Source of the DNA: Burkholderiaceae bacterium
GTDB lineage: Bacteria; Pseudomonadota; Gammaproteobacteria; Burkholderiales; Burkholderiaceae_B
NCBI GenBank assembly: GCA_004322135.1
Contig: SCSG01000013.1
Location: 62,001 to 126,000 of the forward strand
Length of the DNA stretch: 64,000 nucleotides
Direction: 5' to 3'
Shown in pieces: positions 1 to 64,000 of this stretch. The stretch's first letter is position 1. Each line of letters opens with the position of its first letter. The translations under genes and the position numbers were made by a program. Below the pieces are notes generated by a model, which made no database searches, was not told the origin of the DNA, and was given only the letters and a program-made list of their open reading frames with translations.

Positions 1-786
1 ACTGGCACGCTGTTCAACACCCAAGTTTTAATTGACGAAACGGGTGCAATTTCGGCTAAGCATCAGAAGCTAGTGCCGACCGTTGGCGAACGCTTGGTGC
101 ATTCTCCTGGAAGCGCCGCAACACAATTATCCTTCCACACTCCTGTCGGCACCGTCAGCTCACTCATATGTGGTGAAAACTCTAACCCATTTGCGCTAGC
201 CCGTATTGTTACCGAATACCCGATCGTCCATGTAGCAAGCTGGCCTAGTAACTTTGCCAGCGGGCTCGGAAACATGCGTGACCAGAGTCTCTTCGTAAAC
301 AGGAATGTTGCGTACGCGTGCGCCTGTTACGTTGTGTGCGCGACCAGCATTAATTCTGAGGAAATGATTCATGATTTAGCCAAGGACGAGCGGGATGCTG
401 CGTTCCTGAGGGATGCTAAGTACGTTGGTGGCGCGGCAATTATCGACCCATACGGGCAAATAGTTGCTGGTCCACTCGATGGCGACAAAGAGGGGTTGTT
501 GTATGCCGTAGCGACGGCAGAATCGTGTATTCGAATGCGCTGTACTCACGACTTCGCTGGCCACTATAACCGCCCCGATGTGTACCACCTGGAAGTGAAT
601 ACTTACGACCAACAATTAACCTCGTTTAATGACTTTAATCCACGCGAAGAAAATCGCGGAGCGAGCGATCACGTGCCAACGTCGGGCGACCGTTCACCTG
701 TTATGCATCATCTAAACGCTCCTGAGTGTGCACACGCAGTTGCAAACGGTACTGAACGCACTAGAAACTCAACTAATCATAAGTAA
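1..786 (+). CDS. Nitrilase / carbon-nitrogen hydrolase (5' truncated by window)
   Basis: The reading frame is open from base 1, so the N-terminus, including the catalytic Glu, lies outside the window. What remains starts inside the nitrilase fold: the Lys region reads KHQKLVPTVGERL (family pattern H-x-K-L-x-P-T-x-x-E-R) and the nucleophile region reads LICGENSNP, with Cys followed by G-E-N where classical nitrilases have W-E-N. Superfamily members hydrolyse nitriles or amides to acids through a Glu-Lys-Cys triad. The gene sits 16 bp upstream of a flavin hydroxylase, suggesting one operon and a role in releasing an aromatic or aliphatic acid. Nitrilase versus amidase activity cannot be decided. 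The last ~50 residues are low in recognisable motifs. Confidence 0.85.
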   Translation, partial: TGTLFNTQVLIDETGAISAKHQKLVPTVGERLVHSPGSAATQLSFHTPVGTVSSLICGENSNPFALARIVTEYPIVHVASWPSNFASGLGNMRDQSLFVNRNVAYACACYVVCATSINSEEMIHDLAKDERDAAFLRDAKYVGGAAIIDPYGQIVAGPLDGDKEGLLYAVATAESCIRMRCTHDFAGHYNRPDVYHLEVNTYDQQLTSFNDFNPREENRGASDHVPTSGDRSPVMHHLNAPECAHAVANGTERTRNSTNHK

Positions 787-802
787 GAAGGACGCTAACG
801 CG

Positions 803-2449
803 ATGAATACAATTGAAAACCTTGAAGAAGGTCGTAGCTATGACGTCGTCGTGGTTGGGGGCGGCCCGGTCGGTATGGGGCTCGCAATCGAGCTGGGGCA
901 GCGCGGTGTTGTCACCTTAGTAGTGGAGCGCCACATCGAACCGCAGATGGTTCCAAAGGGCCAGAACCTTACGACTCGCACTATGGAGCATTTTAACCGG
1001 TGGGGTATTGAAGCCAATATCAGAGAGCGCAGGCCTTTATCGAAGCGTTATACAAATGGGTTTACGTTGTACGGTTCACTGTTTAGCGAGTATCGGTACC
1101 AGCTCCAGGCACGAGACTTGGTGCGTGAGTATTATTACGCCGGTGCTGACCGCTTGCCGCAGTACGAAACGGAGTACGCGTTACGATCGCGAGTGTCAGA
1201 TCTAGAAAATGTAACAGTCGTCTTTGGTACCGAAGCCGTCGATGTTAGCCAAGCAAAATCTGGCGCGACGGTTACGCTGCGTCAATATCGCGGGACCACA
1301 ACGCGAACGGTAAGTTGTAAGTACGTTGTAGGCTGCGATGGAAGTCGCTCCGTTGTTCGCGAATGCGGCGGGATCGCTGAGACAACTAGTGAGAAGCGCA
1401 ACGATCATATGGCGTTAATCGTATTCAGATCTGAGGCTCTGGATGAGAGGCTTAACGCAGAGCACCCGAGTGGATACTTCTTCAACATTATGCGGCCAGA
1501 ACTCTCAGGGTACTGGTCATCAATAGGACGGGTGTCTAATAATCACGACTTCTTCTTTCATGCACCAATCGCGGAAGATATCGAGCCAGGCAGCATGGAT
1601 TTTCAAAAGTTCGTGAGAGACGTACTCGGTGAAGACTTTGACATGGAGGTCACGTACGGTGGGCTTTGGCAGTTGCGAGTATCCGTTGCAAAAACATTCC
1701 GGAATGATCGGATCTTCATAGCGGGAGACGCTGCCCACAGCCATCCACCATACGGAGGATTTGGCATCAACATCGGGTTCGAGGACGCTAGAAACCTAGG
1801 CTGGAAATTGGCGGCTAGGGTCAACGGCTGGGGTGGGGAGCAGCTACTAGACAGCTACAGTGTCGAGCGTCGAGCAACGTTCGTGTCGACATCGGATACC
1901 TTTATTGCTGGCCCGATTGCGTTTGACGCACAATTCCTGGCAACCTATAGCCCGAGTAAGGACGAGGCCGCCTTCAAGCAGGCGTGGGGAAACCGCGCGG
2001 ACCATGCAAAAGAAGCAGTTTATAAATTTGCGTGTGAGTACGTCGGCTCGCCAGTCATAGCGGGACCAACGCAGATCCTGATTGGGGAAAAGCAGTTCTC
2101 GGAACCATCTGCGATAGGCGGGCATAGTTTCGTTGCCAAGCCAGGATTTCACATGGCCCCGGCGACGCTCAGCTCAGGACAAAATTTCTATGACGTGCGA
2201 GGTGACGGTTTCACGCTCCTCGCGCTGGATGCCGATGACGAGTCGATTGCGAAGGTTCGGCGCGCGGCTGAAAAGCACCAAGTGCCACTTACCGTGATTC
2301 GTGATAAGGCGGAAGGCCAACTGCGCCGGTACGAGGCACGGCTGGTGTTAGTGCGACCGGACGACTACGTGGCATGGGTAGCGCATGATGGGTCTGAAAC
2401 AGCGATGCCAAATATCGTAGAGAAGGCTTGTGGGTTGGAACTTGAGTAG
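803..2449 (+). CDS. FAD-dependent aromatic hydroxylase, MhpA/PheA/TfdB type
   Basis: 548-residue class A flavoprotein monooxygenase. The FAD-binding Rossmann motif GGGPVGMGLAIELG lies near residue 20, the DG motif is GCDGSRSVVRE, and the GD motif is FIAGDAAHSHPPYGGFG. These are the three fingerprints of NAD(P)H- and FAD-dependent phenol or 3-hydroxyphenylpropionate hydroxylases. A C-terminal thioredoxin-like domain (about residues 420-548) matches the PheA/MhpA layout. I chose ATG 803 over the upstream GTG at 728 because AGAAGGA precedes it and the Rossmann motif then falls at the usual distance. The likely role is ortho-hydroxylation of a phenolic acid to the diol used by the ring-cleavage enzyme encoded at 7.8 kb. 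The substrate is unknown. Confidence 0.88.
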   Translation: MNTIENLEEGRSYDVVVVGGGPVGMGLAIELGQRGVVTLVVERHIEPQMVPKGQNLTTRTMEHFNRWGIEANIRERRPLSKRYTNGFTLYGSLFSEYRYQLQARDLVREYYYAGADRLPQYETEYALRSRVSDLENVTVVFGTEAVDVSQAKSGATVTLRQYRGTTTRTVSCKYVVGCDGSRSVVRECGGIAETTSEKRNDHMALIVFRSEALDERLNAEHPSGYFFNIMRPELSGYWSSIGRVSNNHDFFFHAPIAEDIEPGSMDFQKFVRDVLGEDFDMEVTYGGLWQLRVSVAKTFRNDRIFIAGDAAHSHPPYGGFGINIGFEDARNLGWKLAARVNGWGGEQLLDSYSVERRATFVSTSDTFIAGPIAFDAQFLATYSPSKDEAAFKQAWGNRADHAKEAVYKFACEYVGSPVIAGPTQILIGEKQFSEPSAIGGHSFVAKPGFHMAPATLSSGQNFYDVRGDGFTLLALDADDESIAKVRRAAEKHQVPLTVIRDKAEGQLRRYEARLVLVRPDDYVAWVAHDGSETAMPNIVEKACGLELE

Positions 2450-2478
2450 CATCACTTAGCAGTCGGCGGAGGCATTTT

Positions 2479-3468
2479 ATGCAGGCATGGATTATCTCGA
2501 ACGTTGGTTCCGGCCCCACACTGGGCACAATCGACTTACCGCGGGTAGAGGATCAACAACACACTTCACTCGTTCAGATGTTAATGGTTGCAGTGAACCA
2601 AGTCGATATAAGCGTTGCGATGGGTGTGTTTCCAGCTGGTCGGCCAAAAGTCCCGTACATTCCCGGAATAGAGGGCGTTGCATGCATCACACAGTCATCA
2701 CAATTTCCAGTGGGAACCGTCGTTAGAGTTAGTGCATTTCGTGCGGGATACGGACCGAATGGCGTAATGGCGGAGTACGCTGTCATCGACAACGACGATA
2801 TAGAGCCCATTCCAGATGGTGTGAGCCCCGAAGTTGTTGCCGCAACTGGCAACAGCGCCTTGACTGGGTGGCTTGCGATGCGTGTCCGAGGAAACGTTCA
2901 CCAAGGAGATCGCGCACTCATACTCGGTGCAACTGGTGCCAGTGGATGGTATGCCATGCAAGCCGCGCGACACGCCGGTGCGAGCTCAGTTGTGGCAGTA
3001 GCGAGAGATGCCGCGGCACTTGACGCGGCACTCAATGCCGGGGCAACTGCAACTGTGCAACTGACCCCAAATATCGGATGCGACGAGCTGGCAGAGAAAT
3101 ATAGGCTGGCAGCAGGCGGCGAAGTAACCATTACATATGATGCATTATGGGGGCTTCCTGCGTTAGCCGCCCTCACGGCCGAAGCCAAAGGCGCGCGTCA
3201 TGTCGTAGTTGGTCAGGCCGCTGCCAACGAATTAAATCTGCCTTGTTATTTGATACGAGTAAAGACGATTGACTTGCTCGGGTTCGCAAACCATCAAATT
3301 CCACGATTGCGTCGACACGAGGCCATGCAGGAGATGTTGGAGCTTTCCCGCGACGGAAGCTTGGACACGTCCAAACACACAACGCTATCGTTTGCGAATC
3401 TTGATAGCGCATGGGAGCAAAAGAGGACGGGTGAATGCAGGAGGCCATTGTTACGTGTAGCACAATAA
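2479..3468 (+). CDS. Quinone oxidoreductase-like / MDR-family dehydrogenase
   Basis: 329-residue medium-chain dehydrogenase/reductase. The N-terminal GroES-like part contains PYIPGIEGVA, the position where family members read P-x-x-x-G-x-E. The nucleotide-binding motif GATGASGWYAMQAA lies around residues 154-168 and matches the AxGxxG pattern of zinc-independent quinone reductases. I see no cysteine cluster for structural zinc. GGAGG precedes the ATG by 7 bases. It follows the hydroxylase by 29 bp and so is probably co-transcribed. It may reduce an enone or quinone intermediate of the pathway; this role is inferred from context only. Confidence 0.8.
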   Translation: MQAWIISNVGSGPTLGTIDLPRVEDQQHTSLVQMLMVAVNQVDISVAMGVFPAGRPKVPYIPGIEGVACITQSSQFPVGTVVRVSAFRAGYGPNGVMAEYAVIDNDDIEPIPDGVSPEVVAATGNSALTGWLAMRVRGNVHQGDRALILGATGASGWYAMQAARHAGASSVVAVARDAAALDAALNAGATATVQLTPNIGCDELAEKYRLAAGGEVTITYDALWGLPALAALTAEAKGARHVVVGQAAANELNLPCYLIRVKTIDLLGFANHQIPRLRRHEAMQEMLELSRDGSLDTSKHTTLSFANLDSAWEQKRTGECRRPLLRVAQ

Positions 3469-3585
3469 TTAAGTGAATCGAAACTACTCTAGATCAGCCG
3501 TTCGAGCGCGGCCGTGGCTGCAAGATGCCGACCAAGAATGCCCAGTTAGCCAGCTGCCTCGTTTCGCAGAGCCACCTCTAGCTCA

Positions 3586-4329
3586 TTAAGCCTCGTAAAA
3601 AAATACCGCGCTCATCACCAGTCCCACGATGACAATGAGCGCCTTGATCGCTCGCCTGGACAAAGCCTTCGCCGCAAAAGCTCCCAAATATCCTCCCACA
3701 GTCGCTGCCACCATCATAATAACGGCCGCGCGCCACTGGACAATTCCTGCCCAAGCAAACGTCGCCACTGAGATCGCCGACAATATGACAGAAACACCAT
3801 TCTTTAGACCGTTCATGAGATTCATGCCGCGCATACCCACCACCGCGAATAGCGCCATCAGCATGATACCGAGGCCACCGTTGAAATAGCCGCCGTAGAC
3901 TGAAACAACGAACACTCCAGGCATTAAGAATTTATCTAGCTGCAAATTGCGCGATTTGCTCCACGCCACCATATAATCGCCGGTTGCGAACAACAGCGTC
4001 GAAAAAAGCAAAAGCCATGGCACAAGAATTTTGAACGTATGATTCGACGTCACCAGAAGCAGCAAGGATCCCGCGAGGCCTCCGGCCAAGCTGACCACAA
4101 TCAGCTTTACCAGCATCACGCGCTCGACCGAAGCGATCTCGGGCCGGAAGCCCGCCACCGCGCCCAGATATCCAGGGAACACCGCGACAGCGCTCGTCGC
4201 ATTCGCCGACACAATCGGTACTCCCGCATACACCAGGGCCGGAAAAGTCAAGAAACTGCCACCGCCCGCTATAGCATTAAGTCCACCAGCGAGGAAGCCG
4301 GCAGCCACCAACAAGAGGTAATAAATCAT
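3586..4329 (-). CDS. TauE/SafE-family anion exporter
   Basis: 247-residue polytopic membrane protein with about eight hydrophobic segments. The N-terminal segment carries LAGGLNAIAGGGSFLTFPAL, the G-rich signature of TauE/SafE (DUF81) proteins. The second half repeats the pattern in GGYFNGGLGIML. Family members export sulfite, sulfoacetate or other organic anions. The gene is separated from the upstream MFS gene by a terminator hairpin, so it probably has its own promoter in the 90 bp before the ATG. In a catabolic island it may remove an acidic or sulfonate-derived product. The substrate is inferred and unknown. Confidence 0.82.
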   Translation of the reverse strand: MIYYLLLVAAGFLAGGLNAIAGGGSFLTFPALVYAGVPIVSANATSAVAVFPGYLGAVAGFRPEIASVERVMLVKLIVVSLAGGLAGSLLLLVTSNHTFKILVPWLLLFSTLLFATGDYMVAWSKSRNLQLDKFLMPGVFVVSVYGGYFNGGLGIMLMALFAVVGMRGMNLMNGLKNGVSVILSAISVATFAWAGIVQWRAAVIMMVAATVGGYLGAFAAKALSRRAIKALIVIVGLVMSAVFFYEA

Positions 4330-4419
4330 TATTAGATGTGGCCCATACAGTTGGACAGTAAATCGGAGCGGCAGTAAATCAGTACTCTTGAGTAGATTCT
4401 CTGCCGATTAAGCTACTAC

Positions 4420-4460
4420 AAAAAATTCGTGCAACCATTTGAGTAAATGGCTGCACGAAT
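4420..4460 (-). terminator. Rho-independent terminator after the MFS gene
   Basis: Read on the - strand, ATTCGTGCA-G-CCATTT-ACTC-AAATGG-T-TGCACGAAT forms a long stem with one internal mismatch and is followed by TTTTTT. It lies 35 bp downstream of the MFS stop codon and ends the amidase-MFS transcript before the TauE gene. Confidence 0.85.
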
Positions 4461-4494
4461 GACGCGTTTCAAATAAGAAGCACAGAATGATGTA

Positions 4495-5727
4495 TCAATT
4501 TTTCACGACAGGTCGCTTCACCACAACCAAAGTCGAAATCAACGCAATCACTATCAAAGGAACTGCCGCTCCAATCAACAAGGGAGGAGCGAAGCCCATA
4601 GCTAACAACTCTCCGGCCGCAAACGGCCCAAAAAATGAGCCAAAACGGCCTACTGCTACGGCAGACCCCGAGCCAGTACCGCGCATCACTATCGGGTAAT
4701 AGACAGCCGAAAGGCCGTACAAAATGGACTGTGCACCAATCAAGAACAAGCCAGCTAAAGCTGCTCCTAAATAAATCATACCTAGCGCACCCGACTGAGA
4801 TAGCACCACAAGTGCCACCACGATACCTACATAGGTGCACAGCACCACCATCCAGGCACGTGTACGATCCATCAACCAGCCGAATCCCATCGCCCCGACA
4901 GCACCACCGACGTTAAATAGAACCTGTATTACGCCGACCTGAGCAGGCTTGATTCCTTGCCGCACCAGTAACGATGGCAGCCAGTTCATCAAAAAGAACA
5001 AGATTGACAAAGTAAAGAAAAACGTCACCCACAGAGCTATGGTCAACACGGTGCGCCGTTCACCAAACAACACCGTAGAAATAGCCGCCGGGCGGATTCG
5101 ACCTTCCTTTTGCACGGTCGAAGCAAGGAAATTCCTCGATTCCGGCAGCAAGAAGATCAATAGCGGCACCAATATCAAAGGGGCAAATCCGCCGACATAA
5201 AAAACGTGCCTCCATTGGCCACCTTCGACAGACAGGGCCCCGATAGCTGAAGCTATAGCCCCGCCCAACGGGATACCGCAATACATAAAACTGACCGCGG
5301 TGCGCCTTAGCCGATCCGGGACAATCTCGGACACCAGCGCGATAAGGTTAGGCATGGCCGCTCCAAGGCCCAGTCCAGTCATGAAGCGCGAAAAAATCAG
5401 GCTATTTGCATCCCAAATGTGAGCGGTCATAATCGAAAAAATGCCAAAAACAACGACCGAATATATAAGAACCGGTTTTCTACCCAAACGATCCGCCAAC
5501 CTGCCTCCTAGCATCGCTCCAGGCAACAAGCCCAAAGACCCGATACTGAATGCCAATCCCATTTGAGCCGGGGAAAAACCAAAGTGCCTCGCCACGAACG
5601 GAGCAGCGACACCCATTGACTGGTTATCGACTCCTTCCAGCAAGGCAATGATGAAGCAAAGTGCCAACGTCGCCACAACGCCTGATCGGCCTACCATCTG
5701 GGCCTGAATACTTCCAGCTGTTTGCAT
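4495..5727 (-). CDS. MFS aromatic-acid:H+ symporter, MhpT-like
   Basis: 410-residue major facilitator with 12 predicted membrane segments. The cytoplasmic loop 2-3 motif GGRLADRLGRKPVL is the MFS signature. The N-terminal LEGVDNQSMG and the LMTGLGLGAAMPNLIAL stretch resemble the AAHS family, especially the 3-(3-hydroxyphenyl)propionate carrier MhpT. AGGAGG lies 5 bases before the ATG. It follows the amidase gene with a 62-bp gap and is probably in the same operon. The likely role is proton-driven uptake of the aromatic acid degraded by the neighbouring hydroxylase and dioxygenase. The MhpT resemblance was judged by eye and not by an alignment search. Confidence 0.85.
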   Translation of the reverse strand: MQTAGSIQAQMVGRSGVVATLALCFIIALLEGVDNQSMGVAAPFVARHFGFSPAQMGLAFSIGSLGLLPGAMLGGRLADRLGRKPVLIYSVVVFGIFSIMTAHIWDANSLIFSRFMTGLGLGAAMPNLIALVSEIVPDRLRRTAVSFMYCGIPLGGAIASAIGALSVEGGQWRHVFYVGGFAPLILVPLLIFLLPESRNFLASTVQKEGRIRPAAISTVLFGERRTVLTIALWVTFFFTLSILFFLMNWLPSLLVRQGIKPAQVGVIQVLFNVGGAVGAMGFGWLMDRTRAWMVVLCTYVGIVVALVVLSQSGALGMIYLGAALAGLFLIGAQSILYGLSAVYYPIVMRGTGSGSAVAVGRFGSFFGPFAAGELLAMGFAPPLLIGAAVPLIVIALISTLVVVKRPVVKN

Positions 5728-5789
5728 ACCTCCTCCCTTTTAAAAACTCTAATTAGAAACAACTCGATCGACCCGAATTCCCAAGCCAA

Positions 5790-7217
5790 CTAAACATAGT
5801 CAGCCGTTTGTTTCGCGATCAGCCGATCTGCTATAGGTGCGCATCTTTCCACCTTTGCCGCGAGAGCCAATAACTCAGCGTCACGCCACGGTGCTGCCAC
5901 AATTTGAATGCCAATCGGCAACCCGAATTGATCGACAGTCCATGGCAAAACGATTGCAGGAGCCCCCATTACATTGACAAACGGCGCATACCTAGCTGCG
6001 GCACGAGGTCCTACCGGAGTTCCAGCTATCGTGATTGGTGCGCCCTGCCCTATTGCCCAAGCGACACAGGGTGAAGCTGGAGCCAACAAGAAGTCACACG
6101 ACTGCCACATCAATCTGCTTGTGTGACGCATATCGAGCAAGGCACCGGCGGTGCTAAAGACCTCACTAGCAGTTAAAGCCAGACCTCTCTCTCTCAACCC
6201 ACGAATGAGGGGCGTAAGACTTTCCACAGCCATGTCGCGATGCTCCAACGCATGAGCGGTACCAGCCGCTATCAGCGTTGCCCAACATTTGTCCACTTCC
6301 TCGATATCTAACGGCAGATCACCTCGATCTACCCGCAGGCCACACTCGCGAATGCAGTCGGCGACATCATGTAATGCTTGCAATACTCCCTGATCGTGAG
6401 GAATGGCTTCATCCACATAGATACGTACACGTTTCCCGGTCATATCTGTAGGCTGAAATACCAAACCCTCCCCGTTATCACACAAAAGATTGGACAATGA
6501 AGGGCTGCTTGCAACGCTTTGTACTAGCAGCGCACAATCAGCTACAGTACGCGCAATAGGCCCAACAACCTGCAAGTCCAGAGTTGTACTCGGAAAGCCA
6601 TGTGGACGCGAAAACAGACCCGTCGTGGGACGCAACCCTACTGTGCCCGTATATGCTGATGGTCGACGAATTGATCCACCTGCGTCGGTTGCCAAAGCTA
6701 CTGTCGTCTGACCAGAAGAAACACTTGCCGCCGCACCGCCACTGGACCCTCCTGGGGTGACATTTAAATTCCACGGATTACGTGTGACGCCGTGCAAGCG
6801 GTTATCAGTAATGCCGGCGAGTGCCAATTCCGGAGTATTACTCTTCCCAACTATCAATGCTCCTGCGTTACGCACATCACCGACAGGCGGATCATCTACA
6901 TTCGCCACCAGATTGCGGAATACTTCACTCCCCCAGCTAGCCGGCATGTCTTTGACCCACAAATTGTCTTTGACACTGATAGGTACGCCTTCCAGCCAGC
7001 TCCGCGGCTTACCGCTTCTAAGCCGTAGCGTCGACTCTTCGACCGACTGAGCCAGCTGACTCCTATCAGACACGTGGCACAAGGCGTTAATCTGCGGATT
7101 AGTCTGAGCAATACGGTCTAAAGTCGCCTGCACCACGTCGCGTACCTGCACGTCGTTGGTACGCAATCGATAGGCTAGCTCACATGTCGTAAATGACTGC
7201 AGGTTCACTCCAACCAC
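5790..7217 (-). CDS. Amidase, amidase-signature family
   Basis: 475-residue amidase with the complete Ser-cisSer-Lys machinery. The Lys lies in GVPISVKDNLW, the cis-Ser in GGSSGGAAASVSSG and the nucleophilic Ser in ATDAGGSIRRPSAYTG. These enzymes hydrolyse carboxamides, including aryl amides, and relatives act as GatA. Length, a lone gene without gatB or gatC, and a catabolic context favour a catabolic amidase. The ORF opens with GTG at 7217. A second GTG at 7208 has a better-spaced GAGG and could be the true start. It faces the ring-cleavage operon across a shared 322-bp control region. Confidence 0.88.
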   Translation of the reverse strand: MVGVNLQSFTTCELAYRLRTNDVQVRDVVQATLDRIAQTNPQINALCHVSDRSQLAQSVEESTLRLRSGKPRSWLEGVPISVKDNLWVKDMPASWGSEVFRNLVANVDDPPVGDVRNAGALIVGKSNTPELALAGITDNRLHGVTRNPWNLNVTPGGSSGGAAASVSSGQTTVALATDAGGSIRRPSAYTGTVGLRPTTGLFSRPHGFPSTTLDLQVVGPIARTVADCALLVQSVASSPSLSNLLCDNGEGLVFQPTDMTGKRVRIYVDEAIPHDQGVLQALHDVADCIRECGLRVDRGDLPLDIEEVDKCWATLIAAGTAHALEHRDMAVESLTPLIRGLRERGLALTASEVFSTAGALLDMRHTSRLMWQSCDFLLAPASPCVAWAIGQGAPITIAGTPVGPRAAARYAPFVNVMGAPAIVLPWTVDQFGLPIGIQIVAAPWRDAELLALAAKVERCAPIADRLIAKQTADYV

Positions 7218-7269
7218 CTCACAAAAAAGCTGGATTCTTCCGGACCAATAAACTTGCTTCCGTAATTAT

Positions 7270-7289
7270 TTAATTAGCAAGCTAACTAA
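7270..7289. promoter_or_regulatory. Inverted repeat, candidate MarR operator 1
   Basis: TTAATTAGC-AA-GCTAACTAA is a 9-bp inverted repeat with one mismatch and a 2-bp spacer. It starts 53 bp upstream of the amidase start. Size and symmetry suit a MarR-family dimer, and a marR gene closes the facing operon. Binding is inferred. Confidence 0.45.
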
Positions 7290-7495
7290 CTCATGAATAT
7301 ATCGAACTACCTTTCCACCTGCAATAAAAAAATTTACGTAATTACCCCTACAAGGCTCATATTCTCTTAGTTCACGAAAGATATCGTCTGCTCATGAATG
7401 CCGAAAGCCGATCCGGCCATTAGGGTAAACGGGTATCTAAAAAGGCAATATTCCACCGTCATCGATCTTGGCACACACATCAAAATCAAATATAC

Positions 7496-7511
7496 TTAGT
7501 CATATAACTAA
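7496..7511. promoter_or_regulatory. Inverted repeat, candidate operator 2
   Basis: TTAGT-CATATA-ACTAA lies about 30 bp before the first gene of the dioxygenase operon. The half-site TTAGT/ACTAA resembles the outer part of the 7270 repeat. A protein bound here would block the promoter or leader. Binding is inferred. Confidence 0.4.
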
Positions 7512-7539
7512 TCTATAGAAAAGCCGACCTGGAAACGAC

Positions 7540-7833
7540 ATGAGCCTGTACCAAGTTCAGAAAGTCATGTTCCTCATGAAAAAGGATGAAATCATGGCTC
7601 GACAGATCAAAGAAAAATCCAAATCTTCCTTGGATAAATTCTCACTCACACCCGAAGAAAGAGAGGCACTGGTCTCTGGAGACTTGCCTTACCTTTTTCA
7701 AATTGGCGTTCACCCACTTTTGCTTGCTCCCTACTCACGCATCATGGGCATAGCGCGTCCAAAATACATCGAACAGCTCACACCACTGCGTGGGCAGCGC
7801 AAGCTGCAAAGCACCCGGGGAGAAGGATTATGA
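7540..7833 (+). CDS. LigA-like small subunit of extradiol dioxygenase
   Basis: 97-residue protein resembling the alpha subunit of protocatechuate 4,5-dioxygenase. The N-terminal VMFLMKKDE and the FSLTPEEREALVSGDLP stretch follow LigA's pattern of a helix, then a T-x-E-E/Q segment, then D-L. It ends in a basic tail. Keeping the ATG at 7540 preserves the N-terminal helix that LigA has; ATG 7594 has a better ribosome site (AAGGA) but would delete it. The stop overlaps the next gene's start by 4 bp, so the two are translationally coupled, as expected for subunits of one enzyme. LigA closes the active site of LigB in known enzymes. Confidence 0.78.
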   Translation: MSLYQVQKVMFLMKKDEIMARQIKEKSKSSLDKFSLTPEEREALVSGDLPYLFQIGVHPLLLAPYSRIMGIARPKYIEQLTPLRGQRKLQSTRGEGL

Positions 7834-8645
7834 AGGGATCTCTTGCTTTCGCTGGCGCAATGAGCCATGCACCGGGTATTGCAGCCTTCCGCGACGCGGC
7901 ATCAAAGGAACAGGCGTCCAGCTTCTTTAGCGCCTGCGACACCATGCGTCAAAAGTTGATGGCTTCCAATCCTGACGTGATCGTCGTTATCGCTCCCGAT
8001 CATTTTTCCAATTTTTTTATCGACAATATGCCAGCTAGCTGTGTCACGTTGAACGCGGCCTACCACGGCCCGGTAGAAAAGTGGCTTGGGGTCTCGGAAC
8101 TGACCGTCGCAGGCATGCCTGATCTGGGCAGGGCCATCCTTGACCAATCTTACAAAGACGGAATCGAGTCTGCGTTCTCGGAAGAAGTCATGCTCGAACA
8201 CAGCGTCATCATCCCGCTGTCTCTGTTGACTCCAAGCTACGATGTGCCGATCGTCTGGATCATGCAAAATTGCCAGGTACCCCCCCTGATGAGCCTTGAA
8301 CGTTGTTATGCGTTTGGCCGCTCAATCCGGCAAGCTATTGACAACAGCGGGCTGCGTGTAGCCATTATCGGTAGTGGCGGCTTGTCACATGCACCGGGGG
8401 CTCCTGAATTGCAAACTCTCAAGCCAGATTTCGATCGGCACTTCCTGAGCCTGCTTGAAAAAGACAACCGGCATGAACTGTTGTCGATACCCGACGCTAC
8501 TTTGGATGACGCCGGGTTCGGATCTTGGGAAATCAGATTATGGATCACTGCCTTGGGCGTCGCACACGAGCGCAAGGCACGCACGCTTGCATACGAGGCG
8601 ATCGTCCCATGGGATACAGGTTGCGGAATTGCAATTTATGAATAG
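7830..8645 (+). CDS. Class III extradiol ring-cleavage dioxygenase, MhpB/LigB family
   Basis: 271-residue catalytic subunit. By comparison with LigB, the non-haem Fe(II) ligands would be His13 (MSHAPG), His58 (IAPDHFSNFF) and Glu234 (GSWEIRLW). The catalytic base would be His187 (GGLSHAPG), with His124 (MLEHS) also conserved. PDHFSNFFIDNMP is close to 2,3-dihydroxyphenylpropionate dioxygenase MhpB. The protein should open a catechol-type ring next to the hydroxyls using O2. It is coupled to the LigA-like gene by an ATGA overlap. The mixture of an MhpB-like catalytic chain with a separate LigA-like chain is unusual and discussed in the findings. Confidence 0.9.
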   Translation: MKGSLAFAGAMSHAPGIAAFRDAASKEQASSFFSACDTMRQKLMASNPDVIVVIAPDHFSNFFIDNMPASCVTLNAAYHGPVEKWLGVSELTVAGMPDLGRAILDQSYKDGIESAFSEEVMLEHSVIIPLSLLTPSYDVPIVWIMQNCQVPPLMSLERCYAFGRSIRQAIDNSGLRVAIIGSGGLSHAPGAPELQTLKPDFDRHFLSLLEKDNRHELLSIPDATLDDAGFGSWEIRLWITALGVAHERKARTLAYEAIVPWDTGCGIAIYE

Positions 8646-8660
8646 GGGCACAAATCGATC

Positions 8661-9563
8661 ATGACCAGACTGCGCGCTGTTACGTGGGCTCTTGGCTTAA
8701 GATCGACGCCACAAAGCATAGGTGTCATCGGGCGAGATCTTGGAGTTTTTAAACGCCACAACCTAGATCTGCAGATCGTACGAGAAGAAACTGCAGGTCC
8801 CGAAGGAGCACGAGGCTTGATTAACAACGAGTATGATTTTGCCGAATTTGGTACTGTACCTATCGTTCGTGCACGTTTGGACGGTGGCGAACCTCTTATC
8901 TTGTTGGCTGCCGAACAACAATCCGCCTTATACATACTTTCACGCAACAACATCAAGATCCCGCAGGAACTAAAGAGCGGGTGCCTGGGAGTCCTATCTG
9001 TTGCAGGCCAAACGGGCCACAGCGCAAAGCAGATGCTCAGCACTTGGCACCTTAACGATTCGGTAGAGCTAGTCCCCTGCAGCACTTACCCAAATATTTA
9101 TCAAAGGTTGGCTGAAGGGACTCTGCATGCGGGCGTACTCACAGCGGACTACCGCATTGCGGGCGAAATCGCATTCGGACTCAACACCTTGGCTGACCTG
9201 GGCGAAGTGTTGAAATACCAAGGCCCTGTCGTTGCGACAACAGCTAGACTGCGTGATACTGACCCCAACTTGGTTCAAGCTGTAGTCGACGCATACTGCG
9301 ACACGCTCAACTTATTTCGCACGTCGGATAGCGTCGTACCTAGCCTACAAAAACATCTTCGTTTCGCAGACACCCAGCAAGCAACTGCAATACACGCCTA
9401 TTATGCCAAGCGTTTTCAGGCCCACCCCTTCCCTTCTGTGGACGGCTTGGCTCGTGTCATAGAATCCATGCAAGGGAGCCGGAACACTCCCCACATCACC
9501 CCTATGTCATTGTGCGACACATCATTTCTCGAACGCTCACTCGTCGAAAACAGGAGGCCATAA
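8661..9563 (+). CDS. Periplasmic-binding-protein-fold protein, no signal peptide
   Basis: 300 residues resembling NMT1/SsuA-type binding proteins: an N-terminal region with IGRDLGVFKRHNLDLQIV, then YDFAEFGTVPIVRARLDG, then a second lobe. Unlike exported solute-binding proteins it starts MTRLRAVTWALG, with no hydrophobic leader or lipobox, and no ABC permease or ATPase gene lies nearby. It sits inside the dioxygenase operon, 15 bp after the catalytic subunit and overlapping the SDR by one base. A cytoplasmic enzyme on this fold, such as 4,5-dihydroxyphthalate decarboxylase or a THI5-like protein, is a reasonable alternative. An intracellular ligand sensor is another. Function is not settled. 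Confidence 0.7.
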   Translation: MTRLRAVTWALGLRSTPQSIGVIGRDLGVFKRHNLDLQIVREETAGPEGARGLINNEYDFAEFGTVPIVRARLDGGEPLILLAAEQQSALYILSRNNIKIPQELKSGCLGVLSVAGQTGHSAKQMLSTWHLNDSVELVPCSTYPNIYQRLAEGTLHAGVLTADYRIAGEIAFGLNTLADLGEVLKYQGPVVATTARLRDTDPNLVQAVVDAYCDTLNLFRTSDSVVPSLQKHLRFADTQQATAIHAYYAKRFQAHPFPSVDGLARVIESMQGSRNTPHITPMSLCDTSFLERSLVENRRP

Positions 9564-10342
9564 TGGATATGGGCATATCGGGGCGCACGGCAATTATAAC
9601 GGCCTCCAGCAAGGGTATCGGCCGAGAATGCGCTTTCGCGTTAGCGCGCGAAGGCACCAATGTAGTGCTTTGTGCACGAAATATAGGCCAGCTAACGCAG
9701 ACAGCGAATGCACTCAAGAATTTGGTCGGCGAAGAGCGTGTTTTAGCCATTCAGGCGGACATAACTAAAGAAGCTGATCTTAACAATCTGATCACAACAA
9801 CCCTTGGTCACTTCAAAGCAGTTGATATCCTGGTGTACATCGGTGGGTCCCCCAAGCGTGGAGGTTTCAACGATATCAACACTAACGATCTACGTGCCGC
9901 ATTTGAAATGACAGTGATTCCAGCATGGCAGCTCCTTCAACTGGTCGTTCCGGGTATGCGTGAGCGCGGCTGGGGACGAGTAATCACAGTCCAATCTCGC
10001 TCCATCAAAGAGCCAGTGCCCGATCTTGTCTCATCCGTAGCGACTCGACCCGGTGTTGCCAGCCTCTTCAAATACGTTGCGGATGAAGCAGCTGCTGACG
10101 GCGTACTACTTAATGTTATCGTTCCAGGACGCATCGAGACCGATAGATTCAACTCTGGAGCTGCTGCTGCACCAATAGGCCGCGAAGCGTACATACAGAA
10201 AAAGCTGGCGGATTTGCCGATCGGCCGATTTGGCGCACCTAACGAAATTGCCGACGCTGTCTGCTTTTTGTCTTCCGAGCGCGCGTCCTACATCACCGGA
10301 GCTGCGCTCAAAGTTGATGGAGGCGTTATCCGTGCCATATAA
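9563..10342 (+). CDS. SDR-fold protein with degenerate catalytic residues
   Basis: 259-residue short-chain dehydrogenase fold. The cofactor motif TASSKGIG (residues 13-20) is close to TGxxxGIG, and the C-terminal ITGAALKVDGG is typical. Ser145 is at the expected catalytic place, but the Tyr and Lys of YxxxK are replaced by Ser158 and Arg162. The SRSIKEPVPD stretch recalls the BKR-like SDR subgroup known to lack a perfect catalytic tetrad. CAGGAGG precedes the ATG by 5 bases and the start overlaps the previous stop (TAATG). It may be an atypical dehydrogenase or may bind cofactor or ligand without classical chemistry. ATG 9563 was preferred to the longer frame from 9512. Confidence 0.85.
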   Translation: MDMGISGRTAIITASSKGIGRECAFALAREGTNVVLCARNIGQLTQTANALKNLVGEERVLAIQADITKEADLNNLITTTLGHFKAVDILVYIGGSPKRGGFNDINTNDLRAAFEMTVIPAWQLLQLVVPGMRERGWGRVITVQSRSIKEPVPDLVSSVATRPGVASLFKYVADEAAADGVLLNVIVPGRIETDRFNSGAAAAPIGREAYIQKKLADLPIGRFGAPNEIADAVCFLSSERASYITGAALKVDGGVIRAI

Positions 10343-10799
10343 GGTCAAAAAGGGTGAACGAGTTCATAGTTACTCAACATCCGAAAGTATCGGCTATTTT
10401 CTTAGCTTAAACCACCGACGTATCAAGCCTCTCATGGATGATCGGCTACGCGGCAAAGGAATTAGCTACGGAATGTGGTTCTTCCTGCGCACGCTCTGGG
10501 AGGAAGACAATATCACGCAGTCTGATTTGTCAGGTTGGCTCAGTGTCAGCCAGCCTACCACCCTGGCGGCCCTTAGAAAACTGCAGCGACAAAAACTAGT
10601 CACACTGAAGAAAGATAAAGACGACAAGCGGTCAATACGCGTATGCCTGACGGCCGAAGGTCGGGCCCTGAAGGAGGAAATGCTCCCACACGTTGAAGAA
10701 ATCAACTACATGCTTCTGAAGGGTTTGAAGAAAAGCGAAATCACGGAGCTTTTGCGGCTATTGCAAGTAATCGGGAGAAACGCCCGACAAAATACGTAG
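10317..10799 (+). CDS. MarR-family transcriptional regulator
   Basis: About 160 residues, a winged-helix MarR protein. The DNA-recognition region reads ITQSDLSGWLSVSQPTTLAALRKLQRQ. The wing follows with KDKDDKRSIRVCLTAEGR, a typical MarR wing and dimer-helix lead-in. The start is uncertain: the ORF opens at 10230 inside the SDR gene, ATG 10317 overlaps the SDR end by 26 bp, and GTG 10332 is also possible. As the last gene of the dioxygenase operon it probably autoregulates and responds to the aromatic substrate, perhaps at the inverted repeats in the 7.2-7.5 kb region. The effector is unknown. Confidence 0.88.
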   Translation: MEALSVPYKVKKGERVHSYSTSESIGYFLSLNHRRIKPLMDDRLRGKGISYGMWFFLRTLWEEDNITQSDLSGWLSVSQPTTLAALRKLQRQKLVTLKKDKDDKRSIRVCLTAEGRALKEEMLPHVEEINYMLLKGLKKSEITELLRLLQVIGRNARQNT

Positions 10800-11056
10800 C
10801 ACTAGGAAAACCATAAACACGATATGCACTTGAAGAGACAAATGTTACTTACCCCTGATGCCTGATTGCCACTCTGGCTAGTAGCCGGGTCAGTCATGCT
10901 TTTCGCTTCCTAAAGACGGCATCCACAAGGGATCAACTGTTTTTACCTCTACCGCAATACCACTCGCTGGTTAAGTTGCGCGGCGGTCTGTTTGCGCAAA
11001 GAATCGAATCGTTTAGTTTTAGTAGGCCACATTTAATTGAAGAGGAGGACTTGTCC

Positions 11057-12373
11057 ATGCTTAGCGATGAAAAAAACCGCCTATTGACAGAAGTAGGTCG
11101 GGGCAAACCTATGGGTGAATTATTACGGCGCTACTGGCACCCTATCGCTGGTGTTAGTGAATTTGACGACAAAGCCACCAAGGCAATGCGATTATTTGGA
11201 GAGGATTTGGTCCTTTATAAAGACCTAAGCGGGCATTACGGCCTATTGGAACGACATTGCCCACACCGGAATGCAGATCTTTCTTACGGGTTCGTGGAAG
11301 AACATGGCATACGTTGTGCATACCACGGCTGGCAGTTCGACCGAGACGGACAATGTCTGCACCAACCATTCGAAGAAGCCGTGGACGCGCAAAGCAGAAT
11401 GCGAAAGGCGACCAAAACTATAGCCTACCCGGTACAGGAAAAAGCCGGTATGTTGTGGGCCTACATGGGCCCCCAACCAGCCCCTCAACTTCCCGACTGG
11501 GATATTTTCAGCTACGAGAACGGCTTCGCACAGGCTGTTTTTGCGGAAATTCCTTGTAACTGGTTTCAGTGTCAGGAAAACTCCATCGATCCTGTTCACT
11601 TTGAGTGGACCCACAACAACTGGGGCATGCGCCTGCACAACATTGACGGCCCATACGTGCCTACCCACTTGAAACTCAAATTCGAAGAGGTCGAACACGG
11701 ATTTATATATAAGCGCATACGTCAAGGCGAAACGGAGAACAACCCTCTCTGGTCAATCGGTCGTATGGTGCTTTGGCCAAACTGTTTTTATCTCGGCCAT
11801 CAATTCGAATGGCGTATCCCCATTGATGACAACAACACTTTAAGCGTCCTATGGGTGTTTTGCCGCGTACCAAAAGAGCAAGAACCCTACGTGCAAAAGC
11901 GTATACCATCATGGTATGGTCCGATTAAAGACCCACAAACCAATCGCTGGATTACGTCGCACGTCACTAACCAGGATTTTGTTTCTTGGGTCGGCCAAGG
12001 CACCATCACTGACAGGACACGTGAAAAACTTGGGCAAAGCGACACTGGCATTGTCATGATGCGTAAACGCTTCTTCGAAGAAATCGAAGCCATGCAGCAA
12101 GGGAAGCCATTGAAAGGACTGATATGGGATCCTGAAAAGAACCACAAGGTGGAACTACCTTCTGCATGCGAAGACGAACTCGTTCACGGACTGACCCGTG
12201 CCGAAATGAATGCCCACCCCCTACTTGGCCCATTTTTGCGTGATTTTTTCGTTCAGGCAGGTCAGCCGGAAAACGTCCGCCGAGCATACGAAGAGGCAGT
12301 GGGACAGCCAATGCAAAACTCCGCATACTTCAAAGTGCACGGAAGCAGCCAGACATCAAAGAACGAAACCTAA
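11057..12373 (+). CDS. Rieske non-haem iron oxygenase, phthalate-dioxygenase type
   Basis: 438-residue terminal oxygenase subunit. The Rieske [2Fe-2S] ligands are Cys68, His70, Cys87 and His90 (CPHR...CAYHGW). The mononuclear iron site reads SIDPVHFEWTH, the D-x2-H-x4-H pattern. The opening LLTEVGRGKPMGELLRRYWHP is typical of phthalate 4,5-dioxygenase and related one-chain oxygenases that use a separate reductase. No reductase gene is present in the window. GAGGAGG lies about 8 bases before ATG 11057, which is better than the upstream in-frame start at 10976. The gene has its own 257-bp leader. It may hydroxylate or dihydroxylate an aromatic acid entering the pathway. The substrate is unknown. 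Confidence 0.9.
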   Translation: MLSDEKNRLLTEVGRGKPMGELLRRYWHPIAGVSEFDDKATKAMRLFGEDLVLYKDLSGHYGLLERHCPHRNADLSYGFVEEHGIRCAYHGWQFDRDGQCLHQPFEEAVDAQSRMRKATKTIAYPVQEKAGMLWAYMGPQPAPQLPDWDIFSYENGFAQAVFAEIPCNWFQCQENSIDPVHFEWTHNNWGMRLHNIDGPYVPTHLKLKFEEVEHGFIYKRIRQGETENNPLWSIGRMVLWPNCFYLGHQFEWRIPIDDNNTLSVLWVFCRVPKEQEPYVQKRIPSWYGPIKDPQTNRWITSHVTNQDFVSWVGQGTITDRTREKLGQSDTGIVMMRKRFFEEIEAMQQGKPLKGLIWDPEKNHKVELPSACEDELVHGLTRAEMNAHPLLGPFLRDFFVQAGQPENVRRAYEEAVGQPMQNSAYFKVHGSSQTSKNET

Positions 12374-12415
12374 GCACCTCCAATACGGCCCAAAGCAATC
12401 AAACAGCCACATTCT

Positions 12416-12520
12416 TGAGCCGCACCCCAAAAGTTGGACATTAATTCAATCTTTGGGGTGAAGCGGTGACGAAAAACGGGATACGAAGTTAAGATTGTTC
12501 AAGAAAAGGTCCAGTTCTGA
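12416..12520. mobile_element. Decayed IS3/IS150-like insertion sequence end
   Basis: CACCCCAAAAGTTGGACA is the kind of terminal sequence seen in IS150-group IS3 elements. Nine bases, CACCCCAAA, recur inverted as TTTGGGGTG 20 bp on. Immediately after, a GTG-started frame reads VTKNG and, after a one-base shift, EVKIVQEK, resembling the start of an IS3 orfA, then stops. It lies just after the last catabolic gene and before acnB, marking a likely island border. Identification is by eye. Confidence 0.5.
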
Positions 12521-12632
12521 AGCGACCTAATGGGGCGCGGCTGGCATTAGGTTGCCCCACGCCCGAGCACGCCACGCCGAAACCCGTTCATCCCGCGCAC
12601 AGGTCCCCAAAAACCCAAAAATCTCCATACGA
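12521..12632. other. Non-coding stretch between IS remnant and acnB operator
   Basis: No credible gene or RNA seen. It may contain further decayed IS sequence. Together with the IS remnant and operator it makes up the 374-bp gap before acnB. Confidence 0.4.
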
Positions 12633-12671
12633 ATGTCTTATATAAGATATAAGACATAAGACATAAGACAT
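12633..12671. promoter_or_regulatory. Repeat operator upstream of acnB
   Basis: ATGTCTTATA-TAAGA-TATAAGACAT is a perfect 10-bp inverted repeat with a 5-bp spacer, immediately followed by two further direct copies of the 7-mer ATAAGAC (three in tandem in all). It ends 76 bp before the acnB start. The structure suggests a cooperative dimeric regulator, possibly of the GntR type, acting on aconitase expression. The identity of the regulator is not visible here. Confidence 0.6.
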
Positions 12672-12747
12672 TTGCCTCAAACTCCCTCACCCCTTACAAT
12701 TGCGCCAACAAATTTCTCCTTCATTCGCGATAAAAAGGGCAGACCCC

Positions 12748-15333
12748 ATGCTGGACACATACCGCCAACAAGCCGCCGAACGCGCCGCACTAGGCATCCC
12801 ACCCCTCCCGTTAACCGCGCAGCAAACTGCCAACCTCATCGAACTGCTCAAAAGCCCGCCCGCTGGCGAAGAAGCGAATCTGCTCGACCTGTTCACGCAC
12901 CGCGTGCCAGCTGGCGTTGACGATGCCGCCAAGGTCAAGGCGTCTTACCTGGCCGCTGTCGCCCTGGGAAGCGAAATCTGTCCGCTCGTGGACAGCAAAA
13001 AAGCCACTGAACTGCTCGGCACCATGCTGGGTGGCTACAACATCAGTGCTCTCATCGAATTGCTGGACGACGCCGAGCTGGCCGAAACTGCAGCCAAAGG
13101 CCTCAAATCCACACTACTCATGTTTGACGCCTTCCACGACGTCAAGGAAAAAGCTGATAAAGGCAACACCTACGCCAAAGCCATCTTGCAAAGCTGGGCA
13201 GATGCAGAGTGGTTCACCAGCCGTCCGGCCGTCCCCGAAAGCCTGACCCTGACCGTCTTCAAAGTTACCGGCGAGACCAACACTGACGACCTCTCGCCCG
13301 CACCCGATGCCTGGAGTCGCCCCGACATCCCACTGCACGCTTTGGCCATGCTCAAAAATCCGCGTCCGGGTATTGAACCCGACGAGCCCGGCAAAGTCGG
13401 TCCGATCAAGCTGCTGGAAACCCTCAAGAAAAAAGGCCATCTCATCGCCTACGTCGGAGACGTCGTCGGCACCGGATCGTCACGCAAATCCGCGACCAAC
13501 TCGGTGTTATGGTTCATTGGCCAGGACATCCCCTTCGTGCCCAACAAGCGCTTTGGCGGAGTCTGCCTGGGCGGAAAAATCGCCCCCATCTACTACAACA
13601 CCATGGAAGACTCGGGCGCCTTGCCAATCGAACTGGACGTCACGCAGATGAACATGGGCGATGTCATCGAACTGCGCCCATACGAAGGCAAGGTTCTCAA
13701 GGACGGCAAAGTCATTACCGAATTTTCCGTCAAATCCAAAGCCCTGTTCGATGAAGTCCGCGCTGGCGGCCGCATTCCACTGATCATTGGGCGTGGCCTT
13801 ACCGCCAAGGCTCGTGAAGCGCTCAACCTGCCCGCACCCACACAGTTCTGCCTGCCGGAAAGCCCGGCGGACACAAAAAAAGGCTACACACTTGCGCAAA
13901 AAATTGTGGGCCGCGCCTGCGGTCTGCCTGAAGGCAAGGGTGTACGCCCAGGCACATATTGCGAACCGCGCATGACTTCAGTGGGCAGCCAGGACACGAC
14001 AGGCCCCATGACCCGTGACGAACTCAAGGACCTGGCCTGCCTGGGTTTCTCGGCCGATCTCGTCATGCAATCATTCTGCCATACGGCAGCCTACCCCAAG
14101 CCCGTCGACGTCAAGACGCACCACACGCTGCCAGCCTTCATCAGCACGCGCGGCGGTGTGGCGCTGCGCCCCGGCGACGGCATCATTCACAGCTGGCTCA
14201 ACCGCATGCTGCTGCCGGACACGGTTGGCACTGGCGGAGATTCACACACCCGCTTTCCCATCGGAATTTCGTTTCCGGCCGGCTCGGGCCTGGTCGCGTT
14301 CGCCGCCGCCACCGGTGTCATGCCGCTGGACATGCCGGAATCCGTGCTGGTCCGCTTCAAAGGCACGTTGCAGCCCGGCGTCACCCTGCGTGATCTGGTC
14401 AACGCCATCCCGCTTTACGCCATCAAACAAGGCCTGCTCACTGTCGCCAAACAGGGCAAGAAAAACATCTTTTCAGGTCGCATCCTTGAAATCGAAGGCT
14501 TGCCGAACCTGAAAATCGAACAGGCATTCGAGTTGACGGATGCGTCTGCCGAACGCTCCGCGGCCGGCTGCACTGTACGCCTGAACAAAGCGCCCATCAT
14601 CGAATACATCAACAGCAATATCGTGATGCTCAAATGGATGATCGCCAACGGCTACGAAGACGAACGCTCGCTGTCCCGGCGCGTGAAGGCGATGGAAGCC
14701 TGGCTGGCGAACCCGCAACTCATCGAACCCGATGCCGACGCCGACTACGCCGCTGTCATCAATATTGATTTGGCTGACGTCCACGAGCCTATTGTCGCCT
14801 GCCCCAACGACCCCGACGACGTCAAAACGCTCTCGGACGTGGCTGGCACCACCATCGACGAAGTGTTCATTGGCAGTTGCATGACCAACATCGGCCACTT
14901 CCGCGCGGCGTCCAAGCTGCTTGAAGGCAAGCGTGACCTCCCCACCAAGTTGTGGATCGCACCGCCAACCAAGATGGACGCCCAGAAGTTGACGGAAGAA
15001 GGCCATTACGGTGTCTTCGGCACGGCTGGTGCGCGTACCGAGATGCCGGGCTGCTCGCTGTGCATGGGCAACCAGGCCCAGGTGCGCGAAGGCGCTACAG
15101 TCATGTCGACCAGCACCCGCAACTTCCCGAATCGGCTTGGCAAGAACGCAAACGTCTTTCTCGGATCTGCCGAGCTGGCTGCTATCTGCTCGCGCCTGGG
15201 CCGTATTCCGACCAAGACCGAATACATGACCGACATGGGTGTCATCGGCCAAAGCGGCGACCAAATCTACCAGTACCTGAATTTCGACCAGATCGACGAC
15301 TACAAGGAAGTGGCGGATTCAGTCAGTATTTAG
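12748..15333 (+). CDS. acnB: Aconitate hydratase B (2-methylisocitrate dehydratase)
   Basis: 861 residues, the usual AcnB length. Domain order follows AcnB: an N-terminal HEAT-like domain, then the swivel domain, then the three-lobed catalytic part. The [4Fe-4S] cysteines are in [11 protein letters not shown] and [10 protein letters not shown]. It interconverts citrate and isocitrate in the TCA cycle, and AcnB also hydrates methylaconitate in propionate catabolism. ATG 12748 was chosen because the protein then begins MLDTYRQQ like other AcnB proteins; the ORF extends 16 codons upstream without support. A strong terminator follows, so it is transcribed separately from acnA. Confidence 0.97.
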
Positions 15334-15360
15334 CCTTCACGCCGCGTAAGCCACAAGGCA

Positions 15361-15397
15361 AGCCCCCTGCGCCGACGAAGCGCAGGGGGCTTTTTTT
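15361..15397 (+). terminator. Rho-independent terminator of acnB
   Basis: AGCCCCCTGCGC-CGACGAA-GCGCAGGGGGCT is a perfect 12-bp stem followed by a run of T. It begins 28 bp after the acnB stop. Confidence 0.95.
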
Positions 15398-15510
15398 GCA
15401 ACAAAACGCGGTAATCAAGCCTAAAATATACGCATTCGTCGGCAGGTGGAGCACTACACTAAATCGCCCAAACACAATTTTTCACGACCTTCCATTGCAT
15501 GGAGCAAGAT

Positions 15511-18213
<2,703 letters not shown>

Positions 18214-18494
18214 TCCTTCTTCCCGCCGCAACACCCACCCGGCTGCGCCGGGCGGGTGGCACCCCTGACTCCGCTGAATACTGCCTGCCGTACGTGTCGG
18301 CCTGCGCCCGGTACCTCCGACCACAGCAAGCCTTGCTGCCGCAGCCTGCCTCATCGGCAGATGGGGTGGGCACCGCGCCCCTCACAGCGGGTTAAACTAA
18401 TACCATCCTGAAGCAACTTCACCCTGTCGCCCGAGCCGGCGCACGCACAACCGTCCTAAGCGCCCTAAACAGCAACATTAATCACACTTCATCC

Positions 18495-19706
18495 ATGCCC
18501 CGTACGACTGCATTACACCCCAAACACCTGTCCCGTGACACTCAGCGTCTGGTCAAACTGGCCCAGTCGCTGGCGCTCTCTGGCAGCCGGCTCGAAGACG
18601 TCTATTGGGAACACCTGCTCGGTACCCATTTATCCAAGCTGTTGCAAGGCAAAAAGAACCAGGCCGTTGAAAACGCCCTCGACTATCTGCTCACCAACAA
18701 TATCAACGCCTATGAAATCCTGATCGAACAGGCAGAAAGCAATTCCGAATCCACGTCACTGTCCGTGCAGGGCCAGGACTACGACGTCTTGTTGTTCGCT
18801 GCCCCTGCCGTCGTCTGGACCCGCTACCAGCTTCCGCGCGAATACTCACTACGTCCGCATATCGCGAAGATCGCAGCTCAACTGCAAGATCACATCCTTG
18901 CCCCCGACGCAAAACTGGCGCTGCTGGGCGAATTGGTCTGCTTCGATCAAATGCCGCAGACGTTCCACGATGCGTGGGCCTGGACCCACCGCCTGGGCCT
19001 GGCTGCACTCGAGCAAAAATCCGAGCCTTGCGAAATTCGCGTGCCTGTCGACAACGAAGACATGCTGGCCGACGCCCGGTTCGTCGTCGGCGCCATTGCA
19101 GTGCGCAAGGGTGGGCCGCTGTTTCGCTGGCAGGATGACACGACGGCAAATACCGCCGCCACGCGCACGCAATGCCTGGAAAACTGGACGCAGGCGTGTG
19201 CGAGTATCCTGACGCCCTTGTTTACAGGCTGCACGGTCGAGTACCTGCTGCCCGACGCGTACTACGTCAATAGCCGCGAAGCCGACAAACACATACGTCC
19301 ACTGGCCCTCAAGGCTGCCGTCACATGGCTGCAAACCGTTGCACACTTGCCTGGCGACAAGCTGCGTGCGACGATCGCCGCCTGCGGCGAAAAAACACTG
19401 GAAGAATATCGCGTGGGTTTTTCTACTCAGCACAGCAACGAAGTCATCTACGGGAGCATCTGGCCGATTCTCAGCAAGGAAGAGTCTGTGGCCGACAGCA
19501 TCAACGCGGAGCAGGCGGACATACCCGACGAGATTGCTGCACTGCTGCACGAGCTTGGCGTGGTTGATGTGCGCCGCCTCTCGGGGCTGTACGGCACAGA
19601 TGTATGCGACGACTGCGGCGCACCTTACTTTCCCAACCCCCAGGGTGAAATGCTGCACCCCGAATTGCCCGAAGAAATCGACCTCGACCCAGTGCACCTA
19701 CACTGA
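18495..19706 (+). CDS. DUF2863-family protein
   Basis: 403 residues with no membrane segment or signal peptide. It resembles the DUF2863 family, which I know mainly from Burkholderiales and which has no established function. The N-terminal 75 residues are helical and basic, followed by a mixed alpha/beta region. Near the C-terminus CDDCGAPYFPNPQGE gives a CxxC pair that could bind a metal. It precedes earP and efp on the same strand but with a 70-bp gap, so co-transcription is only possible. No catalytic motif is recognised. Confidence 0.75.
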   Translation: MPRTTALHPKHLSRDTQRLVKLAQSLALSGSRLEDVYWEHLLGTHLSKLLQGKKNQAVENALDYLLTNNINAYEILIEQAESNSESTSLSVQGQDYDVLLFAAPAVVWTRYQLPREYSLRPHIAKIAAQLQDHILAPDAKLALLGELVCFDQMPQTFHDAWAWTHRLGLAALEQKSEPCEIRVPVDNEDMLADARFVVGAIAVRKGGPLFRWQDDTTANTAATRTQCLENWTQACASILTPLFTGCTVEYLLPDAYYVNSREADKHIRPLALKAAVTWLQTVAHLPGDKLRATIAACGEKTLEEYRVGFSTQHSNEVIYGSIWPILSKEESVADSINAEQADIPDEIAALLHELGVVDVRRLSGLYGTDVCDDCGAPYFPNPQGEMLHPELPEEIDLDPVHLH

Positions 19707-19776
19707 ACACTTCAACCAATCATAATCGCCGGTCAACGTCGGACACTCTCCCACTCGCTAGGGTTCGCCCCAACAC

Positions 19777-20925
19777 ATGACGCATGAAGCCGGCTCACGA
19801 CTCATGAGAAACTCCAGCACAGGCTTTGACATTTTCTGCCGAGTCGTCGACAACTACGGCGACATAGGCGTTTGCTGGCGACTTGCGCGCCTGCTCGAGC
19901 AACTGAATCCCGGCGCCACGATACGTCTGCGGGTAGATAACCTGCAAGCCCTCGCCCGCATAGAACCCACCATCGACCCGGCGCTGCGCGAGCAAACGAA
20001 ATGTGGGGTGGCCGTCACCCTCTGGACGGAAAACACCCTCGACGCAACGCCCCAGGATGTCGTGATCGAAGCATTCGCCTGCGACCTTCCACAGCAATTT
20101 ATTGCACGCATGATCAAACGCGACAGCCTTTGCATCAACCTGGAATATCTCAGCGCGGAGAAATGGGTGGAAGGGTGTCACGGCTTGCCATCACCCGGAC
20201 AAAACGGCCTGAGAAAGTATTTCTTCTTTCCGGGTTTTACGACCGCAACAGGGGGCCTGTTGCGCGAACCCGACCTGCTGAAGGCACGGGACTCGTGGCT
20301 CGCCCAGCCTGACTCCAGGTGGCGCCTGCTGGAGGAAATCGGCATGGGGCAACCACTGATCGACGGGCTGCGTTCGGGATGGCGACAGGTTTACCTTTTC
20401 TGCTACCCAAGCGCGCCGGCCGACGATCTGATCCACGCGCTGGACGTCCAGGACACACCCACCGTACTGATCGTGCCTTCTGGTGTCTACCCATCGTTAC
20501 GCGACAGGTCCACAGGGAAGGTACACGTTTTTGAAGCCCCCTTTGTATCACAAGAGGACTTTGACCACCTGCTGTGGTGCAGCGACCTGAACTTCGTCCG
20601 CGGCGAAGACTCCCTGGTTCGGGCCATTTGGGCCGGCAGACCTTTTGTATGGCAAATATACCCTCAGGAGCACGACGCCCATCTGGCCAAGCTAAGTGCC
20701 TGGCTCGAGCTTTCGCGTTTTTCCGCACCCGTCACGCAACTACTGCAGGCGTGGAACTCAGCCACTCCCACTCTTGCCTTGCGTGAACTGCGCGTGGCCC
20801 TGACCCCGGCCGTCATGGACGAATGGCGCGAGCGCGCGGCATATCGGTGCGAAGAACTGTCCTCCCGGTGCGACCTGGCTCAGAACCTGGTCGACTTCTG
20901 CGCCAAGAATCGGCGAAAAGAGTAA
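19777..20925 (+). CDS. earP: EF-P arginine rhamnosyltransferase EarP
   Basis: 382-residue inverting GT-B glycosyltransferase (formerly DUF2331). The N-terminal FCRVVDNYGDIGVCWRLAR is the EarP fingerprint and includes the catalytic Asp region DNYGD. The C-terminal nucleotide-sugar part includes FVRGEDSLVRAIWAGRPFVW, with the Glu and Asp that bind dTDP-rhamnose. It transfers rhamnose from dTDP-L-rhamnose to Arg32 of EF-P, whose gene follows 81 bp downstream. ATG 19804 is an alternative start nine codons in. Confidence 0.95.
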   Translation: MTHEAGSRLMRNSSTGFDIFCRVVDNYGDIGVCWRLARLLEQLNPGATIRLRVDNLQALARIEPTIDPALREQTKCGVAVTLWTENTLDATPQDVVIEAFACDLPQQFIARMIKRDSLCINLEYLSAEKWVEGCHGLPSPGQNGLRKYFFFPGFTTATGGLLREPDLLKARDSWLAQPDSRWRLLEEIGMGQPLIDGLRSGWRQVYLFCYPSAPADDLIHALDVQDTPTVLIVPSGVYPSLRDRSTGKVHVFEAPFVSQEDFDHLLWCSDLNFVRGEDSLVRAIWAGRPFVWQIYPQEHDAHLAKLSAWLELSRFSAPVTQLLQAWNSATPTLALRELRVALTPAVMDEWRERAAYRCEELSSRCDLAQNLVDFCAKNRRKE

Positions 20926-21006
20926 AATTGTCGGTTTTAGAAGTTCACGCTACAGCCCACAGAGCTCTTTTGCTGGGCGCCAAAACTTTCCGGAGTCGTT
21001 TCAAAG

Positions 21007-21564
21007 ATGAAAACAGCACAAGAATTGCGTGTTGGCAATGTCGTTATGGTCGGCAACGATCCGCTGGTCGTTCTGAAAGCCGAATACAACAAATCAGGCC
21101 GCAACTCCGCCGTTGTCAAACTCAAATTCAAGAACCTGCTCACCTCGTCAGGCAGCGAGCTGGTCTACAAGGCGGATGAAAAATTCGAACTGGTTGTGCT
21201 TGAGCAAAAGGAATGCACGTATTCGTACTTTGCCGACCCCATGTACGTCTTCATGGACGAAGAATACAACCAGTACGAAGTCGAAGCCGAAAGCATGGGC
21301 GACACGCTAGACTATCTGGAAGAAAACATGACCGTGGAAGTCGTGTTCTACGAAGGTCGTGCCATCTCGGTAGAGCTGCCTACTATTATCGTGCGCGAAA
21401 TCATTTACACCGAGCCGGCCGTCAAGGGCGACACTTCAGGCAAGGTGCTCAAGCCGGCCAAGATCAACACGGGTAAAGCCATCAACGTCCCGCTGTTCTG
21501 CAATATTGGCGACAAGATCGAAATCGACACACGCACCAACGAGTACCGCAGCCGAGTCATGTAA
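21007..21564 (+). CDS. efp: Translation elongation factor P
   Basis: 185 residues, standard EF-P length with three beta-barrel domains. The tip of domain I reads YNKSGRNSA, placing Arg at position 32, the residue rhamnosylated by EarP in this subfamily, rather than the Lys modified by EpmA. The protein relieves ribosome stalling at polyproline. The pairing with earP upstream fits. It is convergent with the DUF1178 gene, with 26 bp between them. Confidence 0.98.
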
Positions 21565-21590
21565 ACGCGGTGCCCCCGCGCCACGGCCTG

Positions 21591-22088
21591 CTATTGCAGA
21601 CGATCGTCGTCCAGATAATCGGGTATGGGCAGGACGGCTATCCCGTCGCGCGCCAGCGACTCCTGTTCTTGTGGCGTAGCCACACCGCGAATGGCGCGCT
21701 CCTCGATTTCACCTTCGTGCATACGCCGGGCCTCCTGGACGAAATCACTGCCCACATCTTCGGTGTTGCGTACGAGCTCACGCATGTGTCGCATCAGCTG
21801 GGCCTGCAATTGCGCAAGCTGTCCGGTGCCGGGTGCCGCCACGGGATACGTCTTGCCGGAGGACGCGTTGCCCTGTCCGGCCTCGCTGTGATCGGCGTGA
21901 CTGGCTGCCTTGCCACGCCCCATATTCAGGCGCGGCGCAGAAAGCTTGCGGCTGATCTGGCTGCTCTCGCATACGGGGCAGCTTAGAAGGCCCTGCGCCT
22001 GCTGGGCTTCATAATTTTCAGACGAAGTGAACCAGCCCTCGAATACGTGGCCGAATTCACACTGAAGGTCGAATACTTTTAATGACAT
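21591..22088 (-). CDS. DUF1178-family zinc-ribbon-like protein
   Basis: 165 residues. The N-terminus KVFDLQCEFGHVFEGWF with the following CPVC forms a C-x-x-H-x-F plus C-x-x-C zinc-ribbon pattern, typical of DUF1178. The middle is low-complexity, and the C-terminus carries LARDGIAVLPIPD. The function of the family is unknown. The start at 22088 was chosen because family members begin at MxxKVFDL; the ORF runs 30 codons further without support. Confidence 0.85.
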   Translation of the reverse strand: MSLKVFDLQCEFGHVFEGWFTSSENYEAQQAQGLLSCPVCESSQISRKLSAPRLNMGRGKAASHADHSEAGQGNASSGKTYPVAAPGTGQLAQLQAQLMRHMRELVRNTEDVGSDFVQEARRMHEGEIEERAIRGVATPQEQESLARDGIAVLPIPDYLDDDRLQ

Positions 22089-22174
22089 AGCTACAACTTT
22101 GGGGCGCCAGCCTAAAAAACAAGGCCTGATGAATGAATTATAGGCGCAAGGCATGCGTCCAACACGCCGCAGCG

Positions 22175-23914
22175 TCATAAACGCGGCACGGCGGCCAGCA
22201 GGCGTTGCGTTTGTACATGCTTGGGAGACATCAGGACGGCTTTCGTGGTACCTATTTCCACAATTCGCCCTTCGTGCATTACCGCGATGCGATCCGACAA
22301 ATACTCCACCACGCCAAAATTATGCGTGATGAACAAGTACCCGATGTTCAATTCAAGCTGCAGCGCCTTGAGCAATTCCAGAATCTGTGCCTGAACGGAA
22401 ACATCAAGTGCGGAAGTGGGCTCGTCACATACCAGTACTTTGGGCTGGACGGACAATGCCCTGGCAATCGCAATACGCTGCCTTTGCCCACCCGAAAACT
22501 CGTGAGGGTAGCGCCGTACGGTGTCGGACGGCAGCCCGACCCTATCCAGCAACTGCGCCATGCGCAATTGGCGATCGGCACGCGACAAATCCGAACGCAG
22601 CGCGGCTACGCCCTCGTCGAGGATCTCACCCACCAGCATGCGGGGGTTCAAGGACGCGTAGGGATCCTGAAATATTATCTGCAACGACCTGCGCAGGCGC
22701 TTCAGGGTCGCGGCATTCGCCGTCAGGACAGGGTCTCCCGCCAGCTCGACCTGCCCACCAACTGTAGCCGCTTTACCCAGAAGACGCAGCAAGGCCTTCG
22801 CGGTAGTTGTCTTGCCACAACCCGATTCGCCCAGCAAAGCCAGAGTCTCACCAGGCGCAAGCTCGAACGACACATCCCTGACTACCGGCACGGACGCGTC
22901 GGGCCGCCTCAACAGCCCGCCCCGACGCGCATACGTCACCGTCAGGTTCCGGACGGCGAGCATGGAACCGTGCGCGCCAGCGGCATGGCCGTCTGTCGTG
23001 AACGAGGCAGGCGCCGACGCCGCTGAACCATGGCCTGCGCCTGCCTTGTGCGGCAATTGTTCGCCCGGCCGGAGCAAAGATTGGCCGCGTTTGGAAAACG
23101 TCGGAATCGCGGCCAGGAGCTCACGGGCATAGGGATGGTCGGGAGCACGAAAAAAAGTGGGCGCGTCCACGGTCAGAAGAATTTTCCCGTCACGCATCAG
23201 CGCCACATAATCCGCCACGTGTCTGACTACCGTCAGGTCGTGGGTAATAAGCAATATAGCCAGCCCCATCTCGCGCTGGATATCGGCAAGAAGCTGCAGT
23301 ATCTGAGCCTGGACCGTGACATCCAGAGCTGTCGTCGGCTCGTCCGCGATCAGTAGTCGCGGCTGCGCGGCCAGGGCAATGGCAATCATCACCCTTTGCT
23401 TTTGCCCACCTGAAAACTGGAACGGGTAGTCGTTGAAGCGCCGCTCGGGTGAGGGAATGCCAACACGCCTGAGCCAGTCGATACCGCGCCGCACCGCCTC
23501 GGCGCGGTCAAGATCCGTGTGGGTGTGCAGCACCTCCAGGATCTGCTGCCCGACCGTCATGACCGGATTCAGGCTGGTAGACGGCTCCTGGAAAATAATG
23601 CCGATCTGCCCGCCGCGCACCGCACGCATACGCGATTCGGGCAAGCGGTTCAAATCGACCTGCCCCAGCGTGACCGAGCCTGCGCCAATTTGCGCCGCTT
23701 CGGGAAGCAGGCGCAGCAACGCCAGCGCCGTCAGGCTCTTCCCACAACCCGACTCGCCCACCAGGGCAAACGTCTGGCCGCGTTGAACGACAAGATCCAG
23801 CGCGCTCACAGCCTCCTTTACGCCAGTTTCTCCTGCAATCCGCACCGACAGTCCCCGCACCGACAACACCGACGTATCGCTTGCGTCACGCATCTTGTCC
23901 CATACCCGGTTCAT
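22175..23914 (-). CDS. Peptide ABC transporter, fused dual ATPase (YejF-like)
   Basis: 579 residues with two complete ABC ATPase domains in one chain. Domain 1 has Walker [11 protein letters not shown], signature FSGGQKQR and Walker [13 protein letters not shown]. Domain 2 has [18 protein letters not shown] and [12 protein letters not shown]. This arrangement is that of YejF, the energy unit of a dipeptide/oligopeptide (microcin C) importer. The start overlaps the YejE-like stop as ATGA, so it is translationally coupled; the ORF's upstream 55 codons are unsupported. It is the last gene of a four-gene SBP-permease-permease-ATPase operon. Confidence 0.93.
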
Positions 23915-25371
23915 AGGCCGCCCCGTTGACGTACCCGCCGCAACTTCCCGCGCCGGCCGATACGGCGCGTCCGGAATACCTGCGCACGCGGATCGAACGC
24001 ATCCTGCACCGCATCGGCCAAAATATTGGCGCACAGCACGAGCGCCAGCAAAAACATGAAGGCGGTCAGCAAATTCCACCAGATCATGGGATCGCGTGAC
24101 ATTTCAAGGCGCGATGCGTCGATCATGGTGCCGTACGACGGCGTGCTGGGATCCACGCCTATCCCCAAATAAGAGAGCACGGCCTCGTAAAGCACCAGCC
24201 CCGAGAACTCAAGCACCATGGTAATGACAATGATATGCATGACATTGGGCAGAATGTGCCGCCGCATGATGCGCCACGGCCCCAGTCCGAACGCCCTGGC
24301 CGCCTGCACATATTCCATTTCGCGCAGCTTCATCGTCTCGGCCCGCAGCAACCGGCACAGGCCCGCCCATCCCGTCAGCCCAAGAATCAGGCACAACACG
24401 AAGAGCCTCAGGTCCGCGCGCGTTGCCACCGTGGTAAACAGACTGGCGTTGTTGTCGATATAGACTTGCATCATCAGCACGCACGCCGCAATCAGCAAGA
24501 CGCCGGGAATGGATGTCATCGTGGTGTAAACGTATTGAATGACGTCATCCACCCAGCCGCGAAAGTAGCCGGCCGCAATGCCAAAAAACAGTGCTGGAGG
24601 CAACATGGCCAGAACGGTAAGCGTGCCAATGACCAAGGCTGTGCGCACGCTCTTCAACCCTTGCCGCAGAACGTCGTTTCCCGTACGGTCCGTGCCCAGC
24701 ACGTGATAGTCCAGGCTCAACGCTATCACCACACCCACCAGCACCGCCAGAATAACGAAGGTGACCCACATGGCGCGCCACGGCACTTGTGCACCCCCAT
24801 CAACCCGTGATGACGATGCCTCTTGCTCATGACGCTCACGCCACCTGCCCGCCAGCAGCATGAGGGCGCCAACGGCCAGACCAACCGCAACGCCCGCCGC
24901 CACACCCAGCAATGTGCGCCGGACCAAGTCAACATGCCAGTCCGCATCACTTCGAAGCTGGGTACCCGCATGCTTGAGGCGCGGAAAATCCCGTACGGCA
25001 ACGCCGTCGATCAATTCAGTCTCTTTGGTGAACTGCCTTATGGCCAACGGCGCGGAATACGTCGTCTCGGCCCTCGCCATCTGCGTTGCCGACAATACGT
25101 CGTCCAGCACCGAGCGCAACGTTGGCGAATACGCCGCCGACTGACCCGGAACCGACGGTAGAAGAGGCTGATAATGAACCGAATCAAGCACGCCGATCAG
25201 CACAAAAAAGCCCAGCACCATGACCGAACACATGGCCGACGGACGATGGCCAACCTTGGCCCATGTGGCGCGCAACGTCACATTGCGCCGCACCTTGAAC
25301 CCATAGATCAGCACTCCCGCAACCAGGCAGAAGATAAAAACATCGGTCCACAGGAAGACGAATTTTGGCAT
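23911..25371 (-). CDS. Peptide ABC transporter permease, YejE-like, with large periplasmic insert
   Basis: 486 residues, clearly longer than the usual 340-residue YejE. Two N-terminal hydrophobic segments frame a roughly 100-residue polar stretch (about residues 70-160) before the conserved core. The core holds the DppC/OppC pattern with VLGTDRTGNDVLRQGL and the EAA loop AARAFGLGPWRIMRRHILPN that contacts the ATPase. It lies 4 bp after the YejB-like gene and overlaps the ATPase start. It would form the inner-membrane channel with YejB. Confidence 0.9.
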   Translation of the reverse strand: MPKFVFLWTDVFIFCLVAGVLIYGFKVRRNVTLRATWAKVGHRPSAMCSVMVLGFFVLIGVLDSVHYQPLLPSVPGQSAAYSPTLRSVLDDVLSATQMARAETTYSAPLAIRQFTKETELIDGVAVRDFPRLKHAGTQLRSDADWHVDLVRRTLLGVAAGVAVGLAVGALMLLAGRWRERHEQEASSSRVDGGAQVPWRAMWVTFVILAVLVGVVIALSLDYHVLGTDRTGNDVLRQGLKSVRTALVIGTLTVLAMLPPALFFGIAAGYFRGWVDDVIQYVYTTMTSIPGVLLIAACVLMMQVYIDNNASLFTTVATRADLRLFVLCLILGLTGWAGLCRLLRAETMKLREMEYVQAARAFGLGPWRIMRRHILPNVMHIIVITMVLEFSGLVLYEAVLSYLGIGVDPSTPSYGTMIDASRLEMSRDPMIWWNLLTAFMFLLALVLCANILADAVQDAFDPRAQVFRTRRIGRRGKLRRVRQRGGL

Positions 25372-25375
25372 GGGC

Positions 25376-26353
25376 TTACTCGAACCTTACCCTGGGGTCT
25401 GCCAGCGTATAAGAGATGTCTGCCAGAATGAGCCCCACGATATACAGGGCAGACCCCAGAAACACCATGGCCCTTACGATGGAAAAGTCCTGAGCATTGA
25501 TCGCGTCGATGGTATAGCTTCCCAGGCCCGGTATGCCGAAAAACGATTCGGAAATCAGGCTGCCCATGAACAGCAGCGGAATGGCCGATACCGTCCCAGT
25601 AAGTATCGGCAGCAAGGCATTGCGCAGAATATGCCGGAACAACACGACGCGCTCTGGCAGCCCCTTGGCCCGGGCCGTGCGCACATAGTCTTTGCCTGCC
25701 TCTTCCAGAAACAAAGTGCGGTAAAAGCGCGCCTGCCCGCCCAATCCGGAAAAAATGCCAACCAGTACGGGAAGTGCCAGAAAACGCACACTGTCCCACC
25801 CATCCACAAAACCCGAATAAGGCACCCAGCGTAGTACCTTGGCGAACAACCACTGTCCCGCAATAATGTAAAAAAGGCTTGAGATCGACAGCAACACGAC
25901 GCACAGCACCACCCCGTAAAAATCAAGGGGCGTCCCCTTGAAGAACACCAGCAGCAAGGCAAACACCAGGCAGGCGAATAATCCCAAGGCAAACGTGGGT
26001 AGCGCCAGCGCGAGGCTTGGCCCCATGCGCTGCGCGATTTCGTGACCAATATCCCGCCCGCCGTCGGAAAAACCAAAATCGAATCTCAGCAAAGGCAGCG
26101 ACCGCGCGTAGAACACCGTATCCGTAAAGGCATCAACGCCCTTGGCCTCAGAATTGAAAAAAAGTGGCTTGTCATAACCGCGCTCCACCTTCCATTTCTC
26201 GATCGCGTCCGCGCTGACACGTTGCCCACCGATGGCCAGGCGCGCCATGTCGTCGGGCGTGTTCACAGCAAAGAACAACACAAAGGTCAGCAGATTCACG
26301 CCGATCAGGATAAACACGCCATATACCAGGCGCCGCACAATATACGCCGTCAT
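25376..26353 (-). CDS. Peptide ABC transporter permease, YejB-like
   Basis: 325 residues with six predicted membrane helices. It starts MTAYIVRRLVYGVFIL, a typical DppB/YejB first helix, which is why I chose ATG 26353 over the ORF start at 26449. The EAA loop reads ARAKGLPERVVLFRHILRN and docks the ATPase. It pairs with the YejE-like permease 4 bp downstream and follows the binding protein with a 67-bp gap. Confidence 0.9.
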   Translation of the reverse strand: MTAYIVRRLVYGVFILIGVNLLTFVLFFAVNTPDDMARLAIGGQRVSADAIEKWKVERGYDKPLFFNSEAKGVDAFTDTVFYARSLPLLRFDFGFSDGGRDIGHEIAQRMGPSLALALPTFALGLFACLVFALLLVFFKGTPLDFYGVVLCVVLLSISSLFYIIAGQWLFAKVLRWVPYSGFVDGWDSVRFLALPVLVGIFSGLGGQARFYRTLFLEEAGKDYVRTARAKGLPERVVLFRHILRNALLPILTGTVSAIPLLFMGSLISESFFGIPGLGSYTIDAINAQDFSIVRAMVFLGSALYIVGLILADISYTLADPRVRFE

Positions 26354-26420
26354 GGTCGACCCACAGCGAAGCGCCTGCGCACGCACAAAGCGGCAAAGCA
26401 TCCTCGTATGAACCAAGCCA

Positions 26421-28634
26421 TCATGACGACTCCCCCGACCGACGATCATCCAGCGCGGTACGACTTTCCCGACGCCTTACAACCCGATAGGCGGGATAGA
26501 TGCCCACGAGCACCAGTGCCACCAGCAACCACACAGGCCATAGGACCGGACGATTCCACTGTGCGATGCTTCTGGCCCTGAGCGCGGTGTCTATACGGTA
26601 ATACTGCAGCGTGTTGCGCACCATCTGGGTCGGCTTGGCGTTGCGCACCCACTGCTGATAGGCCCCACCGGATTTGGGAAAATACCCGAACATCCATGGC
26701 ATGTCAGTTTGAACAATGGCCACCATCTGATGAATGATCTTGTTCTTTTCGGGGCCATCATCCAGATAACGCATTTGTTCAAACAGGCGGTCAAACTCGG
26801 GGTTTTCGTAGTTGGCGGCGTTCTCGCCACCCTTTCGGGCCTTGGAATTGGGGCCGTACAGCAAGAACAGAAAGTTCTCCGCATCGGGATAATCCGCCAC
26901 CCACCCCCACATGAACATCTGCGTACTGCCGCGACTCATCTTGTCCTGGAAGCGGTTGTAGTCGGTCGCACGCACCTCGAGTTCCACATTCAGGGCGCGC
27001 AACTGCCGGCGCATCCAGTCCAGCGTGGCGTTCGATCCCAGCCCGCCGGCCGAATCGAAATGCAGGATCAAAGGCGCGCCCGTTGCGGCATCACGGCCGT
27101 TCGGATAACCGGCCTGCGCCAGCAGGCGTCTGGCCTCATCCAGGGAGCGACGCTGCGCGTGCCCATCCCGATACACATAAACACTTTTATCCAGACCCGC
27201 CGGCAATTCCTGATACCCGGGCACACCCGGCGGAATCGGCCCCTGTGCAACCTGGGCCTGGTCATTCTGAAAAATGGACACGTACTGCTCCCAATTGAAA
27301 GCAATACTCAGGGCCTGCCGCAGTTTACGATTCTTCTCTTGCTGAGCCGGTGTATCGCCACGGCCTACCACCGGATCAAGCCAATTGAAGCCAAGGTAAT
27401 AAATCTGCGCCTCGGTGGAGGTAAGCAATTGCAGGCCGTGGTCCTTGTACAAGGCAGCCTTCTGCGCCGAATCCCCAGCCGCCACACGCAACGCCACGCC
27501 ATAGCCACCGCCATCGATCTCGGGGATGTCGTAATACCCCTGAAGGAATTTGCCCATCAAGGGCACGCTTTCCTTTTCCAGCGAAAACACAATGCGGTCA
27601 ATGAATGGCGTAAGCTTGCCACAGTCCGCAAGCAATCCCGCCGCCTTGTCGCCCGGCGCACCTTTGCACGGATAGGGCTCTCCGCGAAAGTTCGGATTTC
27701 TGGCCAACACGTGACGACGATTCGGAATAGACTCCACAAGCATGTATGGGCCGGTACCCACCGGCCACGTATTGAGCGAAAGGTCATGCTCGGCCATGCC
27801 CGGCTGCGTGTAAAAGCGATCGGCTTCCCAGGGCACGGGCGCCGTGAAGGTCATGGCCAACCAATACTTGAATTGCGGATATTTACCCTTGACCTTGATG
27901 CGCAACGTATGGGCATCGAGTGCTTGCACACCATCAAACGCGTACTGGCGCAAGTCCAGCCACGCCCCTTTACCGACCTTGTTGCTGGCATCCTTGAGAC
28001 GCTGAGCGTACTCGCGCATGCCCACGATATGTTCGGCCAGGACGGAAAATGCGGGCGACACGACGCGCGGACTCGCCAGACGCCGGAATGCGTAGACGTA
28101 ATCGCCCGCTGTCAGTTCGCGCGTGCCTGTCGCGTGAAAGTCCGTGATGGAAAACTTATTGTCGAGTTCATGCGCAGCGAGCGGCCAGTAGCGATAATGC
28201 CCGGCTGCATCACGCGCAAACGCCGGATGCGGCTGGAACAACACACCTTTCTTGATAGGAATGTCATAAACGCTCAGGGCCACCTGCTGGCCCGGCACAT
28301 CGTCAGGCAAACGGTTGCCCTTCGCATCGTAATACGCGGGCAACGCCACCGCCTGCGCAACCTTGGGCACAAGCTTGTATGGGCGCTCCAGATAGGCGTA
28401 CTGGTACAGCGGTTCGTAAATCGAATACGTGAAAGGCGTTTCATCAGCCGAATAAGAACTGGCCGGATCCAGGTACTTGGGCGAGCGCTGGGCAAACGCC
28501 GTATACAGCACATTGCGGCTTTCCGCCCCGCTGTCGTAGGGACTGTTGACAGCATCCACTGTACAGCCGCAAACAAGCAGCGCGAAACACAGGCCGCCCG
28601 CCAGCGCCCTGCCATACCGCCACAAAGTCAGCAT
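26421..28634 (-). CDS. Family 5 peptide-binding lipoprotein with C-terminal membrane anchor
   Basis: 737 residues, an SBP_bac_5 (DppA/OppA-like) extracellular binding protein, longer than usual. The N-terminus ends in LLVCGC, a lipobox-like site. The body has typical family features such as ITDFHATGTRELTAGDYVYAFRRL and NTWPVGTGPYML. Near the C-terminus, VLWPVWLLVALVLVGIYP is a clear membrane helix followed by a basic tail, not normally found in this family. ATG 28634 was chosen because AAAGGG precedes it. The stop of the upstream nuclease gene overlaps by 7 bp. It delivers peptides to the permease pair encoded downstream. Confidence 0.88.
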   Translation of the reverse strand: MLTLWRYGRALAGGLCFALLVCGCTVDAVNSPYDSGAESRNVLYTAFAQRSPKYLDPASSYSADETPFTYSIYEPLYQYAYLERPYKLVPKVAQAVALPAYYDAKGNRLPDDVPGQQVALSVYDIPIKKGVLFQPHPAFARDAAGHYRYWPLAAHELDNKFSITDFHATGTRELTAGDYVYAFRRLASPRVVSPAFSVLAEHIVGMREYAQRLKDASNKVGKGAWLDLRQYAFDGVQALDAHTLRIKVKGKYPQFKYWLAMTFTAPVPWEADRFYTQPGMAEHDLSLNTWPVGTGPYMLVESIPNRRHVLARNPNFRGEPYPCKGAPGDKAAGLLADCGKLTPFIDRIVFSLEKESVPLMGKFLQGYYDIPEIDGGGYGVALRVAAGDSAQKAALYKDHGLQLLTSTEAQIYYLGFNWLDPVVGRGDTPAQQEKNRKLRQALSIAFNWEQYVSIFQNDQAQVAQGPIPPGVPGYQELPAGLDKSVYVYRDGHAQRRSLDEARRLLAQAGYPNGRDAATGAPLILHFDSAGGLGSNATLDWMRRQLRALNVELEVRATDYNRFQDKMSRGSTQMFMWGWVADYPDAENFLFLLYGPNSKARKGGENAANYENPEFDRLFEQMRYLDDGPEKNKIIHQMVAIVQTDMPWMFGYFPKSGGAYQQWVRNAKPTQMVRNTLQYYRIDTALRARSIAQWNRPVLWPVWLLVALVLVGIYPAYRVVRRRESRTALDDRRSGESS

Positions 28635-29251
28635 CGGCCCTTTCGCCAGCAATCGTAGCGCCACGCCCAGGGCTTGACCGGATCGGGATCACGCCACAAG
28701 CCCAGCCTGGCTTGCCTGGCCTTTTCCTCCAGCCGGGGGAGTTTCGGATCCCGCATGAACTTGCCACGCCCTTCCATATTGGCCCAGGCCATACCTGATT
28801 CAACCTGACGTTCGCTGGCGGTTGTGCCATCCGGCAGCGGAACGTCACAGACATCACGGCCATAATGATCCTTTTCATAGCAGACCAGCGCCAGCGTTTT
28901 ACCCGCAATCAAATTGGCCAGAGCCTTGGTGGACACCCGCCCCATGGGTTGCCCGGGGCGCTTGCTGCCCTTGGACGTCTCCGGTGCATCGATGCTGGCC
29001 ATACGAACGCGAACCTCGCGGCCATCAGAGAGCAACGTGAATGTGTCGCCGTCGATGACACGTACGACCTTGCCGCGCAACGGGTACGTTTCGGCATGGC
29101 TGCGCGCCAAGGGGTTAGCTTCGGGATGCTCGTACGCCAAGGCCACCCCGGAACCGGAGAACGCCAGCACGACCAAAAGCGCATGAACGCCATGACGACA
29201 CGCCAGCCTCAACAGCCCAAAACGCAGAAATAACAGAATTTGCAGCAACAC
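28628..29251 (-). CDS. Secreted thermonuclease (SNase-like)
   Basis: 207 residues. A hydrophobic leader ending VALAYE suggests export, preceded by a longer N-terminal segment. The SNase core follows: VVRVIDGDTF, RMASIDAPET with the catalytic Glu, and DHYGRDVC with the second Arg. Family members cut DNA and RNA with Ca2+. It overlaps the start of the peptide-binding protein by 7 bp, so the two may be coupled, though a functional link is not evident. The exact start is uncertain because other codons lie within the leader. Confidence 0.85.
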   Translation of the reverse strand: MLLQILLFLRFGLLRLACRHGVHALLVVLAFSGSGVALAYEHPEANPLARSHAETYPLRGKVVRVIDGDTFTLLSDGREVRVRMASIDAPETSKGSKRPGQPMGRVSTKALANLIAGKTLALVCYEKDHYGRDVCDVPLPDGTTASERQVESGMAWANMEGRGKFMRDPKLPRLEEKARQARLGLWRDPDPVKPWAWRYDCWRKGRC

Positions 29252-29345
29252 CGTCGTTGGCTCCTTGATTCGCAGGCCGCGCTCACCACGCGCCAGCTTC
29301 CTGCCGATTATACGTAGCGGCCTTCACACAACATAGCCAATACAC

Positions 29346-30986
29346 CTACTCGTGCCAGGCGCGCTGAAAAATTGCGGCGGTGGCCGTTTTCTCGGGCACG
29401 ACGCCATAAACACGCCCACCAGCCCCAGAAAACCGTGTTTGAATAAACGAATCGGCAACGGCCTTGGTGGAATGACGACGCAGCAAATTGGCCTGAACCA
29501 GCAATACCAGCTGTTGCGCCACAAATCGCGCCCGTGGTTCAAGCCCTTCGTCCGGGCCCTGCAACAGGTCGACAAGCTTGCGCGCGGCCTGTTCCAGCGC
29601 TGGTTCACCCGCCGAATCACCTACCAGCGATTCGCGCAGGGCCTCGGCCAGCTCGGGCTTGCGCCGCAGTGCACGCAACACATCCAGGCACATGACGTTA
29701 CCCGATCCCTCCCAGATGGAATTGACAGGGGCCTCACGGTACAGCCGCGGCATGGGGCAGTTCTCGATATAGCCATTGCCGCCCCATACCTCCATGCATT
29801 CCGCGGTGGCCTCAATGGTGCGTTTGCACACCCAGAACTTTGAGGCCGGCGTCAGCACACGCCGATAGGCGCGCTCGAGCACAGAATCCGAATCATCGAA
29901 CGCCCGCGCCAGGCGCATGGCCAGCACGGTTGCCGCCTCGCTTTCCAGCGCCAGATCGGCCAGCACGGCACGCATGAGAGGTTGTTGAATCAACGGCCGT
30001 CCGAAAGCGAAGCGATGCTGCGCGTGGTGCAGGGCCTGAACGACTGCCTGGCGCAGCAACGCGGTACTGCCCAGCACGCAATCCAGCCGCGTATAGGAAG
30101 CCATTTCGACCAGGGTGGCAATGCCACGGCCCGCTTCGCCCACCAGCACGCCACAGGCGTCCTGGAATTCCACCTCGGCGCTGGAATTGGAGCGATTGCC
30201 CATTTTGTCTTTAAGACGTTGCAGGCGCACCGCGTTCCTATTGCCATCCGGTAACCAGCGCGGCATGTAAAAACACGAAAACTGCTCTTCGTGTGTCGCA
30301 AGGACCAGATGCGCGTCCGACATGGGAGAGGATAAAAACCATTTATGCCCGGTTATGCGATAGTCGCCGCCACGCCCGCCAGCACCAATAGGCGCGGCGC
30401 GTGTCGTGTTGCTGCGCAGATCGGACCCGCCCTGCTTTTCCGTCATGCCCATGCCAACCATCATGGCAGTCTTGGAAGCAAGCGGCCCGTCGGACTGATC
30501 GTATCGGGTTGAATAAAGCAGTGGCCGTACCGTTTCAAACCAGGATTCTTTACGCAATACGGGAATGGCTGCGGACGTCATGGTGGTGGGACACAACGAA
30601 CCGGCCTCGACCTGACCATGCAGCAGATAGACTGCGGCGCGTCCAACATGTGCGCCCGGCCCCGCACCGGACCACGCCGACGAATGCATGCCGTGCTCGA
30701 ACGCTGCACGCATGAACTCGTGCCAACCCGGATGAAAATGAACGCGATCAACCCGCACCCCGTGACAATCGAATATCTCGGCCTCGGGCGCACTGCGGTT
30801 CACTTGACTGCCCAGCTCCATGACTTCACGCCCACCAAGCCACGCACCATACTGGGTGAGGCCGGGTTCGTGCGACCCCGCCCCCTCGCGCCGCACGGCC
30901 TCCTGCAATATCCGGTCAGTCAGATATAGGTTGTAATCGCCCAGCTCGGGCACCTGATTCGTCACCTTGTGTGTCGCCCATGGCAT
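29346..30986 (-). CDS. AidB-like acyl-CoA dehydrogenase family protein
   Basis: 546 residues, close to E. coli AidB (541). The N-terminal THKVTNQVPELGDYNLY matches AidB's opening. The flavin domain has MGMTEKQGGSDLRSNTT, and the C-terminal WGGNGYIENCPMPRLYREAP and WEGSGNVMCLDVLRAL are AidB-like. AidB binds FAD and DNA and is induced by alkylation; catalytic function is unclear. I chose ATG 30986, preceded by AGGTGG, since the 67 codons upstream overlap the corA gene. Two alkylation-repair glycosylase genes also lie in this window, but not next to it. Confidence 0.9.
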   Translation of the reverse strand: MPWATHKVTNQVPELGDYNLYLTDRILQEAVRREGAGSHEPGLTQYGAWLGGREVMELGSQVNRSAPEAEIFDCHGVRVDRVHFHPGWHEFMRAAFEHGMHSSAWSGAGPGAHVGRAAVYLLHGQVEAGSLCPTTMTSAAIPVLRKESWFETVRPLLYSTRYDQSDGPLASKTAMMVGMGMTEKQGGSDLRSNTTRAAPIGAGGRGGDYRITGHKWFLSSPMSDAHLVLATHEEQFSCFYMPRWLPDGNRNAVRLQRLKDKMGNRSNSSAEVEFQDACGVLVGEAGRGIATLVEMASYTRLDCVLGSTALLRQAVVQALHHAQHRFAFGRPLIQQPLMRAVLADLALESEAATVLAMRLARAFDDSDSVLERAYRRVLTPASKFWVCKRTIEATAECMEVWGGNGYIENCPMPRLYREAPVNSIWEGSGNVMCLDVLRALRRKPELAEALRESLVGDSAGEPALEQAARKLVDLLQGPDEGLEPRARFVAQQLVLLVQANLLRRHSTKAVADSFIQTRFSGAGGRVYGVVPEKTATAAIFQRAWHE

Positions 30987-31018
30987 CTTGCCACCTCTCG
31001 TCGCGGCCGCGAGCCGCT

Positions 31019-32032
31019 TTATAACCAACCCGATTTCTTGAAGCGCCAGAACAAAACACAGCAAACCGCGAACGTAACGCCCAATACAAGAGGATAGCCA
31101 TAGGGCAGGCTCAACTCGGGCATGTCGTGGAAATTCATACCGTAAATCCCGGCAACTGCTGTCGGCACGGCAAGAATGGCAGCCCATCCCGCAAGCTTCT
31201 TGGTAATATCGGTCTGCTGAGTCTGACCTATCATAATCCCCGCCTCGAACGCAAAAGCCAGCGCCTCGCGCAGGCTGACGATAAATTCATTGGCGCGTGT
31301 GACGCGATCGGCGGTTTCATTGAAAAAACTTCGGGTTTCGACGTCAAAATACTTGATATCGACGTGCGCAAGCCGCCGGCATATTTCGGCCAGAGGTGAA
31401 ATGGCCATATAGATGCGCTGCAGGTCACGGCGCTGTCGATACAACTTGCGTACGTCGTGGCCACGAAACCCGTGCAGCAAAAAGCGCTGCTCGGCACTTT
31501 CAACGCCGCTTTCCATCCGCGTGATGGCCAATAAATAATTATCGACCAGCATATCCAGCAGCGCCGACGCTACGTAGTCGCCGCCACGCTCAAGCAACTC
31601 GGGAAGGCTTTGCAGGTGTTCGCGCAATTGGGCATGCCCCCCTGTCGTGCCGCGCCGTATCGTGACCAGAAATCCGTCACCCACCAGCAATTGCGTCTCG
31701 CCAAAAATCGGGCGCATGTGCGCGACCTCTACGGTAATGGCGACAATCTGCGTCAGAGGACCATACTCCATGACCTTGGGCCGGTGATGGGGTTCAATGA
31801 TTTCTTCAATGGCGCGGTGCGGAAAGCCCAACTGTGTTCCCACCTGGCGCACCACTTCGGGCGTGGGTTCTCTAAGACCAATCCACAGCAAGCCGCCGCT
31901 ATTGCCCGCATAGCGTCCGGCTTCTTCAATCGGGACGTCCAGCGCAGGCTGACCACGGCGATACAATACGGACGCGACCACACTTGAAGGCTCTGCTTGC
32001 CCTGATGCTTCAGTATCCACCATACCCGGCAA
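31019..32032 (-). CDS. CorA-family divalent cation transporter
   Basis: 337 residues with a large soluble N-terminal domain and two C-terminal membrane helices. The first helix ends with the family's invariant GMN motif (GIYGMNFHDMPEL). The chain ends with a short basic tail. CorA pentamers carry Mg2+, Co2+ or Ni2+ into the cell, and some relatives act as Zn2+ exporters (ZntB); the sequence alone does not separate them with certainty. It lies 32 bp upstream of the aidB-like gene. An ATG three codons in is an alternative start. Confidence 0.92.
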   Translation of the reverse strand: MPGMVDTEASGQAEPSSVVASVLYRRGQPALDVPIEEAGRYAGNSGGLLWIGLREPTPEVVRQVGTQLGFPHRAIEEIIEPHHRPKVMEYGPLTQIVAITVEVAHMRPIFGETQLLVGDGFLVTIRRGTTGGHAQLREHLQSLPELLERGGDYVASALLDMLVDNYLLAITRMESGVESAEQRFLLHGFRGHDVRKLYRQRRDLQRIYMAISPLAEICRRLAHVDIKYFDVETRSFFNETADRVTRANEFIVSLREALAFAFEAGIMIGQTQQTDITKKLAGWAAILAVPTAVAGIYGMNFHDMPELSLPYGYPLVLGVTFAVCCVLFWRFKKSGWL

Positions 32033-32172
32033 CTCCCTGTAGTCGTAGTGAAATCAACTTTATATTACACATGAAAGGGGCAGGCAGTGGCCTGACTTCC
32101 TGCATGCAGGACTTCATAAATAATATTGCACCGCTGTGCAATCGGAAAGACCCCCTCTAGAGGAAGATCATC

Positions 32173-32547
32173 ATGACAGACCGCCAGCTTGTTGTCGCCG
32201 CCGCCCTGATCCTGCTTATAGGAGTGGCCGCTGGCGCCTTCGGCGCCCATGCCCTGAAACGCAACGTCACGCCCGACATGCTGTCCGTATGGCAAACGGC
32301 CGTGCTGTATCAGCTGGTGCACGGTTTGGGTCTGCTTGCCATCGCCGCGCTGGGCGCGCGGTTTGGCTCGCCTCTGTTAGCCGCGGCAGGCGGCTTCATG
32401 CTTGCGGGAATCATAATTTTCAGCGGCAGCCTTTATATACTTGTCCTTTCGGGAACGAAATGGCTTGGTGCCATTACACCCATCGGCGGCGGCGCCTTCA
32501 TCATTGCCTGGGCCCTGGTGGCTCTGGCCGCCTACCGTGCCAGTTAA
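32173..32547 (+). CDS. DUF423-family inner-membrane protein (YgdD-like)
   Basis: 124 residues, four hydrophobic helices. The N-terminal GVAAGAFGAHALK and WQTAVLYQLVHGLGLL are the DUF423 fingerprints. Molecular function is not established for the family. GAGGAAG precedes the ATG. It stands 18 bp before the adenine deaminase gene and may share its transcript. Confidence 0.9.
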   Translation: MTDRQLVVAAALILLIGVAAGAFGAHALKRNVTPDMLSVWQTAVLYQLVHGLGLLAIAALGARFGSPLLAAAGGFMLAGIIIFSGSLYILVLSGTKWLGAITPIGGGAFIIAWALVALAAYRAS

Positions 32548-32565
32548 CCCTAATCTCACAAGACT

Positions 32566-33612
32566 ATGCCCACATCCTCGCACACTCAGAACCTGTCGGA
32601 CTTCGTGGCCGGGTTGCCCAAAGCCGAGCTGCACCTGCACATCGAAGGCACGCTCGAACCAGACCTTATCTTCAAGCTGGCTCAACGCAACCATATCGAA
32701 CTTCCCTATTCTTCTGAAGAGGCACTACGCAGCGCCTACGCCTTCACCGACCTGCAGTCATTTCTCGACCTGTACTACGCCGGCGCAAGCGTGCTTATTA
32801 CAGAGCAGGACTTCTACGACCTGACCACTGCCTACCTGAAGCACGCACACTATGACGGCGTGCGCCACGCAGAGATCATGTTCGACCCGCAAACCCACAC
32901 CGCACGCGGCATTTCCATGGCAACGGTGTTCGCAGGCATTGTCCGCGCACTGCGCGATGCGCACAAAGCCACGGGCATGACCTCGTACCTGCTGTTGAGC
33001 TTCCTGCGGCACCTGTCCGAGCAGGATGCGTTCGACACGCTGGAGGCTGCACTGCCGCTGCGCGACCAATACAGGGACGTCTGGATAGGTATTGGCCTTG
33101 ATTCCTCGGAGCGTGGCAACCCACCCGAAAAATTCGCACGTATATACACCCGCTGCAAGGAGCTGGGCTTTCGCCTGGTGGCCCATGCGGGCGAAGAAGG
33201 GCCGCCTTCCTACGTGCGCGATGCACTGGACTTGCTGCACGTGGAACGCATAGACCACGGCATACGTGCCGAGGAAGACCCAGCGCTACTGCGGCGCCTT
33301 ATTGCGCACCAAACACCCCTCACCGTTTGCCCATTGTCCAACTTGAAATTGCACGTCGTCGAGGATCTGCGTCAGCACAACCTTGCCCGGCTACTGCGTC
33401 AAGGCGCCCTGGTCACGGTCAATTCCGACGACCCCGCCTACTTCGGAGGATACGTGGCGAAGAACTATACAGAGTGCGCGCGGGCGTTGGACCTGTCTCG
33501 CGAGGAATTGACAGCGCTTGCGCGCAACAGCATTACCGCGTCGTTCCTGCCTGAAGAGCAAAAGCGCAAGCTGCTTGATGAAATAAGCGCCTACGCGGAA
33601 GGTTTGATATAA
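32566..33612 (+). CDS. Adenine deaminase, adenosine-deaminase fold
   Basis: 348-residue amidohydrolase. Zinc ligands are visible in ELHLHIEGTL, VAHAGEEGP and VNSDDPAYFGG, and ERIDHGIRA carries another His. The substrate loop reads AYAFTDLQSFLDLYYAGASVL. From memory this resembles bacterial adenine deaminases of the Pseudomonas PA0148 type more than true adenosine deaminases, so the name adenosine deaminase that such proteins often receive may be wrong. The reaction would be adenine to hypoxanthine plus ammonia. A bidirectional terminator follows. Confidence 0.88.
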   Translation: MPTSSHTQNLSDFVAGLPKAELHLHIEGTLEPDLIFKLAQRNHIELPYSSEEALRSAYAFTDLQSFLDLYYAGASVLITEQDFYDLTTAYLKHAHYDGVRHAEIMFDPQTHTARGISMATVFAGIVRALRDAHKATGMTSYLLLSFLRHLSEQDAFDTLEAALPLRDQYRDVWIGIGLDSSERGNPPEKFARIYTRCKELGFRLVAHAGEEGPPSYVRDALDLLHVERIDHGIRAEEDPALLRRLIAHQTPLTVCPLSNLKLHVVEDLRQHNLARLLRQGALVTVNSDDPAYFGGYVAKNYTECARALDLSREELTALARNSITASFLPEEQKRKLLDEISAYAEGLI

Positions 33613-33643
33613 AAATACGGCCTGCTTTAAGGCGCCAGACGCA

Positions 33644-33669
33644 AAGAAGCCGCCTCGCGGCGGCTTCTT
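33644..33669. terminator. Bidirectional terminator
   Basis: AAGAAGCCGCC-TCGC-GGCGGCTTCTT is a perfect 11-bp stem with a 4-base loop between the convergent adenine deaminase and cold-shock genes. Short T-rich ends on both sides allow use from either direction. Confidence 0.88.
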
Positions 33670-33682
33670 CCAAGCTGATCAG

Positions 33683-33895
33683 TTATTGAATAACTTGAAT
33701 GGACTTGGCCTGAGGGCCTTTTTGGCCTTCGGAAGGCACGTAGGAAACACGCTGATTTTCTTCGAGCGATTTAAATCCGGTGCCGATGATGTCGGTGTGG
33801 TGGGCAAAGAGGTCTTTGCCGCCTGATTCAGGTTTGATAAAGCCGTAGCCTTTCTCGTTGTTGAACCATTTGACAATACCAGTTTCTGTTTGCAT
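33683..33895 (-). CDS. Cold-shock-domain RNA chaperone
   Basis: 70 residues, a single cold-shock domain. RNP1 reads KGYGFI and RNP2 reads DLFAHHTDI, the nucleic-acid-binding aromatic patches. It follows Csp patterns [10 protein letters not shown] and [10 protein letters not shown]. The preceding 180 bp on its coding strand has no gene and is AT-rich, compatible with the long leader typical of csp mRNAs. The ORF extends 11 codons upstream of this ATG without support. Confidence 0.95.
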
Positions 33896-34076
33896 TCTTT
33901 TGCAATCCTTCATAATTAAGAGCAACATGCTCCATGGTACAGACTCTCAAGGAGAAGAAATAAGAGCAAAAAAGTACTGATTACTGGTACTGGCTTGTAC
34001 AAACGTCAACAAACTTGAAAATCTGGTTTTTCATAGTATGAATTAACTCAGCAAAAGTCAATTTATTTGTAAAGCC

Positions 34077-34640
34077 ATGCCCAATAAACTAAAAAAGCTG
34101 CCCCGGAACTTCTTTAACCGCAGCACCATTCTGGTCGCCCACGAGATCCTGGGCACGTTCCTGGTGCACACCGTCGAAGGCGAACAACGTATCGGACGCG
34201 TTGTCGAAGTCGAGGCCTACCTTGGGCCCACTGACCTCGCAGCCCACACTTCCAAAGGCCTCACCCACCGCACGCGCGCCATGTTCGGTCCGCCCGGACA
34301 CGCCTATGTTTACTTGGTTTACGGCATGCACACGTGCATGAATGTCGTCACCGAACCCGAGGGTACAGGAACTGCCATCCTGCTGCGCGCCCTCGAACCC
34401 GTACAGAACGTACCTGCCAAGACCAGTGGCCCGGCGCTGCTGTGCAAGGCCATGGGCATCACCCTGGCGGACTACGGCCGCGACCTGTGCGGCGACGATT
34501 TCCACTTCGCCATGGATCCTTCGGCCGAACCGATAAGTGTTGTAGAACGCCCACGCATCGGCGTCGACTACGCGGGCGAATGGGCACAAAAGCCGTTGCG
34601 GTTCTACGTGGAAGGCAATAAGTACATTTCGAAGAAGTAA
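34077..34640 (+). CDS. DNA-3-methyladenine glycosylase, AAG/MPG family
   Basis: 187 residues, a typical bacterial MPG-type enzyme. The catalytic Glu lies in VVEVEAYLGP. The base-recognition regions are SKGLTHRTRAMFGPPGHAYVYLVYGMH and AILLRALEP. It removes 3-methyladenine, hypoxanthine and other damaged purines. The gene stands alone, divergent from the cold-shock gene. A second, AlkA-type glycosylase is encoded at 60.5 kb. Confidence 0.93.
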   Translation: MPNKLKKLPRNFFNRSTILVAHEILGTFLVHTVEGEQRIGRVVEVEAYLGPTDLAAHTSKGLTHRTRAMFGPPGHAYVYLVYGMHTCMNVVTEPEGTGTAILLRALEPVQNVPAKTSGPALLCKAMGITLADYGRDLCGDDFHFAMDPSAEPISVVERPRIGVDYAGEWAQKPLRFYVEGNKYISKK

Positions 34641-34726
34641 GGGGGCGGACGACAAGCTTGGCGAGGTAGGCCCAGGATCTGGGCCCGAAAGCATCGTCCG
34701 GCTGAATTTGCCCAGGCAGGACGGAT

Positions 34727-34870
34727 TCACCGCAGCAGCACCAGCCTGGGAACCGCCCGCTCGTCGCAGCAAAGCACAGCGTTCTGCCGATACTGGTTGC
34801 CCAATGCCGCCGCCCGTTCCGCATCCAGCCCCAGTACCAGAAAGCTCGACTCGCCCGGCCAGGAGCCCAT
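34727..34870 (-). pseudogene. 3' fragment of a DUF3293 gene
   Basis: Reading 34870 to 34727 gives a 47-residue frame beginning MGSWPGESSFLVLGLD and ending AVPRLVLLR. This is very close to the last 46 residues of the intact DUF3293 protein encoded at 35886-36305 (GSWLGEPSFLVLGLD ... AVPRLVFLR). The rest of the gene is absent; upstream sequence is unrelated and contains the alpha/beta hydrolase. It is a truncated duplicate and was not listed in the ORF track. Confidence 0.85.
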
Positions 34871-34903
34871 AGGATCAGCTAATTCTGAAGCCGCAGACGA
34901 GAA

Positions 34904-35632
34904 TCAATCGCGTCCGGCTTCGATGATGGCCTGCGCCAGGCGTTTGGGATTGCTGAACCAGGATTCGTGGCTGCCCGGGCATTCAACCAGCCGAAACAGA
35001 CCCAGCCTTTCAGACAAGCGTGGATGCCATGGCAGGCTGTGTGGCAGTGCAGTATCCTGCTGGCAATTGACATAGGACTTTCCCACGACCAGTTCGGCCA
35101 AAGGCTTTTTCAGCGAAATCGGGTCGGTGAAAGTGCGGTATGGATGGGGGTTGAGCTTGGCATAGCTGGACTGCGCCAGAGCAAGGTCCGCATCATTGAT
35201 AAAAGCCTCGCGCCAGACCTCGAACGGCAGCGTTACCGCATTTTTCTGGGCAGCCGCCACCGCGTCGAACATCGTCACATAATGGGGCGGCACCATATCG
35301 TTCAGGCACTGACCATCAAGCGGCACGAAGGCGTTTACGTAAACCAGCCGCTTCAGCCGGGAAAGAATACGGTCTGCCACACCAGAAATGACCATGCCGC
35401 CGTAACTATGGCCCACCAGGCGAACATCGTTCAAATTGCTCGACTCGATATAAGCAGCCACACTGGCGATAGCCTCTTCGAGGCCGCTGGTATTGCGATC
35501 GTCATCTTCGCGGTTGCCGGCAACCGTCGGACAATACACGGTGTGCCCCGCCGAACGTATGTGTTCTGCTACTGGCTCAATCTCGGCACCGGTATGCCAG
35601 GCACCATGGACAATCACGTAAGTATCTGCCAT
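34904..35632 (-). CDS. Alpha/beta hydrolase
   Basis: 242 residues, single-domain alpha/beta hydrolase without signal peptide. The nucleophile elbow is LVGHSYGGM, the oxyanion region VIVHGAWHTG, and the catalytic His is probably in PGSHESWF. It resembles the salicylate-esterase/methylesterase-like group (Abhydrolase_6). It is located between the intact DUF3293 gene and a truncated copy of it, so it may have arrived with the duplication. Substrate unknown. Confidence 0.85.
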   Translation of the reverse strand: MADTYVIVHGAWHTGAEIEPVAEHIRSAGHTVYCPTVAGNREDDDRNTSGLEEAIASVAAYIESSNLNDVRLVGHSYGGMVISGVADRILSRLKRLVYVNAFVPLDGQCLNDMVPPHYVTMFDAVAAAQKNAVTLPFEVWREAFINDADLALAQSSYAKLNPHPYRTFTDPISLKKPLAELVVGKSYVNCQQDTALPHSLPWHPRLSERLGLFRLVECPGSHESWFSNPKRLAQAIIEAGRD

Positions 35633-35885
35633 ACATTTTCCTTTGAACGGCCCCAGAATCCCCGTCCAAATCAGTGTATAGCCAAACCCCGCAAGCCTGA
35701 ACAGGGCTTACCCTTATCGGCACTATCGCGACCAGCCCGTCGCAGCACCAAGCCAAAGTGCCGGCGCGGCGGTTCCGGGGCGAGCTCGGCATAATGGCGG
35801 CAACCGCCTTGCATGTGGCCGGTTTGTACCGGCAGGCACGAGTCTCTTCACTGACGATGCGTTACCCGCCTTGCCCCCAGCAATT

Positions 35886-36305
35886 TCATCGTAAAAACAC
35901 CAGCCTGGGAACCGCCTTCTCATCACAGCAAAGCACAGCGTTCTGTTCATGTTGATTGCCCAGCGTCCTGGCCTGGTCCTCATCCAGCCCCAACACCAGG
36001 AAACTCGGCTCGCCTAGCCAGGAGCCGGAGGGATCTATCCCCACCCCGGGGAAAAAGACTGCCCCGCGAGCATTCAGCTCTGCAGCCAATTGCCGCTGGT
36101 GCAAGACGTTGAGCGCAGCATCGACCTGCCTGCCAAATGGATTGCAGGCCGTAATGTAGGCGCTGCAGACAACGCCGTACTGCGCATGAAGGCTGGCCAA
36201 AGGTACACTGGCGTGACCAACGCGCAAGATAAAAGGCGGCTGCGCCTGAACCCGATATTCGGATGCGCGATAGGCCTTCAGCAACGCGGGATCAATGGCA
36301 GTCAT
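35886..36305 (-). CDS. DUF3293-domain protein
   Basis: 139 residues, soluble. YITACNPFGRQVD and the C-terminal GEPSFLVLGLDEDQARTLG fit the DUF3293 pattern, a small domain of unknown function. An upstream Tyr-rich segment, LLKAYRASEYRV, resembles the family start. A 3' duplicate lies about 1.1 kb further along at 34727-34870. No catalytic motif recognised. Confidence 0.75.
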   Translation of the reverse strand: MTAIDPALLKAYRASEYRVQAQPPFILRVGHASVPLASLHAQYGVVCSAYITACNPFGRQVDAALNVLHQRQLAAELNARGAVFFPGVGIDPSGSWLGEPSFLVLGLDEDQARTLGNQHEQNAVLCCDEKAVPRLVFLR

Positions 36306-36380
36306 CCATTTTCAGCTTAAACAGTAGTAGAAACAACCAGAGGCCTGGCAGGAAGAGCCCACTTTCAACAGGACAAGATA

Positions 36381-36405
36381 AAAGGGCCCCGTCTGGAGGC
36401 CCTTT
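36381..36405 (-). terminator. Terminator beside the tRNA-Arg fragment
   Basis: GGCCCTTT and AAAGGGCC frame a 9-base loop; read on the - strand it is followed by a T-rich stretch. It probably terminated the original tRNA-Arg transcript before the locus was split. Confidence 0.6.
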
Positions 36406-36410
36406 CAAAA

Positions 36411-36460
36411 TGGTGCGGCCGGCAGGAATCGAACCCACTACCCCTTGGTTCGTAGCCAAG
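36411..36460 (-). repeat. Partial tRNA-Arg copy, attachment-site remnant
   Basis: These 50 bp match the 3' end of tRNA-Arg(ACG) at 38247-38296 in 48 positions, including the CCA end, T arm and 3' half of the anticodon stem. The 5' half is missing. It is the classic footprint of integration into a tRNA 3' end and forms one boundary of a 1.8-kb relic. Confidence 0.85.
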
Positions 36461-36722
36461 ATATTACTCTTAACATATTGATTTATAAAGAGGTTTAACT
36501 GTGCGTTCGCTGCCATTTTCGTACGGTTTTGTGCAGTTTAGCACTGGTTAACCACCCAAAATTTACCCAAGGACTGGCGCGCCATGGGCGGATCGCGATG
36601 CACAAGCCCATCAAGGGAATCAGGCGGCATGGAGATGGGCTGGTGGTATACGATCAGGTGACCGAGATCAACTTGCAGCTCGATTTGTTTGCAGCATAAA
36701 TAAAACTCAATCGAGAACCTTC
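36461..36722. other. Gene-free stretch at the relic's left end
   Basis: No confident gene. A 33-codon frame from ATG 36598 to TAA 36699 (starting MHKPIKGIRRHGDG) may be the tail of a decayed gene. The 15-mer CCCAAAATTTACCCA at 36555 recurs in the same direction at 38163, near the other end of the relic. Confidence 0.4.
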
Positions 36723-37085
36723 ATGCCTCCGACATTTATAGACGCTCCCATTCACGTGCTAGCTGTGCTAATGGGATGGATGTCCTCGTGGCCAGCAACA
36801 CTGAGTGGCGTGGTAATCGGTTCGCTGTTCACTCTGATAGGAATAACTATCACAAATCGTAATAATATTAAAAATCTGTACATACAGCTCAATCACGATC
36901 GAGAACAAAAAAACAAAGAACGAATTCTTTCAATGCGTCGAGACGTTTACCTCGAAGCCGCAGAAGCTATTGCCGCCGCACAGAGCGCCATTATCGGATA
37001 TGGTGACCTATCTGCCGGGCATAAACACCTGATGGATAGATTTAGTACTAAGAGCGATAAAATCGCTAAAGTACACATTATCTAA
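36723..37085 (+). CDS. Hypothetical single-pass membrane protein
   Basis: 120 residues, family not recognised. A membrane helix at about residues 23-44 (ATLSGVVIGSLFTLIGITIT) is followed by a charged helical region rich in N, K, E and R (residues 45-95). The protein ends abruptly in AKVHII, where a longer helical protein might continue, so it may be truncated. It is followed 20 bp on by a terminator. It lies inside the tRNA-Arg relic and is probably cargo. Confidence 0.6.
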   Translation: MPPTFIDAPIHVLAVLMGWMSSWPATLSGVVIGSLFTLIGITITNRNNIKNLYIQLNHDREQKNKERILSMRRDVYLEAAEAIAAAQSAIIGYGDLSAGHKHLMDRFSTKSDKIAKVHII

Positions 37086-37105
37086 AAGCCCGGCTAAAAG
37101 TCACC

Positions 37106-37126
37106 ACCCGCTCCGGCGGGTTTTTC
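37106..37126 (+). terminator. Rho-independent terminator
   Basis: ACCCGC-TCCG-GCGGGT followed by TTTT, 20 bp after the hypothetical membrane-protein gene. It also lies downstream of the leftward antitoxin gene. Confidence 0.75.
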
Positions 37127-37143
37127 TTTGCCATCAACATTCA

Positions 37144-37473
37144 TTACAGACCCGGGGAAACCTTACCGCTTAGCGCAAGGGACGCTCGCAGCGTGTCATT
37201 GATCCGGGTCTGCCAGCCGTCGCCACTAGCACGCAGCGCAGCCAGTACATCCGCATCCAGACGGATTTTGACAGCTTCCTTCCTTGTCGCCTGCCTGCTA
37301 CCCAGCGGCCGTCCGCGTCGACGTGCGACGATCTGCTCCGGGGTGTGCACCTTGGCATACTTGCCAGCCTTAGCCTCGGCCAGCGATTCGCGTAGACCAG
37401 GTAATGGCCGTCCTGCATCAGCCTCAACGGCTGCGGCGACCTTGTTCACATCAAGCTTATTCAGTGTCTTCAT
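37144..37473 (-). CDS. Antitoxin with BrnA-like ribbon-helix-helix domain
   Basis: 109 residues. The C-terminal EAVKIRLDADVLAALRASGD followed by WQTRINDTLRASL is the BrnA-antitoxin pattern, a ribbon-helix-helix DNA-binding fold. The N-terminal ~60 residues are charged and probably bind the toxin. The start overlaps the toxin stop by 4 bp (ATGA), so toxin is translated first. It should neutralise the toxin and repress the operon. Confidence 0.82.
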   Translation of the reverse strand: MKTLNKLDVNKVAAAVEADAGRPLPGLRESLAEAKAGKYAKVHTPEQIVARRRGRPLGSRQATRKEAVKIRLDADVLAALRASGDGWQTRINDTLRASLALSGKVSPGL

Positions 37474-37775
37474 GATTTCCTCCGTGTGCGCTTGATTTCC
37501 GTGGCCGAAACGGTCTCACGTACAGCCTTGGCATACACCATAAGAAGCAGCACCACCTGGTCATCGACCAGATGGAAATAAATAACTCGCGCCCCACCGC
37601 TCTTGCCACCGCCGGCACGCTTCCACCGCACCTTGCGGGCGCCTTCGGCGCCCTTGATGACGTCGCCAGCGTCGGGATTAGCGGCGATCCAGTCGATGAA
37701 TGCCTCGCGCTCGTCTTCGCTCCAGACCGCATCGGCCTGCTTCTGAAATGTGGGAGTTTCAATAACGGTGCGCAT
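37470..37775 (-). CDS. RelE/HigB-type toxin
   Basis: 101 residues, basic. Fold pattern of the RelE/ParE superfamily, with FIDWIAANPDAGDVIKGAEGARKVRW and the characteristic KSGGARVIYFHLVDDQVVLLLMVYAK strands. Such toxins cut mRNA on the ribosome. It is coupled to the BrnA-like antitoxin gene by a 4-bp overlap, in toxin-first order like higBA. The pair lies inside the tRNA-Arg relic and could have stabilised it. Confidence 0.85.
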   Translation of the reverse strand: MRTVIETPTFQKQADAVWSEDEREAFIDWIAANPDAGDVIKGAEGARKVRWKRAGGGKSGGARVIYFHLVDDQVVLLLMVYAKAVRETVSATEIKRTRRKS

Positions 37776-38246
37776 GAATTAAATGTACACCCAAACAAAT
37801 AAAGAAGCAACCAGAAAGACTGCCGAAATATTTCCCTCTTTGTCCGCTCGTCCCGAGTAAGGTGTCTGCCGCTGCACCCGGGTCATTCCCTACTCCATTG
37901 CAATCTTCGCGCATTCTCACGCACTTACGAAACCTTTCCACAAGTTATCCACTCGTAACGACTTGTACTGTATTTTCATGCAGCTATTATTACGGTGTCC
38001 ACCCATTGATTTTGTGAAAAAAGGCAGCGGCATGGCAGATTGCAATGACGAAACGACAAACAAACACACAGAAAGCGTTTCTTTTGCGCTGTCCCGCATG
38101 CGCAGACTCGAAAGCCATCCGCGCGCAGTACCAGACCGGGCAAGCGGCCAGACAGGCAATTACCCAAAATTTACCCACGCAAAGAAAAACCGCCTGAGGC
38201 CGGACGCCCTAAGCGGTTTTAACTCATTGATTCAACAAGGAAATTC
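37776..38246. other. Gene-free right part of the tRNA-Arg relic
   Basis: 470 bp with no credible gene. An integrase gene would be expected next to the tRNA but none is recognisable; it has probably been lost. The segment contains the second copy of CCCAAAATTTACCCA (38163) and an imperfect hairpin AACCGC...GCGGTT at about 38190-38218 that could terminate the tRNA transcript. Confidence 0.45.
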
Positions 38247-38323
38247 TGGTGCGGCTGGCAGGAATCGAACCCACGACCCCTTGGTTCGTAGCCAAGTACT
38301 CTATCCAGCTGAGCTACAGCCGC
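38247..38323 (-). tRNA. tRNA-Arg (ACG)
   Basis: Reverse complement GCGGCTGTAGCTCAGCTGG... folds as a full cloverleaf. The anticodon loop CTACGAA gives anticodon ACG, wobble-edited to ICG, reading CGU/CGC/CGA. The T loop is GGTTCGATTCC, and CCA is encoded at the 3' end. It is the reconstituted target of the relic to its left. Confidence 0.96.
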
Positions 38324-38542
38324 GTTATTTGAAGAGGCATAACTATAACATAACTCTTTTTGACTGTCGCGCAGCGAAAAAGGCGCTGTTGGCGCAACGT
38401 GAGAATGTCCGGGCGAACATTTCCACTTTGGCTTGACAGCAGCAAAAAAGGCCCTAAACAGGCTACGCTGCGCACCTGGCACAGCGCATGGAATAAACTC
38501 ATTCACGGCACCAACGTTCAATAAAGCCACAGGAAATCACCG

Positions 38543-39472
38543 ATGCACACAACGCCCGCCGCATTTTCATACGACTACGTTCGAGTCGAATCCGTTGTGT
38601 CCGACTATGTTCCGCAGTGGCGCAGAATGGACTTCGACGCCATTGTTGCCATAGCGCGCGGCGGACTGGTGCCGGCAGTCATGGCTTCAACAGCGCTGGG
38701 ACTACCACTGCTGGCGCTTGCCTACGAACGACGCTCGCGCCAGGTATCGTGGTTTACCGCCCAGACTCCACCACATGACGCGCACGTTCTTCTTGTTGAA
38801 GATATCGCCGGCCGAGGCACCACCCTGCAGGACTGCCACGCGTTTTTAACGGCCCAAGGGCACAAGATCCACATTTTCACCCTGGCACACGATGCCGAAT
38901 CGCGCCTGCAGCCCGATTTTGGCCCGGAGATCCCGCCGGGCTGGCGCGCCTGGTTTCCGTGGGAACGCGAATCCGTCACACCGGCTTTTGCCGCGACAAA
39001 CAACAGCCCCGACAGGCCAGAATATGAATACGCCTCGTGGGCCATCGACCTTGACGGCATTCTGCTGCCGGACCTGCCGGTCGACCAATACGAGAGCGAT
39101 CTGGCCGGGACCCTGGCACAACGCGACAAATTGCCGCCCAACTCCCTCTTGCCTGACCGGGACCTGACTACACTGACCATCATCACCGGTCGCCCCGAAA
39201 AAGACAGGGACCGGACCCAGAGCTGGCTGGATCGGCACGGCTTTCACGGCCCGTTAGTCATGCGGGACGCTTCCCGGTACACGGCCGCCCAAACGGCGCA
39301 GCACAAGGCGGAAGCCATTGTCGCGCGCGGTCACACACACTTTATCGAAAGTGATGCCATCCAGGCCCTGGAAATTGCCCGGCGGGTCACTGTGGCGCGC
39401 ATCTTCTGGTGGAACGGTACAACCGCCCTATCGATCTACGCCAATGAGGCACCGAGGCTCACGTTGGTCTAA
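38543..39472 (+). CDS. Phosphoribosyltransferase-HAD-like fusion protein
   Basis: 309 residues, apparently two domains. The N-terminal half is a type I phosphoribosyltransferase: AIARGGLVPAVMAS and the PRPP loop LLVEDIAGRGTTLQD (about residues 88-102). The C-terminal half resembles an HAD phosphatase: WAIDLDGILLPDLP has the D-x-D-G motif I (about residue 168) and TIITGRPEKDRDR the motif II region. No membrane segment. AGGAAA precedes the ATG. The combination suggests transfer or release of a phosphoribosyl group coupled to a phosphatase step, perhaps in nucleotide salvage or a sugar pathway; the substrate is unknown. Confidence 0.75.
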   Translation: MHTTPAAFSYDYVRVESVVSDYVPQWRRMDFDAIVAIARGGLVPAVMASTALGLPLLALAYERRSRQVSWFTAQTPPHDAHVLLVEDIAGRGTTLQDCHAFLTAQGHKIHIFTLAHDAESRLQPDFGPEIPPGWRAWFPWERESVTPAFAATNNSPDRPEYEYASWAIDLDGILLPDLPVDQYESDLAGTLAQRDKLPPNSLLPDRDLTTLTIITGRPEKDRDRTQSWLDRHGFHGPLVMRDASRYTAAQTAQHKAEAIVARGHTHFIESDAIQALEIARRVTVARIFWWNGTTALSIYANEAPRLTLV

Positions 39473-39582
39473 AAACATCACCCGGATTTTGTATATGATT
39501 GATAAAGTTACCCGCCAGGCCAGAGCCAGCACTCTCACCATGGCGCGTCCATAATACATACACCGAAAATCGGGAGATCAGA

Positions 39583-40743
39583 TTGACCCAGTTATCGAAA
39601 ATCACGTGCGTGGAAGACCTGCGCCGCGTGGCCAAGCGGCGCATTCCGCGAATGTTCTACGACTACGCCGACTCGGGTGCCTGGACCGAGGGCACGTATC
39701 GCTCCAATGAAGCGGACTTCCAGAAGCTTAAATTCCGACAGCGCGTGGCCGTGAATATAGAAAAGCGCAGTTTGAAATGCCGCATGATAGGTATCGACGT
39801 CGCCATGCCGGTGGCAATCGCACCTACGGGCCTGACAGGCATGATGCACGCCGACGGCGAAATCCTTGGTGCGAAGGCAGCCGAGAAATTCGGCATTCCA
39901 TTCACACTTTCCACGATGAGCATCTGCTCGATTGAAGACATTGCGGCGAACACGACGCGGCCATTCTGGTTCCAGCTGTACGTCATGCGCGATAAAGACT
40001 ATATGGAGCGTCTCATCAATCGCGCCAAGGCCGCAAACTGCTCGGCGCTGGTGGTTACGCTTGACCTGCAAGTACTGGGCCAGCGCAACAAGGACATAAA
40101 AAACGGCCTCAGCACGCCACCCAAGCCGACACTGGTCAACATTCTGAACCTGCTCACCAAGCCGCACTGGTGCCTGGGCATGGCGGGAACCAAACGCCGC
40201 ACCTTCGGCAATATCGTCGGCCACGCCAAGAATGTCAGCGACACCTCTTCGCTGGCTGCGTGGACCAATGAACAGTTCGACCCGACGTTGAATTGGAACG
40301 ACATCGAGTGGATCAAGAAACTATGGGGCGGCAAAATCATTCTGAAAGGCATCCTGGATGCTGAAGATGCCCGCCACGCGGTCGATACGGGCGCAGACGC
40401 ACTGATTGTCTCGAACCATGGTGGCCGGCAACTCGATGGCGCGCCCTCGTCAATAAGCGCCCTGCCTCACATTGCGCAAGCAGTCGGCAACGACATTGAA
40501 GTCTGGGTCGACGGCGGAATCCGTTCGGGTCAGGACGTTCTGCGCGCCGTCGCGCTGGGTGCGAAGGGCACACTGATTGGCCGCTCATTCCTGTACGCAC
40601 TGGGCGCCTTTGGCGAGGCAGGCGTGACGCGCTGCCTGGAGCTCATTGCCAAAGAACTGGACGTAACCATGGCCTTCTGCGGTCGTACAGCCCTTCAGGA
40701 CGTCGACCGCTCCATTCTTCTGCGACCCGATTTGTTTGACTGA
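39583..40743 (+). CDS. FMN-dependent alpha-hydroxy-acid dehydrogenase, LldD-like
   Basis: 386 residues, TIM-barrel flavoenzyme. FMN and active-site regions are seen: YDYADSGAWTEGTYR, APTGLTGMMHADGE, the catalytic His in SNHGGRQLDGAPS, and VDGGIRSGQDVLRAVALGA. It oxidises L-lactate or a related 2-hydroxy acid, passing electrons to quinone. A TTG start at 39583 is proposed, with GGGAGA 5-6 bases before it; the protein then begins MTQLSKITCVEDL like relatives. The ORF's earlier ATG at 39499 adds 28 unsupported residues. Substrate specificity is not certain. Confidence 0.9.
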   Translation: MTQLSKITCVEDLRRVAKRRIPRMFYDYADSGAWTEGTYRSNEADFQKLKFRQRVAVNIEKRSLKCRMIGIDVAMPVAIAPTGLTGMMHADGEILGAKAAEKFGIPFTLSTMSICSIEDIAANTTRPFWFQLYVMRDKDYMERLINRAKAANCSALVVTLDLQVLGQRNKDIKNGLSTPPKPTLVNILNLLTKPHWCLGMAGTKRRTFGNIVGHAKNVSDTSSLAAWTNEQFDPTLNWNDIEWIKKLWGGKIILKGILDAEDARHAVDTGADALIVSNHGGRQLDGAPSSISALPHIAQAVGNDIEVWVDGGIRSGQDVLRAVALGAKGTLIGRSFLYALGAFGEAGVTRCLELIAKELDVTMAFCGRTALQDVDRSILLRPDLFD

Positions 40744-40856
40744 CCCCCCACAGCAATAAGACTTGCAACGTAGAAAACATTCTCCCGAAGAAGCAATGCC
40801 CACCCAACTTATTGTGCAAAACTCCCTAGTGAGCAATCCTACCCCGGAGAAGCCCC

Positions 40857-43232
40857 ATGGCGCATCGCCCCACTGAAAAACCCGCGGAACACGCCGCCAC
40901 AACCAACCATGAACATGGCGCTGGGGTGACTTACACCTGCCCAATGCACCCCGAAGTGCGCGAAACACAACCCGGACGCTGCCCTACTTGCCACATGTTT
41001 CTTGTACCGGAATCGGAAGTTGGCGAAGGTCACGCCGGCCATGCACATTCAGCGCATGACCACGCCAGCCACGAGGCCCACCACCACGGCGCAACACCCG
41101 GGCATGCGCACGCAAACCCCGTTGCCGCCGCATCAGGAGTCCTCTACACCTGTCCCATGCATCCGCAAATTCAGCAGGACCATCCAGGCAATTGTCCCCT
41201 TTGCGGAATGTCACTGGAGCCCATGCTCCCCAGCGAAGACGAAGAAGAAAACCCTGAACTCAAAGACTTCACGCGGCGTTTCTGGTGGTCTTTGCCGTTA
41301 ACGGTCATCGTCGTGGCGCTGGCCATGTCGATGCACTTCGTGCACTGGTTCGACGGTCCCACGCAGAGCTGGATCGAACTGGTGCTGACAACACCCGTCG
41401 TACTTTGGGCCGGCCGGCCATTCTTCGTACGAGGTGTACAGTCCCTGCGCAATAAAAGCCCCAACATGTGGACACTGATTGGTATCGGCACTGGCGCAGC
41501 TTACCTTTACAGCGTCGTCGCAACCGTTGTGCCACATGTGTTCCCACCCACCTTCTTCGAGATGGGACGTGTGTCGGTGTATTTCGAAGCTGCTGCGGCC
41601 ATTATTTCGTTGACCCTGTTTGGACAAATGCTCGAACTGCGGGCACGTTCAAAAACGTCCGAGGCCATTCGTTCTCTCATGGGACTCGCACCGAAAACTG
41701 CGCGCCGCATTCTGGCCGATGGCACGGAAGAAGACGTTCCATTGACCCACGTGCACCCTGGCGATACGCTGCGTGTGCGTCCCGGCGAGAAAGTACCTGT
41801 CGACGGCGTCGTGCTCGAAGGCCGAAGCGCCGTCGATGAGGCAATGCTTACCGGCGAGCCCCTTCCAGTCACGAAACAGGCCAACGACAAAGTGATTGGC
41901 GCAACGTTGAATACGACAGGCGCGCTGGTCATCCGCGCGGAAAAAACCGGCGCCAACACCATGCTGTCACAAATCGTGGCCATGGTCGCGCAGGCTCAGC
42001 GCTCACGCGCACCCATGCAACGCATGGCCGACGTGGTGGCGGGCTACTTTGTGGTGGCTGTCGTGGCCGCGGCCATCATCACCTTCTTCGCGTGGGGATG
42101 GCTAGGCGGCCCCCAAGGCTGGGTCTTCGGCCTGGTGAACGCCGTGGCGGTTTTGATCATTGCATGCCCCTGTGCGCTGGGCCTCGCCACACCCATGACC
42201 ATCATGGTTGCCACGGGCCGGGCTGCCTCGCAGGGCATTTTGTTCAAGGACGCCGCCGCCATCGAGAACTTCCACAAGATCGACACATTGATCGTCGACA
42301 AAACCGGAACCCTTACCGAAGGTCGCCCCACGTTCGATCGCGCGATAGCCGCCAGCGGCTTCACACCTGAAAAAGTACTGCAGCTCGCTGCGAGCCTTGA
42401 TCAAGGCAGCGAACACCCGCTCGCGCACGCCATCGTGCAGGCCGCCAGGGATCAAAATCTAACACTCAGCAAACCGGACAATTTCGATTCCATCACCGGG
42501 ATGGGAGTTCAGGGCAGTATCGACGGAGTGCAGCTCGTCCTGAGCAACACGTCACTAATGGGAAACAGGAAAATCGACATCTCCACACTCAAGGATCAAG
42601 CAGAAACCCTGCGCAATGAAGGCGCAAGTGTCATGGTTTTGGCCGCCAACGAGGTGCTGGCGGGCCTTCTCGTGGTTACCGACCCGATCAAGGATTCGAC
42701 TCCGGCAGCCCTCAAAACCCTGCAAGACATGGGTATCCACGCGGTCATGGCAACGGGTGATGCGCACACGACAGCACTGACTGTTGCGAAGAAGCTTGGA
42801 ATCGACGACGTACACGGCGAAACAACCCCTGCCGACAAATACGCGCTGGTCGAAAAGTACCAGCGTGAAGGCAAAATCGTGGCCATGGCCGGAGACGGGA
42901 TCAACGACGCCCCTGCGCTGGCAAAGGCCGACATCGGCGTGGCCATGGGGACGGGCACCGACGTCGCCATGAGCAGCGCACCAGTCACCCTCGTCAAAGG
43001 CGACCTGCGCGGCATCGCGCAGGCCCGCATCCTATCAAACCTGACGATCAGGAACATGAAGCAAAACTTGGGCTTCGCCTTTATTTACAACGCCTGCGGC
43101 ATCCCTATTGCCGCAGGCGTACTGTACCCATGGACCGGCTGGCTGCTGTCGCCGCTGATCGCTGCACTGGCAATGAGCCTGAGCTCCGTATCGGTCATCT
43201 CGAACGCCCTGCGTCTGCGAACGGAGAAGTGA
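40857..43232 (+). CDS. copA: Copper-translocating P1B-type ATPase
   Basis: 791 residues. The N-terminus has two short heavy-metal-binding domains of the YTCPMHPE type (about residues 23-48 and 97-124), the first with GRCPTCHM and the second with GNCPLCGM, separated by a His-rich linker. The membrane metal site is CPC (residue 437), the phosphorylation motif DKTGTLTEG (about residue 481), and the hinge region [16 protein letters not shown] is present. CPC indicates Cu+ or Ag+ export. GGAGA precedes the ATG. The symbol is by function; the HMBD-type N-terminus differs from classical CopA with HMA domains. No copper regulator lies beside it. Confidence 0.88.
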
Positions 43233-43266
43233 ACAACCGGCAGTTCGGGCGCATGCCGCAGGCTTG

Positions 43267-44169
43267 TCAGGTAAAGACATCCTCGGCCACCGCACGCAGC
43301 AAGAGTTGTTTGAGCGGCCCCACAAGACGGCTGTGCTGGACCGTAATGGCGTAGAAGTGCTCAGTCAGTTCTGAGGACTGGCCAACGTGCACTAGCGCGC
43401 CCGACTGAAGCTCGTCCTGCACTACAACTTCCGGCAGGATCGTAATCCAGCCACTATCGCGCGCCACCAGCCGCAACATCGTCATGTCGTCGATCTCGGC
43501 CCGTAACCTGGGCTGCACACCCGCTGAAAAGCACATGGCATCGAACTGTGCGCGTACGCTGTGGCGCGTGCTTGGCATGGCCATTTCGACGGCATCAAGA
43601 TCTTGTGGGACGCGCAATGTCGTGTCGGACCAGCGGTCGGCCCGGCCAACCAGCGAGATGACCTGACTGCCAAGAAAACGCGAAGATACTGGGCGCGCGG
43701 GGTCAGAAGGAATTGGCTCGTTGGCAAGAACCACGTCCAGTTGATGGCGTAACAGGCGCTCGACGAGCGTCTGCAACGAGCCCGACTCGACAGAAAGAAC
43801 GACTGTTGGATCGCGGAACAACGGGCGCAACCAGTTAACCTGAAAGTTGCGCGACATAGTCGAAACGCTACCCACGCGGATGTGCGTCGTGCCTTCGTCA
43901 CGACCTTCGAGCCACCCAAGCATTTGTTCACCCAGCCCGAATATGTTGTCGGCATAGGCGAAGACCTGCTGGCCCGTCGCGGTCAGCTCCAGTCGTCGCC
44001 CGTGGCGGTCAAACAACGGTTTACCCAGACGATCCTCCAGCTGCTTTATTTGCGTGGAGAGGGCGGACTGCGAAGTATGGATCTCTTTGGCTGCGTGCGT
44101 GAGCGATCCTCTCCTGGCTACACGCCAGAAGTAGAACAGATGCCGGAAATTCAGCTGACTTATGTCCAT
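43267..44169 (-). CDS. LysR-family regulator (NhaR-like)
   Basis: 300 residues. The N-terminal winged helix reads GSLTHAAKEIHTSQSALSTQIKQLE, typical of LysR, and the opening NFRHLFYFWRVAR resembles NhaR-type members. The remainder is the effector-binding domain. It is transcribed divergently from dabB across a 96-bp gap, the usual arrangement for a regulator controlling the neighbouring operon. It therefore probably regulates dabBA, perhaps in response to low inorganic carbon or pH. The effector is not known. Confidence 0.9.
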   Translation of the reverse strand: MDISQLNFRHLFYFWRVARRGSLTHAAKEIHTSQSALSTQIKQLEDRLGKPLFDRHGRRLELTATGQQVFAYADNIFGLGEQMLGWLEGRDEGTTHIRVGSVSTMSRNFQVNWLRPLFRDPTVVLSVESGSLQTLVERLLRHQLDVVLANEPIPSDPARPVSSRFLGSQVISLVGRADRWSDTTLRVPQDLDAVEMAMPSTRHSVRAQFDAMCFSAGVQPRLRAEIDDMTMLRLVARDSGWITILPEVVVQDELQSGALVHVGQSSELTEHFYAITVQHSRLVGPLKQLLLRAVAEDVFT

Positions 44170-44265
44170 AGTTCTGTTTTATAGAATACCAATATATTAT
44201 AAATGTAATATACAGAATACATGAAAAACTGAACAATACACAGGTTAGGTTTTGGAGAACGTGTT
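44170..44265. promoter_or_regulatory. Divergent LysR-dabB promoter region
   Basis: AT-rich 96 bp between the regulator and dabB. TTCTgttttaTAGAA at about 44172-44186 is a short dyad of LysR-box size, and CAGAATA recurs in the segment. These are plausible but unproven LysR sites. Confidence 0.4.
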
Positions 44266-45864
44266 TTGAATCTGCCATATGAGTTGAATTTCACCTTGGC
44301 ATTGGTGCCCGCGGTGCTTATGGCAGGCGTGGCGCTATGGGTGTGGAGCAGCCACACATCGGTACAGCATATGTGGCGGCAATTCAACGCATTTTCCCTC
44401 GCTGCGCTGGCATTTTCTCTAGTCGGACTCATCTCGCAATTGATGTTGGCACCCACGTTCAGCGCAGCGGAACCGGTCGGACACGGCTGGCTTGCGGCAA
44501 ACCAGTTTGGCGCCTGGGTGAGCCTACTGGTGCAATTGCTCGGTACGGCCATCGGCGTCTATTCATCCAATAACCTAAAGGGTGAACCGCACCAACCGGT
44601 GTACATTGCTGCCCTCGCGAGCGTACTGGCCACCGTGCATCTGCTGTTGCTGGCCAACCACTGGATCGTCCTGATTGCTGCCTGGGCCGCCATTGGATAC
44701 GCGATGCACCACCTATTGTGTTTCTACAAGGACCGGCCGTTCGCATTATTGGCGGCGCACAAGAAGATGGTGACGGATCGCGTGGCCGACATACTCCTCA
44801 TTACCGCCGCAGCACTGGCATGGTCGCAAGTTGGCAGCGGGTCGCTGTCCGACTTGTGGGCATATATCGCAGCGGGACATACTTCCGCGGCCCTTAATTG
44901 GAGTGGTATCTGCCTGGTGCTTGCTGTTATTGCACGCACGGCACTAATGCCCGTGCACGGCTGGCTCGTTCAGGTAATGGAAGCGCCAACGCCGGTGTCG
45001 GCACTGCTGCATGCGGGGGTGGTCAATCTTGGCGGCTATGTGCTGGTGTTGTTTGCGCCCTTGCTGGGCATCTCGCCCGCCGCGCGGTGGCTGCTTGTAG
45101 TATTTGGGCTGATTTCCGCAACGGTAGCGGGACTGGTGCTGCTGACGCGTGTCAGCCAGAAAGTGCACCTGGCGTGGTCCACGATCGCTCAGATGGGCTT
45201 CATGCTGCTCGAGTGCGGACTAGGTTTATACCTCTTCGCTGCGTTGCATCTTCTGGGCCATTCACTTTACAAGGCCCACAATTTTTTGAACGCCTCCAGC
45301 ACCGTGAAAGACTGCGATCGCAAACTCATTACCGGAGAGGCCCAAAACTCGGGCTTGAGCATGATCGCCGCGGTACCCATTGCACTTGTCATCGTTTTCG
45401 GCATCCAGTACGTCACGGGCAATCATGTGTGGCCGTGGTGGTGGACGGTGGTACTGGCGTTTGCGTGGGCACCGATGCTGTGGGTTCCGAAGGTACAGCA
45501 AGGTCGTCGCGGGGTTGTGCTCGTGCGGATAACGACCGGTCTGGTGATCGCTGCCTTTCTGACACTCGCCGCCGGCATCATGGATCGCGCTCCAATTGGC
45601 GCGGGTAACGATCCGATGACCGCCGCCGGTATAACCGCCCTGATCGGAATGGGCGCCATGTACCTCGCCATGACAATATTCCAGCTCTGGCCGCAATCGG
45701 TTGTGGCGGTGCGCCGCTGGGTGTACGCTGGCTTTTATATGGATGAAGGCTACACCCACTGGGTGTTGAGACTATGGCCCGCCCACTGGGCCGGAGCGGG
45801 CCGCCAACCCGCGCCGATTCCCTGGATTCCGGCGGAATCCGCCTGCGGACGGCCCGAAGCATGA
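44266..45864 (+). CDS. dabB: Inorganic-carbon transporter membrane subunit DabB (NuoL-like)
   Basis: 532 residues, about 13-14 membrane helices, homologous to the proton-pumping subunit NuoL/MrpA. Motifs include MPVHGWLVQVMEAPTPVSALLHAG and MGFMLLECGLGLYLFAALHLLGHSLYKAHNFL, which contain the conserved Lys/His of the proton path. It lacks other nuo genes nearby and instead overlaps dabA by 4 bp (ATGA). With DabA it forms an energy-coupled CO2/bicarbonate uptake complex. The start is TTG at 44266, preceded by GGAGAA at 6 bases. Confidence 0.92.
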   Translation: MNLPYELNFTLALVPAVLMAGVALWVWSSHTSVQHMWRQFNAFSLAALAFSLVGLISQLMLAPTFSAAEPVGHGWLAANQFGAWVSLLVQLLGTAIGVYSSNNLKGEPHQPVYIAALASVLATVHLLLLANHWIVLIAAWAAIGYAMHHLLCFYKDRPFALLAAHKKMVTDRVADILLITAAALAWSQVGSGSLSDLWAYIAAGHTSAALNWSGICLVLAVIARTALMPVHGWLVQVMEAPTPVSALLHAGVVNLGGYVLVLFAPLLGISPAARWLLVVFGLISATVAGLVLLTRVSQKVHLAWSTIAQMGFMLLECGLGLYLFAALHLLGHSLYKAHNFLNASSTVKDCDRKLITGEAQNSGLSMIAAVPIALVIVFGIQYVTGNHVWPWWWTVVLAFAWAPMLWVPKVQQGRRGVVLVRITTGLVIAAFLTLAAGIMDRAPIGAGNDPMTAAGITALIGMGAMYLAMTIFQLWPQSVVAVRRWVYAGFYMDEGYTHWVLRLWPAHWAGAGRQPAPIPWIPAESACGRPEA

Positions 45865-48383
45865 GTCCCGTCGCACTTGCCGCCACTTCGGTGAACGAAC
45901 CAGACGCGACGACTACCTCCCATCGCGATGACACCCCACAAGGTGCTGCGGCGCGCGCGAGCTCCCGCATCATGCCGGCCTGGCCGCTGGATCAGGCGGT
46001 AGCTGTCAACCCGCACTGGCGGCGCGTTGGCATGCCGATCCGCCGCGTGGCGGCGCGTCTGGCTGTGCTGGGCGACTTTCATGTGTTCCCTGCGCGCGAT
46101 TACATCAAGCTGGAGTGGGAAGCAGGCCGCATTACACGTGCAGACCTGGATGCCGCGCTGAAAATCCATACTGCACACGAGACGTGCCCAATTACCGCGG
46201 AGCAGTGCATTGCCGAGCTGGCGGCCGCGCCCCGCGTACGCCGTGAACCCTTGTTGGTGGATCTGCTTGACGATATGGAACAAAAGAACAGACGCTGGCC
46301 CTGGTGTGCCGCCCTTGTGTTCCAGATGAGTCAGACCTGTGCGACTTACTTCGATCGCCATCAGGCGGACTGGCGTGCTTCGGGCAGCCCAAGCCTATAC
46401 GGCTTCTGGCGCGAAAGCATGGTTGGCGACCACGGCCTGAGTTCAAGATTGGGCCTGCCGGGATTCGCGAAGCATCTGCACGAACTGCCGTCACGGGCAG
46501 AAGATGCGATGAGCTGGGCGGTAGACGAGCTTTCGCTCGAAAAGCAGATTTGGGAGGATTACTTCGAAGCGCTGTTGCTGTCGATCAACGGCTGGGCTTC
46601 GTGGTGTGCATATATCGGTTGGCAGAAGATACCCGCCGGGCAGAATGATCCGCGCCTGGTTGAATTACTTGCCTGTCGGGTCGCCTGGGAGGCGTTACTT
46701 GCCCGCTCTGTGCCGGCCACTGCAGGGCGCAGCGCAATCGCGACGCTCGGGGCAAGCTGGCGGGATTTCGACCGCCGTATTGCCGAAGCAGATGCAGCAC
46801 TGGTAGTAGACGAACTGTGGCAGCAAGCGCTTGAAACGAGCTTTCAACGTACGTTCGCACGCACGCTGCGCACACCAACAACACCACGAGACGCAATGCA
46901 GGAGCCAGAGGTTCAGGCTGTATTTTGCATCGATACGCGCAGCGAGCCTATGCGGCGCTCGCTCGAAGCTGTATGGTCTGGTGTTCAGACGCGTGCGTTC
47001 GCAGGCTTCTTTGGCATTCCCATTCATTACAACCCACTGGGTACCGACATCCACCGGCCGCAACTTCCGGGGCTGTCCTACCCAAGCATCGCGGTGCAAG
47101 ACGTGGTGACCGCGTCGGGACTCGCCAACAGCGACAACAATGCCAGGTCATTGCAGATGGGGTTGGGACGCCAGAAACGGTTGGCACGACTTGACCAATG
47201 GCTTGGCACCGTACGCTGGTCAAATACAACCTTCGCGTTCGTCGAAGCGTTCGGTATTGGCTACCTCGGCAAAATCGCACATTGGATCAAGCCTCCGGCA
47301 ACGCCGCGCGTCAACACGGATCGCATTGGCCTGCCCGCGTCCACGCAGGAACAGTGCCGGCCGATGATTACGGGCCTCAGCATCGAAAAGCAGGCGGAAC
47401 TGGGAGCGGGCGTCCTGCACGCCATGGGCCTTGATGACCGCCTGGCACCACTCGTCATATTATGTGGCCACGCCGGGCACAGTACGAACAACGCGCACGC
47501 TTCGACACTGGATTGCGGCGCGTGCTACGGCCGGCCTGGCGAAGCCAACGCACGCGCACTGGCACACTTGCTGAACGACCCTCAGGTGCGTGCAGGGATG
47601 CGCCTGCACGGGCTCAATATCCCGCCCGGCACAGTCTTCATGGGGGCATTGCACAACACGACGACCGACGAAGTGACGGGCTTCGACCTTGACCTGCTGC
47701 CGCCCGCGGCACAAGCGCGCTGGAAGAAGATGGAAGTGGTGTTCGAACAGGCCGGTGACCGCATTCGTCGTGAACGCGCACCAACGCTGTGGATGGATGC
47801 GAACCTCGCACCCGAGGCGTTATTGAAATCGTTCCGACGCAGGGCGAATGACGGCTCCCAGACCCGCCCCGAGTGGGGACTCACACGCAACGCGGCGTTC
47901 ATCATCGGCCCCCGCGCCCGCAGTCAGGACAGGATACTCAACCGCGCCTACCTGCACGACTATGACATGCGGTTCGATCCGGACGGCAGCGTGCTTGAGA
48001 AGCTCATGATGGGGCCAATGCTGGTTACGCACTGGCTTTCCTGGCAGTATCACGCTTCAACCTGCGACCCGACGCACTACGGCGCAGGCAATAAGGTATT
48101 GCACAATGTCGTGGATGGCCATGTCGGTGTGTTCGAGGGTAATGGTGGCGATCTTCGTATCGGCCTGCCAAAGCAATCGTTGCACAATGGCGATGGCTGG
48201 TACCACCAGCCCGCTCGCCTGACAGTCGTGATCGACGCACCCGCGGCTTCGATTCAAGGCGTCATAGCGCGCAACACGGTGCTCGGCAATTTGTGCGATA
48301 ACGGCTGGATGTTATTGTGGCGTTACGAGGGAGATATGCTTCAGCGCTACGAGCGCGGCCGCTGGCTGCCTCTTGAAGTCTGA
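45861..48383 (+). CDS. dabA: Inorganic-carbon transporter subunit DabA (DUF2309)
   Basis: 840 residues, soluble, formerly UPF0753/DUF2309. The putative zinc site, analogous to a carbonic anhydrase, is present: Cys and Asp in VFCIDTRSE (about residues 356 and 358), His in LCGHAGHSTNN (about 536) and Cys in LDCGACYG (about 551). DabA is thought to hydrate CO2 vectorially, using energy from DabB. The ATG at 45861 overlaps the dabB stop; the ORF continues 29 codons upstream within dabB and is not used. A 13-bp inverted repeat lies after the stop. Confidence 0.94.
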   Translation: MSPVALAATSVNEPDATTTSHRDDTPQGAAARASSRIMPAWPLDQAVAVNPHWRRVGMPIRRVAARLAVLGDFHVFPARDYIKLEWEAGRITRADLDAALKIHTAHETCPITAEQCIAELAAAPRVRREPLLVDLLDDMEQKNRRWPWCAALVFQMSQTCATYFDRHQADWRASGSPSLYGFWRESMVGDHGLSSRLGLPGFAKHLHELPSRAEDAMSWAVDELSLEKQIWEDYFEALLLSINGWASWCAYIGWQKIPAGQNDPRLVELLACRVAWEALLARSVPATAGRSAIATLGASWRDFDRRIAEADAALVVDELWQQALETSFQRTFARTLRTPTTPRDAMQEPEVQAVFCIDTRSEPMRRSLEAVWSGVQTRAFAGFFGIPIHYNPLGTDIHRPQLPGLSYPSIAVQDVVTASGLANSDNNARSLQMGLGRQKRLARLDQWLGTVRWSNTTFAFVEAFGIGYLGKIAHWIKPPATPRVNTDRIGLPASTQEQCRPMITGLSIEKQAELGAGVLHAMGLDDRLAPLVILCGHAGHSTNNAHASTLDCGACYGRPGEANARALAHLLNDPQVRAGMRLHGLNIPPGTVFMGALHNTTTDEVTGFDLDLLPPAAQARWKKMEVVFEQAGDRIRRERAPTLWMDANLAPEALLKSFRRRANDGSQTRPEWGLTRNAAFIIGPRARSQDRILNRAYLHDYDMRFDPDGSVLEKLMMGPMLVTHWLSWQYHASTCDPTHYGAGNKVLHNVVDGHVGVFEGNGGDLRIGLPKQSLHNGDGWYHQPARLTVVIDAPAASIQGVIARNTVLGNLCDNGWMLLWRYEGDMLQRYERGRWLPLEV

Positions 48384-48422
48384 CGAAGCATTAAACGAAA
48401 ATCGTCGTCGACTAAAGCAACT

Positions 48423-48463
48423 GCGCCGCATCGACACCACCAATCTTTGGGTCGATGCGGCGC
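48423..48463. terminator. Perfect 13-bp inverted repeat, possible terminator
   Basis: GCGCCGCATCGAC and GTCGATGCGGCGC flank a 15-base loop, between the convergent dabA and small membrane-protein genes. There is no T-run, so intrinsic termination is not certain. Confidence 0.5.
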
Positions 48464-48497
48464 TTCGGCAACGCGGCGCCATACAGCGTCAACGTTG

Positions 48498-48860
48498 CTA
48501 TCCGATCGCTGCAATGATAAGCAAAATAAACCCTACGACTGCTATCAACGCATGGACGTACATAAGCGGTTTTGGCAGCAGGTTGCGTTTTTCCTGATAA
48601 CCCAAATTCAGGAAGACGCCACCAAGCGCTGCGATTATCAGCAGGACCAACGCCCACACGCCGGTAGACGAGATACCCACCGTAAAGGCTGCGAACAGCA
48701 ACAGCGTTAACCCAGCTGCAGCCAACAACCCATGCAACATGGCAAGCCAGGCTGGCGGATTGCTCTCGGAAGATATCCGGATACCAGCCATGATCAGGCC
48801 CCCGGCAGCCGCGATTGCGAATAAGACTACTGTAGTCCACAAAAGAATCTGAATGCTCAT
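48498..48860 (-). CDS. Small four-helix membrane protein
   Basis: 120 residues with four predicted membrane helices and a short loop NLGYQEKRNLLPKP between helices 3 and 4. It is not a family I can name with certainty. GGAGG lies 4 bases before the ATG at 48860; the ORF extends 10 codons further without support. It converges on dabA, and no operon partner is seen. Confidence 0.8.
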   Translation of the reverse strand: MSIQILLWTTVVLFAIAAAGGLIMAGIRISSESNPPAWLAMLHGLLAAAGLTLLLFAAFTVGISSTGVWALVLLIIAALGGVFLNLGYQEKRNLLPKPLMYVHALIAVVGFILLIIAAIG

Positions 48861-49152
48861 ACCACCTCCCACTGATCGATATGTCGACATGCCACCGACA
48901 TGCCGTGCGTCTTGGCGCCAATTCAGTATACGCGCATTTTAAGCTGTATTTAAGCGCAGCCGCCGCACAGAAACGCCACGTTCAACAGCTGCTTTTCTGA
49001 CCGCCATCGCAAGCAAAACATCGGAGACTGGCACGCCGCTGCAGGCGCTATCCAGCCGTTTACAGCGGACGTATCGTCTGTATCTGGCAGTTCACTGGCA
49101 CCTTTTTGATACTGATGGCCAGCCCGTCAAGCAACCCATATGCCACCAATAG
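48861..49152. other. Gene-free stretch
   Basis: About 290 bp with no credible gene, RNA or repeat that I can see. Confidence 0.4.
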
Positions 49153-49404
49153 TCATCTGACAGAATTGCGGCGCAGCGCATCCAGGGATGCCTGATTCAG
49201 GAGTTTCGCCTCGTGCTCGGCGTAGTCCCTTTCCCCCGGCTCGTAAGCGCCGTTATACATGCAACTGCTCGGGCTTTGCCTGCACTGACTGCTGCGAAGC
49301 GACGTCGTTCGTTCCGAATTGTGGGAGCCGAACAAGGAACACGCCGAAACAAGGGCGATAAGAAGCAGCATGACACTAAATCGGCCCAGCATTCGAACGG
49401 ACAT
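49153..49404 (-). CDS. Small lipoprotein
   Basis: 83 residues. MLLLIALVSAC is a clear lipoprotein signal, with cleavage before Cys (lipobox LVSAC). The mature part is short, charged, and contains CRQSPSSC, a possible disulphide pair. No family recognised. The start at 49404 follows GGGG; an ATG four codons earlier is possible. Confidence 0.65.
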   Translation of the reverse strand: MSVRMLGRFSVMLLLIALVSACSLFGSHNSERTTSLRSSQCRQSPSSCMYNGAYEPGERDYAEHEAKLLNQASLDALRRNSVR

Positions 49405-49554
49405 TTCTAACCCCACAAAATTGCAACAGCCATTTTTAAAGCGCCCTTCCTACGACCGCTCTTCGGATGGATTCGATCGACTGACGGCCGCACCAGACAG
49501 GCGCCTGAACTGCACCCGTAGGACGCTGGACGACCCACGGGCGCAACATAAGAA

Positions 49555-49785
49555 CTAGCAGTTGCCCTTATCCCCTTGGCCCGGCGGACAAAACCCACCA
49601 TTGCGATTGTCATGCGGTGATCGATCGTAGTGGCCGTTGTCGTGATGGTCATGATCGTAGTAGCCGTTGTCGTGACGGTCATGATCATAGTGACCACCCC
49701 GATCATGTATATACCCGACACAGCCGGTCAGTACTGATACCATCGCAACTATCAACAAGACTCTCACTCTCACGCACACCCCCAA
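49555..49785 (-). CDS. Small His/Asp-rich repeat lipoprotein
   Basis: About 76 residues. The signal ends in VLTGC, a lipobox. The mature part contains repeats of the form YDHDxHDNGxYDHD followed by a neutral tail with two Cys. DNA repeats of about 24-30 bp underlie it. The His/Asp repeats could bind metal ions at the cell envelope; this is inference. The start is unclear: TTG at 49785 or a nearby GTG. Confidence 0.6.
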   Translation of the reverse strand: MGVCVRVRVLLIVAMVSVLTGCVGYIHDRGGHYDHDRHDNGYYDHDHHDNGHYDRSPHDNRNGGFCPPGQGDKGNC

Positions 49786-49997
49786 TCAACTTTTGTTGTC
49801 TTGATTCTAACGACAGCGCGTGTGCCCGTGCATCGCAAATAGTAACCAATCACTTCGACTGATTAAAGCGAATAACGAAGCATGTTTTCGAAGAATTCCG
49901 CGCCAAGGTCGAATCAAAGCGCGGAGGGTGACAATCGACGAGGTGATGCCGCCGTAGCGGCATCAATGCTTATGCATCACCAATATTACCAAGCACT
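49786..49997. other. Gene-free stretch
   Basis: About 210 bp with nothing recognisable; the end of the flavoenzyme gene follows. Confidence 0.35.
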
Positions 49998-51389
49998 TCA
50001 GTGCGGGGCTGGCCCGATATTCTGATTCGTACGAAAGAGATTGCCAGGGTCGTACTGGCGTTTGATGCTGGCCAGACGGTCAAAGTTCTTGCCGTAAGCG
50101 GAGCGCACACGATCACCCTCCTCTGCCGTAAGAAAATTGACATAGACGCCTCCTGTTGCGAATGGCGCCGAAGCCTTGAAATAATCGCGCGCCCAGGCGA
50201 CACACCGATTATCATCCGCCGGATTGTCCCAGCGCCCATGTACATTCATGACAAACCTGGCATCGCGGTGAATGTACGCTGTGGCGTCCGGAGCGGGTCG
50301 TTCGGTGGCACCACCCACTGCACCGAAAAAAAGCTCGCACTGGGACGAAGGAAGCTTCATGGCGTACTCAATGACAATGTCGAAAAGCTTATCGTCAAGC
50401 GTCGAGAAATTGTGCGACTTCCAGTAGTTTCGTGCACCGGGACTAAGCAGCGGGTCGAACGCCTTCTGCCAGTTCACATAAGGTTGAACCCCAACATGTT
50501 CACCCAACAAATGCCCAAACTTGCGCATCGGCGCAATAAGGGCCTCACCTTGAGCGGAGTCACCCACATACAAGAGCGCAAGCCCCACAATTTCCGTGCC
50601 ATGAGTCCGTTCCGGCAGAAACGGCAACGGCGGCGCTTTACGCAAAACAGCCCACACCGAGAGCTCGTCCGGTGTCTTGGCGGCAAAGTCCCGATACTGC
50701 AGCAGCACTGATTTCGCTTCAGAGATCGGAAACACCATAAGCCCACTCAATACACCGGGGCCGACAGGATGAAGCCGAAAATCGAAACGCGTCACCACAC
50801 CGAAATTCCCACCACCGCCACGAAGGGCCCAAAAAAGATCCGGCTGCTCGGTTGCACTGGCGCGCACGATATCACCGGCGGCGGTCACGACTTCGGCGGA
50901 CTCCAGGTTGTCGACTGTCATGCCATACTTGCGGCTCAGCCAGCCAAAGCCACCGCCCAGCGTCAAACCCGCAACCCCGGTGGTGGAGTTAATACCCAGC
51001 GGCGTAGCAAGCCCGTGAGCCTGTGTGGCTGCGTCAAAATCTGCAAGCGTGGCACCACCCTCGGCGCTACCCTGGCGGGTCTGGGCATTGACATGTGTTG
51101 CCTTCATCCGCGAAAGATCAACGACGATGCCACCGTCACACAATGCACTGCCGGCAATATTGTGACCGCCACCGCGAATAGCAAGCAAGAGATCATTGTC
51201 CCTTGCAAAATTGACGGCATGTACAACGTCTGACGAGCTGGCACAGCGGGCGATGATTGCCGGGTACTTGTCGATCATGGCATTCCAGATCTTCCGGGCA
51301 TCGTCATACGCTGCATTGCCCGGAACAAGGACCTCTCCTTCCAAACTGTCTTTCAATGCATCTATCTTCTTGGTTTGCACGTTAGTCAT
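49998..51389 (-). CDS. FAD-linked oxidase with berberine-bridge (BBE) domain
   Basis: 463 residues of the PCMH/VAO flavoprotein fold. The FAD-attaching His is in RGGGHNIAGSAL. The region around GLTLGGGFGWLSRKYG binds the pyrophosphate, and the C-terminal BBE motif ends YDPGNLFRTNQNI. The second covalent Cys of bicovalent members is absent (NSTTGVAG), so single-point attachment is expected. It oxidises an alcohol, sugar or phenolic compound with O2. ATG 51389 was chosen with GGGAGAAG upstream; the ORF's 42 extra residues are unsupported. Confidence 0.88.
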   Translation of the reverse strand: MTNVQTKKIDALKDSLEGEVLVPGNAAYDDARKIWNAMIDKYPAIIARCASSSDVVHAVNFARDNDLLLAIRGGGHNIAGSALCDGGIVVDLSRMKATHVNAQTRQGSAEGGATLADFDAATQAHGLATPLGINSTTGVAGLTLGGGFGWLSRKYGMTVDNLESAEVVTAAGDIVRASATEQPDLFWALRGGGGNFGVVTRFDFRLHPVGPGVLSGLMVFPISEAKSVLLQYRDFAAKTPDELSVWAVLRKAPPLPFLPERTHGTEIVGLALLYVGDSAQGEALIAPMRKFGHLLGEHVGVQPYVNWQKAFDPLLSPGARNYWKSHNFSTLDDKLFDIVIEYAMKLPSSQCELFFGAVGGATERPAPDATAYIHRDARFVMNVHGRWDNPADDNRCVAWARDYFKASAPFATGGVYVNFLTAEEGDRVRSAYGKNFDRLASIKRQYDPGNLFRTNQNIGPAPH

Positions 51390-51640
51390 GGTCTTCTCCC
51401 ACGGTGCGTTATCGCCAAATGCACCCCAAGCGACGTGGGGCGCTGGACCTGCGGAGTACTCCGATTGATGCGGGAAATGCTGCGATCGAGCATCTCCGGA
51501 AAATGGCTGCCGCATGGCGTTCCGGTCGATGGATCGGCTGTGTAAAAAGTCACAGCCATAAAGGGAAGCAAGAAATACGGCACTACCTGCTGCGCCCCAT
51601 CAGCCCGCCTCAGCAGGAGCGCAATGCATTTATCAAATTA

Positions 51641-51800
51641 CTATTCTCTTTCGATTGTCCGCGAGGCTGGAAAACCGGAACCTTCCACCATAAAACCGGG
51701 GACACGCCCGAACTCCTGCCCGTCCCCGGTTACCAGTATCAGCCGGGCTTTTGCAGACCAGCGCCTGATCGTCTCATTACCAATGGTGTTTACACGTCTG
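51641..51800 (-). pseudogene. Remnant of a VapC-like PIN toxin C-terminus
   Basis: On the - strand a frame ending at TAG (51641-51643) reads LILVTGDGQEFGRVPGFMVEGS. This matches the usual end of VapC toxins, ...LVTNDxxEFxRVPGLxVE. Upstream the toxin body is missing, replaced by the end of the MFS gene. It is short, lacks a start and is not in the ORF track. GTCCCCGGTT occurs inverted 18 bp apart within it. Identification is by pattern only. Confidence 0.45.
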
Positions 51801-51804
51801 GACG

Positions 51805-53211
51805 CTAACCGGCCAGATGGGCGGCGATCTCCTCCAGCGTCTTGCCCTTCGTTTCGTACATCAAAGCCACCGCTGCCACCCCGCCAATAAGCAAGATAAT
51901 GCCCAGGACCAAGAAGGAGTCAAAGGTGGACCCGTTTGCCGCAATCACTACACCAAGCACCGACGGCGCGATAATGCCGCCAATTCGTTGCCAGGCCGTC
52001 GCGATCCCCGAGCCGGTTGCCCGGAATTGTGTCGGATACAGCTCACAGATGTACGTGAACATACACCCCGCAACGCCGCCTGTACCGAAGAATGCTGTCA
52101 GCATGCCAAAAAGCAAAATGCCTGAGGAGGTCGTCTGGAACCCCCAAGCGATCATGCTAATGCCACCCAGGAAGAAGCAGGTGGAAGTGGTGCGCCGGCG
52201 GCCCAGATAATCCATGCACCACCCGCACAGGAAGTCACCGACAGCCCCCGCGCCGACGATCGCCGCCGTGTAGGCAAAGCTGTGTACGGCGGTGAAACCC
52301 ATGCGAATCAGGATGGAAGGCAACCACGCCACCAAACCAAAGAATGCCATCGCCCAGGTAATGCTCATGATCCACACACCCAGTGTGCGAGGTAAATACC
52401 TGCCACGTAGAATATCCCGAAGCCCAGTTTCGACGATTACCTCTTTCACCAGGGACGAATTCGCGACCGTATCGGGATCGACACTGCTGAACCGCCGCAC
52501 AATGGCTTCGGCCTCGTCCACCTTGTCGCGGTGAACGAGGAAGCGGATTGATTCTGGAAGATACGCGAAGGCGACGATAAAAATTAATGCCGGGATGGCC
52601 GCCACGACAAACATGCCGCGCCAGGTGAAAGCCGGAATAACGAGAATCGCAACCAATGCAGCCAAAAGCCCTGCGAACTGCCAAAGGCTGATGGTTCCCG
52701 CCGCCAGTACACCGCGATGGCGTACTGGAACAAATTCCAGCAGATAAGTCAGAACCAGCGGGACCTCTGCGCCGAGGCCAATACCTTGCAAAAGGCGCAA
52801 TACCACGATTGACTCGTAACTCCAGGCAAAAGCAGCGATCAAGGTAAATATTGCATAACTTGTGACGCAGTACAGCATGGCCTTCTTGCGACCTACACGA
52901 TCGGCGACATACGTTATGGTGACCGCCCCCACCGTCATGCCAAGAAAGACACTCGAAGCGAAGAAGCCCGCTTGCGACGCGGTTAACTTAAATGTCGCAA
53001 TGATTCCAGGCAGCACAACGCCGACCATCAAAATATCGAACCCATCGGTCAAATGGACCAGGTTAAGAACGACATAGAGCCAGGAGTGCCGCTTCGTGAA
53101 AGCCGAACGATCAAGGCTCGCAAAAAGCCTCGCCTCGCGGGCACTTGCAGCCGTCGTTTCGCTGACACCGGACTGATCGGAAATAGTCGTGGCTGTAGGT
53201 GATGATTTCAT
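51805..53211 (-). CDS. MFS transporter, aromatic-acid:H+ symporter type
   Basis: 468 residues, 12 membrane helices. YVADRVGRKKAMLY matches the MFS loop 2-3 motif and GVVLPGIIATFKLT a typical AAHS helix 1 exit. VHLTDGFDILMVGVVLP has the D-G-x-D signature of aromatic-acid symporters such as PcaK. Its start overlaps the DinB gene's stop by 4 bp (ATGA), so they form an operon. It is likely to import an aromatic or related acid, which cannot be identified here. Confidence 0.87.
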   Translation of the reverse strand: MKSSPTATTISDQSGVSETTAASAREARLFASLDRSAFTKRHSWLYVVLNLVHLTDGFDILMVGVVLPGIIATFKLTASQAGFFASSVFLGMTVGAVTITYVADRVGRKKAMLYCVTSYAIFTLIAAFAWSYESIVVLRLLQGIGLGAEVPLVLTYLLEFVPVRHRGVLAAGTISLWQFAGLLAALVAILVIPAFTWRGMFVVAAIPALIFIVAFAYLPESIRFLVHRDKVDEAEAIVRRFSSVDPDTVANSSLVKEVIVETGLRDILRGRYLPRTLGVWIMSITWAMAFFGLVAWLPSILIRMGFTAVHSFAYTAAIVGAGAVGDFLCGWCMDYLGRRRTTSTCFFLGGISMIAWGFQTTSSGILLFGMLTAFFGTGGVAGCMFTYICELYPTQFRATGSGIATAWQRIGGIIAPSVLGVVIAANGSTFDSFLVLGIILLIGGVAAVALMYETKGKTLEEIAAHLAG

Positions 53212-53729
53212 GATTTCCCCGCCAGAGTGGCCTCGCTGCATTGCCGCAAAAAGACCGGCAGGTCGGTGGTTGGCGGCTTACGCGAGTCTTCGTAATACAT
53301 CTGGGCAATGTAGCCGCGGTGATAGCTGCCGTGGATGACAACATGCATCAGGATGGCGCCGCGCGTCATGACGCCGTCGCCACCGTCAATGAAGTCGAAA
53401 TGTACCGGTTCCTCGAGGCTTTGATCGGTTTGTGTCGAACACCAGTCAATCCACCACTGACTCGCCGCACGCTGTGCTGCCTGTAGCGTCGGCAGGTCGC
53501 GGTAGATCATGGCATCGCGCGCCTTGAAGCCATGGTCGCGGCCTTCGATGTGCGCTTGCCAAACCAGGTCAATCAGCAGGTTGTGATTGAGCGTGCCCAG
53601 AATGGACTTGAACCGGGTCGGGTGCGGTTTCTCCAGCTCACCCGCCGGCAGTGCCGCAACGGACTCATAAAGAACCTTTTCCCCCCAGGCACGATACTGC
53701 GCAAGCATCTTAGCGGTGGCAACATCCAT
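53208..53729 (-). CDS. DinB-family metal-binding protein
   Basis: 173 residues, four-helix DinB fold. Metal-binding His residues are seen in LNHNLLIDL and HGSYHRGYI. Relatives include thiol transferases (BstA/YfiT) with various roles; the role here is unknown. GGAGG precedes ATG 53729 by 8 bases; the 36 codons before it are unsupported. It is coupled with the MFS gene. Confidence 0.88.
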   Translation of the reverse strand: MDVATAKMLAQYRAWGEKVLYESVAALPAGELEKPHPTRFKSILGTLNHNLLIDLVWQAHIEGRDHGFKARDAMIYRDLPTLQAAQRAASQWWIDWCSTQTDQSLEEPVHFDFIDGGDGVMTRGAILMHVVIHGSYHRGYIAQMYYEDSRKPPTTDLPVFLRQCSEATLAGKS

Positions 53730-53855
53730 GGCGACATCCTCCAGGCTCGGATTTGCCCGAACCAGAATGAAATGATCCCCATCAATCCTAACGATTCTAC
53801 GACCCAGTCTCGTGATTATGCAACTACTGTCGCGCACAAAGGCAGCTGAAGCTGC

Positions 53856-54302
53856 CTAGTGGTAACCAATACCCAACACGCAATCGCGCAGCAAATCTTC
53901 TTCATACTCAACCTCTTCCAAGAGCGCTCGCAATACGTCGCTGGCATAAAGCAAACCTATCGGTCTTGATTGACTATCGCTAACCGGAATCTGCCTTAAC
54001 ACCCTCTTTTTCATGACGTCCCAGATGCCTTGCAATTGATCTTCCGGGCTGCACTTTATGATGTCTCGCGTCATGATATCGGCAATGGCCGTGACACAAC
54101 TACATCCTGTGCAGTGGCTGATTTGCTTGACGATATCAGCTTTGGTCAGCACGCCCACCATCAGGCCTTCGGAATCACAGGCAATGACGAGATTGGTATT
54201 AGGAGCACTCAGAATCTTTGCGGCTTCCAGCACTGGAGCGACCACATCAAGGTTCACGAGCTGTTTACGGGCGATAGGCAGCATGGTGGCAACCAGCGTC
54301 AT
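53856..54302 (-). CDS. CBS-domain protein
   Basis: 148 residues with two CBS motifs forming one Bateman module: first VAPVLEAAKILSAPNTNLVIACDSEGLMVGVLTKADI, then SPEDQLQGIWDVMKKRVLRQIPVSDSQSRPIGLLYASDV. It should bind an adenosine nucleotide and probably senses energy state; no effector domain is fused. The start at 54302 is chosen as the likely one; the ORF extends 16 codons upstream without support. Confidence 0.85.
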   Translation of the reverse strand: MTLVATMLPIARKQLVNLDVVAPVLEAAKILSAPNTNLVIACDSEGLMVGVLTKADIVKQISHCTGCSCVTAIADIMTRDIIKCSPEDQLQGIWDVMKKRVLRQIPVSDSQSRPIGLLYASDVLRALLEEVEYEEDLLRDCVLGIGYH

Positions 54303-54800
54303 AATTTCTATCTCAACAGTTATTGAAAGAGGGCCCAGGAGGGCCGACACGGCAGGGTTTCAATCAGCTCCCAGGCATATCTTGATGCCTGCAAAAAATC
54401 CATGCCGGTGGGTCCCCCGAGAAAAGCGGGTTCATTTGCCACACCCGCCATTTATCCTGTGGGGGAGCCTTTCGCCGCGGGTACAAATGCGTCAGCCTTA
54501 TGCCCAACGCGACATCGGCAGAGCGATACGATTGAGTCTGATCGCACGATACGGTACTTGCATCGAGGGTAATCGGTACTTGCGACAGGCCCTTCGCAAT
54601 AGCTCGATAGAGATGGCACACCCGCAGCCGACGCGGCCGAAACCAGGCTTTGCAATATGCAAATTCCAGTAGACACGTCAACAGCCGTCAGCGTATGGTG
54701 AAAAATTCAGTAGCCACCAACTGTGATACTGCCAGGGTTTTCAAAGCCAGCTGGCAGCCGCCCGATCAAGCCGCATCGCACTTTTTACGAATGGCAGGCC
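54303..54800. other. Gene-free stretch before the sdh fragment
   Basis: About 500 bp with no recognisable gene on either strand. ORFs here are short and look like shadows. It could hold a rearrangement breakpoint, as the genes on its two sides are not a known unit. Confidence 0.4.
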
Positions 54801-54956
54801 ATGGAAGAAGAATCAACCGACACGCCCACACCCGAAGCTACGCCTGCCGCTGCGCCGGGCGCGGCAGCCCGCGAACACGCAACGCCTGAGGGTGATGGCC
54901 TTGACCCGACGCGCTACGGCGATTGGGAAAAAAACGGGCGCTGCATTGATTTCTGA
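54801..54956 (+). CDS. SDHAF4-like DUF1674 protein
   Basis: 51 residues. The C-terminal DPTRYGDWEKNGRCIDF is the DUF1674/SDHAF4 signature, the family of succinate dehydrogenase assembly factor 4, which binds free flavinylated SdhA. The N-terminal half is a Pro/Ala-rich low-complexity segment. ATG 54801 is proposed; the longer ORF from 54723 is not supported. It precedes sdhC by 129 bp, supporting a role in succinate dehydrogenase assembly. Confidence 0.75.
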   Translation: MEEESTDTPTPEATPAAAPGAAAREHATPEGDGLDPTRYGDWEKNGRCIDF

Positions 54957-55085
54957 AATTGATACCTACACCCGTTGTTGTACGAAAGTCGTTGTGCGAA
55001 GGATAAGCTTCCCGACGTAATGCACCTGCCCATAGCATTGCGCCTTTGAAGCCGTGTTGCGTGGGCAGCCACCGGGAGCCCGGAC

Positions 55086-55505
55086 ATGTCCAATATGCGG
55101 CCGCTATCACCACATCTCAGCGTCTACCGTTGGCGCGTCAACATGTTGCAGTCCACGCTGCATCGGCTTACCGGCCTATTCTTGTGTCTGGGGGCCTTGT
55201 TGCTAGCGTGGGGCTTGATCGCTGCAGCATCGGGAGAATGGGCCTGGCGCGTGTTTGCCGGATTTTGCAATAGCTGGCTCGGCGTATTGCTGCTGATCTT
55301 GTGGACGTGGTCGCTGCTGTTTCACCTGTGCAATGGCATCCAGCATCTGGTTCGCGATATGGGCAAGAACTTCGGCCCGCCGATGCGCGATCGCACACAT
55401 GAGCCTGTCTACTGGTCCACCGGCTGGATGGCCATCGGTATTAGTGTGCTGTTGACCATACTGGTGTGGCTCGTCTTGGCGTTGCAAGTCGGAGGTTCCC
55501 TATGA
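55086..55505 (+). CDS. sdhC: Succinate dehydrogenase cytochrome b556 subunit
   Basis: 139 residues, three membrane helices. The opening RPLSPHLSVYRWRVNML is the SdhC signature, and the haem-ligand region reads LLFHLCNGIQHLVRDMG. It anchors SdhAB and binds haem and ubiquinone. The stop overlaps the sdhD start by 4 bp (ATGA). The subunit looks intact, but its partner sdhD is broken. Confidence 0.93.
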   Translation: MSNMRPLSPHLSVYRWRVNMLQSTLHRLTGLFLCLGALLLAWGLIAAASGEWAWRVFAGFCNSWLGVLLLILWTWSLLFHLCNGIQHLVRDMGKNFGPPMRDRTHEPVYWSTGWMAIGISVLLTILVWLVLALQVGGSL

Positions 55506-55816
55506 GTGCCTATCCAGGACAAGATTCGCTTCGCACGCCGCTCAAGGTTGCACGCCGTTTCGGTTCCTCCAAGTCGGGCGTGCATCATTGGTGGTTGCAA
55601 CGACTCACCGCCATTGCGCTGACTCCACTTTCGATCTGGCTTCTGTTCTTCTTGGGAGCCCTGATGCACGTCGACTACCAAACGGTGCTGACGTCAATTG
55701 CGCAACCCGTGCACGCGATCTTGCACACGCTGTATACCCAGGCACTTCGGCAGTATTCAAAACGTCAAACAACTCCGCAAGTCTGGCCCCGGTGTCACGC
55801 CCATCAGGTCGCGTAG
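55502..55816 (+). pseudogene. sdhD: Truncated sdhD (succinate dehydrogenase anchor)
   Basis: The first ~75 residues are a normal SdhD N-terminus: KSGVHHWWLQRLTAIALTPLSIW, helix 1, and IAQPVHAIL at the start of helix 2. At about 55725-55740 the homology stops. The remaining ~30 residues are translated antisense to an inverted restriction-methylase fragment and look like junk. The rest of helix 2, helix 3 and any sdhA or sdhB are missing from the window. As it stands the gene cannot make a complete anchor. Confidence 0.88.
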
Positions 55817-56265
55817 CCTCGATGAGATTGCGGAACTGCCCGTCAGCGCCAAAGATGCCGGTATCGTCGGCAAACAGGCAAAACAGCAAACGGGTAAGAA
55901 GCACTTCAAGATTACGCCCCTTGAAGTTAGCACGCAAAAGGGCTTCATGGAAACGCGAAACGACGTAGGCAGCTTGCCGATTAATGGGGGATTCTTCGAC
56001 GATCTCGGGGGCGTTCTCTTCCACCAAAAAATTAAACCACCCAGCGCGCCTGGCCAGGTCTTTCAATGAGCACTCGCTGTGCTGATCCGTTTTGAGATCA
56101 TAAAGACGGAAACGGGCGAAGTCGCTGGTCACGATATAGCGCGGGCGCTCCGCCTCAGGTAAGGCCACAAAATACTCGGCCGCCTGGTTAAAGGCGGCAT
56201 CTAAATTTTTGCCCCGACTTTTATGCTCTACGATCAACAGCCCTGGGATGTCCGAAGGCGCTTCC
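55735..56265 (-). pseudogene. Internal fragment of an MmeI-like restriction-methylase gene
   Basis: The - strand frame from about 56265 to 55735 reads LLIVEHKSRGKNLDAAFNQA (catalytic E-x-K of the nuclease domain), then IVTSDFARFRLYDL, LEVLLTRLLFCLFADDTGIF and ARLAELFDVLNT. This is the N-terminal nuclease and helical part of type IIL (MmeI-type) enzymes. It lacks a start, being open to a TAG just upstream, and ends at the sdhD junction without the methyltransferase domain. The ORF track shows it as 55605-56237, including out-of-family residues. Confidence 0.8.
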
Positions 56266-56462
56266 AGGCGTCTTTTAGGCTACCGGCGAGCCATCCCGAA
56301 ACCGCTAAAATGCCGTAAGGCACCATGGCTTCACAAGGCCACTATGTTAAAATACAAGACGTTAAGAAGTAGCTGTTCACACATCGAAAATATCAGGCAA
56401 CACTCCAGCGATTGCGCTTCAGAGCTACATTGATCCAGAAGTATTTGAAAGGATTAAACCCA

Positions 56463-56681
56463 ATGGCTATTGATCTTCCCGATGTGTATTTTGGTTCGCC
56501 GTCAGAAGAACCTGCTGACTGGCGCAATTTTGACGATCCCGATCCAGACGATGAAGAACTGGAAGTAACCGATCCGCTTGTTGTTGCGGTTTTGGGCTTT
56601 GATCCGAAAGAGTTTTCCAAAGAAACAGCAGATGACGTTTCACATGAAGCCGGCGCCACCAAGTCAAAGTCTATTGAGTAG
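56463..56681 (+). CDS. Hypothetical small acidic protein
   Basis: 72 residues, strongly acidic in the middle (DDPDPDDEELEVTD). No membrane helix or signal. Not recognised. AAAGGA precedes ATG 56463; the ORF from 56412 adds 17 residues with a basic start. It lies between the methylase fragment and tRNA-Ser and may be cargo of a lost element. Confidence 0.5.
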   Translation: MAIDLPDVYFGSPSEEPADWRNFDDPDPDDEELEVTDPLVVAVLGFDPKEFSKETADDVSHEAGATKSKSIE

Positions 56682-56778
56682 TGTGGCCTGCTCTTTCATG
56701 GCGGCCTGCAAATCCTTAAGGGACTGACGCCGTTTTGTCTCGCGGGCGAAGGCTCCGGTACGCCCTGAAGGATCCAAC

Positions 56779-56802
56779 AAAAAGGCCCCCGCAAGGAGGC
56801 CA
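56779..56802 (-). terminator. Terminator downstream of tRNA-Ser
   Basis: Read on the - strand GGCCTCC-TTGCG-GGGGCC followed by TTTTT, 30 bp after the tRNA 3' end. Confidence 0.75.
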
Positions 56803-56829
56803 TTTTGATTTTAAAAGAAAAATACGTTC

Positions 56830-56922
56830 TGGCGGAGACAGAGGGATTCGAACCCTCGATGCGGGTATAAGCCGCATGCTCCCTTAGCAGGGGAGTACCT
56901 TCAACCACTCGGCCATGTCTCC
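56830..56922 (-). tRNA. tRNA-Ser (GCT)
   Basis: Reverse complement starts GGAGACATGGCCGAGTGGTT, with a long variable arm typical of tRNA-Ser. The anticodon loop CTGCTAA gives GCT, reading AGC/AGU. T loop GGTTCGAATCC and encoded CCA. It lies 60 bp downstream of lysC. Confidence 0.96.
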
Positions 56923-56982
56923 GGATTAGTCCGCTATTCTAGCATAGGGAAATCGTATGCCCGAAAGCGTGCAAGCAACCGT

Positions 56983-58245
56983 TCAGCCCTGGCTTTTGTC
57001 CTGATCCAGGCCAAAGGCCTTGTGCAAAGCGCGCACTGCCAACTCCATGTACTTGTCATTGATCACGACTGATGTCTTGATTTCGCTGGTGCTGATCATC
57101 TGAATATTGATGCCCTCTTCGCTCAACGTGCGAAACATCAGGCTGGCCACACCCACATGGTTGCGCATGCCGATGCCAACAATGGACACCTTGCATACCT
57201 TTTCGTCCACGACAACTTCGCGCGCGCCAACGGCGGGCAATATCTGGCCATTGAGCAGCGCCTGAGTGCGAACCAGATCATTGCGATTGACGGTGAAGGA
57301 AAAGTCGGTCGTGCCTCGAATGGACTGGTTCTGCACAATCATGTCAATGTCAATGTTCGCGGCCGCCACCGGACCGAGAATTGAATAGGCAACGCCTGGT
57401 TTGTCCGGCACCGCCACCAGCGTGATCTTCGATTCGTCACGGCTGAAGGCAATGCCCGAAACGACGGCAGATTCCATTTTTTGATCTTCCTCGAAAGTGA
57501 TTAATGTGCCCGAAGCCATTTCTTCTTCAAGTGGCACCAGCGGGTCGGTCAGCGACGACAACACACGCACCGGCACATGATATTTTCCGGCAAACTCGAC
57601 GGAACGGATCTGCAGCACCTTGGAGCCCAGCGAGGCCATTTCAAGCATTTCTTCGAACGACACCACCGACATGCGGCGCGCCTCGGGCACGACACGCGGG
57701 TCAGTGGTGTAAACCCCATCAACGTCCGTGTAAATGAGACATTCGTCCGCCTTCAAAGAGGCCGCCACGGCAACCGCTGAAGTGTCCGAGCCACCACGGC
57801 CCAGTGTCGTAATATTGCCGCCATCGTCTATGCCCTGAAAGCCAGTGACAATAACCACGCGCCCCACTTCCAGGTCAGCGCGAATACGCGTGTCGTCAAT
57901 GGATTTGATGCGCGCCTTGGTATAGGCTGAATCGGTCGTAACAGGTACCTGCCATCCGGCATAGCTGCGCGCCGGAACACCTTGTGCCAGCAGTGCCATG
58001 GCCAGCAACGCGCTGCTCGCCTGTTCACCCGTCGCGGCCAGCATGTCCTGCTCGCGCACATCGGGCTGCCGGCTGATTTCTTTGGCCAGGGCCAGAAGAC
58101 GATTGGTTTCGCCCGACATGGCGGACGGGACAACCACGACCTGGTGGCCAGCCGCGTGCCACTTGGCAACACGGCGCGCGACGTTCTGAATGCGCTCTAC
58201 CGAGCCCATCGACGTACCACCATATTTGTGAACAATCAGGGACAT
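56983..58245 (-). CDS. lysC: Aspartate kinase
   Basis: 420 residues. The opening VHKYGGTSMGSVERI is the aspartokinase signature, followed by the kinase core with TLGRGGSDTSAVA. Two C-terminal ACT domains (from about residue 265) suggest feedback control by lysine and/or threonine. It phosphorylates aspartate, the first step to Lys, Met and Thr. The order accA-tilS-lysC is typical of Burkholderiales. Confidence 0.97.
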   Translation of the reverse strand: MSLIVHKYGGTSMGSVERIQNVARRVAKWHAAGHQVVVVPSAMSGETNRLLALAKEISRQPDVREQDMLAATGEQASSALLAMALLAQGVPARSYAGWQVPVTTDSAYTKARIKSIDDTRIRADLEVGRVVIVTGFQGIDDGGNITTLGRGGSDTSAVAVAASLKADECLIYTDVDGVYTTDPRVVPEARRMSVVSFEEMLEMASLGSKVLQIRSVEFAGKYHVPVRVLSSLTDPLVPLEEEMASGTLITFEEDQKMESAVVSGIAFSRDESKITLVAVPDKPGVAYSILGPVAAANIDIDMIVQNQSIRGTTDFSFTVNRNDLVRTQALLNGQILPAVGAREVVVDEKVCKVSIVGIGMRNHVGVASLMFRTLSEEGINIQMISTSEIKTSVVINDKYMELAVRALHKAFGLDQDKSQG

Positions 58246-58445
58246 CTTTTACTCTGAATTAGAAAGCCTGCCGCGCCAAGGTGCCATTACATGGCCGCCC
58301 CACACGTTGGCGTAGCGCGTCATACGAGTGCTTACGCCGCAAACACCGCACTAAAACCGGCACGAAAAAGCCACTCAACAGTCTGGCAGACAAAAACGTA
58401 GTATTTTAGCTGTTTTCAGCCATGCCGTTTTGGTTTGGCAGCGGA

Positions 58446-59513
58446 TCAGGCCATTTGGCCGCTCGACGGCTCGTCGTCCAACAGCACCCTGCCCCTTACA
58501 CAGCAAATAAACACCGTACCGTGCCGGACGCGCATCTGGCGATCATGTCCCAGGGCATGCAGGCCGCGCATCTGGCGCATGAGATCGCTTAATCTTGCCT
58601 CGCTGGGCATGCGCAGCCCGGCCAGGGACAACCAGTGGCGCAACACCAAAGCCTGACGCGCCGCCGACAGCGTACGCCAGCGCACCAACGAGAAACTGCG
58701 CGCATCGGGTGCCGGCTCCAGCAACTGAAAATCCTGCGCTGCGACCTCGTCCAGGACCTGCGCTGCTTCAGCGCTCAGGCGCGCATGGCGCGCAAGGTTA
58801 CCGCGCCATGCCGGCCAACGGGCATCCAACTCGGGCACAAGCCGCTCGCGCACTGCCGCGCGCGTGTACTTATCGTCGACGTTGGTGGGGTCCTGCACGG
58901 CCTGCCAGCCAGTCTGCACGCGAAATTTTTCTGCCTGAGCAAGAATGACGGCGCGATCAACATCCAGCCATGGACGCAAGTAAACCAGTCCGTCGCGACG
59001 TGTCTCCGACGCCATGGCTCCCATGCCGGTTGGGCCAGCGCCACGGAGCAGGCGCAACAAAACGGTTTCAGCCTGATCATTGCGGTGATGCGCCAGCAAA
59101 ATATGTGTTGCGCCCGTCGCGCCCGCCAGTTGGACGAACCCGCGATAACGCGCCGCACGCGCGGCAGCTTCAATCCCGTCGCCCGTGGACATGCCGACCT
59201 TAACCTGAAGGCAGTGGCACGGCACGCCCAACATCCGCGCCAGATCCTGCACGTGTGCCTGCCACTGCGCCGCCACCGGCTGCAACCCGTGATGGATGTG
59301 AAAGAAAGAAAGCGGTATGCGATTTTGCCTGGCGTACATGGCCGCATGTACAGCCATCATGGCCGAATCGGGGCCGCCACTAAGGGCTACGGCCAGGGCG
59401 GCGGGAGATGTGGCCAGCAACGCCACAGAACGGGCAATGGCCTGGGTCAAGTCAGCTGACCCAAACGCCGCGTCCGGAAGACCGTTAAGCACGAACCTCC
59501 TGAAAGCTGCCAT
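58446..59513 (-). CDS. tilS: tRNA(Ile)-lysidine synthase
   Basis: 355 residues. The P-loop SGGPDSAMM (PP-loop motif SGGxDS) lies near residue 44, and [17 protein letters not shown] is the TilS signature. It converts the wobble cytidine of tRNA-Ile(CAU) to lysidine with ATP. Its start overlaps the accA stop by 29 bp; a GTG at 59492 is an alternative start with AGGAGG very close. The C-terminal domain is short. Confidence 0.95.
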
Positions 59514-60450
59514 AAGACATCAGGCGCTTCAGGCGCCGCTCAAGTAGCTGTTCGGTACTAAGGCCCGAGACCTGGCGCAACGCATCAGTCAGCGCGCGCC
59601 CAAGCTGCCGTGCCATGGTGACGGGATCGCGATGCGCGCCGCCCACGGGTTCGTTGACGATGCGGTCGATCAAATTCAGGGCTTTCAGGCGTGTTGCCGT
59701 AATCGCCAGCGCCTCAGCCGCCACGGGAGCCTTGTCGGCGCTGCGCCACAAAATGGAGGCGCAGCCTTCAGGGGAAATTACGGCATACGTGGAGTACTGC
59801 AACATCATGACGACGTCGCCCACGGCAATTGCCAGCGCACCGCCCGAGCCGCCCTCGCCGATAATTGTGGAAATAATGGGGACTTTCAGTTCGGCCATGG
59901 CATAAAGGTTATGACCAATCGCCTCGGACTGGCCACGCTCTTCGGCACCTACTCCCGGATAGGCACCTGGGGTATCCACAAACGTGAAGATCGGCATACC
60001 AAATTTCTCGGCCAGACGCATCAGGCGCAAGGCCTTGCGGTATCCCTCGGGGCGTGGCATGCCGAAATTGCGCATGGCACGCTCTTTGGTGTCGCGGCCC
60101 TTCTGATGGCCAATGATCATGCACGGGTTGCCATTGAAGCGGGCCATGCCGCCCACAATGGACAAATCGTCGGCATAAACACGATCACCGTGCAATTCGT
60201 GAAAGTCAGTGAAAATTTCCCGCACGTAATCCAGCGTATAGGGCCGCTGGGGATGGCGAGCCACCAGAGCGGTCTGCCATGGCGTGAGCTTGGCATAGAT
60301 GCTCTTGGCCAACGCCTGGCTCTTTTCCTGCAAGCGGCTTACCTCGTCGGAAATATCAACCGCCGAATCGGTCTGGACAAAGCGCAGTTGCTCTATCTTG
60401 TTTTCAAGTTCAGCCAACGGTTGTTCGAATTCCAGAAAGGTATTACGCAT
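59485..60450 (-). CDS. accA: Acetyl-CoA carboxylase carboxyltransferase alpha subunit
   Basis: 321 residues, standard length. [19 protein letters not shown] is the typical N-terminus. The crotonase-fold core has [21 protein letters not shown] and [12 protein letters not shown]. It carboxylates acetyl-CoA with AccD in fatty-acid synthesis. ATG 60450 gives the normal N-terminus; the ORF's extra 13 residues are unsupported. Confidence 0.97.
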
Positions 60451-60498
60451 AAGTGTGCTTGTTCGTTCCGAAAAATTGGGCTCAGGCAATAAGTGGCC

Positions 60499-61137
60499 CT
60501 AACTTGCCACGACATCCAGACTACGCCACAAATACCACGTTGCCACCGTACGCCAAGGTGCCCACGCTTGGGCAACCTCACGCGCCTCGAAGCGTGAAAC
60601 AGGCTCACCGCTGAAGTAGTGTAGCGAAATTGCCTTCAGCAAACTGGTGTCGTCCAGCGGCAGGACATCGGGGCGCCTGAGACTAAAAATGAGAAACATC
60701 TCGGCCGTCCAGCGGCCGATACCGCGAATGGCGCACAAATCGGCCACCACAGCTTCATCGTCCATATTTACCCACGCGGCGGGGCGAATCTTCTTTTCCG
60801 CAAAATGTGTGGCAAGGTCAAGTAGGTACTCCGACTTGCGTTTGGATAAGCCCGCTTCACGGAGCTCGTCGCCTGATACGCTCAAAACCTGTTTGGGTGT
60901 TGGCCTGCGGCCACATTTTTCCTTGAAGTGCCGCCACATAGTCTCGGCCGACACCACACTGGACTGCTGACCAATAATGGCGCGGGCCAGGGTCATGAAC
61001 GGGGTTGCTGATACTCGTAGAGCCTCAGTGGAATGCAGAGGAATGAGTTTCCTGAGAATGCGATCACGCCGCATGAGCTGAGCGGATGCCTCATCCCAAA
61101 AATCGGGCTTGTCGCCAGCGGTAATAATATCGGTCAT
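60499..61137 (-). CDS. DNA-3-methyladenine glycosylase, AlkA-type HhH-GPD
   Basis: 212 residues. The helix-hairpin-helix reads CAIRGIGRWTAEMFLIF and the catalytic Asp lies in VLPLDDTSLLKA, the G/P-D loop pattern. It lacks the N-terminal domain of E. coli AlkA and so belongs to the short AlkA/MagIII-like group. It removes alkylated bases. AAGGGA precedes ATG 61137; the start lies 10 bp after cysS, so the two may be co-transcribed. Confidence 0.9.
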   Translation of the reverse strand: MTDIITAGDKPDFWDEASAQLMRRDRILRKLIPLHSTEALRVSATPFMTLARAIIGQQSSVVSAETMWRHFKEKCGRRPTPKQVLSVSGDELREAGLSKRKSEYLLDLATHFAEKKIRPAAWVNMDDEAVVADLCAIRGIGRWTAEMFLIFSLRRPDVLPLDDTSLLKAISLHYFSGEPVSRFEAREVAQAWAPWRTVATWYLWRSLDVVAS

Positions 61138-61147
61138 GCTCAATCCC

Positions 61148-62596
61148 TTATGCCCGGCGCCATTGAGTGGTGCCACCAGGTTTGTCTTCGAGCTCAATGC
61201 CGGCATCGCGCAATTGGGCGCGGATGTGGTCTGCTTCGGTAAAGTTCCTGGTCCTTTTGGCTTCCAGCCGCGCCTGGATCAATGCCAGAATGCGTTCTTC
61301 GGGCAGTTCTTGCACTTGTGCATCATGTCCCAGGTAGCGTGTGGACGATTTCAGGTAGAGGCCCGGCCCGGTCTGCAGCAGTCCTATCGTACCGCCCAGA
61401 GCCTTGAGCAGGCCAGATGTTTTGGCCGACGACGTGCGATTGGCCTGTGAAGAAAGGTCAAACAGCACCGCTACGGCCTCAGGCGTGTTGAAGTCATCGT
61501 CCATGGCGTCGCGGAAACGCTGGGCGTCAGGCGAAGCCCAGTCAATGTCCACGGGGGCTGCCGGCACGTTGTGCAGGGTATGGTAGAGGCGATCCAGGGC
61601 GTTCTGCGCATCGCGCAGGTTGTCCGGAGTGTAGTTCTGGATACTGCGGTAGTGATTGCGCACAATGAAAAACCGCAACATCTCAGCTTCGCGTGGATTG
61701 GCTTCGTAGTCGGCTACGGTATCGGACAACGACGACGCCACCGACACCGTATCGCGTATGGTGCGGAAGTTGCCCAGCGACTTGGACATCTTTTCGGCAT
61801 CAACCATTAATGGACCGCAATGCATCCAGATATTGGCCAGTTTGCCGCCAAACGCCCCCTCGGTCTGCGCAATCTCGTTTTCATGATGCGGAAACTTGAG
61901 GTCGGGGCCGCCACCATGGATATCCAGGGGCAAACCAAGCAACGACCGACTCATCGCCGAGCATTCAATATGCCAGCCGGGGCGGCCCACCCCGTATGGG
62001 GACTCCCATTTGGACTCGGGCGGTTCGTCGGCCTTGGCCGATTTCCACAGGACAAAATCCAGCGGATCGCGCTTGCCGGAAGCCACAGCAACACGTTCGC
62101 CCGCGCGCAAGTCATCCAACGACTTCCCCGACAGCTTGCCGTACCCCTTGAAACCGCGCACGGAGTAATTGACATCGCCGTCGTCTGACTGGTAGGCCAG
62201 GCCATTGGCCTCCAGGCGCTTGATGATACTGACCATCTCGGGAACGTGCTGGGTCGCCCGCGGCTCGAAGTCGGGTGGCTCGACGCTTAACGCACGCTCG
62301 TCGGCGTGCATGGCATCGATGAAAAACGACGTGACCTCGCCGATTTTACGGCCCGACTGAACCGCCCGACGAATGATCTTGTCGTCAATGTCGGTAATAT
62401 TGCGCACGTACCGAACGCGGTAGCCCGAAGCCAACAGCCAGCGCCGCACCACGTCAAAGCCTACCAGCATGCGTGCATGGCCAAGATGGCAAAAATCGTA
62501 GACCGTCATCCCACACACATACATGCGCACGTGCCCCGGCTCTGTTGGCGTGAACAGCTCTTTGGTACGAGACAAGGTGTTATAAATATGCAGCAT
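61148..62596 (-). CDS. cysS: Cysteinyl-tRNA synthetase
   Basis: 482 residues. [17 protein letters not shown] holds the zinc Cys and the HIGH-like motif, and [10 protein letters not shown] is the KMSKS loop. A C-terminal anticodon-binding region follows. Class I synthetase charging tRNA-Cys. ATG 62596 gives the typical start [13 protein letters not shown]; ten upstream codons are unsupported. It is divergent from the TPR gene across 188 bp. Confidence 0.97.
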
Positions 62597-62784
62597 GCGA
62601 AATGAGAATTCTCGGTATATCGACAATCCAGTGCAAAACCGGCCCCAATTCCGGTTGCACCGTGTAGCCCCAAAGGCGGGCGACGGTTAAAATGTTGGTC
62701 GATCAGTATAGCAAGTGGGCAGAAAAAATAACGCCACGCGGCTAAACTTGAGCATTACCTGAATAAATCCGCAGGAGCTCCACC

Positions 62785-63498
62785 ATGCCAACGCGCGGCA
62801 TACATCAGCCTGTTCAGGGTATCCTTTATGTTTTACCTACAAGGTGCAAGTCTGTGCTTCGAAACCTACGCAGCCCCCTTCTGGCCATGGCACTGCTAAT
62901 GGGCTTTGTCATCGTGCCTGGCGCCTTTGCGCAGGACAAGCTATTCAACGACGCCCCCGAGAAAGACGGCGGCTGGCAGGGGCTGGCCAATCTGCTGGAG
63001 GCCCTGGCCCCAAGCGCCGATACATCCATACCACTTACCCCTTCGGAAATCACCGACCGCATTGCCGCCATGCTCGACCAGGGCAAAAACCAGGAGGCTC
63101 TGAATATCATCGAAAAGCGTGAAGCCCAACGAAAAGCCAGTGGCGCCGTCGGCACTGACGTGCAGCTGCTTTTTCTGAAAGGCCGGGCGCTGGCCGCACT
63201 GAATCGCCATGACGAAGCCATCGCCACATACCGGAGTATGACGGTGCTGTTCCCCGAGCTTCCGGAGCCCTGGAACAACCTGGCGTCCGAATACACAAAG
63301 CAGGGCAAACTGGACATGGCGCGCGACGCGCTGCAGATGGCGCTAACAGCCGACCCCAATTACGCCACGGCCAGGGCCAATATGGGTGAAGTCCAACTAA
63401 TGCTGGCCCAGAGATCTTTCCACGAGGCAGCTACCCTGGGTTCAAGTAGCGCTCACGACAAAGCCAGCGAAATCAAGAAAGTCATCCTGCAAAAATAA
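62785..63498 (+). CDS. Exported TPR-repeat protein
   Basis: 237 residues. A hydrophobic leader (LLAMALLMGFVIVPGAFAQ) ends in AFAQ-D, a signal-peptidase site, after a longer-than-usual N-region. Then at least three TPR-like helical pairs: QLLFLKGRALAALNRHDEAIATY, EPWNNLASEYTKQGKLDMARDALQMAL and YATARANMGEVQLMLAQ. AGGAGC precedes the ATG; GTG 62854 would place the signal peptide nearer the start and is an alternative. A periplasmic scaffold role is likely. It precedes the cyclophilin by 119 bp. Confidence 0.82.
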   Translation: MPTRGIHQPVQGILYVLPTRCKSVLRNLRSPLLAMALLMGFVIVPGAFAQDKLFNDAPEKDGGWQGLANLLEALAPSADTSIPLTPSEITDRIAAMLDQGKNQEALNIIEKREAQRKASGAVGTDVQLLFLKGRALAALNRHDEAIATYRSMTVLFPELPEPWNNLASEYTKQGKLDMARDALQMALTADPNYATARANMGEVQLMLAQRSFHEAATLGSSSAHDKASEIKKVILQK

Positions 63499-63617
63499 TC
63501 CTCTGTTACGACAACGATGGTCCGCCAAACTAGCCTGACCAAAAGTCATGCCGTTTCATCCAACCGCCCAATCCCATAACTTCGTCCCATACCATGCCTC
63601 TGTACATTTTTCGCATT

Positions 63618-64000
63618 ATGAACCCCTTTGCACGCACCTTTGGCCTGTTTTTTGCCGCCGTGCTGGTTCTTAATTTCGGCAGCACTGCCCAGGCAGCCCC
63701 TTCAACTCCCTTACAAGGTAAATCCGCAATGAGCACAAGCCCCCGCGTCAAGCTTCAAACCAACTTCGGTGACATAGTGATCGAACTGAACCAGGAAAAA
63801 GCACCAAAAACGGTCGAAAACTTTCTGAGATACACAAACGAAGGTTTCTACGACGGCACTATCTTCCATCGCGTGATCAACAACTTCATGATCCAGGGCG
63901 GCGGCTTCGAAGCCGGCATGAAACAAAAGACGACCCATGACCCCATCGAAAACGAAGCCAACAACGGCCTGAAAAACGACCGCTACACACTGGCCATGGC
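63618..64000 (+). CDS. Exported peptidyl-prolyl isomerase, cyclophilin type (3' truncated by window)
   Basis: The frame runs off the window end. The N-terminus has a signal peptide, [18 protein letters not shown], and then the cyclophilin core: [34 protein letters not shown] with the catalytic Arg in FHRV, FMIQGGG, and [10 protein letters not shown]. This is a PpiA-type periplasmic prolyl isomerase. ATG 63618 or the in-frame ATG 63594 may be the start. Not in the ORF track because the stop lies outside the window. Confidence 0.92.

Follow-up and report, generated by a model that had tools for sequence, protein, structure and literature searches.

A probable decayed remnant in a Burkholderiaceae genome where a second succinate dehydrogenase operon meets the end of a tRNA-Ser island

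Background

In the 64,000-nucleotide stretch of Burkholderiaceae DNA analyzed here (the window; bases 62001-126000 of the 171,340-bp contig C1, in a draft genome of 3.38 Mb and 49 contigs), a succinate dehydrogenase (SDH) gene, sdhD, breaks off and is met on the opposite strand by a piece of an MmeI-like restriction-methylase gene. The locus raises the questions of whether the strain has lost its succinate dehydrogenase, whether the join is real, and how it arose. A sequence-only reading of the window had offered three explanations: deletion of the interval between a tRNA-Ser island and the sdh operon, a relic copy with a full operon elsewhere, or a chimeric assembly. We conclude with high confidence that decay has brought together the remains of two dispensable elements, a redundant SDH operon of a second type and the end of a tRNA-Ser island carrying an MmeI-like gene, through at least three deletions between short repeats. 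The first two explanations thus hold at once.

Results and discussion

A relic of a second type of SDH operon

The features of the locus are listed in Table 1. The gene order CBS - sdhC - sdhD - sdhA is that of an operon found intact in two other genomes of the family, G020 and G242, where a CBS-domain gene likewise lies beside it, and the CBS-domain protein, SdhC and the truncated SdhD (SdhD') are 75-81% identical to the G020 proteins. The DUF1674 gene, of the succinate dehydrogenase assembly factor 4 family, has counterparts in the same position ahead of sdhC in G242, G131, G133 and G169 (79-85% amino acid identity) and in G027 (75%).

Table 1 Features of the locus (window positions)
Feature	Position	Strand	Evidence
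CBS-domain protein gene	53856..54350	-	PF00571, 1e-16; 78% aa identity to G020 gene
DUF1674 gene, 51 codons, upstream of sdhC	54801..54956	+	PF07896, 3e-11
sdhC, intact, second (xenologous) SDH type	55086..55505	+	TIGR02970, 97.9 bits
sdhD', truncated close to the start of transmembrane helix 2 (~72 codons left of ~130-148)	55502..55724	+	TIGR02968, positions 2-58 of 105
Second-type sdhA scrap, peptide HAILHTLYTQAL, joined in frame to sdhD'	55712..55746	+	83-94% identical in DNA to the interior of sdhA in five relatives
Junction 2, sdhA scrap/methylase fragment	55743..55747		Overlap ACT(T), 3-4 bp; base-level comparison with sdhA relatives and G172
MmeI-like type IIL restriction-methylase fragment, residues 69-236 of 934	55744..56250	-	98.6% DNA identity to intact G172 gene
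Junction 3, 301-bp deletion of methylase 5' end	56242..56250		Overlap CCTG(G/C)GATG, 4-9 bp; base-level comparison with G172
Island flank, homologous to DNA upstream of G172 methylase	56251..56730		78.5% DNA identity
Small acidic ORF, 72 aa, no Pfam match	56463..56681	+	69% aa identity to G172, 66% to G027
tRNA-Ser(GCT), conserved beside lysC, island integration point	56830..56922	-	ARAGORN; synteny

SdhD homology ends at about 55717-55724, at the start of helix 2 as had been proposed, and corresponds to residues 1-84 of the 148-aa SdhD of G020. A functional SdhD has three transmembrane helices spread over the whole model of about 105 positions, of which only the first 58 or so are reached here. 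A functional operon of this type would comprise sdhC, sdhD, sdhA and sdhB; sdhA is down to 35 bp, at 55712-55746, and apart from this scrap the earlier reading was right that the window contains no sdhA or sdhB and nothing more of sdhD. No second-type sdhA or sdhB was found elsewhere in the genome.

Junction 1: sdhD' and the sdhA scrap

The methylase fragment had been placed directly after sdhD', within 10-20 bp. Base-level comparison confirms the strand and puts the edge of the fragment facing sdhD' at 55744; the gap between the two is not empty, and it holds the sdhA scrap, which had been missed. Against G020, sdhD homology runs to 55724 and overlaps with homology to the interior of sdhA at 55712-55746, and the residues HAILHTLYTQAL of the window ORF form part of the SdhA sequence GHAILHTLYTQAL. 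The two homologies share the repeat CACGCGATCTT at 55712-55722, its length of 6-11 bp being estimated, like the overlaps at the other junctions, from relatives at 80-99% identity and not from the ancestral sdhD, sdhA and methylase genes of this genome. Among the relatives, the copy of the repeat in sdhD is CACGCG, or CACGCGATCTT in G242, and the copy in sdhA is CA(C/T)GC(G/C/A)ATC(T/C)T. Since both sides carry the repeat, the 673-674 bp by which the window falls short of the relatives between sdhD' and the scrap would have been removed by a deletion between short repeats of about 6-11 bases. When breakpoints were placed at random in the intact sdhD/sdhA pair of G242, six or more shared bases were obtained in 0.2% of trials.

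The methylase fragment and junctions 2 and 3

The minus-strand ORF at 55605-56237 matches positions 66-180 of 181 of the MmeI_N profile and positions 2-58 of 75 of MmeI_hel. The Pfam E-values (4e-10 to 2e-21), together with identity to the G172 gene at 500 of 507 bases, exclude a chance match; the seven differences produce four amino acid changes. The profile search carried the methylase homology past 55744, as far as 55671, and base-level comparison identified this extension as an alignment forced into the sdhA scrap.

A type IIL fragment lacking both ends had been recognized correctly. The fragment retains the last portion of the nuclease domain and some of the helical spacer; residues 1-68 and 237-934 are absent, and with them the catalytic aspartate and the methylase, target-recognition and C-terminal domains. 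The nuclease catalytic residues of MmeI, D...ExK, are D70, E80 and K82 (PMC4833311). In the window fragment the ExK half is kept (VEHK), and the upstream segment with the aspartate was lost at junction 3. The full domain set of a functional type IIL enzyme was seen at locus L059. A search of the genome for the rest of the gene, which the sequence-only reading had suggested, found no other part of it, and in plasmid records the methylase DNA matches at only 66%. Past junction 3, homology to G172 returns 301 bp farther upstream, at lower identity (Table 1).

A tRNA-Ser island probably reduced to its far end

In the relatives examined, tRNA-Ser(GCT) is linked to lysC, the pair forming a core locus, and in nearly all of them similarity ends at or near the 3' end of the tRNA, which serves several genomes of the family as an integration site. 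Integrase-like ORFs, recognized by eye and not by family search, abut this tRNA in three relatives (L052, L055 and L056). At another locus a 27-bp partial repeat of the tRNA-Ser(GCT) end was noted (L045:1453-1479).

The search with the 72-aa ORF led to G172, a genome of another genus of the family. There the ORF adjoins the MmeI-like gene, which stands at the far end of an island, while an integrase-like ORF abuts the tRNA-Ser. This G172 island, at tRNA-Ser(GGA) (L157:12909-19001 and L158:1-4348), also carries replication-like genes, and its MmeI-like gene is intact. The island remnant in the window is apparently related to it. Only about 580 bp, with no integrase found in them, separate the methylase fragment from the tRNA; the island body is therefore gone. 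A duplicate of the tRNA-Ser 3' end was sought in the window as a second attachment site, and no repeat of this end longer than 11-15 bp was found. Deletion 2 of the scheme below would have removed the copy at the far border.

Similarity to G172 over 55744-56730 is mosaic, at 98.6% in the methylase piece and 78.5% over the flank as a whole, with the lowest values around 56440-56530. Given the different identities, the methylase piece may have arrived separately from its flank.

Order of events and competing explanations

The order of events that we infer from the sequence would start from a redundant DUF1674-sdhC-D-A-B operon with its CBS-domain gene and from an island, integrated at the tRNA-Ser, that carried the MmeI-like gene. 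A first deletion would have taken about 673 bp and fused sdhD at codon ~72 to sdhA at codon ~170. A second would have started 35 bp farther along sdhA and ended at codon 236 of the methylase gene, which is inverted, with the loss of at least ~4.2 kb, comprising the remaining sdhA, sdhB, the 3' two thirds of the methylase gene and anything between them. A third would have removed 301 bp, including the start of the methylase gene. The absence of the island body and its integrase implies a further loss. Short-repeat recombination independent of RecA, or replication slippage, would account for such deletions.

One possible alternative, which we regard as unlikely, is a single complex repair event in which the sdhA scrap is filler DNA, copied while a break between sdhD and the island was mended in one round of microhomology-templated repair, in place of two successive deletions. 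It would explain why the two junctions lie only ~30 bp apart with short overlaps at both. However, the order, orientation and frame of the scrap are as a plain nested deletion would leave them, and junction 3 is a separate one, 500 bp away. The evidence found would fit both one such event and sequential deletions. A more elaborate form, in which one template-switching repair made the scrap and both flanking junctions and, during loss of the island, captured a methylase fragment from another genus, seems to us slightly less likely again.

An assembly chimera, in which reads of an intact second sdh operon were joined to an unrelated methylase gene, is improbable. Such an artifact might be suspected in a draft of this kind, with an estimated contamination of 3.4% and a methylase piece nearly identical to that of another genus. 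However, the junction lies ~54 kb inside the 171-kb contig, which is continuous at that point, and GC content varies between 47 and 59% over the region with no step at the junction. If two intact loci of the same genome had been joined, their other halves should occur elsewhere in the assembly; the missing sdhD, sdhA, sdhB and methylase parts are absent, which argues against such a chimera. Nor would a misassembly be expected to leave an ordered sdhD-sdhA deletion on the same strand, with short repeats and a 35-bp remainder, and a third deletion in the island flank. The earlier suspicion of a chimera thus finds little to sustain it, and successive short-repeat deletions remain the preferred reading.

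Fate of the relic and of succinate dehydrogenase

It is very improbable that the shortened SdhD, or the pair of SdhC and SdhD', serves as a functional variant anchor. In favor of this, sdhC and sdhD' are free of frameshifts, and the dN/dS of sdhC against its relatives (0.07-0.14) lies in the range of most intact copies among themselves. However, all the SdhD proteins read in relatives have their full length, which also disposes of the idea, raised beforehand as a possible refutation, of a family that naturally ends this way. In addition, the sequence encoding the tail of SdhD' comes from sdhA and from the antisense strand of the methylase gene, the second-type sdhA and sdhB have been lost, and a low dN/dS is compatible with recent truncation. 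The low value in an sdhC without frameshift and the four amino acid changes in the methylase fragment both fit a recent loss. The sdh and methylase fragments should be inert.

The absence of sdhA and sdhB from the window could suggest that the deletion took the only SDH of the cell and left a strain without complex II, a reading refuted by a complete resident sdhCDAB on the same contig. This operon, of a different type, forms one run with gltA at C1:49.3-52.6 kb (L007), ~65 kb upstream of the relic and 9.4 kb short of the window, and bears out the alternative that sdhC-sdhD' is a relic copy with a full operon elsewhere. Its proteins (SdhC 137 aa, SdhD 129 aa, SdhA 592 aa, SdhB 238 aa) are each recognized at full length by their families. 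The resident sdhA (C1:49997-51742) scores 916 bits against a cut-off of 727 and is the sole strong SdhA of the genome; a second SdhA-like match, on contig C21 (301 bits), was set aside as a different flavoprotein of 585 aa. Judging from its genes, the resident operon supplies the succinate dehydrogenase activity. The sequence settles that the strain does have its succinate dehydrogenase genes.

Patchy occurrence of the second SDH type

The two types are well separated, window SdhC being ~29% identical to resident SdhC and second-type SdhA ~54% identical to resident SdhA. The second type was found in 7 of 269 genomes of the family, this one included. Window SdhC is 74-86% identical at the amino acid level to the copies in the carriers among the other 268 genomes searched; no such copy was found in the only other genome of its genus. 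A complete second-type sdhCDAB is present in five of these six carriers (G020, G242, G131, G133 and G169); in the sixth, G027, the contig end cuts the operon inside sdhA. In G020 and G242 the operon lies far from lysC. The DUF1674-sdhCDAB type is represented by loci L041, L144, L145, L146, L147 and L042 and by window positions 53856-55724, and a CBS-domain gene adjoins it in three genomes.

Outside the family, the best-scoring SdhC proteins, from other families of the class and from elsewhere in the phylum (399 phylum genomes sampled), are only 39-51% identical, and this level of identity suggests that the second-type operon was likely acquired horizontally. The locus thereby points to a second SDH type with a patchy distribution in a bacterial family. 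A literature search turned up no publication that describes the junction or reports a second SDH operon for this group, and no identical junction was found in a close strain.

Comparison with known systems

The process is ordinary genome decay of an already familiar kind, and the odd junction is not a new gene fusion. The locus is a well-resolved case in which short-repeat deletions at a tRNA hotspot jointly removed a redundant acquired operon and an island restriction gene. The overlaps at its three junctions (6-11, 3-4 and 4-9 bp) resemble those of microhomology deletions in bacterial pseudogene decay, the sole oddity being the 35-bp scrap between two of the junctions.

Compared with the SdhC and SdhD families (TIGR02970, TIGR02968, PF01127), the window has a complete sdhC and an sdhD' that fits the first half of its model; the differences are that sdhD' has lost helix 3 entirely and helix 2 for the most part, that no sdhA or sdhB comes after it, and that its type is not that of the resident operon. 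The restriction gene belongs with the MmeI family (type IIL) by its near-identity to the intact 934-aa G172 gene, its ExK half-site and its partial helical spacer, whereas the first catalytic acid and everything beyond residue 236 are gone. Like the tyrosine-integrase islands at tRNA-Ser 3' ends, the remnant lies at a tRNA-Ser site used by relatives, and its content corresponds to the methylase end of the G172 island; unlike them, it has lost its integrase, its replication genes and, if there was one, a second attachment repeat, and it sits at tRNA-Ser(GCT), whereas the G172 island uses tRNA-Ser(GGA).
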